Source of the DNA: Scytonema millei VB511283
Lineage (GTDB): Bacteria; Cyanobacteriota; Cyanobacteriia; Cyanobacteriales; Chroococcidiopsidaceae
Direction of reading: 5' to 3'
DNA: 64,000 nucleotides
Assembly: GCF_000817735.3 (NCBI RefSeq)
Contig: NZ_JTJC03000001.1
Coordinates: forward strand, 124,001 to 188,000
A program made the position numbers and the translations under genes. Under the pieces are notes generated by a model. It saw only the letters and a list, made by a program, of their open reading frames with translations. It did no database searches and was not told the DNA's origin. Shown here piece after piece: positions 1-64,000 of this stretch (the stretch's first letter is position 1; the number at the start of each line of letters is the position of its first letter).

Positions 1-1291
1 GAACTTGTTAACTGAAGCAGAATTAGAACAAGCGATCGCTACTGAGTATAACCCCGCCCGCGTCAGCTTTCACAATAGTGGCGAAAATTGGGGCGGCGAA
101 ATCTGGGTGAAAGACGTACTCAATCTTGGTGTAGATCCAATTTATTTGCTAGAAACCTTAAAGCAAAAATTTCTAGCAGCAGGTGGCGTGTTATTAGAAA
201 ATACTCCCTTTGTGAGTGCGATCGTTCATCCTAATGGTGTGCTTGTGGAGCAGGGAGCAGGGGAGAAGAGAGCTGAGGAGCAATTACCAATTACCAATTA
301 CCAATTACCAATTACAACTCGCCTCCTCATCGATGCAATGGGGCATTTGTCTCCGATGACAAAACAAGCACGCCAGGGACAGAAACCCGATAGTATTTGT
401 TTGGTTGTTGGTAGTTGCGCTCAAGGGTTTCCCCAGAATCAAACTGGCGATTTAATTGCCACTTTTACGCCGATTCAAAATCGCTGTCAGTATTTCTGGG
501 AAGCTTTTCCTGCTAGAGATGGTAGGACGACGTATTTATTTACTTACATGGATGCTAGTCCAGAACATTTGGGTTTAGAAGCGTTATTTGAAGAGTATTT
601 GCGATTGCTGCCACAGTATCAGGCTGTAAATTTAGATAAGCTGCATTTTCAACGAGCCTTATTTGGCTTTTTTCCTGCCTATCGCCAAAGTCCTTTACAC
701 ACTCCTTGGAATCGGATTTTACCAGTAGGAGATAGTAGTGGCAACCAATCACCACTAAGCTTTGGGGGGTTTGGAGCAATGGTACGCCATTTAGAACGTC
801 TAACGCTTGGCATTCATGCAGCACTTTCTAGCGAGCAGTTATCTGCGTCGTCTCTGTCATTACTAGCCTCTTATCAACCAAATCTCAGCGTTACATGGCT
901 GTTTCAAAAAGCGATGAGGGCAGATATTGGGGGAAATATTCCGCCCGATCGCATTAATCGGTTGCTAGCAGTTGTATTTCTCACCATGCAACAATTGGGC
1001 GATCGCGTCCTCAGACCGTTTCTACAAGACGTAGTACAGTTTTTGCCCCTGACACAAACTTTGTTGAAAACTGCGATCGCGCATCCTTTGTTAATCGCCC
1101 AAATCATCCCTCACGTAGGTTTGGGGGCTTTAATAGATTGGACGATCCATTACACTAACCTGGGAATCTACTCAGTTCTCAACAAATTCAGTCCAATTAT
1201 TCAACCTTGGTTAAAAAATCTACCCGCACCACAACAGTACCAATACCACCGCTGGATTGACGCTTGGCGCTATGGATCAGGTGCAGAGTAG
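1..1291 (+). CDS. CruP/CruA-like FAD-dependent lycopene cyclase family protein (5' truncated by window edge)
   Basis: The frame is open back to the first base, so the true start and the N-terminal FAD-binding GxGxxG motif lie upstream of the window. The visible 430 residues carry family features: a GEIWVKDVLNLGVDP stretch near the start, and a C-terminal FAD-contact region with GDSSGNQSPLSFGGFGA at about residues 241-257. By family knowledge such proteins are CruA/CruP lycopene cyclases or paralogues acting in carotenoid metabolism; CruP is my preferred guess, not proven. Residues about 81-104 come from short repeats (bases 248-315), including five perfect CAATTAC heptamers that read as QLPITNY-type peptide inside the protein. 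No partner gene is visible upstream, and the next gene is convergent. Confidence 0.6.
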   Translation, partial: NLLTEAELEQAIATEYNPARVSFHNSGENWGGEIWVKDVLNLGVDPIYLLETLKQKFLAAGGVLLENTPFVSAIVHPNGVLVEQGAGEKRAEEQLPITNYQLPITTRLLIDAMGHLSPMTKQARQGQKPDSICLVVGSCAQGFPQNQTGDLIATFTPIQNRCQYFWEAFPARDGRTTYLFTYMDASPEHLGLEALFEEYLRLLPQYQAVNLDKLHFQRALFGFFPAYRQSPLHTPWNRILPVGDSSGNQSPLSFGGFGAMVRHLERLTLGIHAALSSEQLSASSLSLLASYQPNLSVTWLFQKAMRADIGGNIPPDRINRLLAVVFLTMQQLGDRVLRPFLQDVVQFLPLTQTLLKTAIAHPLLIAQIIPHVGLGALIDWTIHYTNLGIYSVLNKFSPIIQPWLKNLPAPQQYQYHRWIDAWRYGSGAE

Positions 1292-1396
1292 TTTTCGGAA
1301 GCGAGTAGTGAGTGTGGCTAGTGGCTAGTGACTAGTGGCTGGTAACAAGAATTGAGTCTAGTCACTGATAACTGATAACTGATAACTGATAACTGA
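1292..1396. repeat. Intergenic heptamer repeat tract
   Basis: The gap between two convergent genes holds GTGGCTAGT-type units (1315-1341) followed by four perfect CTGATAA heptamers (1365-1392) and a degenerate fifth. In this orientation the CTGATAA array contains TGA and TAA stops. Confidence 0.85.
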
Positions 1397-2635
1397 TTAC
1401 CCATTCACATAATCAGGCATCTGCCACAAACGCAAGACTGGTTCGATCGCTTCTCCAATGCGATCGGCAACGTAGCGAACTGTTTGTGCTTCTTTGTTGG
1501 TAAAGTGGCGCGGGTGCAAGCTACCAATATGAAATACACCAATGACTCGATTGCTAGCAAATAGAGGAACGCCCAGCATAGAATGCAGTCCCTTTTGTCG
1601 CAGTACGGGGCTGTAGACTTCTATTGTCGATAAGTCATCAACAATTGTTAACTCTGGTTGAGCGGCAATTTTACCTGCAAATCCCTGTCCGATGGGAATT
1701 CTGACTCCAGTTTCGATTTCCTCTTCCAAACCTAAGGTCGCATGAACTGCTAGTTGTTCTCCGTTTTCTGTTTGTAATAAGACTGCGACAGTATCAACTT
1801 CTAGGATGTGGCGAATACATTCTAAAGTTGCTTGGAGTAAATTTTCTAGTGGTCTATGGGCAAGTTCGTTTTTTCTAGCAGTGCGATCGCGGGATGGATT
1901 TGCTGGAACGCGATCGCCCTGAGCGATTGGGTTATATTGTTGTTGGTAAGCCACTTTTTCTTGAATTTGCAGGCGGCTATCAACTGCCCTGGCTGGTATG
2001 CCAACGGCAATGGAGTAAGGGGGAAGATCTTTAGTGACAACCGCACCAGCACCAATGACGCTACCCTTGCCGATCGTGACTCCATCTAAAACTTTCACGC
2101 CATAACCTAACCAGCAATCGTCACCAATTTCAATTCCTTTTTTCGTCACTCCTTGATCGCGAATCCTCTGTAAGGGGTCTGCAAAAATATGATTGTTAGC
2201 CACTATGCCACTGTGAGCGGCAATCATGCAGTCCTTGCCAATTTTGACATTCCCTGGACCAGCGATACAGGAGTAGGGACCGACGAACGTGCCTTCACCC
2301 AGTTCAATCGTGCAGTTATCTCCTGCACAACTAATATCAGCGCCTCGATCTATAGCAACGCGATCGCCCAGCAAAATTTTACAGTTATCGTTCCAGGCGT
2401 TCAGCTTAACGTTGCGAAATAAATAAACCTCATTGCCAAGCTCGATCTTTTCAGCACTGAGAAACTCTACTCCCTCTTGGATAAAAACTTTTTTACCCAT
2501 GTGCCGTAAGATTAGCGGGTATAATTTTCGCCGTGCAGCCGTACCCATTGCAATCTTAGGTAAGGAGCCTACTATAGTAGTAATTATTAGCTCTCTTAAG
2601 CGTATCAACTTCCTTTGGGAACTTTGTTGATTCAT
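1397..2635 (-). CDS. Hexapeptide-repeat acyltransferase fused to a C-terminal GAF domain
   Basis: 412 residues. Residues about 50-215 form a left-handed beta-helix acyltransferase of the WcaF/NodL/maltose acetyltransferase kind: repeated [LIV]-G-x-x hexads such as [10 protein letters not shown], a catalytic-type [13 protein letters not shown] segment, and the typical end [22 protein letters not shown]. After a polar linker, residues about 255-405 match a GAF sensor domain ([33 protein letters not shown]). The expected reaction is CoA-dependent O- or N-acetylation of a sugar; the GAF domain suggests control by a small ligand, which is inference. ATG at 2635 has GGAG seven bases upstream. It lies beside a nucleotide-sugar epimerase gene, which fits surface glycan synthesis. 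Confidence 0.8.
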
Positions 2636-3326
2636 AGAGAAACTCCAAATCGACCTAAATTTTAGAAATGAAATGCCAAATACATTGATATCGGTTAGTT
2701 AATTTATGGTATAATTAACAGCCTTATACTTTTGCTGCGGATTCCTAAAAAACCCGACTTTGCTCTAGTCGAACTATAAGGTTCTATATATTAGCTAATT
2801 TATCTATTTATTTTATATAGGTAATAATTATACATATTACAGTCACTCTATATTCTTTTTTATTTTAACAAGACTTTTAAAAGCTGCTGAATCGCTCTCT
2901 CACATTCTTCTTCCCTTTTTAGCTGTTGGCGATCGCGGCAACTGAGTGAGAGTCAGATATGCACCAAGCTAACTATTACTTTAGGAATACATTGATAATT
3001 ACAACTGCGTCTTTTCTAAGTCGCGAGTCTAGTGTTAATGCTTATTATTTCTTAATAGTAGATTTACAGTTCTTATTTTACATATGACTTGAGAAAAACA
3101 ACATTCACGAACGAGCGCAGCCATAACTTAGATAATAATACTTATAGAATAATCTCTATAAATTCGTTAAACACTATTCCTTCAGAAAGCTTTCTATGAA
3201 AGAAATATCTGATATTAGAATGAAGAAATGAAAGTAATAGCGTGAAAGACAATAGAGGGTTTCAAAAATACTTTTAATAATTGCAAATAGTTTCAATCGG
3301 CGATCGCCGATTGCTGATACCTGGGA
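2636..3326. other. AT-rich intergenic region, no gene seen
   Basis: About 690 bases without a convincing reading frame, tRNA or strong terminator. It is AT-rich, with one HIP1-like GCGATCGC near 2932 and another GGCGATCGCC near 3300. It should hold the promoter of the minus-strand acyltransferase-GAF gene. I can assign nothing else. Confidence 0.6.
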
Positions 3327-3390
3327 AGGGCGGGTTTTGACTGAAGATGTATTGTTCAGGCTGCCAATCTATTCGCCAAACCCGCCCCTA
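3327..3390. repeat. MITE-like 64-bp inverted-repeat element, copy 1
   Basis: Terminal inverted repeats GGGCGGGTTT (3328-3337) and AAACCCGCCCCTA (3378-3390) flank a 40-base core. The reverse complement of the core contains AATAGATTGGCAGC, nearly identical to AATAGATTGACAGC in the element at 45141-45203, so the two are copies in opposite orientation. It carries no gene. Confidence 0.7.
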
Positions 3391-3396
3391 CGGTGG

Positions 3397-4446
3397 TCAC
3401 TGGTCACTGGTCACTGATAACTGCTCCCGACTCCCTGCTCCCTGCTCCCTATAATAAAGTTTATACCAGTCAACAAAGCGTTGAATCCCTTCTGATAAAG
3501 GCGTAGTAGGTTTGAATCCAACATCGTGAATTAAATCGTCTACATCGGCGTAAGTGCATGGGACATCACCGGGTTGCATCGGTAACATCTGCGTGCGAGC
3601 TGTTTTTCCTAAAGCAGTCTCAATTGTCTGAATAAACTCATTCAGTTCTACCGGACTGTTATTACCAATGTTGTAGATTTTATATGGAGCTTGGTTTTCA
3701 GGTATTTCACTACTACCGTTTGGTTGAGAATACATTTGAGGTGGACGCTGCATAACTCGCACTACGCCTTCTACGACATCATCAATATAGGTGAAGTCGC
3801 GTTTCATCTTGCCATAGTTGTAAACTTCAATTGGTTTGCCTGCTTCAATCGCCTGGACAAATTTAAAATAAGCCATATCCGGTCTTCCCCAAGGACCGTA
3901 AACGGTAAAAAAACGCAATCCAGTAGTAGGTAAATTGTAGAGATGGCTGTAGACGTGGGCGATCAGTTCGTTGGCTTTTTTGGTAGCAGCGTAGAGAGAC
4001 ACGGGGCGATCGACGCGATCGCTAACTGAGAAAGGTATTTTGGTATTGGCACCGTAAACCGAACTGGAAGACGCAAAGACTAAGTGTTTGACCTGACTGT
4101 GACGACAGCCTTCTAGCAGGTTAACAAAGCCGGAAAGATTGCTGTCAGAGTAGGCAAAGGGGTTTTGGAGAGAATAACGAACCCCTGCTTGGGCTGCTAA
4201 ATTGACGACGTAATCGAATCTATTATATTGAAACAATTCTAAAAGGCGATCGCGTTCTGCTAAGTCCAATTTTTGAAATGCAAACCCCGGATGTGGCTGA
4301 AGTTGCGCTAAGCGGTCGTGCTTGAGTTTGACATCGTAGTAGTTGTTGAGGTTGTCTATGCCATAGACTCCTATCCCCTCTTGAAGCAACCGTTGGGCTA
4401 AATGATAACCGATAAATCCGGCAACTCCAGTCACTAATACGTGCAT
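3397..4446 (-). CDS. NAD-dependent epimerase, UDP-glucuronate 4-epimerase type (CapI/GAE-like)
   Basis: 349 residues, extended SDR family. The Rossmann NAD motif GVAGFIG is at residues 7-13 and the catalytic Y152-x3-K156 sits in SLYAATKKANE. The segment GIDNLNNYYDVKLK is typical of UDP-glucuronate/UDP-galacturonate 4-epimerases, and FFTVYGPWGRPDMA belongs to the same subgroup. The expected reaction is reversible C4 epimerisation of UDP-glucuronate for surface polysaccharide. ATG at 4446 has AAGGA ten bases upstream. The last 17 or so residues (REQGAGSREQLSVTSDQ) are encoded by intergenic-type heptamers (CTGCTCC, then GGTCACT units), so the original stop was probably lost and the frame extended into repeat DNA. 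Substrate identity is inferred from similarity only. Confidence 0.85.
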   Translation of the reverse strand: MHVLVTGVAGFIGYHLAQRLLQEGIGVYGIDNLNNYYDVKLKHDRLAQLQPHPGFAFQKLDLAERDRLLELFQYNRFDYVVNLAAQAGVRYSLQNPFAYSDSNLSGFVNLLEGCRHSQVKHLVFASSSSVYGANTKIPFSVSDRVDRPVSLYAATKKANELIAHVYSHLYNLPTTGLRFFTVYGPWGRPDMAYFKFVQAIEAGKPIEVYNYGKMKRDFTYIDDVVEGVVRVMQRPPQMYSQPNGSSEIPENQAPYKIYNIGNNSPVELNEFIQTIETALGKTARTQMLPMQPGDVPCTYADVDDLIHDVGFKPTTPLSEGIQRFVDWYKLYYREQGAGSREQLSVTSDQ

Positions 4447-4882
4447 GTTTTAATATCCTTCGCTAGCATTGTGGACGAGATTTCAGGTTGCTAATGGTAC
4501 TAAGTATTCTTACTATGAGTTACAAGTTAAACCTAAATACAAATGTTAGTTGAATTATTTTGTTTAGGATTGGGGTAAGAATATTTCTCCTCATAGAGGA
4601 GCGATCGCCACTCACAGCTCGGTTTTGACATAGCTTCTTTCGTAGACGCATGAATTTCTGACAAGTGCCTGCTTTGACCGTAGTGAGTCTTGTTAGCTTT
4701 CTCCTAAGAGATTCTGGAATATTCCTTCTTGTTTATAGGTTTGTCAAGCCCCTTATGGAGGGATTTTAGCGTTCTGAGGTGGTAAGCTGACAAAAAAGTC
4801 CTGTTTAGCAGTTATTATGTAAACCAATAGCGAATATTAAGAAGTATTAAGCTTTTTCTCGGACTATTATAAATTTCGATCG
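4447..4882. other. Divergent intergenic region
   Basis: 436 bases between the divergent epimerase and kinase genes, expected to contain both promoters. A small hairpin CTCCTC-ATAG-AGGAG occurs near 4590. No ORF, tRNA or repeat array was recognised. Confidence 0.5.
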
Positions 4883-6457
4883 ATGCAAGGAAAACAGAGC
4901 GAGAGTAGAGCCTCTCCCCAGGTTAAATCAATTTTCTCGCCTGCCAGAGGGTTCTTTTGGGCAGCACGTACCCGTATTCTCTTGTGGTATCTGCTGACAA
5001 TTGGCTTCATCTTTGTCGTCTCCATTCCTGCATTTCGTCAGGTGCTTTACGAGCGCGTCAACCAGCGTGTCAATCGGGAACTGACGGAGAAGATGGAAAT
5101 ATTTACTCAATTAATTGATGCAGAAACCGAAGCAAGCGATCGCGAAGACGAAGAAGTAACGGCTGCTGTTAATTTGCTCAAACAAGCAGACATACGCTTG
5201 ACGAAACCTCCAGCCACAGAAGATGAGTTGGAAGAATTTTTCGATGCTTTTCTCGGTCGTCAACTATCAGAAGACGATACCTTTTTGATCGCGATCGTGG
5301 ATGGAAAATTTCGTAAATCTAGTCCGAGAGCTAGACCCAAAGTACTTGCTGCTGATTCTGAATTAATTCAGTACTGGGGAAAACTGACTCAACCAGAGCA
5401 AGGTGAAAAGGAGTTTCCTACAGAACCAAATATTGACAGCGTTCTTTACACAGCCAAACCTGTTTGGATTGACGGCGAAATTGTAGGTGTATTTGTAGTT
5501 GCTCATACTACCGCTGGCGAACGAGCTGAAGTTGTAGAAGCCGTATTAGCGATCGTTCAAGTCAGTGCTGTGGTGCTAATTCTGGCTTTGCTAATAGCTT
5601 GGGTTGCTTCTCGGGGGGTTTTGGCTCCTCTGCGCCTCATACTCCAAACAACTCGTAAGATTAGCGAGTCCGATCTCAACCAACGCATTTTCGTGGAGGG
5701 AAAGGGCGAACTGGCGGAGCTGGCAACTACCTTTAATGAAATGATGGATAGATTGCAAGCCGCTTTTACTAGCCAGCAAGAGTTTATCAACGATGCGGGA
5801 CACGAACTGCGAACGCCGATCGCGATCGTGCGCGGACATTTAGAATTAATGGGCGACAACCCCGAAGAAATACGGGAAACTCTAGCGCTAGTGTTAGATG
5901 AGCTGGATCGCATGAGCCGATTTGTCAATGACATGATTTTACTAGCAAAAGCGGAACGCCCAGACTTTTTACGCTGGGAAACTGTCGAGCTTCAATCTTT
6001 TACAGAGGAATTATTTGCCAAAGCACAAGCACTAGCTCAGCGTAACTGGCAATTCGACACTACAGCTCAAGGTCAGACGATCGCCGATCGTCAGCGTTTG
6101 ACTCAGGCAGTGATGAACTTGATCCAAAACGCTATCCAGCACACAAAAGAGAATGACACGATCGGCGTTGGCTCGGCAATTAGTAAAAGTAGAATTAGTT
6201 TTTGGGTACGTGACACGGGAGAAGGGATCGCACTTGTAGATCAAAAAAGGATATTTGAACGCTTTGCTCGTGCTGCTAATAGTCGCCGCCGATCTGAAGG
6301 TGCTGGATTGGGATTATCGATCGTCCAAGCAATTGTAGAAGCTCACGGCGGACGAGTCTTACTCAAAAGCGATATTGGTGCTGGTGCTAGATTTACGATT
6401 GTTATACCCTTGATGCGATCGCCACAGAAAAAAAGTCATGCCGAGCGAGTTGGATGA
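4883..6457 (+). CDS. Membrane-bound sensor histidine kinase (HAMP-HisKA-HATPase)
   Basis: 524 residues. A transmembrane segment at about 33-55 (LWYLLTIGFIFVVSIPAF) and another at about 220-243 enclose an acidic extracytoplasmic sensor region. HAMP follows (about 244-295), then HisKA with phospho-acceptor H307 in GHELRTPIAIV, then an ATPase with N box NLIQNAIQHT, G1 DTGEGI and G2 GAGLGLSIVQAI. It should autophosphorylate H307 and pass phosphate to a receiver; the receiver gene 397 bases downstream is the obvious candidate. No strong ribosome site precedes ATG 4883. The signal sensed cannot be read from the sequence. Confidence 0.9.
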   Translation: MQGKQSESRASPQVKSIFSPARGFFWAARTRILLWYLLTIGFIFVVSIPAFRQVLYERVNQRVNRELTEKMEIFTQLIDAETEASDREDEEVTAAVNLLKQADIRLTKPPATEDELEEFFDAFLGRQLSEDDTFLIAIVDGKFRKSSPRARPKVLAADSELIQYWGKLTQPEQGEKEFPTEPNIDSVLYTAKPVWIDGEIVGVFVVAHTTAGERAEVVEAVLAIVQVSAVVLILALLIAWVASRGVLAPLRLILQTTRKISESDLNQRIFVEGKGELAELATTFNEMMDRLQAAFTSQQEFINDAGHELRTPIAIVRGHLELMGDNPEEIRETLALVLDELDRMSRFVNDMILLAKAERPDFLRWETVELQSFTEELFAKAQALAQRNWQFDTTAQGQTIADRQRLTQAVMNLIQNAIQHTKENDTIGVGSAISKSRISFWVRDTGEGIALVDQKRIFERFARAANSRRRSEGAGLGLSIVQAIVEAHGGRVLLKSDIGAGARFTIVIPLMRSPQKKSHAERVG

Positions 6458-6854
6458 CGATTAAACCAAAGCAGAAGGGCGATCGGCGAGTTCAGAGATG
6501 AAAAATTTCTCATTCATGTTTCATCATCATCTCATCTTGAGCTGCCAAAGTAATCGATAAGAGAATAATAACTGAGAGTTCGCTAAATTGTCCGATCGCC
6601 GTTCCCAGGAAATAGTATTAAGAAAACAAAAGACAGAAAATTGAAATATTTATCTTTTATAGCGTTTATTTTGAGTCTGTTATTATCTGTATAGCTATTT
6701 CTATCATCCTACAATCATGAGGAGTGTTAAGTTGTAGCATTAGGGCGATCGCTAGCTAAGATTTGCGAGGATTTCCATGCAAGATTAGCGAAATCGTTCT
6801 CCTCAGCATTTATTTTGTTCATTTACCACTTTTTAGTAGGTATATCACAAGGTT
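6458..6854. other. Intergenic region between kinase and receiver genes
   Basis: 397 bases with no gene. Bases 6495-6534 form an imperfect inverted repeat (GAGATGA ... TCATCTC) containing the words TTTCTCAT and ATGTTTCAT, both of which recur in the perfect palindrome at 7414-7443 on the other side of the receiver gene. The rest is AT-rich. Confidence 0.5.
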
Positions 6855-7238
6855 ATGAGCCAAATTTTGATTGTGGAAGACGAAGCTCGTCTAGCTGCTT
6901 TTGTTGAGAAAGGACTTGGCAAAAGTGGTTTCAATACCCTTGTAGCGACTGATGGCGAACAGGCGATTGAATTAGCTCAAACTAGTCAACCCGATCTATT
7001 ACTACTCGACCTTGGTTTACCAATTAAAGATGGATGGCAGGTCATGCGAGAACTGCGTAGCAAAGGAGAAGTGCTACCAATTGTCATTATGACTGCTCGC
7101 GACGATAATCAATGTAAAGCGGCGGCTTTGCAAGCTGGGGCAAATGATTACATTACTAAGCCTTTCCTCTTCAAAGACTTATTAGGATGTATTCAAGCAC
7201 AATTGGAAATCGCTTGCAAACCAACGATACTCAAATAA
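6855..7238 (+). CDS. Stand-alone receiver (response regulator without output domain)
   Basis: 127 residues, one complete REC domain: acidic pair E8/D9 (IVEDE), phospho-acceptor D52 in LLLLDLGLP, T81 in IVIMTARDD, and K103 in DYITKPF. The sequence resembles OmpR-family receivers, but the frame stops right after the domain and no winged-helix region follows in any frame, so it is either CheY-like or a truncated OmpR regulator. It is in the same direction as the kinase gene upstream, its likely phosphodonor. AAGG lies close before ATG 6855. The downstream gap carries two strong palindromes before the glycan cluster. Confidence 0.85.
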   Translation: MSQILIVEDEARLAAFVEKGLGKSGFNTLVATDGEQAIELAQTSQPDLLLLDLGLPIKDGWQVMRELRSKGEVLPIVIMTARDDNQCKAAALQAGANDYITKPFLFKDLLGCIQAQLEIACKPTILK

Positions 7239-7266
7239 AGTTTTTAGCATTTGCAGAGGTGTACAG

Positions 7267-7318
7267 AAACATACGTAGGATGCGTTAGCCTTTGGCGTAA
7301 CGCATCCTACGTATGTTT
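7267..7318. terminator. Long perfect hairpin after the receiver gene
   Basis: A 21-bp perfect stem (7267-7287 with 7298-7318; arm core CATACGTAGGATGCGTTA) encloses a GCC-TTT-GGC tip. It starts 29 bases after the receiver stop and ends in TTTT. It may act as a terminator; similar TAGGATGCGTTA palindromes are common dispersed repeats in cyanobacteria. Confidence 0.6.
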
Positions 7319-7413
7319 TCTTAATAGCTTTGTAGAGATGAGTCGCCTCTCTAAGTTTACGTATGCGAACGAGCGAACGAGAGTAAAACAGAGAATGATG
7401 GCGAAAATGAGAG

Positions 7414-7443
7414 ATGTTTCATGAGAAGTTTCTCATGAAACAT
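7414..7443. promoter_or_regulatory. Perfect 14-bp inverted repeat upstream of glycan cluster
   Basis: ATGTTTCATGAGAA and its exact complement are separated by GT. It lies 118 bases before the first glycosyltransferase start. Its half-site words recur in an imperfect palindrome before the receiver gene, so an operator role is possible; a second terminator hairpin is the alternative. Confidence 0.35.
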
Positions 7444-7561
7444 TCATTATCAACTCATCACTGACTGCAAAGATATATGTAGATGGAAAATAAATCGTCA
7501 GTGACGAACTGCGATCGCCAGCCAACTTTTCACAACCGACCACACAAAAAGGATATCAGTC

Positions 7562-8821
7562 ATGCGACTGCTGGTTTATTCCCACGACGCATTTGGACTT
7601 GGCAATATTCGCAGAATGTTAGCAATTTGCGAACACCTCTTAAGCGAAATTCCCGATCTTTCAATTTTATTACTTTCTGGTTCGCCCATGCTTCAGGGCT
7701 TTCGATTACCAAAAGGACTTGATTATATTAAGCTACCTTGTTTAAATCGTGGTGAAACTGGTGAAATTGCTGTCAAATATTTAGGGATGGATGTGGAAGA
7801 GACGGTGAAGCTGCGATCGGAATTAATTTTGTCAGCAGCAATTATTTTTCAACCAGACATCTTTTTAGTAGATAAAAAACCCTATGGACTAAAGAATGAG
7901 TTACGAGGTACGCTCAATTATCTTAAAAAAACATTACCAGAGACTAAACTAGTACTGTTATTACGAGATATTCTTGACTGTCCAGAAAAAACAATCGCAG
8001 AGTGGCAAAAGAACGATTTTTATACAGCGATTGACAAGTTTTACCATCAAATACAAATAGTTGGAACGCCAGAAGTTTTTGATACGGTGCGAGAATACAG
8101 ATTTCCATCTACTATTGCTGAAAAAGTACGCTACTGCGGCTATCTGCACCGTCAACCAGGACAAAAGAGTCGAACCAGCATTCGACGAGAATTACAAGTT
8201 TCGCAGCGAGAACGCTTAATTCTAGTAACCCCTGGAGGTGGAGAAGATGGCTATGAGTTAGTAGATACTTATTTGTCAGCCTTAGCAATATTACCAGCCA
8301 AGTATCGCATTAAAAGTTTGATAATTTGCGGTCCTGAAATGCCTGAAACGCAAAAGCAACTCGTCGAACGAGCAGCAGAAAACAACTCTCAAGTTCGAGT
8401 TGGAGAATTTACAGATGATTTAATGAGCTACATGAATGCCGCAGATGTTGTTGTATCTATGGCTGGATACAATACTGTTTGTGAAATTTTATCAGCAAAA
8501 AAACCATCTGTCATTATTCCGCGTAGTAAGCCGTCTCAAGAACAGTTAATTAGAGCCGAAAAAATGGCGAATTTAGGGTTAATTAAGACGCTCATACCTA
8601 GTCAAGAAAATTGCAGTTCTACAACTTTAATGAATCTACTTCTCAGTCAGTTAAAAGGACGACAAAAGCCAGACTTTAACTTAGACATGAATGGTTTAGT
8701 TCGAGTACAGAATTATTTACTTCAGCTCATGTCTCAAAAAGTTTGCAAACAACAACTGAACCAAATTTATCAAAAATATACTTCTTTACCCGCTTTAGCG
8801 CTCGATCGCTCAGCAGTTTAG
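7562..8821 (+). CDS. Predicted glycosyltransferase, COG4671/MurG-like GT-B fold (first copy)
   Basis: 419 residues. The N-terminal GT-B motif is YSHDAFGLGNIRRML, with a GxGxxR-like sugar-nucleotide loop. The C-terminal half has LVTPGGGEDGYELVD and a donor-binding MAGYNTVCEIL segment followed by PRSKPSQEQLIRAEKM, which is typical of the predicted glycosyltransferase family COG4671 related to MurG. It should transfer a sugar from a nucleotide donor at the cytoplasmic face. AAAGGA lies eight bases before the ATG. A paralogue follows 36 bases downstream, so they are co-transcribed. Donor and acceptor are unknown. Confidence 0.8.
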   Translation: MRLLVYSHDAFGLGNIRRMLAICEHLLSEIPDLSILLLSGSPMLQGFRLPKGLDYIKLPCLNRGETGEIAVKYLGMDVEETVKLRSELILSAAIIFQPDIFLVDKKPYGLKNELRGTLNYLKKTLPETKLVLLLRDILDCPEKTIAEWQKNDFYTAIDKFYHQIQIVGTPEVFDTVREYRFPSTIAEKVRYCGYLHRQPGQKSRTSIRRELQVSQRERLILVTPGGGEDGYELVDTYLSALAILPAKYRIKSLIICGPEMPETQKQLVERAAENNSQVRVGEFTDDLMSYMNAADVVVSMAGYNTVCEILSAKKPSVIIPRSKPSQEQLIRAEKMANLGLIKTLIPSQENCSSTTLMNLLLSQLKGRQKPDFNLDMNGLVRVQNYLLQLMSQKVCKQQLNQIYQKYTSLPALALDRSAV

Positions 8822-8857
8822 ATAGCCTTAATTTTAAGAATTATAAGTGAGCTAGTC

Positions 8858-10054
8858 ATGAAAAAAATTATGTTTTACTGTCAATATTTGAGTGGTATGG
8901 GACATTTAGTTCGCAGCTCAGAAATTGTGCAAAACTTAGCAAAATATTTTCAAGTTTATTTTATTGTTGGTGGTCCTCAAATTCAAGGTTTTGAACTACC
9001 AACACAAGTAGAAGTTATTCGACTACCTGCAATATGGCTAGAAGAGGGAAAATTTACAGTTGGGGATAGTCCATTTACCGTTGAGGAAGTGAAAGAAGCT
9101 AGGAAAAAGATCTTAATTACAGAATGCGATCGCATCAAACCTGACTGTTTAATTACAGAATTTTTTCCTTTTGGTAGACACAAGCTACTCTTCGAGCTAA
9201 TTCCCTTAGTCGAATATCTAAAAGCGACAAGTCCTAAAACCAAAATTGTTTCTAGCTTGCGTGACGTTATCGGAAAAGAAAGCGCTCCTGAAGAAGAGAA
9301 AACAATTTGCGATCTCATGAATCGGTATTTCGATTTGCTCCTGTTTCATGCCGATTCTCGCTTTCAAACTTTTTCGGATAGTTTTGCTAGACATAAAGAA
9401 ATTAAAGCTGAAATTGTCCATACAGGATTTGTAACACAACTACCAAAAATCACCTTTACACCTTTTGATGAATTGTGGAATGAAGCTGGTTTAGATACTG
9501 TCAAAATTGTAGCAAGTATAGGTGGTGGCAGAATCGGTCATGAAGTACTAGAAACACTGATTAGATCGAGTGCGATATTGAGCCAAAGCTTACCTCATGT
9601 AATCAAGATATTTACTGGCTCGTTTATGCCAGCAGAAAAGGTGGCACACCTCAGAAAATTGGCTAGCGATCGCGACAATATTCAAATTGAAACTTATACC
9701 CCAAAACTACTTGAATACATGCAGACGGCAGATATTTCTATTAGTTTGGGCGGTTACAATACCACAATGAATATTCTGAGTACGGGAGTCCGTGCCATTG
9801 TAATTCCTATTGGTCACGAACAGGTGGATAAAGAACAGTTACACAGAACGCAAAAGTTAGAAAATTTAGGGCTGATCGATAGCATTCATCCTCAAGACTT
9901 GTCGCCCCTAAATTTATCTGAAAAAATTGTCAATTGCTTATATAAAAACACATTAAATAATTCAGAAATGTTCGATCTTCAAGGAGCTGAAAACACGGCT
10001 AATTTCTTAAAAAGCTTTCTCAATTCTCAGACTGCGGTTTTAAGCCTTGTTTGA
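8858..10054 (+). CDS. Predicted glycosyltransferase, COG4671/MurG-like GT-B fold (second copy)
   Basis: 398 residues, paralogous to the gene just upstream. It begins MKKIMFYCQYLSGMGHLVRS and keeps the C-terminal donor-site pattern SLGGYNTTMNILSTG followed by PIGHEQVDKEQLHRTQKL. The two proteins align over their whole length but are clearly diverged, so the duplication is old or the copies have different substrates. No strong Shine-Dalgarno is visible; coupling to the upstream gene is likely. It acts in the same surface glycan pathway by position. Confidence 0.8.
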   Translation: MKKIMFYCQYLSGMGHLVRSSEIVQNLAKYFQVYFIVGGPQIQGFELPTQVEVIRLPAIWLEEGKFTVGDSPFTVEEVKEARKKILITECDRIKPDCLITEFFPFGRHKLLFELIPLVEYLKATSPKTKIVSSLRDVIGKESAPEEEKTICDLMNRYFDLLLFHADSRFQTFSDSFARHKEIKAEIVHTGFVTQLPKITFTPFDELWNEAGLDTVKIVASIGGGRIGHEVLETLIRSSAILSQSLPHVIKIFTGSFMPAEKVAHLRKLASDRDNIQIETYTPKLLEYMQTADISISLGGYNTTMNILSTGVRAIVIPIGHEQVDKEQLHRTQKLENLGLIDSIHPQDLSPLNLSEKIVNCLYKNTLNNSEMFDLQGAENTANFLKSFLNSQTAVLSLV

Positions 10055-10138
10055 CTATCTTTGACTAATTTAACCTACCGATCGCTTTCTTCACACGCAC
10101 CACGTACCACACACCATTAATTAAAGGAGAACTACTAA

Positions 10139-11992
10139 ATGGGTCAGCGCCCCAAAGAAAAAGATTTAAGAGGAGTAATACCAGGTCTTGTAAGAATTCT
10201 GAGAAAGTTTTCTCCCTATATCCGCAAGCAAAGACTGACAATTATTGGCGCTTTTTTCGCTTTGTTAATAGAAACAGGTTTACGATTACTAGAACCTTGG
10301 CCTCTAAAGTATGTTTTTGATAATATTCTAATTCCCGCTCACAATAACTCTCCTAATATCCCTAATATCTTTGGACTTAATTCAGTTATGCTGCTGACTT
10401 TATCAGCCCTAGCAATAGTTGGCATTACTGGACTGGGTAGCATGGCAGCATATTTGAGTACTTATGGTATGTCTTTGGCTGTTGTAGAGGTATTATCTGA
10501 GGTACGCGGTCAAGTGTTCGATCGCTTGCAGCGTCTCTCTCTTTCCTTTCACCAACAACATAAAAGCGGCGACTTAATTACTCGCGTCACGGCTGATATT
10601 GAAAAGATGCGGTTGGTGACGATCAAAACTGCTCTACCTTTATTGACCAACATTATTTCTCTACTAGGAATGTTGGCAATTATGTATTGGCTGAACTGGG
10701 AATTAGCATTAGTTGCAACAGCAATATTTCCACTCCTAACTCTACTTACGAGTAAAACAATCGGTCGCATTCGTAGTTTTGCCAAACAACATCGCGATTC
10801 TGAAGGTGTTTTAGCAGCGACAACGGGTGAAACTATTGGCGCGATTAAAGTCGTACAAGTCCTTTCTTTGCAGGAGATGCTACATAGCATTTTCGCAGCG
10901 CAAAACCAAAAAAGTTTAGATGAGGCGATCGAATCTTTAAAACTTTCAGCAGCATTAGAAAGAACGGTACAAGTCCTGATGGCAGTCATTATCGCCGCAG
11001 TTTTGTGGCGCGGCTCCCATGTAGTTCTACACAAGGGACTTACTCCTGGCGAATTATTAGTATTTATGACTTATTTAAAAAATGCTTTTGAACCGATGCG
11101 AAAACTTTCCACTCAAGTCGGGCAGATTGCTAAAGCGACGGCTTCTGGTGAAAGGGTGGTGGAGTTATTGGACTACGAACCCAACGTGCGTGACTTACCA
11201 GGGGCAAAAAAAGCACATCCTTTCTTTGGGGCAATCCGGTTTGAAAATGTCTCTTTTGGCTACAGTACAGGTAAGGAAATCTTAAAAAATGTTAGCTTTG
11301 CCGTTCAGCCAGGGCAACAAGTAGCGGTGGTGGGTCCTTCTGGAAGCGGTAAATCGACTCTTTTGAGTTTAATTCTCCGCCTGTATGACCCTGATTCCGG
11401 TCGAATTTTAATTGACAGTCAAGATTTACGCGAATACACCCTAGATTCCCTGCGGCAGCAAATTAGCGTAGTTTTGCAAGATAGCGTTTTGTTTGCAGTT
11501 AGCGTACAAGAAAATATTGCTTACGGGAAACTAGGATCTTCTCGCAAAGAAGTAGAGCAAGCCGCCCGTCTTGCTAATGCTCATGAATTCATCATGCAAC
11601 TGCCTCAAGGCTACGATACAGTTTTGGGCGAACGGGGTGGAACGCTATCGGGCGGACAAAGACAAAGAATTGCGATCGCCCGGGCGGCGATCCGTCAAGC
11701 ACCGATTGTGATTCTGGACGAACCGACTACGGGATTAGACAGTGCTAGCGAACAAATTGTCAACGCAGCCTTAGAAAAACTTACTGAGGAGCGGACGACA
11801 TTTACAATCTCCCACAATCTCAGAGCAGTGCAACACGCAGATATCATCCTCTATGTTGAGGGAGGCAGCATTTTAGAACAGGGGACGCATAGCGAACTGA
11901 TGCGTCTGGGCGGACATTATGCCACCTTGTACCAGATGCAAAGCATTATTGATAGCGAGCAAACAGGAGATACTTATGCGATCGAAGCATGA
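10139..11992 (+). CDS. ABC exporter, fused membrane and ATPase domains (MsbA-like)
   Basis: 617 residues. A six-helix type I exporter domain (about 30-335; GAFFALLIETGLRLLEPWPL and later helices) is followed by a nucleotide-binding domain with Walker A GPSGSGKST, signature LSGGQRQR, Walker B IVILDEPT and the H-loop in FTISHNL. It should work as a homodimer in the inner membrane exporting a lipid-linked or hydrophobic substrate; neighbours suggest a glycolipid or glycan precursor. AAAGGAGA lies about nine bases before the ATG. Its last 17 bases overlap the phosphatase gene, indicating translational coupling. Confidence 0.92.
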   Translation: MGQRPKEKDLRGVIPGLVRILRKFSPYIRKQRLTIIGAFFALLIETGLRLLEPWPLKYVFDNILIPAHNNSPNIPNIFGLNSVMLLTLSALAIVGITGLGSMAAYLSTYGMSLAVVEVLSEVRGQVFDRLQRLSLSFHQQHKSGDLITRVTADIEKMRLVTIKTALPLLTNIISLLGMLAIMYWLNWELALVATAIFPLLTLLTSKTIGRIRSFAKQHRDSEGVLAATTGETIGAIKVVQVLSLQEMLHSIFAAQNQKSLDEAIESLKLSAALERTVQVLMAVIIAAVLWRGSHVVLHKGLTPGELLVFMTYLKNAFEPMRKLSTQVGQIAKATASGERVVELLDYEPNVRDLPGAKKAHPFFGAIRFENVSFGYSTGKEILKNVSFAVQPGQQVAVVGPSGSGKSTLLSLILRLYDPDSGRILIDSQDLREYTLDSLRQQISVVLQDSVLFAVSVQENIAYGKLGSSRKEVEQAARLANAHEFIMQLPQGYDTVLGERGGTLSGGQRQRIAIARAAIRQAPIVILDEPTTGLDSASEQIVNAALEKLTEERTTFTISHNLRAVQHADIILYVEGGSILEQGTHSELMRLGGHYATLYQMQSIIDSEQTGDTYAIEA

Positions 11993-13379
11993 GGAAAATC
12001 GAGCAACCCGCGTTATTTTAGTACGCCACGGGCAGAGTACTTACAATGCCCTCGGTCTCTACCAAGGTAGCAGCGATGAGTCAGTATTAACTGAAGTAGG
12101 GCGTAGCGACGCGCGTTTAACTGGCGATTTTCTCAAAGGAGTAGTATTTGATGCTATCTACTCCAGTTCTTTAAAACGGGTGCAGGAAACTGCCAAAGAG
12201 ATTGTGAGAGTCATCTCCCCCCATATCCAAATAAGGGTGACAGACAAGTTACGCGAAACCGATCTCCCGGCATGGCAAGGATTGTCATTTCAATACGTGC
12301 GCGAAAACTTCGCCCAGGAATATCGCCTTTGGAAGCAACACCCCCATTTATTCGAGATGGAGTTACGTGCTGTCGGTGAGACAGTAGGCAGACAAAGGGA
12401 GAAGAGAGCTGGGGAAGTTGGGGAAGCAACTCAAAATTCAAAATTCAAAATTCAAAATTCAAAATTCATTCCGAATTCTCCCCACTACACCCCACACCCC
12501 ACACCCTACACCCCGTCAACCGTCAACTGTCAACCGTCTTCACGCAGTGTAGCGTCAACCGTCAACCGTCAACTGTCAACCATCAACTGTCAACCCCAAA
12601 AATTCTTTCCCGCTCTCGATTTATATCAAAGGGTGCGAGAGTTTTGGCAAGAAATATTACCGCGCCACAGGGGACAAACCGTTTTACTCGTGACTCATGG
12701 CGGAACCAACCGCGCCTTGATAAGCACGGCTTTGGGAATTAAACCCGATCGCTATCATTGCATTCAGCAGTCTAACTGCGGCATCAGCGTTCTAAATTTT
12801 CCTGACGGTTTTCTGGAGTCAGGGCAATTGGAAGCAATGAATTTAAATACTCATGTAGGAGAACACTTACCCAAGCCTCAAGAAGGGGGTAAAGGTTTAC
12901 GGCTGTTGCTCGTACCTTCTGGGACAAATGCAGTACAAACTCAAAGCATAGCTAAGTTTCTTAAACAAGTGCGAATCGACTTTAGCCTCAATAGCATACT
13001 TGACTCCTACCACATTACGGTGCAACAAATTCTGCAACACCATCCAGAAACGGTACAGTTTGAGGTATTGCGAGAAGATATTCCTGAAGCTTGGCAAACA
13101 GTCATTAGTAAAAGAAGTAAGACTAGTTCCGAGCAATTGACGACTGGTTTAGTTATGGCAAGTGAAGATGCGATCGCTCGTTTAATCGGTCATATTTTCG
13201 GTACAAATTCAAATAGTTCTGAACGAATATTAGTTAAAAAAGGAACGATAAGTTGTTTGCAATATCCAGGCGATCGCCATCCACTAATTTTACAGGCAAT
13301 GAATATTTTAACTAATCAAAATGACTTGATTCATAAATCAGATTTAGGGTGGTCAATGTCCAACACAATAACTTTTTAA
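11976..13379 (+). CDS. Histidine phosphatase (phosphoglycerate-mutase superfamily) with repeat-encoded insert
   Basis: 467 residues from ATG 11976, chosen because AGGAGA lies five bases upstream; the gene overlaps the ABC exporter by 17 bases. The catalytic RHG motif is VRHGQSTYN (H18) and the second catalytic histidine is in LLVTHGGTNR at about 229-238. Between them, residues about 135-208 are encoded by intergenic-type repeats: five TCAAAAT heptamers (12431-12465), a CACCCCA run, and GTCAACC units (12515-12538 and 12554-12595). The frame stays open throughout. A C-terminal region of about 180 residues (LRLLLVPSGTNAVQTQS onward) is conserved-looking but not assigned. Either a phosphosugar phosphatase for the glycan pathway or a signalling phosphatase would fit. 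Confidence 0.85.
   Translation: MRSKHEENRATRVILVRHGQSTYNALGLYQGSSDESVLTEVGRSDARLTGDFLKGVVFDAIYSSSLKRVQETAKEIVRVISPHIQIRVTDKLRETDLPAWQGLSFQYVRENFAQEYRLWKQHPHLFEMELRAVGETVGRQREKRAGEVGEATQNSKFKIQNSKFIPNSPHYTPHPTPYTPSTVNCQPSSRSVASTVNRQLSTINCQPQKFFPALDLYQRVREFWQEILPRHRGQTVLLVTHGGTNRALISTALGIKPDRYHCIQQSNCGISVLNFPDGFLESGQLEAMNLNTHVGEHLPKPQEGGKGLRLLLVPSGTNAVQTQSIAKFLKQVRIDFSLNSILDSYHITVQQILQHHPETVQFEVLREDIPEAWQTVISKRSKTSSEQLTTGLVMASEDAIARLIGHIFGTNSNSSERILVKKGTISCLQYPGDRHPLILQAMNILTNQNDLIHKSDLGWSMSNTITF
12376..12600. repeat. Composite heptamer repeat inside the phosphatase gene
   Basis: Three tandem heptamer families lie end to end inside the coding sequence: TCAAAAT x5, CACCCCA-type, and GTCAACC-type. 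The GTCAACC run is interrupted by CGTCTTCACGCAGTGTAGCG, a spacer that reappears in related form (reverse complement) in the intergenic tract at 17150-17205, so the block looks copied from an intergenic mosaic. Confidence 0.8.
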
Positions 13380-13429
13380 TCGAGGAATAAACAACTCACA
13401 AACAACTAATGATCGACGACCAATAACTA

Positions 13430-14734
13430 ATGGAAAAAACCATGAAAATCGCATTTATTGTCTGGCGCTTTCCAGTTTTATCAGAAGCCTTTATTCTGAA
13501 TCAAATTACTGGTTTGATCGATCGCGGTCATGATGTCCGCATCCATCCAGTTAATGGATTGCCTAAAAACTATACGGGTAAGATACACCCCGTGGTTGAA
13601 GAATATCAGTTAATGAAACGTACTTATTTTCCGCCAACAGTACCAGAAAAGTTTTTTCCTCGTCTGATTAAAGGATTAGGTTTATTTCTGAAAAATTTGA
13701 ATCGAGGTTCTTGGAAAACATTACAATTTTTTCAACCTGGTAAATATGATGCAGAAGTTGCGACTTTAAAATCTTTTTATAGAACTATAGCGCTACTTCA
13801 AAATGGTTCGTATGACATCATTCATTGTCAATTCGGTACGCTAGCGCCAATTGCTCTGGCTTATCGCGATGCTAACATTCTTCAAGGTAAGCTAATCACT
13901 ACATTTCGCGGTATTGATATTAGTAAATACGTTCAAGAAAATGGTATTACTGTCTACGACCAACTTTTTAGGGAAGGTGAGTTTTTCTTAGCAAATTGCG
14001 AATTTTTCCGCGATCGCGCGATAAGTTTAGGCTGCGATCCAACAAGAATTGTCGTTCATGGTTCAGGGTTGGATTGTAGTAAATTTACTTTTAAGCCACG
14101 TCATTTTCCCACTAACGGAAAAATCAAAATTGTCACAACAGGACGCTTAGTAGAAAAGAAAGGAATAGAATACGGTATTCGTGCCATTGCTAAGTTAGTC
14201 AAGACCTACTCAAATCTTGAATACAATATTATTGGTGACGGTGACTTAAAAGCCTACTTCGAGCAATTGATTACCGAATTAAATGTCGGTCATGTTGTTA
14301 AATTACTCGGTTGGAAGCAGCAAAAAGAAATTATCGAAATTCTCAATGATTGTCATATTTTTATGGCTCCTAGCGTCACGGCATCCGATGGCAATCAAGA
14401 TGCACCAGTTAATACTTTAAAAGAAGCAATGGCAATGGGATTACCTGTTATTAGTACTAGACATGGTGGCATTCCAGAATTAGTTCAAAATGGCATATCT
14501 GGATTCTTAGTTCCAGAGCGCGATGCTGATGCGATCGCTACAAAACTCGAATTTCTAATCGAACATCCTGAAGTTTGGCAAAGCATGGGAAAAGCTGGTC
14601 GAGAGCAAGTAGAAGCGAAATACGATATGAACAAATTGAACGATGAGTTAGTAGCAATCTACGAGCAAATGTTAAATGAAAAATTAAATCGAAAAACTTC
14701 AATCCAGAACCTTCAAAAACTAATGCATGTTTAG
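13430..14734 (+). CDS. GT4-family glycosyltransferase (colanic-acid type), copy A
   Basis: 434 residues, GT-B fold. The N-terminal acceptor domain begins IAFIVWRFPVLSEAFILNQI, and the C-terminal donor domain carries VTTGRLVEKKGIEYGIRA and the E-x7-E motif region in APVNTLKEAMAMGLPVIST. These are hallmarks of retaining GT4 enzymes of exopolysaccharide pathways. An internal ATG at 13442 gives a start matching the paralogue (MKIAF) and may be the true one; no strong ribosome site separates the two. The next gene encodes a close paralogue 35 bases away. Confidence 0.87.
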   Translation: MEKTMKIAFIVWRFPVLSEAFILNQITGLIDRGHDVRIHPVNGLPKNYTGKIHPVVEEYQLMKRTYFPPTVPEKFFPRLIKGLGLFLKNLNRGSWKTLQFFQPGKYDAEVATLKSFYRTIALLQNGSYDIIHCQFGTLAPIALAYRDANILQGKLITTFRGIDISKYVQENGITVYDQLFREGEFFLANCEFFRDRAISLGCDPTRIVVHGSGLDCSKFTFKPRHFPTNGKIKIVTTGRLVEKKGIEYGIRAIAKLVKTYSNLEYNIIGDGDLKAYFEQLITELNVGHVVKLLGWKQQKEIIEILNDCHIFMAPSVTASDGNQDAPVNTLKEAMAMGLPVISTRHGGIPELVQNGISGFLVPERDADAIATKLEFLIEHPEVWQSMGKAGREQVEAKYDMNKLNDELVAIYEQMLNEKLNRKTSIQNLQKLMHV

Positions 14735-14769
14735 AGCGAGATTTTTACAAAATAAAACTTTTACTCAAT

Positions 14770-16062
14770 ATGAAAATTGCATTTTTTGTTGCTCGATTTC
14801 CCGTTCTATCAGAGCCATTTATTCTGAATCAAATTGTTGGTGCGATTGAGCGCGGTCATGAAGTTGATATTTATTCCCTAGATGGCGCTCCCAAAGATCT
14901 ATCTAAAGTGCATCCTTTAGTCGAACAATATCAACTATTAGAACGAACTTTTTACGCACCCAATCGACCGGATAACGAGCTATGGCGTTGGCTGAAAGGT
15001 TTAAGTTTACTTGCAGTTAATTTCTACAAAAATCCTGCGGTCTGTTTGCAATTATTGAATACTTCTCGATACTTGAGTCAAGCAAAATCGCTGAAACTAC
15101 TTTATCGAGCTATGCCATTCTTAAATAAGAAAACGTACGACATTATTCACTGTCAATTTAGCACTTTGGGAGTGTTTGGCGTGTGGTTTCGTCAACTTGG
15201 ATTAATTGAAGGAAAATTAATCTCTACTTTTCGAGGCGCAGATATTAGTAAATTCTTACCCAAGTGGGGCGATCGCATTTATCAAGAAGTCTTTCAAGAA
15301 ACAGATTTTTTCTTAGCAAACTGTGAGTTTTTTAAAAACAAAGCAGTTGCCTTAGGATGCGATTCAAACAAGATCCACGTCCACGGTTCGGGAATTGATT
15401 GTAGTAAGTTTGCTTACAAACCTCGATTTTGTCCTGCTGATGGCAAAGTGAAAATTGCGACGACTGGACGTTTGGTAGAAAAGAAAGGAATTGAGTATGC
15501 GATCGCCGCAGTTGCCAAAGTTGCTCAAACTCACCCAAATGTTGAATACTACATTATTGGCGATGGAGAGTTAAAAACAGATTTAGAGCAATTAATTGCT
15601 GGGTTGAATGCCGATCGGTTTATCAAATTATTAGGCTGGAAACAACAAAAAGAAATTGTTGAAGTTCTCGATACTTGTCATATTTTTATGGCTCCTAGCG
15701 TCACTGGAGCTGATGGTAATCAAGATGCACCAGTCAATACTTTAAAAGAAGCAATGGCGATGGGATTACCTGTTATTAGTACTTTCCACGGTGGCATTCC
15801 CGAACTAGTAGAAGATGGCGTATCTGGGTTTTTAGTTCCAGAACGAGATGTTGAGGCGATCGCGCAAAAATTAAACTACCTAATCAAACATCCAGAACTT
15901 TGGCAACAAATCGGTTTATCTGGTCGAGCGCAAGTAGAAGCAAAATATGATATGGACAAGTTAAACGATGAATTAATTGAAATTTATCAACAGGTATTAG
16001 ATTCAAAATCACCTCAAAAAACCGTAAAGAAACGTAGTTTGGTAATCACGACAAATCGTTAG
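14770..16062 (+). CDS. GT4-family glycosyltransferase (colanic-acid type), copy B
   Basis: 430 residues, alignable end to end with the preceding gene and sharing long identical stretches (GRLVEKKGIEY, KLLGWKQQKEI, HIFMAPSVT, NQDAPVNTLKEAMAMGLPV), so the pair arose by tandem duplication. The N-terminal acceptor domain has diverged more than the donor domain, suggesting the same sugar donor with different acceptors, which is inference. The start ATG 14770 has no clear Shine-Dalgarno and probably depends on upstream translation. Confidence 0.87.
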   Translation: MKIAFFVARFPVLSEPFILNQIVGAIERGHEVDIYSLDGAPKDLSKVHPLVEQYQLLERTFYAPNRPDNELWRWLKGLSLLAVNFYKNPAVCLQLLNTSRYLSQAKSLKLLYRAMPFLNKKTYDIIHCQFSTLGVFGVWFRQLGLIEGKLISTFRGADISKFLPKWGDRIYQEVFQETDFFLANCEFFKNKAVALGCDSNKIHVHGSGIDCSKFAYKPRFCPADGKVKIATTGRLVEKKGIEYAIAAVAKVAQTHPNVEYYIIGDGELKTDLEQLIAGLNADRFIKLLGWKQQKEIVEVLDTCHIFMAPSVTGADGNQDAPVNTLKEAMAMGLPVISTFHGGIPELVEDGVSGFLVPERDVEAIAQKLNYLIKHPELWQQIGLSGRAQVEAKYDMDKLNDELIEIYQQVLDSKSPQKTVKKRSLVITTNR

Positions 16063-16081
16063 AATGGAGGAATAGATTGTA

Positions 16082-17119
16082 ATGAAACCTATAGTGACAA
16101 TCGTTGTTGTACCTCGCGAGCGTTTTAGCTGTACTCAAGCATCTCTAGAAAGCATTTACGCACACACTGATTTTCCCTTCAAGTTAATTTATGTTGATGG
16201 CAATTCTCCAGCAAAAGTACGACGATATTTAGAAACTCAAGCCCAAGAGAAGCAATTTGAAATTATTCGGACGAATTACTATCTTTCTCCCAACCACGCA
16301 CGCAACATCGGTTTGAGTCGGGTCGATACTAAATATTTAGTCTTTGTTGATAACGATGTCATAGTTTCTCCAGGCTGGTTAACCGCTTTAGTTAATTGTG
16401 CTGAAGAAACAGGAGCAACTGTGGTTGGTCCTTTAATGTGTGAAAAGCAACCTATCCACCAAAGAGTTCACTTTGCTGGTGGAGAAAGTCGTGTTGTCAC
16501 TGATGTGAAAGGTAGACGACATCTACGCGAAAAAATGTACAAACAAGGACATAACGCGGTAGAATTGCGTCCTCAATTGAAACGAACTCAAACTGAATTA
16601 GCAGAATTTCATTGCACTTTAGTCCGCCGAGAAATCTTCGATCGCATTGGCTATCTTGATGAAGCTATGCTCAACACCAAAGAACACCTTGACTTTTGCA
16701 TGACTGTAGCGCAAGTGGGAGGTACGGTCTATTTTGAGCCAGAGAGTTTAGTCACCTACGTACCGGGTCCACCTCTAGAATGGACGGATCTGCATTTTTA
16801 TATGCTGCGTTGGAGTGACGCTTGGACTTTAGGCAGCTTACAACGCCTGCGCGAAAAGTGGAATTTATCGGAAGACGGTTATTTCCAAACCAAGTATAAA
16901 AAATTGGGGGTCAGACGCATTGCCACAATTATTAAACCCTTCGTGCGTCAGGTAAGTTTTGGGTTTGAGAATAAGCCGTTGAAGAGAACCATGAAAAAAC
17001 TCGACCGAAAATTCAACCGCTATCTGAGCGATCGCTATGCCAAAATGCTGCCACAACGTAAACTGGAACTACCACCAATTCAGAAAGCAACTGTACCACC
17101 AGAGTTGGCTAAAGCGTGA
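16082..17119 (+). CDS. GT2-family glycosyltransferase (GT-A fold)
   Basis: 345 residues. The N-terminal GT-A fold has the nucleotide-binding pattern FKLIYVDGNSP and metal-binding DxD-like VFVDNDVIV at about residues 94-102. A later ETGATVVGPLMC and FHCTLVRREIFDRIGYLDE match rhamnosyl- and galactosyl-type GT2 enzymes. GGAGG lies 11 bases before the ATG. It is the last gene of the plus-strand glycan cluster; the donor sugar is not determinable. A repeat tract follows directly after the stop. Confidence 0.87.
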   Translation: MKPIVTIVVVPRERFSCTQASLESIYAHTDFPFKLIYVDGNSPAKVRRYLETQAQEKQFEIIRTNYYLSPNHARNIGLSRVDTKYLVFVDNDVIVSPGWLTALVNCAEETGATVVGPLMCEKQPIHQRVHFAGGESRVVTDVKGRRHLREKMYKQGHNAVELRPQLKRTQTELAEFHCTLVRREIFDRIGYLDEAMLNTKEHLDFCMTVAQVGGTVYFEPESLVTYVPGPPLEWTDLHFYMLRWSDAWTLGSLQRLREKWNLSEDGYFQTKYKKLGVRRIATIIKPFVRQVSFGFENKPLKRTMKKLDRKFNRYLSDRYAKMLPQRKLELPPIQKATVPPELAKA

Positions 17120-17139
17120 ATAAAATTGGTAATGGGTAG

Positions 17140-17280
17140 TTGATAGTTGGTAGTTGACGGTTGACAGTTGACGCGCTCCGCTACATGCCGTGAAGACGGT
17201 TAATGCTCCTCTGTTCTCTTCCCCCGACTCCCGACTCCCGACTCCCGACTCCCGACTCCCGACTCCCGAATCTTCACACC
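17140..17280. repeat. Composite intergenic heptamer tract
   Basis: GTTGACG/GTTGACA units (17150-17172), then a spacer CGCTCCGCTACATGCCGTG, then six perfect CCGACTC heptamers at 17224-17265 with a degenerate seventh, then a duplicated AATCTTCACACCTG. It separates the convergent GT2 and DUF938 genes. Confidence 0.85.
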
Positions 17281-17287
17281 TGAATCT

Positions 17288-17944
17288 TCACACCTGAAAA
17301 ATAACTGAAAGATTATTGGCTGGCATGGCATAAGTTTTAATTAAGGAAAGATTTTCGCTGCGTGCAACTGCGACAACATCATCTAGGTCGCGCACGCCCC
17401 ATTCTGGATTTTGTGCTTGTAAACTTTCATCAAAAGCAGCATTGCTAGGTGCAGTATGCTGACCCGCCTGTTTGAAGGGTCCGTACAAGTACAAAATACC
17501 CCCTGGTGGCAAAATTCGCCTTGCTCCTGCCATCAATCCCAGACAAGCCGACCAAGGGGCAATATGAATCATGTTAATGTTGGCGATCGCGACAATTGGA
17601 TCGCGCTGGAAATCTATACCATGTAAAGATTCTGGCAATTTGTCCCCTTCTACCACCCAAACCGGATCGCTAGCATCTAACGCCAGTGGTGGACATAAAT
17701 TATTTGTCGGACAAGATTCTCGCCAAGCTGCAATACTCTCTCGTGCTAATGGATTTGGATCGGATGGAATCCAGTTGCGCGGGTGAAGGTGAGGGGCAAA
17801 ATAAACTGCATGTTCTCCCGTACCACTGGAAACCTCTAACACCGTCCCTGTAGAAGGCAAAACTTGCAGCAGCACTTCTAGAATCGGCTTGCGGTTGCGT
17901 TGAGTAGCAGGAGCGTACTGTCGTCGGCTACTTGAATTGTTCAT
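17288..17944 (-). CDS. DUF938 family SAM-dependent methyltransferase-like protein
   Basis: 218 residues, about full length for the family. The N-terminus RRQYAPATQRNRKPILEVL and the SAM-binding loop VLEVSSGTGEHAVYFAPHL match the DUF938 class I methyltransferase-like family; IVAIANINMIHIAPW and a C-terminal LYGPFKQAGQHTAPSNAAFD are also diagnostic. The substrate is unknown for the family. The stop is followed at once by the repeat tract on its left. No strong ribosome site is seen before ATG 17944. Confidence 0.88.
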   Translation of the reverse strand: MNNSSSRRQYAPATQRNRKPILEVLLQVLPSTGTVLEVSSGTGEHAVYFAPHLHPRNWIPSDPNPLARESIAAWRESCPTNNLCPPLALDASDPVWVVEGDKLPESLHGIDFQRDPIVAIANINMIHIAPWSACLGLMAGARRILPPGGILYLYGPFKQAGQHTAPSNAAFDESLQAQNPEWGVRDLDDVVAVARSENLSLIKTYAMPANNLSVIFQV

Positions 17945-18002
17945 GCAGGTTATGGGGGCAACAGCTAGTGTAGTTCAGGAGTTACGAACTTGTAACCAGA
18001 GA

Positions 18003-18074
18003 TCTCGATCCCCCCTAGCCCCCCTTAAAAAGGAGGGGAAAAATGCCCCCTTTTTAAGGGGGTTGGGGGATCTC
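18003..18074. repeat. Long inverted repeat (C/G-tract palindrome)
   Basis: GATCCCCCCTAGCCCCCCTT with a following AAAAAGG pairs with CCTTTTTAAGGGGG and TTGGGGGATC across a short loop, giving a stem of roughly 30 bp. It lies between two minus-strand genes and resembles small mobile palindromes frequent in cyanobacterial intergenic DNA. It may also stop transcription. Confidence 0.7.
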
Positions 18075-18109
18075 ATCTGCATAACTCCTCATAGCTAATT
18101 TTAATTATT

Positions 18110-19462
18110 TCAACATGAAATCTGTGCCAACAGTGCCGTACCATAAGCTGCCTCTGCGTGCGCTGACTGCGCCACAGGCACGCCTAAATGTCTAGCTCGA
18201 ATTTGACTCCAAACAGCATTTTTCGCTCCGCCTCCAGCCGTGTAGACGCATCTCAAGGGAGTTGCTCCGAGCTGCTGCAATAATTGATATCCCCGTGCTT
18301 CGATCCGTGCCATACTCTCCAATAATCCGTGTAGAAACTCAACCGGATTTTCTGGACGGGGTTCTAGTCGCGGTGGCAAATGAGGATCGTTAATCGGAAA
18401 GCGATCGCCTGCTTTGAGTAAAGGATAGTAATCTAGAAGACTTTCGCGATCGGGATCGATCTGACCGCTCAGCGTTTCTAACTCTGCATCTGTAAAAAAG
18501 TGCCGTAACACAGCTCCACCAGTATTGGAAGCCCCACCAGTCAACCACAAATCGCCGAGTCGATGGCTGTAAATTCCAGATTGGGCATCTTCCACCCGCG
18601 TCTGACTGAGTAATTTGAGTACCAAAGTCGAACCCAACGATGTCACTGCTTCTCCAGGGGAGTTGGCTCCACTAGCTAGAAACGCAGCAATACTATCTGT
18701 CGTCCCAGCACGTACCACACAGCCTTGCGGCAACCCAAACCGCGATCGCACCTCTGCCGTCACCTCTCCTACAGGCGTGCCAGGAGCGAGTATCTGGGGC
18801 AAATTTGGCAGTGCAGGCAATTTCAACAACAATTTCAACAACCAGTCAGGATAACATAACTGTTCCACGTCATATCCCAACTTTAGAGCGTTATGATAGT
18901 CACTCACTCCTAGCTGTCCGTGTAATAGAAAACTGAGCCAGTCGGCTTGGTGTAGGAAATATATTTCCTCTTGTGAGGGAGTCGGGAGTCGGGAGTCGGG
19001 AGAGTGGCTAGTGGCTAGTGGCTGGTGGTTAGTGGCGCGTGGTTTTTCTTCCTCAGCCTCCTCAGCTCCCTCAGCTTTCTTCTGCCACCACAACAACTTT
19101 GCCAAACTGGACGTAGCGCCGATCGCAACGTGATGGGGAGGAGCGATCGCGCGTAACTCTTCCATGACGGCAATGCCGCGATCGTCGTTATAAAGTAGTG
19201 GTGCAACGATTGGATTGCCTGTCGCGTCACACAGTAGGACAGTGGAAGAAGTCCCATCAATCGCGATCGCCTCTATTTTCTGCCGTAGTTCTAATGGCAG
19301 TTGCTCTAGTAAGCAAAACAATCCCGTCTGCCATTGAGCGGGTGCAGTTGCTAATTCTGCCCCTGTAAAAATATGCTTGGCTTCTGCCAGAGTCTCGCCT
19401 GTGGCATCGATTGCCACGGCTCTAGCGCCAGAAGTCCCAAAATCGATTCCCAGAGAAATCAT
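18110..19462 (-). CDS. FGGY-family sugar kinase (ribulokinase/xylulokinase-like, SePSK type)
   Basis: 450 residues. The N-terminal ATPase motif is LGIDFGTSGARAVAIDATG, the substrate/hinge segment FLHQADWLSFLLHG is present, and the second domain has TAGGGAKNAVWSQIRA. Closest remembered relatives are cyanobacterial D-ribulose kinase-like proteins of about 425 residues. The extra length is explained by residues about 128-162, encoded by GGGAGTC (18977-18997), GTGGCTA (19004-19031) and CTCAGCTCC-type units, inserted between LLWWQ and EIYFLHQADWL. It should phosphorylate a free sugar or sugar alcohol; the exact substrate is uncertain. A 9-bp repeat tract lies upstream. Confidence 0.85.
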   Translation of the reverse strand: MISLGIDFGTSGARAVAIDATGETLAEAKHIFTGAELATAPAQWQTGLFCLLEQLPLELRQKIEAIAIDGTSSTVLLCDATGNPIVAPLLYNDDRGIAVMEELRAIAPPHHVAIGATSSLAKLLWWQKKAEGAEEAEEEKPRATNHQPLATSHSPDSRLPTPSQEEIYFLHQADWLSFLLHGQLGVSDYHNALKLGYDVEQLCYPDWLLKLLLKLPALPNLPQILAPGTPVGEVTAEVRSRFGLPQGCVVRAGTTDSIAAFLASGANSPGEAVTSLGSTLVLKLLSQTRVEDAQSGIYSHRLGDLWLTGGASNTGGAVLRHFFTDAELETLSGQIDPDRESLLDYYPLLKAGDRFPINDPHLPPRLEPRPENPVEFLHGLLESMARIEARGYQLLQQLGATPLRCVYTAGGGAKNAVWSQIRARHLGVPVAQSAHAEAAYGTALLAQISC

Positions 19463-19469
19463 CAGTTGT

Positions 19470-19570
19470 TAGGGAGTAGGGGAAGAGAGCTGAGGGAGCT
19501 GAGGGGGCTGAGGGAGCTGAGGGAGAAAAACCACGCGCCACCAGCCACTCACTACACCCCACACCCCACG
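19470..19570. repeat. Intergenic repeat tract with 9-bp units
   Basis: Four GAGCTGAGG-like units run from 19487 to 19522, followed by CACGCGCCACCAGCC and CACCCCA-type units. It separates the sugar kinase from psaM. The same unit families occur inside the kinase gene. Confidence 0.75.
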
Positions 19571-19674
19571 CCCTATTTACTAAGAGTTGTAACAAGCTAT
19601 TCCCCTGATGAGGGAATTCATTTGAAATTATGAAACTATCTGGTAAGAATACTTTGTGACTAGGAGGCTTTTTA

Positions 19675-19770
19675 ATGAATATATCAGATACTCAAGTTTA
19701 CGTTGCTCTAGTAGTAGCGTTACTACCTGGTCTACTAGCTTTTCGGCTAGCTACCGAACTGTATAAGTAG
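19675..19770 (+). CDS. psaM: Photosystem I reaction centre subunit XII
   Basis: 31 residues beginning MNISDTQVYVALVVALLPG and ending FRLATELYK, the recognisable PsaM sequence. It is a single transmembrane helix of the PSI monomer that contributes to core stability at the trimer side. AGGAGG at 19662-19667 is seven bases before the ATG. The gene stands alone, with two inverted repeats downstream that may end or stabilise its transcript. Length equals the family norm. Confidence 0.97.
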   Translation: MNISDTQVYVALVVALLPGLLAFRLATELYK

Positions 19771-19787
19771 AAATTTAGGTACATTTG

Positions 19788-19854
19788 TTAACTATGACAT
19801 TGTGAGGCAAAGGCTACTGGTTTGTTTGTTGCCTGAACAAACACTCATAGTTAA
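19788..19854 (+). other. Structured psaM 3' region, long inverted repeat
   Basis: TTAACTATGA (19788-19797) pairs with TCATAGTTAA (19845-19854), and inside it AGGCAA pairs with TTGCCT. It begins 18 bases after the psaM stop. It could stabilise the mRNA 3' end or be a small RNA; sequence alone does not decide. Confidence 0.4.
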
Positions 19855-19870
19855 ACTGCTTCCAAGTTGA

Positions 19871-19905
19871 GTTTTGAGTCAGGGGATTGCTCCTCGACTC
19901 AAAAC
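19871..19905 (+). terminator. Hairpin downstream of psaM
   Basis: GTTTTGAGTC pairs with GACTCAAAAC over a 15-base loop, itself partly paired (AGGGGA/TCCTC). There is no run of T after it, so intrinsic termination is uncertain. Confidence 0.45.
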
Positions 19906-20247
19906 CCAATCTCAAATCATTTAAATCAGTTTGAATCGAGCTTCGATTGCACAACATCTACCAACTAGCAAAACCCCGTTTCGCGATCGCCAGTTGCTCT
20001 ACAACGATCGGCTGCTGACCTCCGAGAGTCCTCCCTGTTGATTTACCGTATATTCACTAGTCTTAATTGTGCGATGGTAAACAGTTTTGGTTTCGTTTGC
20101 GTAAAACTACGGTTGGGAGCTAGAGCAGAGTGAGAGTAAGGTTTTGGGGATTCTTTGCATCAGAGTAAACTTTGTATCAGAGTAAACAAAAAGCCCAATC
20201 CACAAACTGTATAAGACTAGTTGTTTAATCGCCCCTTTTGAGCAATT
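19906..20247. other. Intergenic region before the slr1601-like gene
   Basis: About 340 bases with no gene recognised. It contains GCGATCGC near 19983 and a short direct repeat of CAGAGTAAAC (20161 and 20177). The promoter of the following small gene should be here. Confidence 0.45.
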
Positions 20248-20634
20248 ATGAACGCCATTCAACCGTCTAGACCACCTCTACAGCCGCAAAAGACTCGCCG
20301 CCAGGATCGCCGTAGAAAGACCGTACAGCGCCAGCAGCGTCATCCCAATCGCACGTTAGTTTTAGAAAACACTGCAAAACTATTTGCTAACTGTGCTATT
20401 TCTGCCATAACGCTGTATAGTTTGGTGCAGTTAGCACCTTATCTTTGGTCGCAGCAGCAAAAATCGAAAGCAATTAATACCGAAGTCAAGCAGATAGAAC
20501 AGCGCGTCGGTCATTTGCGTCAAGACCTCAACCGCTACTTCGATCCCCGTCAAAGCTATTCTTTGATGAAAGAGCAAAATAATTTAATCGAGCCAGGACA
20601 GCGCCAAGTCTACTTTCTCGACAAATCTAGATAA
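20248..20634 (+). CDS. slr1601-family putative cell-division protein
   Basis: 128 residues. An Arg/Gln-rich basic N-terminus (about 1-36) is followed by one membrane segment at about 45-66 (FANCAISAITLYSLVQLAPY) and a coiled coil with QQQKSKAINTEVKQIEQRV. The end RYFDPRQSYSLMKEQ and PGQRQVYFLD resembles the cyanobacterial slr1601 family, for which a cell-division role has been proposed. The layout recalls FtsL/DivIC-like bitopic proteins. Family assignment is from memory of the pattern, so it is moderately sure. Confidence 0.65.
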   Translation: MNAIQPSRPPLQPQKTRRQDRRRKTVQRQQRHPNRTLVLENTAKLFANCAISAITLYSLVQLAPYLWSQQQKSKAINTEVKQIEQRVGHLRQDLNRYFDPRQSYSLMKEQNNLIEPGQRQVYFLDKSR

Positions 20635-20670
20635 CAATTAGCGATCGGCAATTAGCCGCCAGCATCATCG

Positions 20671-21399
20671 CTAATTGTCAATCGTTAATAATTGGTTTAA
20701 CCAAGTTTCCACCTGAGCGTGTAAACGGAGAGCGGAATCGGTATTGGAGCTGTTGTGCTGTGGTAAAAGCTCTAAAGCACGGCGATAATCAGATATGCAG
20801 CAGTTCCAATCACCCCATAAATGATAAGTCCGACCGCGTTCGGCATAAATACGTCCTTCTAGCTGTCCTAGTAACAGTGCCAAGTCGAAACTTTCAATTG
20901 CCTCTTCGTAGCGTTCCAAATCGCGTAGAGTGATGCCTCGATTGAGTAACGCCCGCACGTAGCTGGGATTTAGATCTAAGGCGCGATCGTAGTCAGCCAA
21001 GGCAGCGAGGAAATTTCCACAGGCGGCGTGGTAGTTAGCCCGATTGTTATAAGCTTTTGCTAAATTCGGATTCAGTTCTAGCGCGCGATCGTAGTCAGCG
21101 ATCGCCTCTTGGAATTGACCAGCCTGAAAGTATACTAATCCCCGATTGTTGTAGTCGATCGCATTTCCAGGGCAACGATAAAGCAGTTGGCTTAACAGGG
21201 CGATCGCCTCGGCATATTTTCCCTGCTGTGACTTCTCCGCAGCACATGCACGTAAGTATGTATCGGACAAGGCTAGTTCTGGTTGCCGTTTACCGTTTTT
21301 GGAGGCTATTGGCGACTGATTAGCCGCCATCCCACTACTATTACGTTGATGACGGCATTTCCGATTCTTTTTTTCTGCTTCTAACGATTGGCTTCTCAT
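20671..21399 (-). CDS. Tetratricopeptide repeat protein
   Basis: About 242 residues from ATG 21399; a TTG at 21426 would add nine residues and neither has a good ribosome site. At least four TPR units are visible, with the A-x3-Y-x2-A-I-x2-Y-x2-A-L-x-L-N-P pattern (for example FQEAIADYDRALELNPN and FLAALADYDRALDLNPS). The basic N-terminal 50 residues are low-complexity. TPR arrays mediate protein-protein contacts; no partner can be named. It converges with the slr1601-like gene, 36 bases apart. Confidence 0.8.
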   Translation of the reverse strand: MRSQSLEAEKKNRKCRHQRNSSGMAANQSPIASKNGKRQPELALSDTYLRACAAEKSQQGKYAEAIALLSQLLYRCPGNAIDYNNRGLVYFQAGQFQEAIADYDRALELNPNLAKAYNNRANYHAACGNFLAALADYDRALDLNPSYVRALLNRGITLRDLERYEEAIESFDLALLLGQLEGRIYAERGRTYHLWGDWNCCISDYRRALELLPQHNSSNTDSALRLHAQVETWLNQLLTIDN

Positions 21400-21426
21400 G
21401 ATGGTTGCTGGGCTGTTGAGCCACAA

Positions 21427-21864
21427 GCTCTATAAAATAAACTTATAATTATCTAGACTCTATCTGGTGTATCTTTGTGGCACTTACTTAGGTGTCTTCG
21501 CCTAGATTTTGTTATGTCAGGAATTAGTAGCGCCCAAGTCGATGCTCACACTCTATGATTCTCACTTCATACTGGATCATTCATCTTTCCGCAGATAAAT
21601 TCCAGAAGATTTAGGAATTAGATATCAGTTATCAGTGAAAAAAGGGGTGTGGGGTGTGGGGTGTAGGGTGTGGGGTGTAGGGAAGTTTTGAATTTTGAAT
21701 TTTGAATTTTGAGTTGCTCCCTCAGCTCCCTCAGCTTCCTCAGCTCCCTCAGCTCTCTTTTCCCTGCTCCGTGCTCCCTACTCCCTTTTCTTCAATACGT
21801 TCGACAAGTTGATAAAATGCAAGCACGGTGACTGCTGTGTTTGAATTTTTGAGAGAATTTTGTT
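21427..21864. repeat. Intergenic region with modular heptamer tracts
   Basis: Bases 21645-21681 hold GTGTGGG/GTGTAGG units, 21688-21712 hold TTTTGAA units, and 21717-21765 hold CTCAGCTCC units, ending in CCCTGCTCCGTGCTCCC. A TAAAATAAAC stretch near 21431 is a possible promoter part for the TPR gene. No reading frame was found. Confidence 0.7.
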
Positions 21865-22329
21865 ATGACTACTGCTACTGTGTATGCCAACGCGCCCGAG
21901 CTATCCCCAGAAGACTACGTTGCGATCGGGTTAGCTACTTGCTTTGTGAAGGAAGATGGAGAAGTGCGCGAACTGGAAATTATCGAGCCAATCCCTTCTG
22001 CTGCTTTAGAAGCGATCGCTAAAGGTATTCCCACATCTTACAAACTGGTAAGCGCTACAACCCTGGGAACGGTTTTAGCTGGGGATAAATTACAGATACC
22101 TGCTGATTTTCCCACTTCAGCCCAATTTAGCGACGACTTCGGACAACGGGCGATCGCTGCTGCTCGTACTTTCAAGAGCCGTACTGTTGCCCAGTCTCTC
22201 ATTCCTCTCGGCACAACTCGCGAAGATTTTAATTATTCCACAGAACGCAAGCGCGTGCTAAACACGAAACGAGTTGTTAGTAAAGACGATAACGTGAAGC
22301 AGCACGCCTACACCCATCAAGTTCTGTGA
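21865..22329 (+). CDS. Conserved hypothetical cyanobacterial protein
   Basis: 154 residues, acidic to neutral and without membrane segments or signal peptide, probably cytosolic. The first half (SPEDYVAIGLATCFVKEDGE, then VRELEIIEPIPSAALEAIA) is strongly patterned and the C-terminus is polar (KRVLNTKRVVSKDDNVKQ). I do not recognise a characterised family. GAGAGAA precedes ATG 21865 by about nine bases. A GST gene follows 37 bases downstream on the same strand, so they are probably co-transcribed. Confidence 0.7.
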   Translation: MTTATVYANAPELSPEDYVAIGLATCFVKEDGEVRELEIIEPIPSAALEAIAKGIPTSYKLVSATTLGTVLAGDKLQIPADFPTSAQFSDDFGQRAIAAARTFKSRTVAQSLIPLGTTREDFNYSTERKRVLNTKRVVSKDDNVKQHAYTHQVL

Positions 22330-22366
22330 TTGTCGAGTTTTGTAACAGTATTTTAATCTTTCCAAC

Positions 22367-22930
22367 ATGCTCAAGCTTTATGGTGGTGCTTTTAGCCGTG
22401 CCGCGATCGTTCAATGGTATCTGGAAGAACTAGAAGTTTCCTACGAATTTGTGATGCTGGATATGAAAGCAGGAGAGCATCTCCAGCCAGAATATCTTGC
22501 TATCAATCCCTTTGGTAAAGTTCCAGCAATTGTAGACGGAGATGTTCGACTGTGGGAATCTGGTGCAATTCTGGCGTATCTTGCCGACAAATATGAAAAA
22601 GCTGAGCTGTCTATAGAAGAACGCGCTCAGCTGAGCCAATGGATTTTATTTGCTAATGCCACACTAGGACCAGGAATTTTTGTTGAAGCAAACCGCGATC
22701 GTGAAATGCCGCGTCTGATGACTACCCTAGATCGAATTCTGGAGCAGCAATCTTATTTGCTCGGTCAACAGTTTAGTGTAGCTGATGTCGCAGTCGGCTC
22801 TATCTTAAGTTACATTCCCATCATGCTAAAGCTAGATCTGAGTGAATACCCAGCAGTTGTTAGCTATGCCAAAAGACTCGCCGAACGTCCGGCATTTCAA
22901 AAGTCAATGGGTTCTCGCCGTGGCGGGTGA
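22367..22930 (+). CDS. Glutathione S-transferase family protein
   Basis: 187 residues, with a thioredoxin-fold N-terminal half (MLKLYGGAFSRAAIVQWYLE, then NPFGKVPAIVDGD and the glutathione-binding WESGAILAYLADKY) and a helical C-terminal half with YLLGQQFSVADVAVGSIL. The expected role is glutathione conjugation or peroxide detoxification in the cytosol. The usual catalytic Ser/Cys position reads SRAA. It is slightly short for the family but complete. It follows the hypothetical gene closely. Confidence 0.88.
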   Translation: MLKLYGGAFSRAAIVQWYLEELEVSYEFVMLDMKAGEHLQPEYLAINPFGKVPAIVDGDVRLWESGAILAYLADKYEKAELSIEERAQLSQWILFANATLGPGIFVEANRDREMPRLMTTLDRILEQQSYLLGQQFSVADVAVGSILSYIPIMLKLDLSEYPAVVSYAKRLAERPAFQKSMGSRRGG

Positions 22931-22982
22931 AGAAAAGTAGCCTGCAAAGTTTATTTCATCAAAATTTGTTGGCACAAAAAAT

Positions 22983-23009
22983 AGCAGGGTAGGCAATGCC
23001 TACCCTGCT
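22983..23009. terminator. Convergent hairpin between GST and psbK
   Basis: AGCAGGGTAGGCA and its exact complement TGCCTACCCTGCT are separated by one base. It lies between convergent genes and could terminate both, or be a dispersed palindromic repeat. Confidence 0.6.
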
Positions 23010-23047
23010 TCCACGTATTAAGAGTTAGCCCTGCGTTTAGCCCTAGC

Positions 23048-23185
23048 TTATCTAAAGCCAACAGCCGCTTGCCAAACAAAAGCTAGCAGCAAGAAAAATA
23101 GAGGAATCAAGGGCAGAACGTCAACTAGAGGATCTAGGATGGAATATGCTTCCGGTAGTTTTGCTAACAATAATGCGGCTTCCAT
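23048..23185 (-). CDS. psbK: Photosystem II reaction centre protein K
   Basis: 45 residues beginning [20 protein letters not shown] and ending [10 protein letters not shown], which is PsbK. The helix [20 protein letters not shown] spans the thylakoid membrane, and the N-terminal part is a cleaved leader in the family. The start was set at ATG 23185 with AAGGA about nine bases upstream; an in-frame extension of 15 residues upstream has no family support. It binds near CP43 in photosystem II. Confidence 0.96.
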
Positions 23186-23312
23186 ACTTAAATTTTCCTT
23201 CTCAACACAGCTTTCAGAATTGACATGCATCTTAACATGAATCAGTTGTCAGGGAACAGGGAGCAGGGAGCGCCCGAGCAGTGACCACTCATTTCTGACT
23301 TCTTCCTTGTCC

Positions 23313-24368
23313 TTATTTTCTATTTCCCGAGCGAAATTCCCGACAAGACTGGTAGCAATTGTCAGGATCGTAGATATGACACTGAGACGTAATTTCCTGC
23401 ATTAGAGACCAAGAAAAGTTAGATTCTGGGTGTAAATAATCACCCCAGTTTTGCTGTAAGCTGCGATAAGCTTGCCACAGTTTGTAGGAAGGAATTGCAG
23501 TCGAAATGTGGTGGGGAATATGGACGCTAATGTCGTGGCAGAGAAATTCTACCCATTGGGGATAATTGCAATGGATAGTACCTGACAACTGCGATCGCGC
23601 CGCATTCCATTCATGGGGATGATAGAAAGGAATATCTACTGCTGTATGGTGTACCAGAGTAAAAGTACTCATCCAAAAATGATAGACCAACCAAGGGATA
23701 AACCAAAATTTGATGACTCCCCAGAAACCAGTGGTAGCAAAAAGTAGCGGAAATGCGATCGCGGCAAAAACAATGACTAACATTGCCGAAAATCTGACCT
23801 GTTCGCGCTGTTTTCCTTCAAATCGAGTCCAATTAAAGTGTAATGCTCCCCAATGCAAGGTAGAAGCCATCCACCAGAATTCACCCCGCATCAGTCGATA
23901 GCCCCATTGTCCAAGGGAACCTAAACTAGCATAAAACTCTGGTTGAAAGGGTTGCCATGCGTTGTCTTCACCTATCTTATTAGTGTGTAAGTGGTGGTGA
24001 TTGTGTAAGATGCGCCAGCTATGGAAAGGGTAAATTAACGGTAATAGAAGCGTATGACCTACTAAATCATTAACCCAACGACGTTTAGCAAACGAACGAT
24101 GTCCGCAATCGTGGGCAATCACAAAAAAACCGGTCAACGCTGTACCGGTAAAAATCCAAACAAAGGGTAACAAATACCAAGGCGCGATCGCTAAACCTAC
24201 ATAACCCACCACAACCATAAAAATATTAATGAATACCTGCGACCATGCTTGCAGGCGATCCCGTTGAAAGCACTCCTTAGGTATGGTTTTGAGGATATCT
24301 TTGAGACGTATTTCAGTATTGAAGGAACCATAAGTTGGTTGTTGAGGCTGTGGAATCAGTGTAGTCAT
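23313..24368 (-). CDS. desA: Acyl-lipid delta-12 (omega-6) desaturase
   Basis: 351 residues from ATG 24368, chosen because AGGTG lies seven bases before it and DesA proteins begin there; a 48-residue upstream extension is not family-like. The three histidine clusters of membrane desaturases are visible: HDCGH (86-90), HNHHH (122-126) and a C-terminal HIPHH. Membrane segments flank them, and the overall sequence tracks Synechocystis DesA closely (ALTGFFVIAHDCGHRSFAKR). It introduces a delta-12 double bond into C18 acyl chains on glycerolipids using ferredoxin and O2. DesA is known to be cold-responsive; nothing here shows its regulation. Confidence 0.93.
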   Translation of the reverse strand: MTTLIPQPQQPTYGSFNTEIRLKDILKTIPKECFQRDRLQAWSQVFINIFMVVVGYVGLAIAPWYLLPFVWIFTGTALTGFFVIAHDCGHRSFAKRRWVNDLVGHTLLLPLIYPFHSWRILHNHHHLHTNKIGEDNAWQPFQPEFYASLGSLGQWGYRLMRGEFWWMASTLHWGALHFNWTRFEGKQREQVRFSAMLVIVFAAIAFPLLFATTGFWGVIKFWFIPWLVYHFWMSTFTLVHHTAVDIPFYHPHEWNAARSQLSGTIHCNYPQWVEFLCHDISVHIPHHISTAIPSYKLWQAYRSLQQNWGDYLHPESNFSWSLMQEITSQCHIYDPDNCYQSCREFRSGNRK

Positions 24369-24539
24369 GAACACCTGTAAGAAACGATACCAATTGCTAA
24401 CACACCACGAAGTTGATAGCGTGCTGATAGTTTTGCGATCGAACTGCTTCGGAATTATATCAACCTTAAGTATCCTAGAAAAAGGGGCATTTATATAGAT
24501 GAAGTCGCGCATTCGCGCATTCGCAAGTCAGAAATGAGT

Positions 24540-24660
24540 GGTGCGCGGTCATTTGTCATTAGTTGACGGTTGACGGTTGACGGTTGACAGTTGACGGTTG
24601 ACAGGGTGTGAGAAGAATTCGGAACTAATCAATCGCTGATAACTGATAACTGATAACTAG
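24540..24660. repeat. Intergenic heptamer tract (GTTGACG, CTGATAA)
   Basis: GTTGACG/GTTGACA units run from about 24561 to 24602, and CTGATAA units from 24638 to 24658. It lies between two minus-strand genes. Confidence 0.8.
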
Positions 24661-25155
24661 TCACTGAATTTGCTTTCCCATTATGACCAAATCGCGCTCT
24701 ACACCGTCAAGATTGGCGACCTGGGGTAAATAACCCCAACGCTGAAAGCCAAATGCATCAAATAGTTCTATGCTGGGCTGGTTATGGGCAAAAATGAAGC
24801 CTAATAGAGTCTTTAACTCCAAGCTGGGGCTTTGCTCGATCGCGTAAGATAGCAATTGTCGTCCCACGCCACAGCGACGATAGCTAGGAGCAACATATAT
24901 ACTCACCTCGGCAGTTGCTTTATAAGCTGGTCGTCCATAAAAAGATTGAAAACTCAGCCAGCCAGCTATAGCTGCATCTATTTCTAATACCCAAATCGGA
25001 CGCTCTGTCGGAGAATGGGCAAAAAACCAACCCGTGCGGCTTTCTACAGATACGGGTTCTAGATCGGCTGTTGCTAATCGGTCGGGAATTGCAGCATTAT
25101 AAATTGCGACAATTTCTGACAAATCGGCAACCACTGCATCGCGAATCGTTCTCAT
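24661..25155 (-). CDS. GNAT N-acetyltransferase (phosphinothricin acetyltransferase-like)
   Basis: About 164 residues from ATG 25155; an ATG at 25173 would add six residues. It opens RTIRDAVVADLSEIVAIYN, typical of phosphinothricin/methionine-sulfoximine-type GNATs. The acetyl-CoA loop is YRRCGVGRQLLSYAIEQ, preceded by AEVSIYVAPS. The end (NQPSIELFDAFGFQRWGYLP) is also typical. It likely acetylates a small amine or amino-acid analogue. The right flank carries a small palindrome and the left flank a heptamer tract. Confidence 0.85.
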   Translation of the reverse strand: MRTIRDAVVADLSEIVAIYNAAIPDRLATADLEPVSVESRTGWFFAHSPTERPIWVLEIDAAIAGWLSFQSFYGRPAYKATAEVSIYVAPSYRRCGVGRQLLSYAIEQSPSLELKTLLGFIFAHNQPSIELFDAFGFQRWGYLPQVANLDGVERDLVIMGKQIQ

Positions 25156-25210
25156 CACCTCTTCACCCCTCATCTACTTGGGCGCACAACGCTTGCGTTT
25201 CCCACTCCCG

Positions 25211-25240
25211 TACGGGTGGGTTTCCAAACCCATCCCTACC
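25211..25240. repeat. Short inverted repeat related to the 64-bp element
   Basis: ACGGGTGGGTTT pairs with AAACCCATCCCTAC over two bases. The arms resemble the ends of the elements at 3327-3390 and 45141-45203, with the core missing. Confidence 0.5.
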
Positions 25241-26951
25241 GACTCCCTAATAAAGGTGCAGCTGCCAATAGCGTTTGGGTATAAGGATGCTGAGGATTGT
25301 TAAAGATAGCTTGAGTCGTATCGATTTCGACAATCTGACCGCTATTCATCACAGCAATGCGATCGCATAAAAATCGAGCTACCCATAAGTCATGGGTAAT
25401 AAATAAATAAGTTAGATCGAACTCTCGCTTTAATTCCAGCATTAAATCGAGTACCTGAGCTTGGATGCTAGCATCAAGCATACTGACAGGTTCGTCACAA
25501 ATTATCAGTCGCGGACGAGTAATCAACGCACGGGCGATCGCGACTCGCTGCTGTTGTCCGCCAGATAGTTCGCTAGGATAGCGGCTGTAGTAATTCTCTA
25601 GTGGAGTTAGTCCGACGCGCTTCAGCATTGCCATGACCTGCTCTTTTGCTTCCGCAGGATTAGCTATTTGATGAATCAACAAAGGCTCGGCAATATTCTG
25701 TCCCACTGTCATTGTTGGATTAAGACAAGCATGGGGATCTTGAAAGATCATTTGCATCTGTCGGCGAGAAAGGCGTAGCTCTTGTCGCGACAAAGTAGTT
25801 AAATCCGTGCCTTGCCACTCTACTTTTCCCGATGTAGGACGAGCTAACTGCAATATTGTTCTAGATAAAGTACTCTTACCACAACCCGATTCTCCAACTA
25901 ATCCCAAAATTTCCCCAGGGAAAAGTTCCAAATTTATGCCATCTACAGCCTTAATTGTCTGGTCTTCAACCTTAAACAACCGCTCAATAAAATTGCTTTC
26001 TAAGCTGTAATACTGTTTGAGATCGGTAATTTTGAGAATTGGTAATTGGTAATTGGTAGTTGGTAGTTGGTGAGTGGCTGGTGGCTGGTGGCTGGAATTG
26101 CTTCCTTGTCCCCCTTGTCCCCCTGCTCCCTGCTCCCTGCTCCCTGCTCCCTGCTCCCCATGAATATGCAAAGCCGCCTGCAAAAGCGATCGCGTGTATT
26201 CGTGTTGGGGTTGCCGAAATACTGTTTGGGAGGAACCAGTTTCGACTAATTCTCCGTCGTGCATTACGCCAATGCGATCGCAGTATTCTCCCACCAGTGC
26301 CAGATCGTGAGAAATCAATAACAAAGCCATGTCCCGCTCGCGACATAGGCGCATCAGTTCTTTTAAGATTTGCGCCGCTACGGTTACATCTAGACTAGTT
26401 GTTGGTTCGTCGGCAATAATTAATTTGGGATCGAGCATCAAAGCTAGGGCGATCGCCACCCTTTGGCGCATTCCACCGCTAAATTCATGTGGATATTGAT
26501 GCCAGCGATTTTCGGGAATTTTCACGGCGGCGAGAGTGGCGATCGCTTTATCCCTTAGTTCTCGTTCTGACAGTTGGGGTTGGTGCGCCCTTAGAGTTTC
26601 CACGCAGTGCTTGCCAATCGTCATCAGCGGATCGAGGCGCGTCATCGGATCTTGAAATACCAGTGCTACTGCTTCCCCGCGAAATTGCCGCATCTGGGTA
26701 GGCGTGAAATCTAATACCGATCTATCCTCAAACATGACTTTGCCATTCACGCGGCTGGCGGTTGGTAACAGGCGCATTACAGCCCGCCCTAGAGTCGATT
26801 TACCGCAACCTGACTCCCCCACCAGCCCCAGGCGTTCGCCCCGTTGCAGCGTCAGAGAAACGCCGTTGACAGCCCATTGCAGATTTTCCCAATCTTTTTG
26901 GTGTGGATAGGCAACTTTGAGATTGTCGATACAAAGTAGAGCTTGGCTCAT
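25236..26951 (-). CDS. Double ATPase subunit of a peptide/oligopeptide-type ABC importer (DppD-DppF fusion)
   Basis: 571 residues with two complete nucleotide-binding domains: Walker A GESGCGKST, signature FSGGMRQR and Walker B LIIADEPT in the first; [17 protein letters not shown] and LIICDEPV in the second. It is like GsiA/YejF fusions serving dipeptide or oligopeptide importers. No permease or binding-protein gene is adjacent, so partners must lie elsewhere. The interdomain linker (about residues 264-305) is built from CTGCTCC (five perfect copies, 26123-26157), GTGGCTG and GGTAATT heptamers. TTATCAG repeats lie immediately before ATG 26951, where a ribosome site would be expected. Confidence 0.9.
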   Translation of the reverse strand: MSQALLCIDNLKVAYPHQKDWENLQWAVNGVSLTLQRGERLGLVGESGCGKSTLGRAVMRLLPTASRVNGKVMFEDRSVLDFTPTQMRQFRGEAVALVFQDPMTRLDPLMTIGKHCVETLRAHQPQLSERELRDKAIATLAAVKIPENRWHQYPHEFSGGMRQRVAIALALMLDPKLIIADEPTTSLDVTVAAQILKELMRLCRERDMALLLISHDLALVGEYCDRIGVMHDGELVETGSSQTVFRQPQHEYTRSLLQAALHIHGEQGAGSREQGAGGQGGQGSNSSHQPPATHQLPTTNYQLPILKITDLKQYYSLESNFIERLFKVEDQTIKAVDGINLELFPGEILGLVGESGCGKSTLSRTILQLARPTSGKVEWQGTDLTTLSRQELRLSRRQMQMIFQDPHACLNPTMTVGQNIAEPLLIHQIANPAEAKEQVMAMLKRVGLTPLENYYSRYPSELSGGQQQRVAIARALITRPRLIICDEPVSMLDASIQAQVLDLMLELKREFDLTYLFITHDLWVARFLCDRIAVMNSGQIVEIDTTQAIFNNPQHPYTQTLLAAAPLLGSR

Positions 26952-26952
26952 A

Positions 26953-26985
26953 TTATCAGTTATCAGTTATCAGTTATCAGTTATT
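26953..26985. repeat. TTATCAG heptamer array abutting a start codon
   Basis: Four perfect TTATCAG units (26953-26980) begin one base upstream of the start codon of the minus-strand ATPase gene. Confidence 0.85.
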
Positions 26986-27235
26986 GGTGAATCAATTTTA
27001 GATGGTGGATTTTGAATTGGTCATGGGTAATGGGTAAGTCGTAGGTGAGAATTAACTGGTCAGGAGTCACCGGCTCGGTGGTGGTTTTACTGGTTTATTT
27101 ACTGCTCTACATTTAAGCCATCAGCACTGCTCTCTACCCATCGTGGCGATCGATCTCGCGTGAAGTTTCATGTTTAAACCCTTACTCTATGAGTTTTTGA
27201 GTGGGAAATGAAATCGGATTTGGTGTGAGCTAGAT
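26986..27235. other. Intergenic region before the NDH-2 remnant
   Basis: 250 bases with no complete gene. The GGTCATGGGTAATGGGTAAG stretch near 27018 is short-repeat-like. Further 5' parts of the broken oxidoreductase gene may lie here but could not be recognised. Confidence 0.45.
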
Positions 27236-27550
27236 ATGACGATTGATTATCTAGTTTTAGGTTTAGGTAGCACTACGGGTTATTTTGGCGTAGAAGGAGC
27301 AAGCGAGCATTCTTTTTCGTTCCGCACTAGAGAAGATGCGATCGCGTTAGGAAGACATCTACGCGATTATCTCCAAAGAGCAAGTCAAACAGAAGATATA
27401 TAACAACGCCGCACTCTATTGACGTTTGCTGTCTTGGGTGCTGGTTGTTCTGGAGTAGAGCTAGCTGCTACCTTAGCAGACTTATTACCCGATTGGTATG
27501 CTCAAATTGGTGGTAACAAACAAGAAATCCGGGTAGTCATTCTTCTTTGA
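27236..27550 (+). pseudogene. Type II NADH dehydrogenase (NDH-2) remnant
   Basis: One frame from 27236 to the TGA at 27548-27550 reads as the middle of a cyanobacterial NDH-2: IDYLVLGLGSTTGYFGVEG, then FRTREDAIALGRHLRDYLQ and, after an in-frame TAA, RRTLLTFAVLGAGCSGVELA and LADLLPDWYAQIGG. The TAA at about 27401-27403 stands where family members have GAA (Glu), a single-base nonsense change. Only about 105 codons of roughly 400 remain; the N-terminal FAD motif and C-terminal membrane-anchoring part are absent. The NAD-binding GAGCSGVELA is kept. This is a gene relic, not expressed as an active enzyme. Confidence 0.85.
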
Positions 27551-27742
27551 GCCAAGGGCGAACCGAGCCAGAATCCTTCCCAAATACCGCGCATGACTAT
27601 AGTATTCTCATTTGGGCGATCGGCTCGCGCTCTTAGAGTGCTTCTAGTATCAAGCCATTCGACAAATGACCAATGACCAATAGCAGCATTTTGGTAGAGT
27701 GTCGAATATATATCTATGAATTAACATGAAAGAATAACTATT
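27551..27742. other. Short gap between pseudogene and MQO gene
   Basis: 192 bases. Part may be decayed oxidoreductase sequence (GGGCGATCGGCTCGCGCTC). ATGACCAATGACCAAT-type repeat units occur near 27667. No gene was seen. Confidence 0.4.
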
Positions 27743-29128
27743 ATGACGAGCGATCGCAACGGCTTAGAAATGTTATTGGATCGAGACAAACCGACAGTGC
27801 AATCTGAAAATCTTCCTTATGAAGTGGCTGTCATTGGAGCTGGTATTTCTGGAACTGCTTTGCTGTATAGCTTAAGTAAGTATACTAATGTAGAGCGGAT
27901 TCTCTTAATAGAAAAAGAATCAGAAGTTGGCTTATGCAATTCTCATAAAACAATGAACAGCCAAACGCTTCATTTTGGCGATATAGAAACTAACTATACT
28001 CTAGAAAAAGCTCAAAAAGTGAATCGAGCTGCAACTTTAGTCAAAAACTATCTTTTAAGGAACGACACCAGCCAAAAAAGCTATAGCAAGTACCATAAAT
28101 TAGTCTTAGCTATTGGAGTAGAGCAAGTTCAAGAACTGCGAGATAGATACAGAGAATTTCAATCGTTATTTCCGCAATTAAAATTAATTCAAAAACCAGA
28201 CATAGAGGCAATTGAACCTAATGTTATTAAAGATAGAAAGCCTGACGAAGAAATTATAGCTTTATATTCTGAATCAGGCTACACAATAGATTTTCAGGCA
28301 CTATCTCGCTCGTTTTTGGAAAACTCAATTGAAACTAAAAAAACAATTGACATTCTAATGTCAACAAAAGTTAAGTTTCTCAAAAAAGCGCAAGATTTAT
28401 ACTATATACAAACCGATCGAGGAACATTTTCGGCGAAAACCGTGGCTTTTGCCACTGGAGCATATAGTCTTTTATTTGCCAAAACTCTAGGTTATGGAAA
28501 AGATTATGCCCTTTTGAACGTAGCTGGAAGTTTTTATTTCTCACCAGGTGTTTTAAATGGCAAAGTCTACACCGTACAAATGAAAAAAATTCCCTTTGCT
28601 GCTATTCATGGAGATCCGGAAGTTCACGACCAAAGCCTGACTAGGTTTGGTCCCACCGCCAAAGTCACTTTACTATTAGAGAATCGCAAATATGCTACTG
28701 TTTTAGACTATCTTAAAACAGCAGGATTCAGTATTAATGCTATTATTAGTTTCTTAAATATACTATCAGATCCAACCATTTTTAAATATATTTTGAGGAA
28801 TTTAATTTACGATCTACCGTTAGTCGGTAAAAGACTATTTCTAAAAGAAGCACGTAAGATTGTTCCTTCTTTACAACTGAGCGAATTACAATTTGCTGAA
28901 GGTTATGGAGGAATCAGACCCCAAATTGTTAATACAAAAACTAAGCGTCTTGAAATGGGAGAAGCGAAAATTGTTGGAGAAAATATTTTGTTTAATATAA
29001 CTCCTTCTCCTGGTGCTTCTACTTGCTTGCAAAATGCCGAATACGATACTGATAAAATTGTCGCTTTTTTAGGCTCGCAATATACATTTAATAAGCAACA
29101 ATTCTGGAAAGATTTAGGAGATGAGTAA
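27743..29128 (+). CDS. mqo: Malate:quinone oxidoreductase, epsilonproteobacterial type
   Basis: 461 residues. The N-terminal FAD site is GAGISGTALLYSLSKY. Long segments match the MQO of Helicobacter as I recall it: NSQTLHFGDIETNYT, VAGSFYFSPGVLNGKVYTVQ, PFAAIHGDPEVHD, RFGPTAK, a YGGIRPQ segment near the C-terminus, and ITPSPGASTCLQNAE. The expected reaction is malate to oxaloacetate with electrons to the quinone pool at the membrane surface. It differs from the gammaproteobacterial MQO motif set. It stands alone after an NDH-2 pseudogene, another quinone-reducing flavoenzyme. No clear ribosome site precedes ATG 27743. Substrate assignment rests on family similarity. Confidence 0.82.
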   Translation: MTSDRNGLEMLLDRDKPTVQSENLPYEVAVIGAGISGTALLYSLSKYTNVERILLIEKESEVGLCNSHKTMNSQTLHFGDIETNYTLEKAQKVNRAATLVKNYLLRNDTSQKSYSKYHKLVLAIGVEQVQELRDRYREFQSLFPQLKLIQKPDIEAIEPNVIKDRKPDEEIIALYSESGYTIDFQALSRSFLENSIETKKTIDILMSTKVKFLKKAQDLYYIQTDRGTFSAKTVAFATGAYSLLFAKTLGYGKDYALLNVAGSFYFSPGVLNGKVYTVQMKKIPFAAIHGDPEVHDQSLTRFGPTAKVTLLLENRKYATVLDYLKTAGFSINAIISFLNILSDPTIFKYILRNLIYDLPLVGKRLFLKEARKIVPSLQLSELQFAEGYGGIRPQIVNTKTKRLEMGEAKIVGENILFNITPSPGASTCLQNAEYDTDKIVAFLGSQYTFNKQQFWKDLGDE

Positions 29129-29226
29129 GGATAATAGGGAGTAGGGAGTAGGGAGGCAAGAGAGCTGAGGGGGCTGAGGGAGAGAATATAAATTCGTTAT
29201 CTCTACTTCTTACTACACATAAATCA
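29129..29226. repeat. Short repeat tract after mqo
   Basis: GGGAGTAGGGAGTAGGGAGG at about 29138 and AGCTGAGGGGGCTGAGGGAG at about 29163 are units shared with other gaps. Confidence 0.65.
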
Positions 29227-29250
29227 AGAGATGTGCTACGGCACATCTCT
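29227..29250. terminator. Convergent hairpin between mqo and the hmp operon
   Basis: AGAGATGTGC pairs exactly with GCACATCTCT around a TACG tetraloop. It lies at the convergence of the two transcription units, so it may terminate both. Confidence 0.65.
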
Positions 29251-29278
29251 TCTAGCAAACTGAAACTAACTCAATTGC

Positions 29279-32200
29279 CTACATACTACTAGCATTACTA
29301 ACAGCAATTAATACCTCACCTTTAAGCATTCTCTGAGCGCCATCAAGCAATGCTTCTTCTAAATATGGTTTAGTGAAGTAGCCGCTAGCTCCTAACTGGA
29401 GTGCCATTTGGCGGTGACGGTCGGAACCCCGCGATGTCAACATGGCTATTGGTAGTTGACTCAATCTCTCCTCTTTTTGCATCCGCGATAGCAACTCTAA
29501 GCCATCCATTCTTGGCATTTCAATGTCGCAGAAAACTAAGTCGCAAGGTAAACCATCGCGGAGCTTGTCCCAAGCTTCCTGACCGTCACGCGCTTGTTCC
29601 ACACGATAGCCAGCATTGGTAAATGTCATCGACAACAGCTCGCGGACGGTAATCGAATCATCAATAATTAGTACTAATGGTTCTGTTTTAACTGGCGCTG
29701 CTGGTATTGGTGGTGCAGGAATATGTCTGGGCGACCAAACAGTACCTCTACCATCTTTCTGAATCCGTCCTACAGATAGATCGATTAACTCCAATACATC
29801 TGCGATCGGCACGATCCGACCATCCCCCAAAATTGTAGCACCAGCAATTCCCACGGGCTTGGGTGCAGGCGCTTCAAATTGTTTAATGACAATTTCTTGT
29901 TCGCCTAACACTTGGTCAACTTGGAGCGCAAAGAATGTATCGGCAGAACGGAGAATCACAATTGAAATAGCGTTATCGTCGCGGCTGCTGCCATAAATGC
30001 TACCTCTACCTAATTGGCGAGTGAAACCAAGCAATTCTTTTAAGGGTCGGAATGGTAACAAGGAATCGCGCCAAGGAATGCAAGTCTGTCCCTCTGCGTT
30101 GGTGACGATATCATTCAGGGGAATGTCTATCATCTGTTCCACGCCGTCCATCGGGAATGCAATGCGAGCCTTATCGCTCACGCAACAAAGTGCTTTACAA
30201 ATACTCAGTGTTAGAGGCAGACGAATCGTGAAGGTTGTTCCCTTGCCCAGAGTGGAATCAGTGTGAATTGTACCCCGCATTTGTTTGAGGCTAGTCAGCA
30301 CCACATCCATCCCAATACCTCGTCCGGCAAATTGATCTACTTGCTCTTTGGTGCTAAAACCTGGTTGAAAGATCAGGTTAAAAACATCCAAACGATCCAT
30401 GCTGTCTGCTTCTGCTGAGGTAATTAGCCCATTTGCGATCGCTTTTGCCTTCACTTTTTCTGGATCGATCCCAGCTCCATTATCGCTAACGGTAATTACA
30501 GTCTGATTGCCTTGGTGAAAAGCGCGAATTGTAATTTTGCCAGCCGCAGCTTTGCCTTTAGCAGTTCGCTCATCTGGGGTTTCAATTCCGTGAGTAATCG
30601 CATTGTTGACTAAGTGGGTCATGGGGTCGTAGAGTTGCTCTAAAAGCCCCTTGTCAATCAAAGTCTCGTTGCCTTCTACTTGTAGTTCTGCTTGCTTGCC
30701 GTATTTGAGAGCAATGTCACGCACGGCTCTAGGCAACCGTTCGGCAATTTGACTGAAGGGAACCATTCGCGATCGCGTGATCCCTTCTTGCAAGTGGGTT
30801 GTCACTTGGCGGAAGTTGCGCGCTACTTGCTCGGTTTCACCCGTGACAAATTCAATATCCGAAGAAGCCTCGCGTACCCTGACGATCAACTCGATCATTT
30901 CCTGTGCTAAGGTATGGAAGCCTGTAAAGCGATCCATTTCTAGTGCGTCAAAGTTGACTCCAGTAGCGTGCCGTTCCTCTACTGAGGCAGAATTGCCATC
31001 TGGAACTGAAATTAGTTTTCCTGCCTGACGACTATTGAGCAGGGATGCTTCTAAGAGCGATCGCTCGTATAGTTCCTGCATCCTCGTACCCACATCACCC
31101 AACTGCTGGACTTGGTGCAGCAAGTTGTCGAGGAACTGCCGCAGCCTTTCTTGATCTTGCTCTAAGCTATTCCGGTATACGACTAGCTCCCCAACCATAT
31201 TACCAATACTGTCTAGTTGCTTTACTGGCACGCGCATCATCTGCTCGAAGGCGGGACGGCGAGGGCTAGGGGACGCAGCTGCTGGTTGCGTTGCTGCTGG
31301 CGCTGGTTGAGGTGCAACTACGTTGGTAGTTTTCGCCGGACTCTTGTGTAATAACTGTTCCAAATCGCCAAAGTCATCACTGCTGGGAGCTGTGGTAGTA
31401 GCTGCTGCAACTTTAGGAGTTTCCTGCAAGAGTAAGTCTAAATCGCCAAAGTCATCATCACTGCTGGGAGGCGTGGTAGTAGGTGACTCGATCGCAGGTA
31501 CGATTGGAGATGAGCTTAAATCTAATAAAGCTTCTGCCGTGGCGATCGCATTTGTGACTGATTCTTCCTCATGCAATAAAGCATTTAGTTCGGGAAAATC
31601 ATCATCTGTTGCCAACTGCGAGTCAGCCAGAAAATCTGCTTGGGCTTCTCCTAGCAAGACATCATTTTCAGTTGTATCTTGGCAGATAGATTCCACCACG
31701 GACATTAGCTCTGTAATGTTCTCATCGATGATATCCGCAGTGGAAGTAGAAAATAGCTCGGCATCACTTTCAGCCATTTCAGCCATGAAATCGAAGTTAT
31801 CGCCCAACTCCAAACTCGGTTCGAGTTCAAAGCTGAGAATATCTTCGTTCTCAGTTTGAGTGAGATCGCTAGCCAAACTTAATTCTGTTTCCCCAACATC
31901 CCAGGCGGCGCTTGTAATAGAACTCTCATCATCTATGTCGCTGCCAGTGTCCCAGTCCACCATCAGTTCGGTACTGCTGAAATCGTCTGTCGCTGTCAGC
32001 GATGTGTCGGTGAGTAAATCGCTGCTAGGCTCTAATTCTATATTGAAAGAATTATCTAATTCTTCTACCGTTTCTTCTACCGTGGCAGAGTCAAAGCCCA
32101 TCTCTAAGGTTTCGCTGCCAGTATCCGATTGCGCGAGCGATTCTGTATCTTCTGTAGAAGTTTCGACTACTAAGTTTTCGGCTACTAAGTTAAAGTTATC

Positions 32201-35200
32201 GCCTAACTCCAAACTCGGTTCGAGTTCAAAGCTGGGAAGTTCTTCGTTCTCAGTTTGATTGCTATCAAAATCTAAACCTAGTTCTGCTTCCCCAACATTC
32301 CATGTCGTACTAGGAGTGATATTTTCATCATCTTCCCCGACATCCCATGTCGTAACAGGAGTGGTACTTTCCTCATCAACAGGTACTGATGCTGATTGTG
32401 TGAATAGCTCTAAGTTAGATGCGTCAAAACTGGTACTGTCGCTCAACTCGATCGTAGTGGAATCAACCCCGATTTCTAGGGCTTCACTGCTAGTATCCCA
32501 CCCTGTCATCAGCTCGGCACTACTGAAATCGTCTGCTGTTGTTAGTGATTCGTTGGTGAGTAGATCGCGATCGGACTCTAATTCTGAGTTGAGAGTGTCA
32601 TCTAACTCGATTGTGGCAGAGTCAAAGCCTATTTCTAGAGTTTCGTTACCAGCATCCCATTGTGCGATCGATGCTGTATCTTCTATAGGCACTTCATCTG
32701 TTGATTCTGCCTGCATAAAAGAAGAATCAATGTTTGTTAGTGCTATCTCTTCTGAAGTGGGAGAAGTCAATAAATCAGCAGTACTATCAAAGCCTAATTC
32801 ATCACTATCCCATTCCGATTTAGGGATGCCACTACTGTCGTCCCACTGGGAATTAGCTTCTGTTTCCAAACCAAGCTCGTTACATAATTCTAGATTAGAA
32901 TTGGCTTCTAAACCGAAACCATCACCTAGTTCCAAACTAGAATCGATTGTCAAATCAAGCTCGTTCCCTAGCTCCGAACTGGAATCAGCTTCTAAATCGC
33001 GATTCTCGCCTAGTTCTAGACTAGAATCAGCGTCTAAACCAAAGCTCTCACCTAGCTCCAAGCTATGACTAAAATCGGTTGTCAAATCAAGGCTCTCGCC
33101 TAGTTCCAGACTAGAATCGGCTGCTAAACCGAAACCATCACCTAATTCCCAGCTATGGCTGGAATCAGTTGTCAAATCAAGGTTCGTGCCTAATTCCAGG
33201 CTAGGGCTAGAATCAGCTGCTAAACCACAACTTTCACCTAATTCCAGGCTAGGGCTAGAATCAGCTGCTAAACCACAACTTTCATCTAGCTCCAAACTAG
33301 AATCGGTTGTCAAAGCAAGACTCTCACCTAATTCCATTTCTGTAGAGTCGAAACCCATCTCTAGGGCTTGGTTGCCAGTATCCCATCCTGCCATGAAGTC
33401 TGGATTGCGATCGTCGGCTATTGATGTCAATAGTTCTAAGCTAGATTCAGTCCCAAAACTAAGCTCGCTGCTCGACTCCATTGAAGAAAAGCCAAGTTCT
33501 AACTGCCCTACATTACTATCATCCCATCCTTCATTAATCTTAGGAGCAATGTTGTCAGTTTCTAAGCATAAATTATTATCTATTTCAGGAACTAAATCGC
33601 AATTTAATTCTACTGCTTCAATCTCATGGTTCCATTCGGTCAATGATTCTGTAACATCATTATCAGCATTGATTGTAAATATTGGTGTTACACTTGCTGG
33701 ATATGCGATCGCGGCTAAATCAAACTCTGATTCAGTCAACTCAGATTCTACTTGTGGCACAAAAGCAATCAAGTCATCTGACATAGCCAATTCATTGCTT
33801 AGTTCAAGCTGTATTTCTGTATCGGCGATCGCTTCTACCGAACTATCGACAACAGCTTCGGAGCCTAATGTTTCGAGCTGCGGTAAGCTCTGAGTTTCCT
33901 CTGTCCACAACTGATTTATATTGACATTTTCTGAATTATCTGTGGGATGCGTTGCTTCCAGAGATGTAACGTCATCTAAACCTGCTGTTGGAGCGCTAAA
34001 CAAATTCAAAAAAGCAGGTTCTTCGTCAATTGAATTTAGAGAAATATCTTGGGCTTCAGTAAATAAATTATTGAGCGCTAAAGTCTCTTCAGAAGAAATT
34101 GAAGATGGCGATTCAATATCTTGAAGCGAGATATCATCAGAGCGATCGTTGATGACATCTAGCAGATCGGTTGTTTCTTGCCAAAGTTGATTATTGCTGT
34201 CCGACTTGGGAGTAAATAAGCTGCTAAGAGCGTCATCATCTGACAAGTTGTCCAGTTGTTCTTCTGTAGAGAATGCTATTTTGACTTCATTATCAACAAT
34301 CGCAGGAGGTGTGAAGATATCCGCTCCTAAAACGAGAGAATTTTCAGTAAACTGATTCTCGTTTAACTCAAAACTATTGCTATTGTTTTCTTCCCAATCC
34401 AGTAAGAAAGTATTAATCGACAACGATTGCAATTGTTCGCAGATGATAATTTCATCTGCACGGTGAGCGAGAATGAGTTCCTGTGCTTGTTTGAGTTCGC
34501 GAATAATGACTGGAGCAAGAGTACGATAAGAGTTGTCGGCATTGGCGATCGCTCCTGCTGCTGTTTCGCACAACGTCAACCAGCCAGATAAGTCATATTC
34601 CACTCCCATCTCAGCGAGTCGGGTACAGCACGCCTGAAGTTCTTGGCGCGTTTGAGATGTCTCCGGCTGCTTAAATAGTTGTAACAACTCTCTGAGTGTT
34701 TCTGGGACGCTGTACTCAAAAGCGGATGCGATCGCTGCTTGCGCATCCGCAGTAACCGCAGGCATGGGTAATTCATCTGGATGCATACTACCACCAGCTT
34801 GTCCCACAAGTACAGATAGTTGATGTTCCAGAGCAGCAAACACTGGTTCGACTTCTGCCATTAACCGACTGGCTTCACCATCGCTTAAGTTAGAGCCATT
34901 TTGAAGTTGCTCCAAAAGTGCCTTTAAATTATCGAAAACTTGCAAAAATAATGATTCTAGAGTTTGCTCGATCTGAATCGACGGACACTCTTTCAAAATT
35001 TTGAAAAAATCTTCCAAGCGGTGAGCTGTACGCTGGATGCTATTCAGCCCCAGCATTGCTGCTCCCCCTTTAATTGAGTGAGCAGCTCGAAAGATTTCAT
35101 TTACCATCTCCGAATCTGCAAGCGTACTTTGCAGATTTAACAAGCCTTGCTCAATCGTATTTAGGTGGTCGTTGGCTTCTTCGAGAAAATAGCCCAAAAT

Positions 35201-35224
35201 CCGCTGTTGTTGTTCCGGCAGCAT
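29279..35224 (-). CDS. hmpE: Giant CheA-like hybrid histidine kinase/response regulator of the hmp/pil chemotaxis operon
   Basis: 1981 residues, far longer than usual CheA. Order: HPt (1-110, phospho-His H49 in AHSIKGGAAMLG), a helical segment (about 165-265), a huge Asp/Glu/Ser-rich low-complexity region (about 280-1300), CheA dimerisation (about 1325-1480), ATPase (about 1525-1665; NNAITHG, DNGAGID, GRGIGMD), CheW-like (about 1670-1820) and REC (about 1848-1970; D1900 in VFCDIEMPRMDG). Residues about 625-783 contain eleven 14-16-residue ELGE...DSS units. It should relay phosphate to the CheY-like proteins encoded upstream, controlling type IV pili. It is last in the operon, 360 bases after hmpD. 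Equivalent names are pilL/Hik36-type in Synechocystis. Confidence 0.9.
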   Translation of the reverse strand: MLPEQQQRILGYFLEEANDHLNTIEQGLLNLQSTLADSEMVNEIFRAAHSIKGGAAMLGLNSIQRTAHRLEDFFKILKECPSIQIEQTLESLFLQVFDNLKALLEQLQNGSNLSDGEASRLMAEVEPVFAALEHQLSVLVGQAGGSMHPDELPMPAVTADAQAAIASAFEYSVPETLRELLQLFKQPETSQTRQELQACCTRLAEMGVEYDLSGWLTLCETAAGAIANADNSYRTLAPVIIRELKQAQELILAHRADEIIICEQLQSLSINTFLLDWEENNSNSFELNENQFTENSLVLGADIFTPPAIVDNEVKIAFSTEEQLDNLSDDDALSSLFTPKSDSNNQLWQETTDLLDVINDRSDDISLQDIESPSSISSEETLALNNLFTEAQDISLNSIDEEPAFLNLFSAPTAGLDDVTSLEATHPTDNSENVNINQLWTEETQSLPQLETLGSEAVVDSSVEAIADTEIQLELSNELAMSDDLIAFVPQVESELTESEFDLAAIAYPASVTPIFTINADNDVTESLTEWNHEIEAVELNCDLVPEIDNNLCLETDNIAPKINEGWDDSNVGQLELGFSSMESSSELSFGTESSLELLTSIADDRNPDFMAGWDTGNQALEMGFDSTEMELGESLALTTDSSLELDESCGLAADSSPSLELGESCGLAADSSPSLELGTNLDLTTDSSHSWELGDGFGLAADSSLELGESLDLTTDFSHSLELGESFGLDADSSLELGENRDLEADSSSELGNELDLTIDSSLELGDGFGLEANSNLELCNELGLETEANSQWDDSSGIPKSEWDSDELGFDSTADLLTSPTSEEIALTNIDSSFMQAESTDEVPIEDTASIAQWDAGNETLEIGFDSATIELDDTLNSELESDRDLLTNESLTTADDFSSAELMTGWDTSSEALEIGVDSTTIELSDSTSFDASNLELFTQSASVPVDEESTTPVTTWDVGEDDENITPSTTWNVGEAELGLDFDSNQTENEELPSFELEPSLELGDNFNLVAENLVVETSTEDTESLAQSDTGSETLEMGFDSATVEETVEELDNSFNIELEPSSDLLTDTSLTATDDFSSTELMVDWDTGSDIDDESSITSAAWDVGETELSLASDLTQTENEDILSFELEPSLELGDNFDFMAEMAESDAELFSTSTADIIDENITELMSVVESICQDTTENDVLLGEAQADFLADSQLATDDDFPELNALLHEEESVTNAIATAEALLDLSSSPIVPAIESPTTTPPSSDDDFGDLDLLLQETPKVAAATTTAPSSDDFGDLEQLLHKSPAKTTNVVAPQPAPAATQPAAASPSPRRPAFEQMMRVPVKQLDSIGNMVGELVVYRNSLEQDQERLRQFLDNLLHQVQQLGDVGTRMQELYERSLLEASLLNSRQAGKLISVPDGNSASVEERHATGVNFDALEMDRFTGFHTLAQEMIELIVRVREASSDIEFVTGETEQVARNFRQVTTHLQEGITRSRMVPFSQIAERLPRAVRDIALKYGKQAELQVEGNETLIDKGLLEQLYDPMTHLVNNAITHGIETPDERTAKGKAAAGKITIRAFHQGNQTVITVSDNGAGIDPEKVKAKAIANGLITSAEADSMDRLDVFNLIFQPGFSTKEQVDQFAGRGIGMDVVLTSLKQMRGTIHTDSTLGKGTTFTIRLPLTLSICKALCCVSDKARIAFPMDGVEQMIDIPLNDIVTNAEGQTCIPWRDSLLPFRPLKELLGFTRQLGRGSIYGSSRDDNAISIVILRSADTFFALQVDQVLGEQEIVIKQFEAPAPKPVGIAGATILGDGRIVPIADVLELIDLSVGRIQKDGRGTVWSPRHIPAPPIPAAPVKTEPLVLIIDDSITVRELLSMTFTNAGYRVEQARDGQEAWDKLRDGLPCDLVFCDIEMPRMDGLELLSRMQKEERLSQLPIAMLTSRGSDRHRQMALQLGASGYFTKPYLEEALLDGAQRMLKGEVLIAVSNASSM
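32875..33350. repeat. Degenerate tandem repeat in hmpE (42-48 bp units)
   Basis: About eleven units encode ELGE..(G/D)L..DSS peptides. Two adjacent 48-bp units, 33191-33238 and 33239-33286, differ at one base, so expansion is recent. Larger duplicated blocks with W(D/N)xG and ELEPSLELGDNF occur at about 31790-32700. Confidence 0.85.
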
Positions 35225-35584
35225 AATAATTATTTTGAGTTTTGAGTTCTAAGTTTTCAGGTAAGAGAATTAGTTTTGAGTTAAGAAATTATTTTGAGTT
35301 TTGAGATCGAAGGATAGTATTGAGTTGAGGTTGTAGCCATAAATCAATACTTGACAATAAGTGAAAAAATAGCAATAGACAATTTCATCCCTACTCGTGT
35401 TAAACTCAAAACTCAGTAGAATTGGGCGAACATAGAATTCCAAACACTCAGTTAAGAACATTATTCGTACTATTTAACTGAAAGTTTTTGATTTTGGAAT
35501 TCCTTTAATTAATTTAGGTTATTACATTCCAAAATTCCAAATTCAAAATGGAATCGCCCTTTGCTACCATTCAAAACACCATAG
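35225..35584. other. Gap inside the hmp operon with short A/T-rich repeats
   Basis: 360 bases between hmpD and hmpE. TTTTGAG words recur on one side (35233-35310), and AATTCCAAAATTCCAAATTC (about 35524) is a run of variant heptamers. A long gap within an otherwise tight operon suggests hmpE may have its own promoter. No gene was seen. Confidence 0.5.
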
Positions 35585-37921
35585 CTACACTCGGAAGCGT
35601 TCTACTGAAGTCTGTAGTTCTCCAGCTACCTGCACGAGGTTTTGCAGAGAGCCAGAAACTCGCTGAGCTTCCCGAGAGGTTTCTTGTGCTGTTAACTCTA
35701 CTGACTGTACCACAGCTGCCACGGCGCGAGAGGTTTCTGTTTGTTGTACGGTGTCAGCAGTGATCGAACCAACCAAAGCATCAATACGATTGGAGACTTG
35801 CACGATGTCTTCCAGCGATCGCTTGGCTTGTTCGGCTAGCCTCGTTCCTTGAATAACCTGTTGAGTTCCCTCTTCCATCGCTGTCATTACCGAACCCGTC
35901 TCGCTTTGAATTTGCCTTACGATCTGTTCGATTTCTTTCAATGCCTTGGCAACTCTATCTGCTAGCTGACGTACCTCATCCGCAACAATGGCGAAGCCTC
36001 GACCTGCTTCTCCAGCTCTTGCTGCTTCAATACTGGCATTAAGTGCCAACATATTCGTCCGCGAAGCAATTTGAGAGATCAGTGCCACAATCTTAGAAAT
36101 TTCTTGCGAGGATTCTGCCAGCCGCTTTACCTTGCGAGTGGTTTCCGCCACCGTCTGCCGAATCTCTAAAATACCTGCTACCGTTCTTTCTACTGCCTCA
36201 CCGCCTTTTTGAGCGGTGTCGGAAGCAGAACGCGCTACAGATTCAGCCTCTCTCGCCGATTCTGCTACCCGTTGAATTGCGTCTGTTAGCACTTGTACGG
36301 AATTAAGCGTAACTGCTAGCTCTTCAGCTTGACGCAAAGCGTCTTGGGACAGCGCCCGAGCAAATGTTTCGTTGTCGGCAGATCCTTGACTGACCTGTCG
36401 AGCTGCTAGTTTTACTTGTCCGACGATCTCTCGCAGATTTTGAATTGTTAAGTTAAACGAGTCGGCAACCGCTCCTAAAACGTCAGCAGTGACTTCAGCC
36501 TGTACGGTTAAGTCTCCCCTTGCCGCACCTTCTACATCGTCTAGTAGTCGAATAACCTGCCGTTGTAATTCTTCTTTAGCCTGTTCTTGTTCTTGTGCTT
36601 TGCGCTGCGTTTCTGTAGTAATTTGAGCAATGCCTTGTAGCATATCGTTAAACTCAGAAGCTAACAGTCCAAACTCATCTTGAGAGTAAACTGTAGCTCT
36701 AGCATCGAGATTGCCCGTCCGCACGGTATTAAATTGTCCGCGCAGATCCATTGTGGTTTGTTGAATTTGTTTGAGCGTCAGTCGTCCCATGAAGCGCGAA
36801 CTAGCAAAACTTGTAGCTCCAGCAACGAGAGCCATTGCTAGACCTGTGGTTTGTACTGCACCTCGGTTTTCCTCCTTCAGTAACATCGACCCACCAAAAC
36901 CAACGGCAGCGACAACCAAAGCAGAGGTAATACCGACAGTGCTAGCGGTCAGCCATTGCTTTTTCGCTAGAGGAGCTTGCTCGAACTGTCCTACCAAACC
37001 GCCACTGTTGGCAGATAATTGGCGATCGCCTGTATCATCCGCTTGCAAATTGGGAATAGACGATGCCAAATGAGCTGGTTCTGCTTTGTTGCTAGCGCGG
37101 TCGTTTAATTCGCCGTGACTATCCGCAGCCGGTAAGGAGGAGGTACTGCCTGATAGAGGAGAAGACAACAATCCAGAATCTAGCAGTTCAGAAGCCGACT
37201 CTGGAAGTTCAAACTCTTCGATTGAATTGCGTTCAGAGCTACTAATATTGTTGTTTTCGGTGTCAAGATCGTAGCGATCGGGAAACTCGCGATCGAATTG
37301 AAAGTGAGACAAGTCTGAATTTTGGGGATGAGAAAGCTCGTGCTGGCTCAAATCTGGTAGACTCAACTCTAAATTGCTATCTTCTGATGAATTACTTTCT
37401 GGCTGATTCCACACAAAAGGATTGCCAAAAGGCATAGAAGAATTGCTACTGCTGGTAACATTTGTGCTGTCGAGATGCGATTGAGCAAACGGACTGTCAA
37501 ATTGATGCGAAAAAGACTTCGGAGAATCTGAATAGGACGACTGCTCTGTAGCGTAGTAGTCCGGTGGTTCAGCAGCGTCAGCTCCTAACAAGAAAGTATT
37601 TTCAATTTCTGATGCTGGCATTCTGCCATTACTATACTGCTCCGAACTTTCGTACTGTTTAACTGACTCCAAGCCGTTTTTCGCACAATCAATCAGTTCT
37701 GGATCTTGTGTCAGTTGTAATACAGTTTGATATTGTTCTCTAGCAATTTCATACTGCCGAAGAACGCAGTAAATGTGACCTCGTAGGAGGCGACTATTAG
37801 GATCGGTAGGAAAGTCTTCGATCAATCGATCGACAAAAGTAGCCGCTTCCTCATAGTTGCCTTGAATGTATGCTGTTTGAGCTTGTTGATATTGCTGCTC
37901 GTGATTAGTACTTGATGTCAT
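35585..37921 (-). CDS. hmpD: Methyl-accepting chemotaxis protein without periplasmic sensor (PilJ/HmpD-like)
   Basis: 778 residues. An N-terminal TPR-like stretch (about 1-90; [20 protein letters not shown]) is followed by a Ser-rich linker, a hydrophobic pair near 325-385 ([16 protein letters not shown]), HAMP units, and a long signalling coiled coil whose tip [19 protein letters not shown] is the canonical MCP hairpin that binds CheW/CheA. There is no large periplasmic domain between membrane segments, unlike Tsr/Tar. It should form arrays with hmpC and hmpE products to control pilus function. AGAGG lies six bases before the ATG. The gene order matches pilJ in Synechocystis. Confidence 0.92.
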
Positions 37922-37945
37922 TTGCTGCCTCTGCTTGCCTTGATT

Positions 37946-38476
37946 TCATGCTGCCCAAAGTTCGCTCGATATAATTGCCTTGTGATCTAGCAGTCGAAGA
38001 CGCTGATGGGTATCTTCATCTAAAATCCACTCACCACGGACAAAGGGAGCCATACTGGTTGCAACTTGAGTAGGCTGCTGGACTTTTTCCGCACTCAGCC
38101 ATTCCATCCCGACAATGCGATCGACTGCCAATCCTAAGAGTATTTCTTGCTCTTCTACGGCAATTACCGGAATTTCTGGTCGCTCTGTGTTTAAGGCTGT
38201 TGATTCTCCCAAAATTTGGCTGAGGTCAGCTACCCAGATCACTCGTCCGCGTAAGTTGATCGTGCCCAAGAGTAAGCTGGATGTATTGGGAATTGGTGTA
38301 ATGCGATCGAGAGGAGCTGAGATGACCTCCCGAACAATAATTGCTGGCAATGCCAGCTCTTGAGTGGGTGTGACAAAAAAGCGTAGGTGTAGTTCTCCTT
38401 CCCGAATCTCTAATTGCTGAAATTCTGACGCAACTTGAACTTGGTCAGCACCCATTGACAAGTCCAGATCTACCAT
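37946..38476 (-). CDS. hmpC: CheW-like adaptor
   Basis: About 176 residues from ATG 38476, with AAGG nine bases upstream; a GTG at 38485 overlapping the hmpB stop as GTGA is the alternative. One CheW fold covers the protein: LRFFVTPTQELALPAIIVRE, then LLLGTINLRGRVIWVADLSQ, then VDRIVGMEWLSAEKVQQ. CheW links MCPs to CheA in signalling arrays. Overlap or near overlap with hmpB and the 24-base gap to hmpD show one operon. Equivalent to pilI. Confidence 0.92.
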   Translation of the reverse strand: MVDLDLSMGADQVQVASEFQQLEIREGELHLRFFVTPTQELALPAIIVREVISAPLDRITPIPNTSSLLLGTINLRGRVIWVADLSQILGESTALNTERPEIPVIAVEEQEILLGLAVDRIVGMEWLSAEKVQQPTQVATSMAPFVRGEWILDEDTHQRLRLLDHKAIISSELWAA

Positions 38477-38481
38477 GCCAC

Positions 38482-38856
38482 TCACCCTTGCCCTCGCAGT
38501 AATTGTTTAACTGTTGCTAGTAATTCTTTTGGTTGAAATGGTTTGACAATGTAAGCGTCTGCGCCCTGTTTCATTCCCCAGTAGCGATCGAATTCCTCGC
38601 CTTTGGAAGAACACATCACCACTGGAACATTTTGGGTTTTTGGATCGGTTTTCAGCTTGCGACAAACCTCGTAACCATTCATTCTGGGCATGACAATATC
38701 TAGCACCACCAAATCGGGACAAGACGCTTCTTGCAAATGCTCTAAAGCCTCCATACCATCAGTGGCTATCATCACCGTCAATCCACTCCCCTGAAGAAGA
38801 TCGATAATAATCTCCCTTTGAGTAGGACTATCTTCCACGACTAGCACTGTACTCAT
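38482..38856 (-). CDS. hmpB: CheY-like response regulator
   Basis: 124 residues from ATG 38856; a GTG start 17 residues upstream is possible but adds a non-family leader. Complete REC: E8/D9, D53 in VVLDIVMPRMNG, a Ser-Ser-Lys loop, and K in YIVKPF. It has no output domain, so it acts by protein contact, as PilH/CheY do on pilus motors. AGGAGG is 13 bases from the ATG, somewhat far. It is translationally linked to hmpC. Confidence 0.92.
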   Translation of the reverse strand: MSTVLVVEDSPTQREIIIDLLQGSGLTVMIATDGMEALEHLQEASCPDLVVLDIVMPRMNGYEVCRKLKTDPKTQNVPVVMCSSKGEEFDRYWGMKQGADAYIVKPFQPKELLATVKQLLRGQG

Positions 38857-39463
38857 AACTGTTTCTTTGCCTCCTGGCTTCAACGTCCCGCCTGTGGGCA
38901 CGACCACCGTGGTTAACTAAAAATTATGCATCAATTAAGCAAGCTAATTTATTTACAATCGAGCTGTAAGAATGCCGAAAATTTAGTATAAATATGTGTA
39001 AAATCAATTTCAATTTTGTCCTGCATGAACTTGCAAAATATAAGTTAATGGCTCAAATAATTGTAGGCAAACTCAAAGAGTGCTGATTTTTAGATAAAGC
39101 TCTTGCATGAGCTTCGATCGAATAAGATACTTAGGCGAGACTTCACAGTTTTTATGCTGTCAATACACGCAATAAAAGACATTCTCTCAGATGCAATACA
39201 AATTATTTGGATAGTTAGTATTTTAAGAGAATCTTAGATTACTAAACTACAGCATCAACTTAGCTCTACCTCAATCGTTTATCCAAGCGCAAATCCACTG
39301 AGAACTTAATCCTATTTAAGTTAAAAACTTACCACAATCGGTGGATCTACAGAGGCGAACAGTTATCAGTTATCAGTCAACCGTCAACCGTTAACCAATG
39401 ACTAATGACCAATGACCGGACGAGCAATTGATAGGTAGTTAATTTTGCCTTATGACTAGTGAG
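38857..39463. other. Gap between hmpA and hmpB
   Basis: About 600 bases, AT-rich. A repeat cluster at 39358-39425 contains TTATCAG, GTCAACC and AATGACC heptamers, joined end to end. No gene was recognised; a second promoter for hmpB-E may lie here. Confidence 0.5.
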
Positions 39464-40675
39464 TTATGAGTTGTGACTTGTCCTCACACCCTTCTTATGC
39501 AGGTGTTTTTCTACTAGCATTAATAACTCGCTATTGGTGAAAGGTTTAGTGAGATAGTCGGTTGCCCCTACTGTTCTGGCTTTGACGCGATCGATGAATC
39601 CGTCTTTACCTGTTAGCATGACAATAGGTGTTTGCCGGAAGACGCTGGAGCGGCGCAGCATGGCACATAGCTCGTAGCCATCTAGTACGGGCATGACAAT
39701 ATCGCACAGAATTAAATCTGGTGGCTGATGAAACAGCAGACTAAATGCCTGAAGCGGATCGCTACAGCTCAAGACTGTAAATCCTTGCTGCTGTAGGATA
39801 GTTTCTACAGTTTTGCAAATAGCGATCGCATCGTCGATGCATGTGATTGTTAGCGTTTTGATACCAGAAGACAAATGAGGATTATCGGTTGTTATCCCAG
39901 TGATTTTTGGTGTGTGAATTTGTATCCAACCGTGTTTCACGCAAGGATAAACCGCTCTGCCTACGGTGAAAATATCTCGATTGAGATAGCGTGCTAGTTG
40001 CCGCAAAGAGGTTTTACCATCTATCCAAGTCTCTAGTCGATTGGCGGTTACTGCTGGCAAGCCTTGACGCAATCCTTGAAGATCGGCGATCGTCAAAGAG
40101 CGATCGGGAGATTGAATATAAGGATATAACTGTTTCCATGCTTGCACCTGCTGCACGATCTTGGTTGCTAAAGCAGCACTAGCTAAAGTTGTCAAGTGCG
40201 GCGATCGGGTAACTCCTGGCTCGAAAATAAACAAACCTTGATGCAAGCTCAACAGATCGAACAGGGTTTCATGCACAATGCTGTGGATGATGCTACGAGC
40301 TTGAGCAGGGGTGAGAACGCGATCTTCTAGCAATGTCCAAAGATAAGCATACTCTAGAGCGTTATGAGCTGCGAACATAGAAGTTGTAATTTGCTCTAGG
40401 TCGATCTCGATTCGATAGTGTCGTAGATAATCGCGTAGACGAGATAAACTGCGATCGCCATCTGTGGCATAGACGATTTGACCGTTGAGAAAAAAGATAA
40501 ACCAACACTGCGATCGCGGGTACGAACTCCTGTGACACAAGGCAAAGTTTGGATCTGCGTGATTCACGTTACTAGAAGGACTGTAGGCTTCAACAAACAA
40601 TTCCCCCGTTCGCTGTCCTAATTCAATGAGTTGTAAAATACTGCGAATATCAATTTCACTTAAGTTACCCTGCAT
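39464..40675 (-). CDS. hmpA: PATAN (DUF4388)-receiver protein, PatA/PilG-like
   Basis: 403 residues. The N-terminus MQGNLSEIDIRSILQLIELG is the PATAN/DUF4388 signature of cyanobacterial PatA-family regulators (about 1-270), and a REC domain occupies about 275-395 (TCIDDAIAICKTVETIL, phospho-acceptor in LILCDIVMPVLDG, MLTGKDG, DYLTKPF). PatA-type proteins connect phosphotaxis signals to pilus motors. First gene of the minus-strand hmp/pil set (pilG equivalent), divergent from hmpF. GGAG is about 13 bases before the ATG. Confidence 0.9.
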   Translation of the reverse strand: MQGNLSEIDIRSILQLIELGQRTGELFVEAYSPSSNVNHADPNFALCHRSSYPRSQCWFIFFLNGQIVYATDGDRSLSRLRDYLRHYRIEIDLEQITTSMFAAHNALEYAYLWTLLEDRVLTPAQARSIIHSIVHETLFDLLSLHQGLFIFEPGVTRSPHLTTLASAALATKIVQQVQAWKQLYPYIQSPDRSLTIADLQGLRQGLPAVTANRLETWIDGKTSLRQLARYLNRDIFTVGRAVYPCVKHGWIQIHTPKITGITTDNPHLSSGIKTLTITCIDDAIAICKTVETILQQQGFTVLSCSDPLQAFSLLFHQPPDLILCDIVMPVLDGYELCAMLRRSSVFRQTPIVMLTGKDGFIDRVKARTVGATDYLTKPFTNSELLMLVEKHLHKKGVRTSHNS

Positions 40676-41040
40676 TTAGCTGATGAAGCTCCTATGTAAT
40701 CGCGTATACCCCTTCGTTAAGTCTTCCCTTTTATAGTCATCAGTCATCAGTTGGCTAACATTGACTCTGACCAATGGCAGATGACAAATGACGACTAATC
40801 GCTAGTTGCCAATTTTGTAACAAAATTTAACAAAAAAGAAGTGAAGAAGTTAAGCAATAACTCGGAAGTGACATTGACTGTACTCAGTCCAAAATAGAGT
40901 CGGATATTTCTGCGCCTGCTGATATTAGCTTTAACCAAAATGGGGTTTTGACCACAAAGGAGATTTAACCAAGTGAGTCAAACATGACAAGCAAGATCGG
41001 TTCGCAGCTGAGGCATTGGTAAATCAAGAGGACGACTGGT
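40676..41040. other. Divergent promoter region between hmpA and hmpF
   Basis: 365 bases separating the two start codons. GTCATCAGTCATCAG (40736-40750) and AATGGCAGATGACAAATGAC (40772) are heptamer-like units. Both transcription starts are expected here, but no convincing promoter motif could be picked by eye. Confidence 0.5.
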
Positions 41041-42624
41041 GTGCTGTATTTAGCAGAAGTACAAAAGCAAAAAGCTTTTATGGGTCTGAAGACAGAAATC
41101 AAGCTGCTGGCATTTCAAAGAGCTGACCAGAGTTGGTCTTCTGTACAGGGAGAAGAGATTGTTGCAGCTGAGGAAGCAAACAATCTCAATGCTGGAGCGC
41201 TGATATTAGCTGACTTAAATGCCAATCGACAAGTACAACGCATTCAAGAGGCAGGGCGACCTTTAGTTAGCATCTTAAGTGGTTTCTCCCGCCAAATTGA
41301 AAAGGCGAAGCTTCAGGAAGAAGAAATCGAGCAGTGGAAGGAATCTCTCACCTTTCAAAGGGATGAGATGTCCCGCCGCCACGAAGAAATGGAAATACGT
41401 TTGGAAGAGTTGGAACACATCGAGGAGGAATATAGGCGATTACAGAGCAGCCAGTCGGTAGGATTGGACGAAACAACTGTTAGCCAAGTTGAAGAATTGC
41501 TCGAACGCTTATCTCAAGGCTTACCACCGACTACAGCAGTCAGGCAAGAACTAACCTTGGCTCTAGAATTGGTAGAGACCCAGCAAGCGACCTTGAGTCC
41601 GCATTGGCAGAAACTAGAACAGCAAAAGCAAGCGATCGACCAGCAGCAGTTAGAAGTTGATAGCCAAACTCAGAGATTACAGCAAGGTCAACAGCAGTGG
41701 TCGGAAACACAAAAATCTCTAGAACAGCGAAAAGTCAAACTACAAGCGCAAGCGGTGGTGTTGCAAGCCAAGCAAGAATACGCTCAAACCCTCAACGCAC
41801 ATCAACGCCATCAAGAAGATTTACATCAGCAACTGAATCGTTTGATCCAACCTGTCGATGATTTTCTCTTCAGCCAGCAAGTTGATTCTGCTGCGTTAGA
41901 ACAAATGCCTTTAGATCAACTGCAGCAAGTGGTACAAGATTTGCGGCGAGATTGGGAGAATGCTTGTCAGTTTGTCCACGAGCAAGAAGAGGAACTCAGA
42001 GCTAATCAACAGGCAATTGATGAAATTAAGGGGCGCTTGAGCCGAGCTGCTAGCGACGGGGAACGGGCGAATATAGAAGCAGAACTAAAAGACGAACAAG
42101 ACAGTTATGAATTTCTGCTGCAAACCTTGATGGGTCAACGCCAAAATTTACAAGATCGCAAAGAAACTTTACGACAACACCAAACTATATTGTGGAGACG
42201 GCAGGGAATTCCAGTTGGCAATCGAGAAGGAGATTATAAATTAGATTTAGATCCACTATTAAGTCAAATTCAGTCGCAAAAACAACAGCAATCCCTAATA
42301 CTGCAACAGCTAGAAAAGGAAATCGAGCAGATGCGCTCTGGATTTGACTTAGAGCAGGGAATGCTCGATCGGCAGGTGCAAGAACAGGAAAGACAGTGGC
42401 AGCAATTACAGACTTGGCAGCAAGAGTTGCTATCTTTGCGATCGCTGGCTGCCGATTGTAGCGGTAGAATAAATCTTTATAAAGAAATCCTCCGACCAGT
42501 ACAAGATAGTTTGGATGGACTGCGACAGAAATTACAAGGAGTGGCGGGCATACTGAGCGTAGAAGCTAGCGAACCACCACAAGCAGCGATCGCTCAAATT
42601 CGCGCCAAAATTACGAGAAACTGA
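41041..42624 (+). CDS. hmpF: Long coiled-coil pilus-control protein HmpF
   Basis: 527 residues from a GTG start with AGAGGA eight bases upstream. The N-terminal 90 residues are globular and characteristic (MLYLAEVQKQKAFMGLKTEI, DQSWSSVQGEEIVAAEEANN). The rest is almost continuous Gln/Glu/Leu-rich coiled coil (about 95-510) with heptad spacing. It resembles HmpF, which in Nostoc punctiforme localises dynamically to cell poles and activates type IV pili; that function is family knowledge. The divergent position beside hmpA supports the assignment. Confidence 0.78.
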   Translation: MLYLAEVQKQKAFMGLKTEIKLLAFQRADQSWSSVQGEEIVAAEEANNLNAGALILADLNANRQVQRIQEAGRPLVSILSGFSRQIEKAKLQEEEIEQWKESLTFQRDEMSRRHEEMEIRLEELEHIEEEYRRLQSSQSVGLDETTVSQVEELLERLSQGLPPTTAVRQELTLALELVETQQATLSPHWQKLEQQKQAIDQQQLEVDSQTQRLQQGQQQWSETQKSLEQRKVKLQAQAVVLQAKQEYAQTLNAHQRHQEDLHQQLNRLIQPVDDFLFSQQVDSAALEQMPLDQLQQVVQDLRRDWENACQFVHEQEEELRANQQAIDEIKGRLSRAASDGERANIEAELKDEQDSYEFLLQTLMGQRQNLQDRKETLRQHQTILWRRQGIPVGNREGDYKLDLDPLLSQIQSQKQQQSLILQQLEKEIEQMRSGFDLEQGMLDRQVQEQERQWQQLQTWQQELLSLRSLAADCSGRINLYKEILRPVQDSLDGLRQKLQGVAGILSVEASEPPQAAIAQIRAKITRN

Positions 42625-42732
42625 TAAAAAAAGTCAAAAATCAGAAGTCAAAAGTCAAAAACTTAACGCTATAAGCATTTTGTATTGCGGCTTACTGGTG
42701 GCTGATTTCTGCCATGCTGCACTATGTTTAAT

Positions 42733-43929
42733 TTATTTTAACCAAATCCAATCTTTGTCTACTGTGGCGATCGCACCGCCAGGAAAAGGATCTGTTTGCG
42801 TTCCGTTTGGAGCTGCAATCAAAGCCATAAGCTTTTCAATCTGCTCGAAGTTAGGAGAGCAACATAAAGTTTGCTGCAAAATCTGCCGCATCACGCGCCG
42901 TTGTAGAGCAATGTGGGCTGTTTGTAGAATGCGGCGGTTGATTTTTATGAGGGAGTTGGGAGTCGGGAGGAGCCAGTTGCGTGCGGGGGTGTCCCCCGTT
43001 GAGCAAACTGGCGTTCGGGAGTCGGAGAATATTAGATTTTGGATTTTGGATTTCGGATTGTTCCTCTGCCCCTCTGCTCCTCTGCCCCTCTGCTCCCTTG
43101 CTTCCTTGTCCCCCTGTCCCCTTTTCCCTTTGTCTTCCCAATCGACAGCAAGCTGTCGCAACTCATCGGCTGCTCGTTCGAGATATTCGACTTCTGCTTG
43201 TAAAAGCTCCGCAGTTTGAGCTAGGGTTAGCTCTACTTGAGAGTTGAAGTGGGTTTGGATGTAGGGCAACAATTCTTGTCGGATGCGGTTACGGGCATAT
43301 TTGAGGTCTAAGTTAGTTGTATCTTCCCATACCTGAAGTTGCCGCTCTTGGCAAAATCGAGCGGTTTCAGTTCGCGTAACTTCTAAGAGGGGACGTACTA
43401 GTAGGGGTACGTAGCTTTGCGTCCCTACATGCAGAGGGCGTTGCCAAGTTAAAGCTTGCAAGCCATCTGCACCACTACCGCGAATTAAATTGTATAGTAA
43501 GGTTTCGGCGCGATCGCTGGCTGTGTGTCCCGTAGTGATAGAGGGGTAATTATGCGTTTGAGCGATCGCGGCTAGAGTTTGATAGCGCCATTGTCGTGCG
43601 GCTGCTTCATTGAGTAGAGGCTGCTCGGCTGTATGGCAATAAAAAGGAACTGCCCAATGTTGAGCTAATCGCGCCACAAAGTCAGCGTTAGCCTGAGAGT
43701 CAGAACGCCAACGATGATCGCAGTGAGCAATTCCTATGTGCCATTCCCACTTGGGTTGTAAATCTAAGAGTAATTGGACGAGGCATAAAGAATCTTGTCC
43801 GCCAGATACAGCGACGAGCAATCGCTGACGCTTCTCCAAGAGATGACGCGATCGCAGGGTACGATGTAGGCGGGCGTGAAGCGGAGTCCAGTTAGCGTGA
43901 CTCATCTTAGTTGGTTTTTTGTCTGTCAC
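42733..43929 (-). CDS. tilS: tRNA(Ile)-lysidine synthetase with two repeat-derived inserts
   Basis: 398 residues. The PP-loop ATP motif is VSGGQDSLC (S42-S47), followed by HCDHRWRSDS and GHTASDRAETLLYNLIRGSG, all diagnostic of TilS, which modifies C34 of tRNA-Ile(CAU) to lysidine. Two in-frame insertions are visible: about residues 167-176 from the palindrome 43401-43428, and about 265-327 (bases 42948-43135) from heptamers, CTCTGCCC-type units and the hairpin 42972-43012. As TilS is essential, these inserts must be tolerated. The GTG start abuts the ccsB stop; ATG 43905 is the alternative start. Confidence 0.9.
   Translation of the reverse strand: MTDKKPTKMSHANWTPLHARLHRTLRSRHLLEKRQRLLVAVSGGQDSLCLVQLLLDLQPKWEWHIGIAHCDHRWRSDSQANADFVARLAQHWAVPFYCHTAEQPLLNEAAARQWRYQTLAAIAQTHNYPSITTGHTASDRAETLLYNLIRGSGADGLQALTWQRPLHVGTQSYVPLLVRPLLEVTRTETARFCQERQLQVWEDTTNLDLKYARNRIRQELLPYIQTHFNSQVELTLAQTAELLQAEVEYLERAADELRQLAVDWEDKGKRGQGDKEAREQRGRGAEGQRNNPKSKIQNLIFSDSRTPVCSTGDTPARNWLLPTPNSLIKINRRILQTAHIALQRRVMRQILQQTLCCSPNFEQIEKLMALIAAPNGTQTDPFPGGAIATVDKDWIWLK
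42948..43135. repeat. Composite repeat insert inside tilS
   Basis: It contains GGGAGTC units, a nested hairpin at 42972-43012 (GCCAGTT/AACTGGC outside, CGGGGG/CCCCCG inside), ATTTTGG units near 43034, and CTCTGCCCCT/CTTGTCCCC runs. All also occur in intergenic gaps. Confidence 0.8.
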
Positions 43930-45012
43930 TTAAAAAAACCAACCGTAAGAATGCAAACCTTTACCTAAAAGATTCACACCCAGATAGCAAACCCAAACGA
44001 TGACGAAACCAGTTGCAGCTAGAATGGCTGGGCGACGACCTTGCCAACCACGGGTAATACGGGCGTGAAGATAGGCAGCAAATACTAACCAAGCAATCAA
44101 CGCCCATGTCTCTTTCGGGTCCCAACTCCAGTAAGAACCCCAAGCCTCGTTAGCCCAAACTGCACCCGCAATAATACCGATTGTTAGTAAAGGAAAGCCG
44201 AGTCCAATGGTGCGATAGCTAATGTTGTCTAAGGTTTCGGCAAGACTGAGGCGTTGGGGAGAGAGTGTGAGGGAGTCGGCAGCCGATAGGGGCGCACTGC
44301 TGTGTGCCCGTACAGAAGAGTCGGGAGTAGAGGATGTCATAACATTGAGAACAGCAGTTTTACCGTTTCCATTAGTTTCTAGCATTAAAGGATTAGAAGC
44401 ATCGGCAGCAACTGCTGGAGAAAGTTGAGTTAGATCGGTATTGCGTTGGAGACGATAGCCGTTTTGTCGATAACCTCCAGTACCAACAGAACTACCATGC
44501 AATTCAATTTCTTTGCCACCAGAAACGATCAAAAAGGCGATCGCTAGCAGAGAACCTACAAGTAAAGCAGCATAACTCAGCATCATGACGCTAACATGCA
44601 TCATTAACCAATTAGACTTGAGGGCAGGGACGAGGGGGGCAGAGGTTTGCATATCTGATGGTAAAGTCAAAGCTGCAAAAGCAGCGATACCCATAGCAAC
44701 AGGAGCGGTGAAAACTCCTACCAATCGGCTACGGCTGCTACTTTCCGCGATCAGATGAACCGCAGTTACTCCCCAAGCAAGGAAAAATAGAGATTCATAA
44801 AGATTGCTAATCGGAAAATACCCAGCTTCCAGCCATCTTGCTCCTAACAGAGTCGCAATACATAAATTAGCGATCGCCATTCCCGCCGTACCCACAGTTG
44901 GGAGAAAGCGCAGCCCTGGAAAAGCCGCTCCAACCCAATAGACTAACATTGTCAGAAATAGGACGGCAAACGAGGCATTGTCCAGCCAATTCTGAAGTAA
45001 AACCAAATTCAT
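43930..45012 (-). CDS. ccsB: Cytochrome c biogenesis protein CcsB (CcsA/ResC type)
   Basis: 360 residues from ATG 45012 with AGGAGA nine bases before it. Several membrane segments are visible ([34 protein letters not shown]), and near the C-terminus the haem-handling WWD-like motif [18 protein letters not shown]. It works with Ccs1 in system II to attach haem to apocytochromes on the p-side of the thylakoid membrane. Residues about 222-251 ([20 protein letters not shown]) come from the palindrome 44287-44312 and heptamer-like units, a dispersed-repeat insertion in a loop. Confidence 0.9.
44287..44312. repeat. Palindromic repeat inside ccsB
   Basis: TAGGGGCGCAC-TGCT-GTGTGCCCGTA. It matches the intergenic hairpin at 57258-57283 (TAGGGGCGCAC-GGCT-GTGCGCCCCTA) at nearly every position, so a dispersed element sits in the coding region. 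Confidence 0.75.
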
Positions 45013-45059
45013 AATCAGTGTTCTCCTATATTTTTTTGTCAAGCATCGAGAGTCTTATT

Positions 45060-45140
45060 TCGATCCTACTGGGGAACAGTTATCAGTTACCAGTTATCAG
45101 TCACCAGCGACCAGTTAATTCCGCCTCCCGACTTCCCTAC
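45060..45140. repeat. Heptamer tract upstream of ccsB
   Basis: AGTTATCAGTTACCAGTTATC-type units at 45071-45100 and CACCAGCGACCAG near 45102. It separates ccsB from the DUF3352 gene together with the element at 45141-45203. Confidence 0.7.
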
Positions 45141-45203
45141 GGGCGGGTTTAACAAATAGATTGACAGCAAGGGCTGTAAATTTTGGTGAAAACCCGCCCC
45201 TAC
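45141..45203. repeat. MITE-like inverted-repeat element, copy 2
   Basis: GGGCGGGTTT at 45141-45150 pairs with AAACCCGCCCCTAC at 45190-45203. The core AATAGATTGACAGC matches, on the opposite strand, the element at 3327-3390. It overlaps the last bases of the DUF3352 gene by four bases. Confidence 0.7.
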
Positions 45204-46864
45204 CGACTCCCGATCTTCTTCAGGGCAACAAAAACATCGTAACGGATACTGCGATCGCTACTGATGGCGGAGGTAACACCGATGGAACGGGTCGCGTCGA
45301 AGAATATTTGTTGACCGGAAAACAGCTGCGGCAGGGGCAAGGCTTTGACTGTTGGTTCCACATCAAGAAAAAACTGACCGTTAGTTGCGTTCAGCGCTGA
45401 AGGAACTGTCTGTTGAAATTGTGCGGCACTCGCTAAATTGCTTTGAGGCTGAGGAATCAGCCGTTCTGCTACAGGTGCGCCGAGAGCGAAGAAAGCAACA
45501 TCTCCATCCAGCCAACCGCGCGTCGCCACTGTGCCGTAAGGTGCAATCCAATTTGTCACAGTACGATCTTTGATTTTGGTTTCTTGTACTTGAAATTGAT
45601 ATTTACTCCGCATCACCCGTTCGAGTTGAAATAAAGCTTGTTCGGCTTTATTGCGATTTTTGGTTTGGACTAAAAATACTAAAGAAAGGGCAAAATTATC
45701 TGGCGCACCTGCTTTGGGAGCCGCAGGAACCATAGATACGGCAAACTCACCATCCATCCAACTGAGCAAATCTTGGTCTAAGTCCAGTCCTGTAACTGAG
45801 GTTACACCTTTACGCAGTTCTTGGGGACGGATAGGTGCTTGGGGATTAGATTGTACTTCTCGGGCGTATTCTTGCCATAGCCGCTGTAAATTGCCGCTTG
45901 AGAGCATCATTAATGTTTCTGCCGGTAGGCGGCTTTGCATTTTGCCCGCATTGTTTTCTACAGCGAATACTTGTTGGCTGTCGGGCTTGCGCCAGGAAAT
46001 ACTTTTGAGGCGAATTCCTTCTGATTCCAGATTAATAGTAGCAGCTACACCTTGGTTATTTTGCAACTGAGCTAATCCTTGGGGTGAAAACGAGCGGCTG
46101 GGATTTGCAGCAGCAATTCTCGCAGCTACGGGTACGTTGACGTACAGTTGAGCAAAACGCTGCTTGGTAGCAATCTGCTCAAAAGCATTGGTGTAACCTG
46201 CTGTTTGCTTTAGGGAAGCAGCCGTACCTTTATAAGTATCGATCGCTCTATCCGTCGCTTGCGGACGATCTGTGACGATTAAATAACGCCCATCTAGGAC
46301 GGCGGCTGAATAATATTGCGCTTTGGCTGCTTGAGTCTCTCTAATCTCAACGCCTTTATAGTTTCGCTGGCGAGTTTTGCCTTGTGCGGACGGTTTGGGT
46401 TGCTCTAAAATCCGCTTTGCTGCAATTCGATCGGCAATGGGCAACACCATCACCAGAGACTGCTGGCGATCGCTATTCGGTGGCAAAGATGAGTTTGATG
46501 TCGCTGGTATGGACGGTGGCAGAAAGGCAATACTAACTTCTTTACCAACCCAAGGCTGGATATCGCGCTGGTAGTTGTAACCGTTTGCTGTGAGGAGGCG
46601 ATCGCCCAACTGGGCTAAATTTGTCTTGAGCTGGGCTTGAATTTGGGGCGTACCGAACTGTTGGAGTTGCTGCCACTGCTGGGTATTTGTAGAAATAGAT
46701 AGAGCCACCAAAGCATCTTGGGGGATAATATTAGAACCCACAGGCAGGTTTTCTAATTGCCCTTGGCTTTGGAGGAATACCCAGTAAGCAGTTGCTCCCC
46801 CACCAATTAATAAGCCAGTAGCTCCCAAAGTTAATAGAAGGGAAGGTTTACGTTTTTTAGGCAT
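45200..46864 (-). CDS. DUF3352 domain-containing membrane-anchored protein
   Basis: 554 residues. One N-terminal membrane segment (LLLTLGATGLLIGGGATAYW, about 9-28) follows a basic KKRKP, so the bulk is probably extracytoplasmic. The body resembles DUF3352: PQDALVALSISTNTQQWQQL, VLDGRYLIVTDRPQATDRAI and YVNVPVAARIAAANPSRSF. Function is unknown for the family in cyanobacteria. The start of ATG 46864 lacks a strong ribosome site. The stop lies at the edge of the MITE-like element. Confidence 0.85.
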   Translation of the reverse strand: MPKKRKPSLLLTLGATGLLIGGGATAYWVFLQSQGQLENLPVGSNIIPQDALVALSISTNTQQWQQLQQFGTPQIQAQLKTNLAQLGDRLLTANGYNYQRDIQPWVGKEVSIAFLPPSIPATSNSSLPPNSDRQQSLVMVLPIADRIAAKRILEQPKPSAQGKTRQRNYKGVEIRETQAAKAQYYSAAVLDGRYLIVTDRPQATDRAIDTYKGTAASLKQTAGYTNAFEQIATKQRFAQLYVNVPVAARIAAANPSRSFSPQGLAQLQNNQGVAATINLESEGIRLKSISWRKPDSQQVFAVENNAGKMQSRLPAETLMMLSSGNLQRLWQEYAREVQSNPQAPIRPQELRKGVTSVTGLDLDQDLLSWMDGEFAVSMVPAAPKAGAPDNFALSLVFLVQTKNRNKAEQALFQLERVMRSKYQFQVQETKIKDRTVTNWIAPYGTVATRGWLDGDVAFFALGAPVAERLIPQPQSNLASAAQFQQTVPSALNATNGQFFLDVEPTVKALPLPQLFSGQQIFFDATRSIGVTSAISSDRSIRYDVFVALKKIGSR

Positions 46865-47034
46865 GGGATTAATGAAGACAGAGGATGTCTCGGCGAGCGA
46901 AGATCTGTAACGATTTTGCCCTCAAAATAGCCTAGAGAAGCACTATTCTAGTTTATTTTTTCTGTGCTTATACTGCCTCTAGGCGATCGCCAAAATCACC
47001 AGAAAATAACGAATCTACAAGTTAAGATTTCTTC

Positions 47035-48255
47035 ATGCGTAAAAGTTCGCCATCTAAAAGTAACGCTAGTCATTTGCGGCAAGTCCCATCAACTATATGG
47101 ATGTTAGGTTTCACTAGCTTATTTGCAGATGTCAGCACGGAGATCGTTCAAAGTGTCTTGCCAGTGTTTCTCGTATCAAGTTTGGGAGTTAATCTCGTCA
47201 CTGTAGGTTTGATTGATGGGTTAGGTGAAGCCATAGCATCTATTGGCAAGATTTTTTCTGGGGCAATTAGCGATTACATCGGTCATCGTAAGTGGTTAGC
47301 TGTGTCAGGTTATGGACTTAGCGCGATCGCCAGACCCATGTATCCACTTGCCAACAGTGTCATCGGAGTTTTGATGGCAAAGTTGTTAGATAAATCGGGC
47401 AAAGGCATTCGTGTTGCGCCACGCGATGCCCTTGTTGCAGATTGCGTACTGCCACAAATACGCGGTACAGCCTATGGTTTGCGTCAAGGACTAGATACTA
47501 TTGGAGCAATAATTGGACCCCTGATTGCTGCTACTGTACTAAATTCAATTTCTGGAAGCTTTCACGTAGTTTTCTGGATATCTTGTATTCCAGCGGCGAT
47601 CTCTGTATTGGTTCTAGCCTTGGGTGTAAAAGAACCAAATATCAGCCATGCTGGGCAACGACGTAAATTTCCTCTAGGGTTTGCAGAACTCAAACGTCTG
47701 GGAATAAGTTTTTGGTCGCTCATGCTTGTCATCGTTATGTTGCTGTTGATGCGCTTTAGCGAGTCCTTCATGCTTTTACGAGGGGAGAATTTAGGTTTAT
47801 CTGTTGCATCCGTGCCGTTGCTGTTAGCAGCAATGAATCTTGTCGCTGCTTCTGTTTCTTTGCCTTTTGGTCGATTGTCTGACAGAATTGGTCGTCGAGG
47901 GCTAATTGCTGCGGGTTTTGGCGTTCTTGTTGTGTCTCACATTGTTTTCATGCTTGCTGTTGCTCCACAAATGGTATTTGTTGGTGCAGCCCTGTGGGGA
48001 TTGCATCTTGGCATCACGCAAGGTGTGTTGACAGCATTAATTACAGATGTCGTACCTTCTGACCTTCGAGGAACTGCCTTTGGTGCATTTCACCTGATTT
48101 CTGGACTGACAATATTACTTGGCAGCCTAATTGCTGGTTGGCTTTGGGATAGTTTTGGAGCGCCAGCCCCATTTGCTCTAGCTGCTTGTTCGGGCGTAAT
48201 TGGAATCGCTGCATTTCAGTTTTTGCCATCAAGTCAAAGTAGTGGCGCTGTTTGA
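47035..48255 (+). CDS. Major facilitator superfamily transporter
   Basis: 406 residues, 12 predicted membrane helices in two halves. The inter-helix loop signatures are visible: GKIFSGAISDYIGHRKWLAV in the first half and PFGRLSDRIGRRGLI in the second. The N-terminus TSLFADVSTEIVQSVLPVFL and the LLDKSGKGIRVAPRDALVAD loop fit a drug or small-molecule exporter subgroup often annotated only as MFS. Substrate unknown. It converges on pstB with a terminator between. Confidence 0.9.
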   Translation: MRKSSPSKSNASHLRQVPSTIWMLGFTSLFADVSTEIVQSVLPVFLVSSLGVNLVTVGLIDGLGEAIASIGKIFSGAISDYIGHRKWLAVSGYGLSAIARPMYPLANSVIGVLMAKLLDKSGKGIRVAPRDALVADCVLPQIRGTAYGLRQGLDTIGAIIGPLIAATVLNSISGSFHVVFWISCIPAAISVLVLALGVKEPNISHAGQRRKFPLGFAELKRLGISFWSLMLVIVMLLLMRFSESFMLLRGENLGLSVASVPLLLAAMNLVAASVSLPFGRLSDRIGRRGLIAAGFGVLVVSHIVFMLAVAPQMVFVGAALWGLHLGITQGVLTALITDVVPSDLRGTAFGAFHLISGLTILLGSLIAGWLWDSFGAPAPFALAACSGVIGIAAFQFLPSSQSSGAV

Positions 48256-48357
48256 ACATTACACTTTATACAGATAGCTATTTCAGGCATGGTTATTTGT
48301 AACTACTAGCAATAAATTACAAACGATTCGGGAAGTTAACTGATTCTATTCACAAAC

Positions 48358-48387
48358 AAACTACTGCCATAACTGAAGCAGTAGTTT
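48358..48387. terminator. Bidirectional hairpin between MFS and pstB
   Basis: AAACTACTGC pairs exactly with GCAGTAGTTT over a ten-base loop, with A- and T-rich flanks on both sides, as expected for convergent transcription units. Confidence 0.7.
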
Positions 48388-48429
48388 TACAGTTTTTAGT
48401 CGGAATACCTAGAGGCAAGACTTACCTCT

Positions 48430-49233
48430 TTAACCAAATCTACCGCTAACGTATTCTTGCGTAGCTTGTTGTTCGGGAGATTGGAAAATGACTTCAGTGG
48501 GATTGTATTCTACCAAATAACCCATCTTGCCACCTTTTTCTGTGGCTTGAGCGTTGTAAAAGGCAGTCATGTCTGATACCCGCGATGCTTGTTGCATGTT
48601 GTGGGTAACGATAATAATCGTGTATTTCTCTTTCAGTTCCATCAGCAATTCTTCTACCCGTAATGTCGAAATCGGGTCGAGAGCAGAACAGGGTTCGTCC
48701 ATTAAGATAACTTCTGGTTCAATCGCCAATGCACGGGCAATACACAACCTTTGCTGCTGTCCGCCAGAGAGAGAAAGACCGCTTTGTTTAAGCTTATCTT
48801 TGACTTCGTCCCACAACGCAGCTTGACGGATCGCTCGCTCGACTAATTCATCCATATCACCTTGATAGCCGTTAATTCTAGCTCCAAAGGCAATGTTTTC
48901 ATAAATCGATTTGGGGAAGGGGTTCGGTCTTTGAAATACCATACCAATGCGACGACGCAGTTCTACTGGGTCAACGCGGCGATCGTAAATATCTGCTTCT
49001 TGAAATGTTATTCTACCTTCAATGTGCGCCCCTGGAATTAGATCGTTTAACCGATTAAAACATCTCAATACGGTACTTTTACCACACCCAGAAGGTCCGA
49101 TAAAAGCAGTAATTTTGTTTTTATAGATATTGAGATTGACATCTCGTACTGCTTTAAAATTACCGTAAAAAACAGATAGATTATCAGTTCGTAACACTGT
49201 ATCGGTTGCCGTGGTTGTGGTATTGAATAGCAT
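48430..49233 (-). CDS. pstB: Phosphate ABC transporter ATP-binding protein
   Basis: 267 residues from ATG 49233 (an ATG at 49272 adds 13 residues). Walker [10 protein letters not shown], signature [11 protein letters not shown], Walker [16 protein letters not shown], and the PstB-typical [16 protein letters not shown] and [17 protein letters not shown]. It hydrolyses ATP to drive phosphate import through PstCA. Last gene of the minus-strand pst operon; no phoU is present here. Confidence 0.96.
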
Positions 49234-49295
49234 ATAGATAGATCGTGACAGTTGATATTGCGATCGCAGCATCTAAAACAATTTTAGCTTGCGAC

Positions 49296-50231
49296 TTAGG
49301 GGCGGTTTTGCTGGAATCTATTGCGTAAATAAATTGCTGAAGCATTCATAATTAACAGCACGACCATCAATATGATGATGCCAGCAGCAGCATTAGTGTG
49401 AAATTGCGTTTGAGGGCGAGAAACCCAGTCAAAAATTTGAATTGGTAGTGCAGTAAAAGAACTTTGCAAGCCGCGTGGAGATAATTCTGGTAGAAAGGCA
49501 ATATAGCTCACGGCTCCAATGACGATCAGGGGTGCTGTTTCGCCAATAGCGCGAGATAGTGCCAGAATTGTTCCGGTTAGGATACCTGGTAAGGCGATCG
49601 GAAAAATATGTTCGCGGATCACTTGCCATCTCGTTGCACCCAAAGCAAAACCTGCTTGGCGCAAACTATCTGGGACTGCCCGTAGTGCTTCTCTCGTGGT
49701 GATGATGATAATGGGTAAGATCAACAAACTGAGAGTTAAAGCACCGGCAAGAACGCTCCGTCCGTTGGTAATCGGTTGCAGCCACCGGACAAAAATTTGC
49801 AATCCCAATAAGCCGTAAATAATGGATGGAACTGCGGCTAGGTTAGCAATATTGATCTCAATTAACCGCGTGAACCAATTATCCTTGGCATATTCTTCCA
49901 GGTAAATGCCCGCGCCTACTCCCAAGGGAAAGGCAACTAAAGCCGTAACGATTAACAGCCAAACACTACCGACAAGGGGAGCTAATATTCCCGCAGCAGC
50001 AGCACGGCGCGAGGAGAAACTCGTGAGAAACGCCCAATTGATGCGTCCGAGTCCGTCAATCAGGATATCTACCAGTAAAACGGCAAGAATGACTAAGCCA
50101 AACAGAGTGGCAATCCAAGCGGCTGTAGAAAAGATTTTGTCAAATTTATAACGCTTGGACAACGACACATTGAATTTGCCCGTCGCACCAAAGCCGCTTT
50201 TGTCCATAGGTTGGGGTGCAGGTGTAGTCAT
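49296..50231 (-). CDS. pstA: Phosphate ABC transporter permease PstA
   Basis: 311 residues with six membrane helices. The permease EAA-like loop is [20 protein letters not shown] followed by [38 protein letters not shown] is PstA-typical. It forms the membrane channel with PstC. GGGAG lies eight bases before the ATG, and the start overlaps the pstC stop as ATGA, showing coupled translation. Confidence 0.96.
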
Positions 50232-51160
50232 TCGTATTTCTCCCGAAAGCGGCGCACGAACCAGTAACTAAAGATATTCAAAGCCAGGGTGATGAGAAAC
50301 AGAGTCATACCCACAGCAAAAATAGTTTTGTAGGCTAGAGATCCTGCTGGGGTATCGCCTTTACTCACTTGAACGATGTAGGCTGTCATCGTTTGGATTG
50401 GTACTAGGGGGTTAATACCAAGGCTGGGGTTTTGTCCGGCGGCGATGGTGACAATCATGGTTTCCCCGATTGCTCGGGAAATTGCCAAGATGAAAGAAGC
50501 GACAATTCCAGAAAGGGCAGCTGGTAGGACTACAGAAACAATGGTTTCCCGTTTGGTGGCTCCCAAAGCATAAGCGCCATCGCGTAAACTTCGAGGCACG
50601 GCATAGATCGCATCTTCACTTAAAGAAGCCACGAGGGGAATAATCGACACACCAAGTACCAGTCCAGCACTCAAGGCGTTGAACCCTTGTAAGCCAGGAA
50701 TGAGTTTTTGCAGAAATGGCGTGACTGTCAGCAGGGCAAAGTAACCGAAGACGACAGTGGGAACCCCTGCCAAAATTTCCAGTGCTGGTTTGAGCCAGCG
50801 GCGCATTCTCGCAGGAGCATATTCGCTCAAGCAGATAGCAGCTAATAAGCCTATCGGTAAGGCAACGGCGATCGCGATCGCAGAAGTTAGTAAAGTAGCG
50901 CTAATCAGTACCATGATGCCAAATTGCTTGTTGGCAAACAATGGTGTCCAAGCGCGATCGGTTAAAAATCGCCAAATCGGTACTTCGCTGAAAAACGATA
51001 CAGTTTCAAAAATTAGCGTTAAGACAATGCCGATTGTAGTAGCAACTGAGACAAAAGCAAACGTGGCAAATATGCCTTTTACTAATGCTTCTACTCGTTT
51101 ACTTGCTGCCCGCTTTGGTCGCCATAGGCTCGACCCGTCAGGCGTTGACGTGGCAGACAT
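50228..51160 (-). CDS. pstC: Phosphate ABC transporter permease PstC
   Basis: 310 residues, six membrane helices. Diagnostic parts are [40 protein letters not shown] and the EAA loop [20 protein letters not shown]. It pairs with PstA. GAGGT is nine bases before the ATG. The 150-base gap back to pstS contains TTATCAG/TTGTCAG heptamers (51176-51210). Confidence 0.96.
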
Positions 51161-51172
51161 ACAGGAAATACC

Positions 51173-51275
51173 TCATTATCAGTTATCAGTTGTCAGTTAT
51201 CAGTTGTCAGCGAGCAAGGCGAGAGGCAAGAGGTCAGTTAGTTCTAGCTTCCGATTCTGACTTCTGACTTCTCCC
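51173..51275. repeat. Heptamer tract between pstS and pstC
   Basis: TTATCAG and TTGTCAG units alternate from 51176 to 51210, then CTGACTT units near 51257. It sits inside an operon without an obvious terminator hairpin. Confidence 0.75.
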
Positions 51276-51310
51276 TTGTCTCACTTATTCAGGAGTCGCG
51301 ATCGCGGTTA

Positions 51311-52393
51311 TCATTTCTCTTGTTTGAGTAGGTCTGCAAGGGTAACACCTGTCTGCGAGCCTTTGCCCTCAAAAACCGAGCCTACCTTACCTTCTTTAAA
51401 GCGTGCTTGTACTTGACCAACCAAATCGTTTGGTAGCGGTACGTATCCGACTTCTGATATGAGTTCTTGATTTTCTGGTGCGAAGTGGAAATTAACAAAT
51501 GCTTGGACTTCTGGACGGGTTGCCGCAGATTTTTTCACGTAAATAAATTCTGGGCGAGATAGCGGCTGATAAGTCCCGTTACCGATTGTTTCTGCACTTG
51601 GCTGAATGCAACCTTTGCCATTATCAATACCCACTAGTGCCAACTTGTCTTTGTTGTTTTCGTAGTAAGCATAACCAAAGAAGCCAAGTCCACCAGGATC
51701 GGCACTCACACCTTGTACTAGGGTATTGTCATCCTCAGATGCAGTGTAGTCTCCTCGACTCTCACCTTCTTTGCCCACAACAGCGTTGGTAAAGAAATCG
51801 TAAGTACCGGAATCAGTTCCAGGACCATAGAGTCCTAGTTTTTGGTTGGGGAAGTCAGGGCGAATTTGATTCCAAGTTGCGACTTTACCTTGAGCTGCTG
51901 GTTCCCACATTTTTTTCAGCTCGGCGATTGTCAGGCATTGGGCAAACTTGTTTTGCGGATTAACCACAACGGACAGTCCGTCGTAAGCTACTGGCAGTTC
52001 GATATACTCAACGTTCCCCTTTTTGCACAGCTCTACTTCTTCTGCCTTAATCGGACGGGAAGCATTGGAAATATCTGTTTCATTGTTGCAGAATTTCTTG
52101 AATCCGCCACCAGTACCAGACTGAGCTACCGTGACTTGGACACCAGGATTTGCTTTTTGAAATTCCTCCGCCATTGCTTCGGAGATGGGAAACACGGTAC
52201 TGGAGCCGTCTACCTTGACTGTCCCAGATAAATTAGAGCCAGTAGTCGTATTTGCTGCTGGACTTGCACCTTCCCCCTGAGGAGAGGCAGGTGCGTTACT
52301 TGCAGTCTGGTTGCCACCGCCACAAGCAGTTACTCCCAAGACTAAAACCACAGCCGAAGCAAGGGATGCTACACGAATATTGCGAGAAAGCAT
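51311..52393 (-). CDS. pstS: Phosphate-binding lipoprotein
   Basis: 360 residues. The lipoprotein signal ends at lipobox VTAC with C24, then a Ser/Asn/Ala-rich linker. The phosphate-site motifs are [38 protein letters not shown] and [16 protein letters not shown]. It delivers phosphate to PstCA. A two-box Pho operator is located upstream. No strong Shine-Dalgarno is visible before ATG 52393. Confidence 0.96.
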
Positions 52394-52424
52394 ACTAGTT
52401 GTTATTTCTGGAATCTTTGCACGG

Positions 52425-52442
52425 ATACTCCTAGAGGAGTAT
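52425..52442. promoter_or_regulatory. Perfect palindrome in the pstS leader
   Basis: ATACTCCT-AG-AGGAGTAT, 18 bases, 31 bases before the pstS start codon, in the likely 5' untranslated region. Operator or RNA hairpin are both possible. Confidence 0.35.
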
Positions 52443-52473
52443 AGAGCTTTACTGTAAATATGCTAATACCTGC

Positions 52474-52492
52474 CAGTTAAGCGAAGGTTAAT
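52474..52492 (-). promoter_or_regulatory. Putative Pho box upstream of pstS
   Basis: Read on the minus strand: ATTAACCT-TCG-CTTAACTG, two 8-bp direct repeats 11 bases apart, matching the cyanobacterial Pho-box pattern (CTTAACCT-like). TATTTA at 52460-52455 could serve as the -10, about 13 bases on. This implies SphR/PhoB activation under phosphate limitation. Confidence 0.65.
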
Positions 52493-52725
52493 GGTAACTA
52501 TAAATATTCCTTTGGGTAGATTATCACCTTTTGTTAGTGCTGAGAAACCAGGTTTGTATCCGAGTTTGTCACTTCTAAATTTGTATCAAATATCGCCATT
52601 ATCATACCATCGATCGCATGTTGGAACTGCGGAGCGCTGCAATGATGGGAAAGGATAATTGAGATGACAGCTTAATACAACTTTGAGTTCCCCCGATCGC
52701 CTAGATGGACGTGATAATATAGCCA

Positions 52726-53394
52726 GTGCAACGCCAGAAGAATTGCGATCGCGCTGCATTCAGACAAAAGCGTCAACTCACTCTCTATTATTTACTTTTA
52801 TCGCTAGTGGCTGTTCCTAACCAATTTCTTTGGTCTCTGATTGGTTTACTTCTTACCATTGGTGGCACTTTTGTAGAAGCATACATTACTAGTGCGCCAA
52901 TAAGTTGGCACGAACGCGGGATACAGACAATCTCTTTAGGTGTCACCTGTCAAATTGGTGCTGTGCTACTCGTGGGTTGTTTGGGTGGCAAAAGTGCAGC
53001 AGCATTATCCCAAATTGCTTATTTGTTGCTCGGCTTGGTTTGGTTGCCAATATTTGCTCAAGGTGGCGGTTTTGGCTATTGGCGAGAACTCAATTTTGGA
53101 TACATACTGGGTTTTATTCCTGGGGCTTGGGTTTGTGGCTCACTGGCGTTTCGGCAAGATGACATGAAACTAGAGAGTCTTGCTGGTAGTTGTCTAGGTG
53201 GTTTGTTGATAATTCACCTCTGCGGTTTAGCGTATTTGCTGCCCAGCCAAGTTTTTCACTGGGCAAGCACGCAAGCTCAATCTATAATTCAACCTATACT
53301 TCAGTATTCTTTGTATCCTCTCCCAGGACAACTAGCCGTAGTCTGTGCTGTTGCTGTGATTGCTTATGGCTGGAGACTGATAATGTTTTATTAG
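52726..53394 (+). CDS. bioY: Biotin transporter substrate component BioY
   Basis: 222 residues, six hydrophobic helices. Its GLVWLPIFAQGGGFGY, NFGYILGFIPGAWVCGSLAF and HLCGLAYLLPSQ segments match BioY, the S-component of biotin ECF transporters. The start is GTG 52726; an in-frame TAG stands just upstream at 52720-52722. It is cloned next to lspA in this orientation, a pairing I believe is common in cyanobacteria. No biotin-operon operator was recognised. Confidence 0.85.
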   Translation: MQRQKNCDRAAFRQKRQLTLYYLLLSLVAVPNQFLWSLIGLLLTIGGTFVEAYITSAPISWHERGIQTISLGVTCQIGAVLLVGCLGGKSAAALSQIAYLLLGLVWLPIFAQGGGFGYWRELNFGYILGFIPGAWVCGSLAFRQDDMKLESLAGSCLGGLLIIHLCGLAYLLPSQVFHWASTQAQSIIQPILQYSLYPLPGQLAVVCAVAVIAYGWRLIMFY

Positions 53395-53480
53395 TCATTT
53401 GTCAGTGACTAGTGACTGGTGACTAGTGACTAGACTGGAACAAGAGTCTAGCCACCAACCTCTAGCCGCTAGTCACTTAT
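53395..53480. repeat. Heptamer tract between bioY and lspA
   Basis: GACTAGT, GACTGGT and GACTAGT units from 53405 to 53433, then TAGCCAC-like and CTAGCCGCTAG words. Same families as other gaps. Confidence 0.75.
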
Positions 53481-53500
53481 CAATTACCAATGACTAAATC

Positions 53501-53968
53501 ATGAAAAATCGCCGTTTCTGGATGGCAGCGATCGCCAGTTTTATCTTAGACCAGCTAACTAAATTCTGGGTGGTGCAAAATTTTGACTTGGGCGAAACTT
53601 ATCCAATTTGGTCTAACGTGTTTCATTTCACCTATGTGACCAACACTGGTGCTGCCTTCAGTTTGTTTGCTGGCGAAGTGGGGTGGTTGCGCTGGCTATC
53701 TCTGATAGTGAGTTTGCTGTTAATTGCATGGGCTTATTTTGGTCCGCCCATGAAACCTTTGGAACAATGGGGCTATGGTTTCATTTTGGGAGGAGCGTTA
53801 GGTAACGGGATCGATCGCTTTTTTGCGGGTTATGTGGTCGATTTCTTAGATTTTCGGTTAATTGGATTTCCTGTTTTTAACCTGGCAGATGTGTCGATCA
53901 ATTTGGGCATTGTCTGCATCCTAATTGCAAGTTTGCCAAGAGTCTCTACTCTTAAGAGATTGCGATAA
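53501..53968 (+). CDS. lspA: Lipoprotein signal peptidase
   Basis: 155 residues, four membrane helices. The catalytic aspartates are D105 in GNGIDRFF and D130 in FNLADVSIN; N48 in TNTGAAFS belongs to the conserved set. It removes signal peptides from prolipoproteins (for example PstS here) in the inner membrane. Length is normal. A perfect 30-bp palindrome follows the stop. Confidence 0.96.
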   Translation: MKNRRFWMAAIASFILDQLTKFWVVQNFDLGETYPIWSNVFHFTYVTNTGAAFSLFAGEVGWLRWLSLIVSLLLIAWAYFGPPMKPLEQWGYGFILGGALGNGIDRFFAGYVVDFLDFRLIGFPVFNLADVSINLGIVCILIASLPRVSTLKRLR

Positions 53969-53978
53969 ACAAAAAAAA

Positions 53979-54008
53979 TGTAGAGACATTACATGTAATG
54001 TCTCTACA
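53979..54008. terminator. 30-bp perfect palindrome after lspA
   Basis: TGTAGAGACATTACA with its exact complement and no spacer. It lies between convergent genes. A related hairpin (TTGTAGAGGC...) stands at 59511-59542. Confidence 0.65.
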
Positions 54009-54064
54009 TACTAAATATCAAAGCATTAAGATTGCTAACAAATGCCTGCTTTTACCAACTCAAA

Positions 54065-54595
54065 CTAGGGAGTTGTAGGAGCTGGCTCAGTTCCAGGGGT
54101 GGTAGGCATAGATCCATCGGGAGCCGGCGCAGTTCCAGGGTCGCCGCTAGGCATGGTACCATCAGGAGCTGGCGCAGTCTCGGGGGTGGTGGGAATAGTA
54201 CCATCAGGAGCTGGCGCAGTCTCGGGGGTGGTGGGCATAGTACCATCGGGGGCTGGCGCAGTCTCGGGAGTAGTAGCATCGGGAGCTGGCGCGGTCTCGG
54301 GAGTAGTAGCGTCTGGAGCTGGCGCAGTCTCGGGAGTAGTAGCATCGGGAGCTGGCGCGGTCTCGGGAGTAGTAGCATCGGGAGCTGCTTCAGTACCAGT
54401 AGGCGCACCACCAGTTAAAGGCTGACCACCAGGACAACGAGAATTCAACGGAAACTTTTCGCAGAGGATTTTCTTCCCTTCTTCCGAAAGCTTAATCTCT
54501 GGGGGTTCTTTAGCGGCTTCTTGAGCGAATGCGACGTGGCTCGATAGAGTTAGTGCAAATGCCGCACCTAATAGTGATAAAAACTTGATCTTCAT
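54065..54595 (-). CDS. Exported Pro/Ala/Thr-rich repeat protein
   Basis: 176 residues from ATG 54595 (GAGG ten bases upstream; GTG 54604 is also possible). A signal peptide KIKFLSLLGAAFALTLSSHV ends at AFAQ. A short conserved part follows (EEGKKILCEKFPLNSRCPGG, with two cysteines), then eight tandem units: four of 11 residues (APDATTPETAP) and four of 13 (APDGTMPTTPETA-like). It is extensin/mucin-like, probably extracellular or wall-associated, and likely intrinsically disordered. Function unknown. Confidence 0.75.
   Translation of the reverse strand: MKIKFLSLLGAAFALTLSSHVAFAQEAAKEPPEIKLSEEGKKILCEKFPLNSRCPGGQPLTGGAPTGTEAAPDATTPETAPAPDATTPETAPAPDATTPETAPAPDATTPETAPAPDGTMPTTPETAPAPDGTIPTTPETAPAPDGTMPSGDPGTAPAPDGSMPTTPGTEPAPTTP
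54070..54395. repeat. Coding minisatellite, 33-bp and 39-bp units
   Basis: The eight units of the Pro/Thr repeat protein: 33-bp period in the 54290-54395 part and 39-bp period in the 54110-54285 part. The extra six bases encode the additional two residues. Confidence 0.75.
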
Positions 54596-54933
54596 CCCAC
54601 TCACACCTCAGATTAAATATTTCTGATTAAGTCAAAAACAAATTTCGTTAAATGGTACCATATTCTCTATGAAAAGTCAAGATATATAATAAATTTTCAA
54701 AGGAAATCGACTCAATCAAAACTTGTTTGCCAAGCAAACGCCATTATCTAATATCTAGAAGATATATTGAGAAGCACTGTAAATGCGATAAAGTTAAGTC
54801 TGCGTAGAAGGTCAGAGAATTTTTATCGGCTAAGTAGAATGGTAGCAGAAGCGATCGCGATCGTAATCCGTAGCTGTCGTTTGTTATTGCCAATGACAAA
54901 TGACAAATGACAAATGACAAACGACTGTAAAAC
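54596..54933. other. Divergent region before the PBP gene
   Basis: 338 bases, AT-rich; ends in three AATGACA heptamers (54892-54912) about 20 bases before the start of the PBP gene. ATCTAATATCTAGAAGATAT (about 54747) is a partial palindrome. No gene was seen. Confidence 0.5.
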
Positions 54934-57219
54934 ATGACCCCTCCCCAGCCACCGCGAAAACCGCAAACATTGCTCAGTCGGGCAACTCAGGTAGTCAAAA
55001 CGCTTCAAGCTAAAGTGCAGATTCCAGGGCTTGCCCTGAAGCCAAACGCCAGAGTTGCCGAATTGTGGATACAGGATGCGGGGACAGACAAAGCAGAGAC
55101 CTATCCTCTACTAGGCGATCGCTACTCGATCGGACGCAGTGCTAAATCTTGCGATATCGTCGTGCGCAACCCTGTTGTCAGCCAAATTCATCTGTCATTA
55201 GCTAGAGATACTAGCAAGAGGCAATCGCCCTTCGTCCTGCGGGATGAAAATTCTACGAATGGCATTTACTGGGGTAAGCGCCGCGTTGCCGCGATCGAAC
55301 TTCATCACGGTGACGTTTTCACTCTCGGTCCTCCAGAACTTGCCGCTGCCGTGCGGATAAAATTCCATAATCCTCCACCTCAGTACGTCCGCACGCTGCA
55401 ATGGGTGGCATGTGGGATTGGTGGCGTGACGGCATTGCTGGCGCTCATTGTAGGGTACGAGTGGACGAAGTTTTCTGTCACTCCTTTACCTGCTGCAACT
55501 GGGGGTCCAACGATCGTTTTTGCCCGCGATGGAGAAACAATGCTGCGTCAACCTCGCAGTACAGCACATACAGATCTGCAAAACTTGCAAGACTTTTCAA
55601 CTTATTTGCCCAAAGCCGTCATCGCTTCCGAAGATAGCCGTTATTACTGGCATTTTGGCGTTGACCCCATTGGCATTTTACGCGCTACGGTTGTCAATGT
55701 CGGTAGTCGAGAATTCGAGCAAGGGGCGAGTACTGTCACTCAACAGGTAGCGCGGAGTATATTTCGCAGCTACGTCGGCGCAGAGGACTCGTTAGGACGA
55801 AAGTTACGCGAGGCAGTGGTAGCGCTGAAGTTGGAAACGTTTTACAGCAAAGATTTTATTCTACTGATGTATCTCAACCGCGTTTTTCTGGGAGCAGATA
55901 CATACGGCTTTGAAGATGCAGCACGATTCTATTTTGATAAATCAGCCAAGGAACTCAATCTTTCGGAAGCTGCGACTTTAGTGGGAATTTTACCCTCTCC
56001 CAACGGATTCAATTTTTGTGGTGACGTGCGCAGCAATCAAAAAGCAATTGAATACCGCAACCGCGTTATCAGTCGGATGTTGGCGCAAGGAATGGTGACG
56101 ACAGAAGAAGCAAATCGGGCGCGGCGATCGCAAATTGAAGTGAGTTCTCGCGTCTGTGAAGCCCAAGCCAAAACGATCGCGCCATACTTTTACAACGCTG
56201 TCTTTCAAGAACTGCAAGCAATTTTGGGTAAAGAGTTAGCAGCAGAGGGTAATTACATTGTCGAAACCCAGCTCGATCTAGATATGCAAGCCAAAGCAGA
56301 AGAAGCTTTGCGCAACTCGGTACGGCAAGCTGGAGCCAGTATCGGCTATTCCCAAGGGGCAGTTGTCACCCTCGATGCTAGTACGGGTGCAGTACTGGCA
56401 ATGGTAGGAGGCACTGATTACAAAACCAGCCAATTTAACCGCGTAACTCAAGCTCAACGCCAACCCGGTTCGGCTTTTAAACTATTTACTTATGCGGCGG
56501 CGATCGAAAAAGGAATTTCCCCAGAAAAATCTTATTCTTGTGCGCCTGTATCTTGGCAAGGACAGCGATTTCGCGGCTGTATTCGCGGCAGCGATGAGTT
56601 AGATGTAGCGACGGGGTTAGCCCTATCGGAAAACCCGATTGCCTTGCGAGTTGCTCAAGATGTCGGGCTAGATAGCATCATGCGCATGGCGCAAAGATTG
56701 GGAATTCAGTCACCCTTGCAACCAGTCCCAGGCTTAGTTTTAGGGCAAAGTGAAACGAGTTTACTCGAAATGACTGGAGCATATGGGGCGATCGCCAATG
56801 ATGGCGTGTGGAACCGTCCCCATCTGATTATGAGAATACTGGATAGTAGCGACTGCGACGATCGCCAAGACTTGAAAACCTGTCGCGAGATTTACGCTTA
56901 CAATCGCACCCAAACCACAAATCGGCGGATACTCAGCCCAGGCGTAGCCCAGACGGTAACTTCCATGCTACGCGGAGTCGTAGAACGCGGTACTGGTACA
57001 GCAGCAAATATCGGACTGGGTGAGGAAGCAGGTAAAACTGGTACGAGTGGTTTAGCAGCAAGAAATCAGAACTTTGACCTTTGGTTTATTGGGTTTCTTA
57101 CCAGAGAAAAACTCGTTACAGGGGTATGGTTGGGTAACGATAATAATGCTCCTATGTCCGGTTACGGCGTACAAGCGGCGCGTTTGTGGGGCAACTACAT
57201 GCGGGAAGTGGTGCGGTAA
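54934..57219 (+). CDS. Class A penicillin-binding protein with N-terminal FHA domain
   Basis: 761 residues. FHA at about 45-135 (YSIGRSAKSCDIVVRNPVVS, RDENSTNGIYW), one membrane helix at about 155-178, glycosyltransferase GT51 (about 225-400; SEDSRYYWHFGVDPIGI), and transpeptidase with SAFK as SxxK, SEN as SxN, and KTG in GKTGTSG. It polymerises and cross-links peptidoglycan; the FHA domain should bind phosphothreonine proteins, linking wall synthesis to Ser/Thr kinase signalling. FHA-PBP fusions are known in cyanobacteria. Short repeats occupy the leader, with no clear ribosome site. Confidence 0.93.
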   Translation: MTPPQPPRKPQTLLSRATQVVKTLQAKVQIPGLALKPNARVAELWIQDAGTDKAETYPLLGDRYSIGRSAKSCDIVVRNPVVSQIHLSLARDTSKRQSPFVLRDENSTNGIYWGKRRVAAIELHHGDVFTLGPPELAAAVRIKFHNPPPQYVRTLQWVACGIGGVTALLALIVGYEWTKFSVTPLPAATGGPTIVFARDGETMLRQPRSTAHTDLQNLQDFSTYLPKAVIASEDSRYYWHFGVDPIGILRATVVNVGSREFEQGASTVTQQVARSIFRSYVGAEDSLGRKLREAVVALKLETFYSKDFILLMYLNRVFLGADTYGFEDAARFYFDKSAKELNLSEAATLVGILPSPNGFNFCGDVRSNQKAIEYRNRVISRMLAQGMVTTEEANRARRSQIEVSSRVCEAQAKTIAPYFYNAVFQELQAILGKELAAEGNYIVETQLDLDMQAKAEEALRNSVRQAGASIGYSQGAVVTLDASTGAVLAMVGGTDYKTSQFNRVTQAQRQPGSAFKLFTYAAAIEKGISPEKSYSCAPVSWQGQRFRGCIRGSDELDVATGLALSENPIALRVAQDVGLDSIMRMAQRLGIQSPLQPVPGLVLGQSETSLLEMTGAYGAIANDGVWNRPHLIMRILDSSDCDDRQDLKTCREIYAYNRTQTTNRRILSPGVAQTVTSMLRGVVERGTGTAANIGLGEEAGKTGTSGLAARNQNFDLWFIGFLTREKLVTGVWLGNDNNAPMSGYGVQAARLWGNYMREVVR

Positions 57220-57257
57220 TAACGTTCTTGAGGGCGTACATCTGGGGCGTATAGGAA

Positions 57258-57283
57258 TAGGGGCGCACGGCTGTGCGCCCCTA
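57258..57283. terminator. Palindrome after the PBP gene
   Basis: TAGGGGCGCAC-GGCT-GTGCGCCCCTA, 11-bp perfect stem, in the 172-base gap following the PBP stop. It is a sister of the element in ccsB (44287-44312). Confidence 0.6.
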
Positions 57284-57391
57284 CAAACATAATTCTCGGT
57301 CAAAAATCTAACTTTCAGCTCTCATGAAGTAGCTAAATAACTGAGAGAATTGTGCTATTGAACGCAAAAAAGGCTGATTAGCCCGATAAGT

Positions 57392-58282
57392 ATGAATCGT
57401 CGGCTAAAACTAGAGCGATCGCTTGCTAAGTCGCTACAAGAATACCTCAGAGGTATTACTGGGGGGCTGTTGTTTAGTTTGCCCCTACTGTACACGATGG
57501 AAGTTTGGTGGGCTGGCTTTATCGTCCATCCCGTACGCTTGTTAATTTACGTGCTGGCTACTTTTACGCTGCTCTTGGCATACAACCGCTATGCAGGCTT
57601 GCGCAGATCTGCTGGTGCGTTAGAAGTCGCAATCGATTCCGTGGAGGAAATGGGTATAGGATTGGTCGTTGCTGCCGTCATGCTGTGGCTGTTAGGACAA
57701 ATTAATGCCGATATGAATCTGACAGAGATTGGCGGGAAAATCGTTGTAGAAGCTATGACTGTTGCTATTGGCGTATCTGTTGGGACTGCCCAACTCGGCG
57801 GAGAAGCCAAGCAAGAAGGCGATACAGGAATGCAGGGAGAAGATTCCCAACCTAGTTCTAGTCCCGTACCTTTTTTGGCAGATGACGAAGGCGACTTTGG
57901 GGGACAAATGGCGATCGCCTTATGTGGCTCAGTTTTATTTGCTGCCAACCTTGCCCCTACAGAAGAAATTATCGTGATTGCAATTGAATCGTCAACAGCG
58001 AGACTGTTAGGGCTTGCCTTACTCTCAATTTTATTTGCCGTGCTAATCCTGTTTTATAGCGACTTTACTGGTTCCCAGCGTTTTAGCCAAATTAGAGGAA
58101 TTAAAAATATTTTCTTTGGTGCAGTAGTCACTTATGCGATCGCGTTAGTTGGATCTGCGGCTATTCTCTGGTTTTTCGGACGCTTTGACGATACGACTCT
58201 CTTCATTTGTCTAGCTCAAACCGTTGTTTTAGGAGTCGCTGCTACTTTGGGGGCTTCTGCTGGGAGGCTATTGTTGCAATGA
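57392..58282 (+). CDS. TIGR02587-type integral membrane protein
   Basis: 296 residues, about seven membrane helices (LLFSLPLLYTMEVWWAGFIV, LLIYVLATFTLLLAYNRYAG and others) with an acidic linker at about 145-170. The opening SLQEYLRGITGGLLFSLPLL matches the TIGR02587 family from memory. Function unknown. It overlaps the next gene by ATGA and forms a two-gene unit with it. The start is ATG 57392; the ribosome site is not obvious. Confidence 0.7.
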   Translation: MNRRLKLERSLAKSLQEYLRGITGGLLFSLPLLYTMEVWWAGFIVHPVRLLIYVLATFTLLLAYNRYAGLRRSAGALEVAIDSVEEMGIGLVVAAVMLWLLGQINADMNLTEIGGKIVVEAMTVAIGVSVGTAQLGGEAKQEGDTGMQGEDSQPSSSPVPFLADDEGDFGGQMAIALCGSVLFAANLAPTEEIIVIAIESSTARLLGLALLSILFAVLILFYSDFTGSQRFSQIRGIKNIFFGAVVTYAIALVGSAAILWFFGRFDDTTLFICLAQTVVLGVAATLGASAGRLLLQ

Positions 58283-58665
58283 AAAAACTAGAAAAAAATT
58301 GGTTAGAGTGGATTGTTTTTGTTATTAGTCTCATTCTCGTATTATTTACGCTGGGTTACATAGTTTATGACGGTGCAACTTTAGGTGAAACTCCACCAAA
58401 TATCGAACTACAACTCGATCGACCTCAACCGCAAGGCGATCGCTTTATCGTTCCCGTCACTGCTACAAATCGCGGTGATGAAACAGCAGAAACCGTACAA
58501 ATCGAAGTGACGCTTAATAATGATGGTAAAGAAGCCGAAACTGCCGAATTTGAAATTGCTTTTCTTCCCCGTCACTCAACTCGTCGAGGCTGGGTAACAT
58601 TTCAAACCGATCCTCGAACCGTAGAACAAATTGAAGCACGGGTACTAGGATTTGAAAAACCATGA
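58279..58665 (+). CDS. TIGR02588-type membrane-anchored protein
   Basis: 128 residues from ATG 58279, which overlaps the previous stop by four bases. One membrane helix (WIVFVISLILVLFTLGYIVY, about 10-29) is followed by a beta-rich domain (RFIVPVTATNRGDETAETVQ, HSTRRGWVTFQ). The pair with the upstream TIGR02587-type gene suggests a complex. Function unknown. Confidence 0.72.
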   Translation: MKKLEKNWLEWIVFVISLILVLFTLGYIVYDGATLGETPPNIELQLDRPQPQGDRFIVPVTATNRGDETAETVQIEVTLNNDGKEAETAEFEIAFLPRHSTRRGWVTFQTDPRTVEQIEARVLGFEKP

Positions 58666-58674
58666 ATATAAGTC

Positions 58675-58751
58675 GTAAGTCGTAAGTCGTAAGTAACGTT
58701 CCCTGATAACTGATAACTGATAACTGATAACTGATAACTGATAACTGATAA
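58675..58751. repeat. AGTCGTA and CTGATAA heptamer arrays
   Basis: AGTCGTA units at 58671-58694 and seven perfect CTGATAA units at 58703-58751, the longest perfect array in the window. Confidence 0.9.
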
Positions 58752-58832
58752 CTGACTTTGGAACCTTATGATTCTTCCGTAAGTCTTGTTATTTAACAGA
58801 TTTAGCAATATATAGCGGAGAGGAATAAGTAT

Positions 58833-59501
58833 ATGCTTACTTTTAAACCCTGGCAGACAGGGACAGCTTTTCTTATGGCTTTAACTATTGGTACTAGCGC
58901 TACTCTACCAATGGTAATGACAGCTCCAGCAACGGCTCAAGTGTTCCCATCGTCGCCAGGAAGTAGCAGAATTAGCGATCGCACGACTATTCGGGCTGGG
59001 GCAAGAATTCCCGTGCGCTATGATGAAGCCGAAAAGATCGTTATCAGTCCGAAAGAGAGGATGCGCTTAACTCTTACGGTAGCTGCTAACATTACTAACC
59101 GCAACGGCACGGTGTTAATTCCGGCTGGTAGCCTGATTGAAGGCGAACTCGTTCCTGCTGATGGTGGTTCTCAATTTATTGCCAGAAATCTAATTATTGA
59201 TGATGGCAGACGGCAATCAATTGATGCTTCCTCTGATGTGATTGAAACTACTCAGCTGCGTAGGGGAGTGAGTACGGGATCGATTCTCAAAGGTGCAGTC
59301 GTGGGAGCTGCCGCTGGCGCAGCTTTAGGTGGACTGACAGGCAATCGCCGTATTTCTACCGGAGAGGTATTAATTGGTACGGGAGTCGGTGCTGCGGGTG
59401 GAGCGGCGCTAGGACGTAAAAAAGCTGATGTAGTTGTCATTAACCCTGACACCGACTTAGATCTGATTTTGGATTCTAGTCTGACAGTCGATCGCTATTA
59501 A
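58833..59501 (+). CDS. Exported protein with C-terminal glycine zipper
   Basis: 222 residues. A signal-like N-terminus (FLMALTIGTSATLPMVMTAP) ends at TAQ. The centre is beta-rich (ARIPVRYDEAEKIVISPKER, LTVAANITNRNGTVLIPAG). Residues about 150-195 form an Ala/Gly zipper (GAVVGAAAGAALGGLTGN, GTGVGAAGGAALGR) typical of membrane-interacting stretches. The central part is somewhat TrbI-like, which is weak. AGAGGA is nine bases before the ATG. Function unknown, probably cell-envelope. Confidence 0.72.
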   Translation: MLTFKPWQTGTAFLMALTIGTSATLPMVMTAPATAQVFPSSPGSSRISDRTTIRAGARIPVRYDEAEKIVISPKERMRLTLTVAANITNRNGTVLIPAGSLIEGELVPADGGSQFIARNLIIDDGRRQSIDASSDVIETTQLRRGVSTGSILKGAVVGAAAGAALGGLTGNRRISTGEVLIGTGVGAAGGAALGRKKADVVVINPDTDLDLILDSSLTVDRY

Positions 59502-59510
59502 AGAGAAGAA

Positions 59511-59542
59511 TTGTAGAGGCGTTTCACGAAACGTCTCTACAA
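59511..59542. terminator. Convergent hairpin between exported-protein genes
   Basis: TTGTAGAGGCGTTTC pairs with GAAACGTCTCTACAA (one G-U) over AC. It lies between convergent genes and is related to the palindrome at 53979-54008. Confidence 0.65.
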
Positions 59543-59548
59543 TAGCAA

Positions 59549-60445
59549 TTACTGCGGAGAAATCTGAATCGGAGAAGTTTCTTGTTGTTGTTGCTCTTGG
59601 CGTTCCTCAATTGTGGCTTGAATTTTAGGATTAGCTAACAGTTTTTTCGTGTCAGCTAACAAGCGATCGCCCCACAAATTTTGTTTGAGAAATTCTAAGT
59701 CACCATAACGGCTGTCAATTTTGAGGGCTGCTGTTCCTAATTGTAAACCTCTTGTTTGTTCGCCTTGGCTATATAAAGCAACTGCCATTGCAAGTTGGGG
59801 TTCTGCGGCTTGCTTGTCAACGGCTAAAGCTGCTTGCCATTGCTTCATTGCCTCGTCTATGTTGCCCTGTTCGTATTGAATTAAGCCGATATTATTGATC
59901 GCGGGCCAAAACTTTTTATCTAAGGCGATCGCTTTGTCATATTGGGCGATCGCATCTGGTAATTGCCCGACTTTGTAGTAAGAATTTCCCAAATCGAACA
60001 ATGCTTCCTTATCGTTTGGTTTGAGTTTCAAACCAGCTTGCAAACTATCGATCGCTGCTTTGTAATTGCCTTTTTGAAAGTGCGCCGAACCCATTGCAAA
60101 CAACACGGAAGGGTTTTGGGGAGCTAACGCCTGCGCTTTATTCAGAGCCGCGATCGACTCGTTATATTTGTTTGTCTGTAAGTACAAACCCCCCAGAAGA
60201 AACCAAGCCATATAGTTTTTGGGAGCTAACTGAGTTGCCAGCCGCGCCCTCGGTACAGCCATTTCAAACTGTTGAAACTGCGCTAACTGAGCAGCCTCCT
60301 GCGCCAAACTCAATCCCTGTCGCTCCAACTGAGCTGAATCGAGTTGTAGCGTATGTGGAACGAGTGCCTGCCCCAGTGCAGGGGGAGCTACACTCCCTAA
60401 ACCCAAAATCACCAGTAAAGACAGCCAGGATTTACGACTTGGCAC
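59549..60445 (-). CDS. Exported tetratricopeptide repeat protein
   Basis: 298 residues, GTG start at 60445 with GAGG eight bases upstream. A signal peptide is visible (WLSLLVILGLGSVAPPALGQ). At least five TPR units follow, such as YNESIAALNKAQALAPQNPS, YKAAIDSLQAGLKLKPND and LPDAIAQYDKAIALDKKFWP. It ends in a Gln/Glu-rich tail. Likely a periplasmic scaffold; no partner can be named. Confidence 0.85.
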   Translation of the reverse strand: MPSRKSWLSLLVILGLGSVAPPALGQALVPHTLQLDSAQLERQGLSLAQEAAQLAQFQQFEMAVPRARLATQLAPKNYMAWFLLGGLYLQTNKYNESIAALNKAQALAPQNPSVLFAMGSAHFQKGNYKAAIDSLQAGLKLKPNDKEALFDLGNSYYKVGQLPDAIAQYDKAIALDKKFWPAINNIGLIQYEQGNIDEAMKQWQAALAVDKQAAEPQLAMAVALYSQGEQTRGLQLGTAALKIDSRYGDLEFLKQNLWGDRLLADTKKLLANPKIQATIEERQEQQQQETSPIQISPQ

Positions 60446-60922
60446 AGTACACGCCTCAATTATCTTGCAACATAACCTTCAGCTAGCTTAAACCATACTA
60501 GGGACGAGTGAGTAGTGAGTGGCTGGTGACTAGTGACTAGTAAATTATGGTGTGGGGTGACAGTGACCAGTGACTCCTGACTCCTGACCAGTTAGTTATT
60601 TTATCTCCTCAGCCTCCTCAGCTCAAGAGCAGCTCTCTTCCTCCCTCAGCTCCCTTGTCTCCCTTGTCTCCTAGAAAAGAGCGGATAACCCTAATTTCCG
60701 TGGGGAGCGATCGCCCTTTTGCTAGAGATGAGGACACGGTAGTAGTCGTTACGATAATAAGTGTACGAAACATTTTAGTTATTGATGCTTCTTTATTACT
60801 GGGAACAATATCAGCAAGATAGTGCGGCAAGTGCGCAGGCGTATCAATGATTTATGACTTGCACCTCATAAATTTTGCTTGCTTCTTCCCTTATCCCTCA
60901 CTCCTCATTCCTCGCTCCTAAT
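60446..60922. repeat. Divergent region with mixed repeat tracts
   Basis: Units GACTAGT (60526-60542), GACTCCT (60571-60586) and CTCAGCTCC-like (60606-60660) lie in order. A CTCATTCCTCGCTCCT run ends four bases before the adaptor ATG. No gene was seen. Confidence 0.65.
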
Positions 60923-62248
60923 ATGACCGCTACCCAGCCTATAGAACTCCCCCTGATTGGTAAAATTAAGCATCCAGCGCGTTGGTTAGTTGGGCTAGTG
61001 GCTGCTGGTGTCGTAGTGGCTGGTTCTGCAACTTACGTCATCGTAGATCGATCGACACCTAAGATTGACTTGGCTAAGTTAACCGTACCAGTTGAAGCCA
61101 AAGACTTGACACTGCGAATTAATGCCAGCGGTAAAGTCGTGCCGATCCAAAGCGTCAACGTCAGCCCTAAAGTGGCGGGAGTGCTAAAGAATTTATTAGT
61201 AGAACAGGGCGATCGCGTCCAAGCCGGACAGATTATTGCCAAGATGGATGATGCCGACTTGCAAGCGCAACTGATCCAAGTACGTGCCAAACTCGCTCAA
61301 GCCCAAGCCGAATTAGCTCAAGCCCGTGCGGGAAATCGCATACAGGAGATCGATCGCGCTCAAGCGCAGGTAGATGCAGCCCAAGCTAGGGCAAACTTCG
61401 CACGGGAAAAACTAGAGCGTTATCGGAGATTAACGCAACAAGGTGCGATCGCCCAAAACGAGTTAGATCAATATGTCAGCGAAAGTCAAAGCGCTCAAGC
61501 CAATCTACGGGAAGCACAACGTCAGCTATCGCTACTCAAAAGCGGTAGTCGTCCAGAAGAAATCGCCCAACGCCAAGCAGTCGTGCAAGCAGCTCAAGGT
61601 GAGTTACAAGCTCTTCAAGTTAAGCTCAACGATACAATTATTCGCGCTCCCTTTACTGGTCTGGTAACGCAAAAGAATGCTTCAGAAGGGGCTTTTGTGA
61701 CCCCAACAACCTCTGCATCTAGCGGCACGTCTAGCTCGAATTCATCGCTAGCAAACTCAACTTCGATTGTCGTGCTGGCGAAAGGTTTGGAAGTTTTGGC
61801 AGAAGTACCAGAAGTTGATATTGGACAAATTAAATCGGGACAGCCAGTCGAAATCGTGGCTGATTCTTATCCCGATCGCATTTTTAAGGGTCACGTCCGT
61901 TTAGTTGCTCCCGAAGCCGTTGTCGATCAAAACGTCACTTCTTTTCAAGTTCGAGTAGCGCTTGATTCTGGTACAGATAAATTACTATCTGGGATGAATG
62001 TAGACTTAACATTCTTGGGGCAAAATCTCAACGATGCCTTAGTCGTACCCACAGTATCGATCGTCACTCAACAAGGTAAAACTGGGGTTTTAGTCCCAGG
62101 AGAAAAGAACAAACCCGAATTTCGTCCGGTCACAATTGGCTCTAGCATTCAAGACCAAACGCAAATTTTACAAGGTGTAAAACAAGGCGATCGCGTTTTT
62201 CTCGACCTACCAAAAGACCAACAACCACAGCAAGAAAGCGATTTGTAA
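60923..62248 (+). CDS. Periplasmic adaptor (HlyD/MacA-like) of an efflux system
   Basis: 441 residues from ATG 60923; the frame is open further back but the sequence there is repeat-encoded. A membrane anchor (WLVGLVAAGVVVAGSATYVI, about 20-39), a lipoyl half (ASGKVVPIQSVNVSPKVAG), a long Gln/Ala coiled coil (about 110-235), and a beta-barrel with APFTGLVTQKNASEGAF. It would bridge the inner-membrane permease to the outer membrane. The permease gene follows 103 bases downstream. Similar to MacA and to DevB in heterocyst glycolipid export. Confidence 0.88.
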   Translation: MTATQPIELPLIGKIKHPARWLVGLVAAGVVVAGSATYVIVDRSTPKIDLAKLTVPVEAKDLTLRINASGKVVPIQSVNVSPKVAGVLKNLLVEQGDRVQAGQIIAKMDDADLQAQLIQVRAKLAQAQAELAQARAGNRIQEIDRAQAQVDAAQARANFAREKLERYRRLTQQGAIAQNELDQYVSESQSAQANLREAQRQLSLLKSGSRPEEIAQRQAVVQAAQGELQALQVKLNDTIIRAPFTGLVTQKNASEGAFVTPTTSASSGTSSSNSSLANSTSIVVLAKGLEVLAEVPEVDIGQIKSGQPVEIVADSYPDRIFKGHVRLVAPEAVVDQNVTSFQVRVALDSGTDKLLSGMNVDLTFLGQNLNDALVVPTVSIVTQQGKTGVLVPGEKNKPEFRPVTIGSSIQDQTQILQGVKQGDRVFLDLPKDQQPQQESDL

Positions 62249-62351
62249 GTCGTAACTCGTAACTCGTAAGTCGTAAATCAGAAACTTTTTTCTTTCCTAC
62301 TCCCTGCTCCCTGCTCCCTGTTAACTGATAACTGATAACTGATAACTGTCA
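62249..62351. repeat. Heptamer tract between adaptor and permease genes
   Basis: CGTAACT and CGTAAGT units (62252-62278), CTGCTCC units (62301-62319), and CTGATAA units (62326-62346) that end six bases before the permease ATG, leaving no room for a normal ribosome site. Confidence 0.85.
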
Positions 62352-63569
62352 ATGGATATTTTAGAAAGTGGTAAGATGGCAACGAAAACGCTGCTATCTA
62401 ATAAGTTGCGTAGTGCCTTAACGATGTTAGGAATCGTCATCGGCAATGCTTCGGTGATTGCGATGGTGGGGATCGGACAAGGAGCGCAAAGATTTGTTGC
62501 CGAACAATTTGAATCTTTAGGAACTAATGTTTTGTTTGTGATCCCAGGTAATCGGGATGCTCAAAGAACGACGGTAGATTTACCAAAAACTTTGGTTTTA
62601 GAAGATGCCAAGGCGATCGCTACTCAAGTACCGACAGTGGCTAAAGTCGCGCCTCAGCTTCAGTCAAGAGAATTAGTCACGTATCGCAACAAAAATACCT
62701 ATAGTTCAATTGTCGGTACAACTCCAGAATATACTGCTGTTCGTAACTTCAATCCAGAAAAAGGACGATTTTTTACCCAGCTTGATGTGAAGCGAAATAA
62801 TCAAGTTGTTGCTTTGGGTTCGGATTTAGCCAAACGATTATTTATTAATCAAGATCCAATTGGTAAATACGTCCGCATTAAAGACGTACGCTTTTTAGTG
62901 ATTGGTGTAATGGAATCGAAGGGTTCTGTCTTGGGAACCAATTATGACGATAGCGCTTTGCTGCCAATTACCACTATGGCGAGCCGCATCGTCGGCGAAA
63001 ATTCTCCTTATGGAGTGAGTCTAACTTTTATTTCAATTTCAGCTAAAAGCGATGCCAGTGTAGAAGCAGCTCAATTTCAAATTCAAAACCTGCTGCGATT
63101 GCGGCACAAAATTACTAGAGAAGACGATTTTAGCGTTCAAAGTCAAAAAGATGTACTAGAAATTGCGGGAACTGTCACGAGTGCTTTAACGGTCATGCTA
63201 GCTGCGATCGCAGGTATTTCTCTACTCGTGGGTGGCATCGGTGTCATGAATATCATGCTCGTTTCCGTGACCGAACGCACGCAAGAAATCGGGTTGCGTA
63301 AAGCTTTGGGTGCTACTCAGCACGACGTTTTGATTCAATTTCTGATTGAAGCCGTCATGTTGTCGGCAGCTGGTGGCATCGTGGGAACTGCCTTGGGTGT
63401 AGGTGGCATCCTACTAATTGGTACGTTTACTCCCTTTCAAGCAGGTATTTCACCTGTAGCAATTGCTCTGGCTGTCAGTATCTCCGGCGGTATTGGCGTT
63501 GTCTTTGGTGTCGTTCCTGCCCGTCGTGCTGCCCAACTCGATCCGATTGTTGCTTTGAGAAGCGCCTAA
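62352..63569 (+). CDS. ABC permease, MacB/FtsX type
   Basis: 405 residues. The N-terminal anchor NKLRSALTMLGIVIGNASVI and the periplasmic MacB core (FVAEQFESLGTNVLFVIPGN) precede three C-terminal helices with the FtsX motif GGIGVMNIMLVSVTERTQEI and GLRKALGATQHDVLIQF. It carries no ATPase domain and none is encoded within 431 bases downstream or upstream near the adaptor. It should pair with the adaptor and a MacB/DevA-like ATPase encoded elsewhere. Confidence 0.88.
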   Translation: MDILESGKMATKTLLSNKLRSALTMLGIVIGNASVIAMVGIGQGAQRFVAEQFESLGTNVLFVIPGNRDAQRTTVDLPKTLVLEDAKAIATQVPTVAKVAPQLQSRELVTYRNKNTYSSIVGTTPEYTAVRNFNPEKGRFFTQLDVKRNNQVVALGSDLAKRLFINQDPIGKYVRIKDVRFLVIGVMESKGSVLGTNYDDSALLPITTMASRIVGENSPYGVSLTFISISAKSDASVEAAQFQIQNLLRLRHKITREDDFSVQSQKDVLEIAGTVTSALTVMLAAIAGISLLVGGIGVMNIMLVSVTERTQEIGLRKALGATQHDVLIQFLIEAVMLSAAGGIVGTALGVGGILLIGTFTPFQAGISPVAIALAVSISGGIGVVFGVVPARRAAQLDPIVALRSA

Positions 63570-64000
63570 GTGAAGAGAGCTGAGGGAGCGATTGGGAGCT
63601 GAGGGAGCTGAGGGAGACTAAGAAACCAGTTTTTTGTTGGGAACACTTTTTCTGCTAGATTCGTCCTTTGTGTGCGATAAGCGATCTAGATTAGGCAAGA
63701 CACAGCAGCTCGATCGAGCGGTCATTAAATGCATTACCAATGACCAATGACAACCCCAACGAATATTTCCCGACTCAAATCGGGTGGTCATATAAATAAT
63801 TGTGAGGTTGGCTGTAGTTTTGTTGAAACTCGATCGCAAAAAATAATAAAAAATTTGAGCGTTTATTAAAATTTTCTAAAATAAACGACAGCTTGATGCT
63901 GCCTCCGACAAATTCTTGGAATTATGGCTGTAGTCAATAGTAGAGATGACTGTAGCGAGGTGAAACAGGCTGTTGAGAGCGAATAACATAGCGAATAACA
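63570..64000. other. Right-edge intergenic region
   Basis: 431 bases to the window end. AGCTGAGGGAG units at 63577-63617. The final 140 bases contain a tiny open frame (63924-63986) with no recognisable content. Nothing can be assigned. Confidence 0.5.

Follow-up and report, generated by a model that had tools for sequence, protein, structure and literature searches.

Passages of PMC3733652 describe short palindromic REP sequences, tagged GTAG or CGTC, that are inserted in frame in known genes, sometimes twice per gene, with tRNA synthetase and tRNA pseudouridine synthase genes among the hosts, and they report GTAG REPs in cyanobacteria. The Rickettsia palindromic elements (RPE) discussed in the same passages carry a CGTC tag and form in-frame inserts in genes that probably stay functional. 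According to PMC6006769, REPs are also inserted within tnpA-REP in subclasses that occur in cyanobacteria. G-rich heptamers are described for Xanthomonas and Nostoc in sections of PMC4692102, where 89-93% are given as intergenic in two Xanthomonas genomes. Going by those passages of PMC3733652, in-frame insertion of REPs in genes is already published, and the tilS case presented here is a variant of it. The passages of the main text do not name tilS among the genes, and neither repeat inserts in tilS of cyanobacteria nor arrays within genes of Chroococcidiopsis are mentioned in the literature that we searched, which held few subscription papers.

The window, a stretch of 64,000 nucleotides, comprises positions 124001-188000 of contig 1 of a 5.97-Mb cyanobacterial genome (G000) with an estimated completeness of 99.95%. 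It was compared with two genomes of the same genus, G001 and G002, the latter being Chroococcidiopsis thermalis PCC 7203, as a 3-kb piece of its third contig is 100% identical to the plasmid of that strain at matching coordinates; the genus is therefore very probably Chroococcidiopsis. The features discussed below, with the evidence used to define them in brackets, are as follows.

42733..43929, minus strand: tilS, tRNA(Ile)-lysidine synthetase, 398 aa (Pfam and NCBIfam profile matches)
42946..43140, no strand: composite repeat insert in the linker between the PP-loop and TilS substrate-binding domains, about residues 263-327 (alignment with relatives, domain borders, TRF arrays)
42950..43026, plus strand: GGGAGTC heptamer array, broken by a nested hairpin (sequence; unbroken at locus L005 of G001)
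42970..43014, plus strand: element B, 45-bp nested hairpin (exactly missing from G001 tilS; fold)
43035..43059, plus strand: GATTTTG heptamer array (TRF)
43062..43098, plus strand: CCTCTGCC octamer array (TRF)
43104..43134, plus strand: CCTTGTCC octamer array (TRF)
43401..43428, no strand: element A, a decayed GTAG-type palindrome (REP) coding for a loop, about residues 167-176 (sequence, fold, family matches)
44286..44313 (about), no strand: second GTAG-family-like palindrome, in frame in ccsB, which lies at 43930-45042 on the minus strand (fold, family pattern)

Our main reading, to which we assign a probability of about 0.72, is that tilS works and carries two dispersed-repeat pieces that are kept by a permissive position and an intact frame. 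The protein matches Pfam ATP_bind_3 (PP-loop domain, 149.8 bits), the lysidine synthetase N-terminal (PP-loop) family TIGR02432 of NCBIfam (189.9 bits against a cut-off of 93.6) and, at residues 335-384, the Pfam TilS substrate-binding domain PF09179 (22.5 bits against a cut-off of 21). TilS is normally essential, and a match to it was present in all 60 genomes searched, own genome counted. The profile search of G000 returned tilS as the one PP-loop match above the family cut-off, with a weaker second match on contig 17 falling below it. For the 322 codons of the core, the three species pairs gave dS values of 0.225, 0.184 and 0.093 and dN values of 0.019, 0.023 and 0.011, with dN/dS of 0.085, 0.127 and 0.117, respectively; ratios of about 0.085-0.13 indicate a gene under purifying selection. 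The unusually long, low-complexity inserts might instead suggest a gene in decay, its function lost or taken over by another gene, but we give almost no credence to this, as the frame is open in G000, G001 and G002, core dN/dS is near 0.1 and the SGGQDS motif, which we take to be the PP-loop signature, is intact in the window. A second intact tilS and frameshifts marking a dead copy had been named in the preliminary description as observations that would overturn it; no frameshift was found, and the gene is the sole above-cut-off copy in a genome of 99.95% estimated completeness. Given one clear intact copy and a low dN/dS, a dying tilS was rejected.

The preliminary description had also located a linker insert with a nested hairpin (42972-43012) and a palindrome (43401-43428) in this gene, and these positions were confirmed. 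Alignment with relatives, one of the checks that it proposed, bore out that linker and loop are both long compared with most other TilS. The linker has 68 residues in the window and in G002 and 53 in G001; among 26 other TilS proteins its length ranges from 7 to 47 residues, with a median of 10.5. G000, G001 and G002 alike have 10 residues in the loop, which precedes LVRPLLEV; of the 26, two have 9 and 17 residues there and the remaining 24 have 4-5. These 26 are the out-of-genus members of 30 loci from the 60 genomes, minus L008; a motif filter, applied to 31 loci (the 30 and L033), dropped L008 and L033, and L033, aligned separately, has neither insert. The longest linker of the 26 belongs to a member of another family (L006), which has its own heptamer arrays there, with GGGATTG and CCCAGCC units. 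Against solved TilS structures, the loop aligns to gaps and the main block of the alignment stops just short of the linker. An AlphaFold model of the insert, built from two sequences, was poor (mean pLDDT 47.8) and was set aside. Length variation among relatives and the position of the loop in gaps of the structure alignments argue that both sites are permissive. The loop palindrome represents a net gain of 5 residues relative to most relatives, so part of the original sequence at the loop was replaced or lost.

The linker insert is repeat-derived, as previously described, but it is not one repeat: at least four repeat families contribute to this composite, and the CTCTGCC run noted earlier corresponds to the TRF array at about 43062-43098. 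Heptamer arrays of this type are known as STRR. The hairpin at 42972-43012, folded as single-stranded DNA, has a free energy of -14.9 kcal/mol (z -4.0, with 1 of 200 shuffles as good). In tilS of G001 exactly the 45 bp of B are missing and the heptamer phase is continuous across the site, while G000 and G002 have B; the junction has no target duplication and leaves the heptamer phase undisturbed. Since B amounts to 15 codons, the reading frame is kept, and five of the six frames are open through B in tilS. The inserts are most likely tolerated because the location accepts extra residues and the frame is kept; frame-breaking or badly placed copies would have been removed by selection. We envisage the linker piece as a stop-free stack of heptamers and octamers in which the 45-bp B was precisely placed, or from which it was removed, perhaps by a REP-like single-strand process, the arrays themselves spreading through slippage plus recombination. 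The loop piece is an old GTAG-type REP, a kind of unit that RAYT transposases (single-strand, HuH-Y1) presumably move, and the TilS product would be full length and active. Within tilS, G001 and G002 are the closest pair (dS 0.09 against 0.18-0.22), whereas the 400-kb comparison places all three at almost equal distances (shared-site counts 6682, 6272 and 4508). The tilS distances could fit a precise loss of B in G001, and the identity of B in G000 and G002 could fit a recent gain or recombination.

Compared with the intragenic REPs in the passages of PMC3733652, tilS has in common in-frame palindromes, two in one gene. Unlike those REPs, its larger insert is a heptamer/octamer stack with a nested hairpin that has no GTAG foot, and related species here can carry different cassettes at the same site. 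With the RPE, as far as they are covered in that part of PMC3733652, the shared feature is the in-frame palindromic insert in a probably functional gene; B mostly ends in CGT and a variable base, and hosts and sequences differ.

The loop piece is a decayed GTAG-type REP, shared by the three species that were compared within the genus. The palindrome begins with GTAG and folds weakly alone (z -1.8, 6 of 200 shuffles as good), and the sequence around it has matches at 13 further genomic places with E values of at most 1, the best being 0.001. The family pattern of element A was found 17, 7 and 14 times in the 400-kb stretches of G000, G001 and G002, respectively. Four intact A-family copies flank a RAYT-like gene at about 217 kb of C1 in G000, one of them inside the ORF, and three lie at a RAYT-like gene at about 204 kb of C1 in G002; this is the REP-RAYT arrangement described in passages of PMC3733652 and PMC6006769. 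The pattern was absent from the other 21 of the 25 RAYT-like and IS200 match loci. The gene in G000 falls short of its NCBIfam cut-off (69 bits, 80 required) and exceeds the one for Pfam Y1 (33 bits, 23 required). Its flanking GTAG palindromes and the one inside the ORF resemble the RAYT (TnpA-REP) systems in the part of PMC6006769 consulted, with the difference that the tilS palindrome is tied to this below-cut-off gene by sequence family alone. In G002, the RAYT-like gene at C1:1829371-1829874 (L267) stands beside a different GTAG palindrome family, of GTAGAGACGTTGC type. The palindrome in ccsB, the neighbour of tilS, is a third in-frame one that the preliminary description did not include; G001 and G002 have longer, different sequence at that site.

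Element B belongs to a dispersed family. Core matches with at most two mismatches numbered 27 in the window's own genome, 11 in G001 and 18 in G002, and at least one was present in 19 of the 60 genomes, against a single match of the reversed control pattern over all 60. In 39 copies (37 distinct) that were hand-picked from 65, with tandem, partial, duplicate and some ordinary copies omitted, 96% of the pair cells were standard and eight of the nine outer-stem pairs had compensatory changes; none of 500 shuffles matched the percentage or the score. For all 65 copies (54 distinct), the corresponding values were 93% paired, compensatory change in 9/9 outer-stem pairs and 0/500 shuffles. Pairing kept by compensatory changes shows that B is a structured element family. 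In 12 of 64 copies the sequences on either side of B join without any break in the 7- or 8-base phase, compared with 1 of 2000 random positions, though orthologous copies were counted separately, so the 12 cases are not independent events. A second, intergenic B, at about 196.8 kb of C1 in G002, is absent from G000 and G001; it consists of 45 bases between two TGTGGGG heptamers and has the same end bases as the tilS copy, and the length of the array around it also differs (net 52 against G001, aligned gap of 30 against G000). A cheA-like gene has B in G001 and G002 and lacks it in G000, while a penicillin-binding protein gene and a UPF0182 gene have it in G000 only. The copies examined mostly start with GGAG, GAG or AAG, with no GTAG or GTGG foot, and most finish with CGT and a variable base. 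The B core was absent from the nine RAYT-like loci (seven genes) examined, a result on which mobilisation by one of those genes was rejected, and because it has no GTAG foot and does not occur at these loci we do not file B as a canonical REP. The right end of an IS605-type element was likewise rejected as its identity: among 30 loci compared, 11 of which were without the motif and left unaligned, B stood just after the TnpB core only at L241 and L265/L236, both in G006. One copy, at about 126250 of C1 in G001 (L209), lies in a GCAAAGAC-type array within a longer element with inverted ends; this element is missing at the matching places of G000 and G002.

Arrays with 7-, 8- or 10-base units numbered 225, 174 and 173 per 400-kb stretch in G000, G001 and G002, respectively. 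ORFs were delimited by a simple greedy procedure, which leaves some imperfect; among those with 200 aa or more, 19/226, 16/228 and 13/226 hold a 7- or 8-base array at least 150 bp from both ends. G-rich tandem units of about 7 bases at many loci are a likeness to the STRR heptamers in the sections of PMC4692102, and the occurrence of such arrays well inside long ORFs is a difference. Stop-free arrays number 9.3, 9.5 and 5.5 per 100 kb within genes and 46.9, 37.0 and 30.9 per 100 kb in intergenic DNA; since arrays in ORFs are stop-free largely by definition, the densities alone were compared. Genic indels in multiples of three made up 24/53, 35/69 and 30/48, above one third and far from always; the count may be noisy owing to imperfect ORF calls and to gaps that are divided within repeats. 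Among 195 reciprocal ortholog triplets from 400 syntenic kb, 29 have an internal variable block, and recognisable repeat peptides, according to a motif list drawn up by the analyst, were present in 13 of these blocks, tilS included (13/195 triplets).

Repeat-bearing genes with family support in this stretch include NAD synthetase, two ABC transporter genes, NurA, a sugar kinase, a histidine phosphatase, RsmB and CobN, and repeat copies lie within the MurD and HypF ORFs elsewhere in the G000 genome. Several of the 13, NAD synthetase and the sugar kinase among them, have unrelated cassettes in the three species at one and the same place. The ileS gene has one site with different repeat content in each species: a B dimer in G001 (L292), other heptamers in G000 (L293) and an array alone in G002 (L294). 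The linker of gyrA has a GAATTCC-type heptamer array in G000 (C1:334911-337428) and G002, and a CACACCC array at that site in G001. In G001 the gene (C1:331912-334427, minus strand) appears split at the repeat site into overlapping ORFs of 540 and 348 aa, which may reflect a frameshift, a sequencing error or recoding; if the sequence is right, such inserts are not always harmless and can break the frame. Similar species-variable repeat segments thus occur in other important genes, and tilS is not special. The preliminary description was sound in recognising two separate, repeat-derived, in-frame insertions, but the exceptional status that it gave to tilS, as a strong natural test of how harmless insertions can be, was not supported: the two sites vary in length among relatives, and other genes hold comparable inserts.

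How the cassettes spread can also be explained without transposition, by homologous recombination or gene conversion between scattered tandem arrays with B as a passenger, an explanation that we consider plausible and place somewhat short of even odds. In its favour, tilS and a histidine-kinase gene share, at 100% identity, a 68-bp block that includes the hairpin and flanking heptamers; different arrays at the same site in different species, RAYT-like loci free of the B core and the altered array length around the second B also speak for it. Two observations are harder to accommodate, in that B keeps its end bases and its 45-base length in two array families (GGGAGTC and GTGTGGG) and at the tilS junction the phase is preserved and B is the sole difference in length.

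All three species have the composite insert, and it has changed less than core synonymous sites. Window and G002 differ at about 10 of its 195 bases, with B identical, which is below the neutral expectation from core synonymous sites (dS 0.22). The ratio of replacement to silent changes is relaxed in the insert, significantly so in one of the three species pairs (Fisher p 0.001, 0.43 and 0.07). As the insert diverges less than dS predicts and B is identical, we considered homogenisation by recombination, recent arrival or some constraint, any of which may have acted on it. A divergence lower than that of core synonymous sites in an insert shared by all three species, together with the ability of B to fold, would also be expected if the inserts were selected, with the linker peptide or an mRNA hairpin regulating TilS level or partners. 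We regard this as improbable, however, given that other genes of these genomes hold unrelated cassettes per site in different species and that the linker is short in most relatives; moreover, an Rfam scan of 42000-45200 gave no match at gathering scores, and a known structured RNA in the tilS region was rejected on that result.

Our main reading, that a working tilS carries repeat pieces at permissive sites, adds to the published REP insertions a composite array-plus-hairpin cassette with a precise empty site in tilS, and a rapid species-level turnover of cassettes at fixed sites in important genes. For the question of how REP-like units move, a normally essential gene in which a 45-bp hairpin is precisely present or absent offers a clean case. 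Natural in-frame insertions with known empty sites reveal, with no selection in the laboratory, the places at which important enzymes accept foreign peptides, and it is the wider pattern (13/195 triplets), not tilS alone, that makes the harmlessness of insertions testable across many proteins. A more speculative proposal, which we offer tentatively and think rather unlikely, is that permissive sites in important proteins act genus-wide as landing pads at which whole cassettes are swapped between close species, driven either by a mobile hairpin with a preference for tandem arrays or by the patching of DNA breaks from repeat templates. If true, such swapping would amount to a natural insertion scan of the proteome. 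Within the window, heptamer arrays inside ORFs can be seen at 12431-12595 (histidine phosphatase), 18977-19044 (FGGY kinase) and 26037-26158 (ABC transporter).
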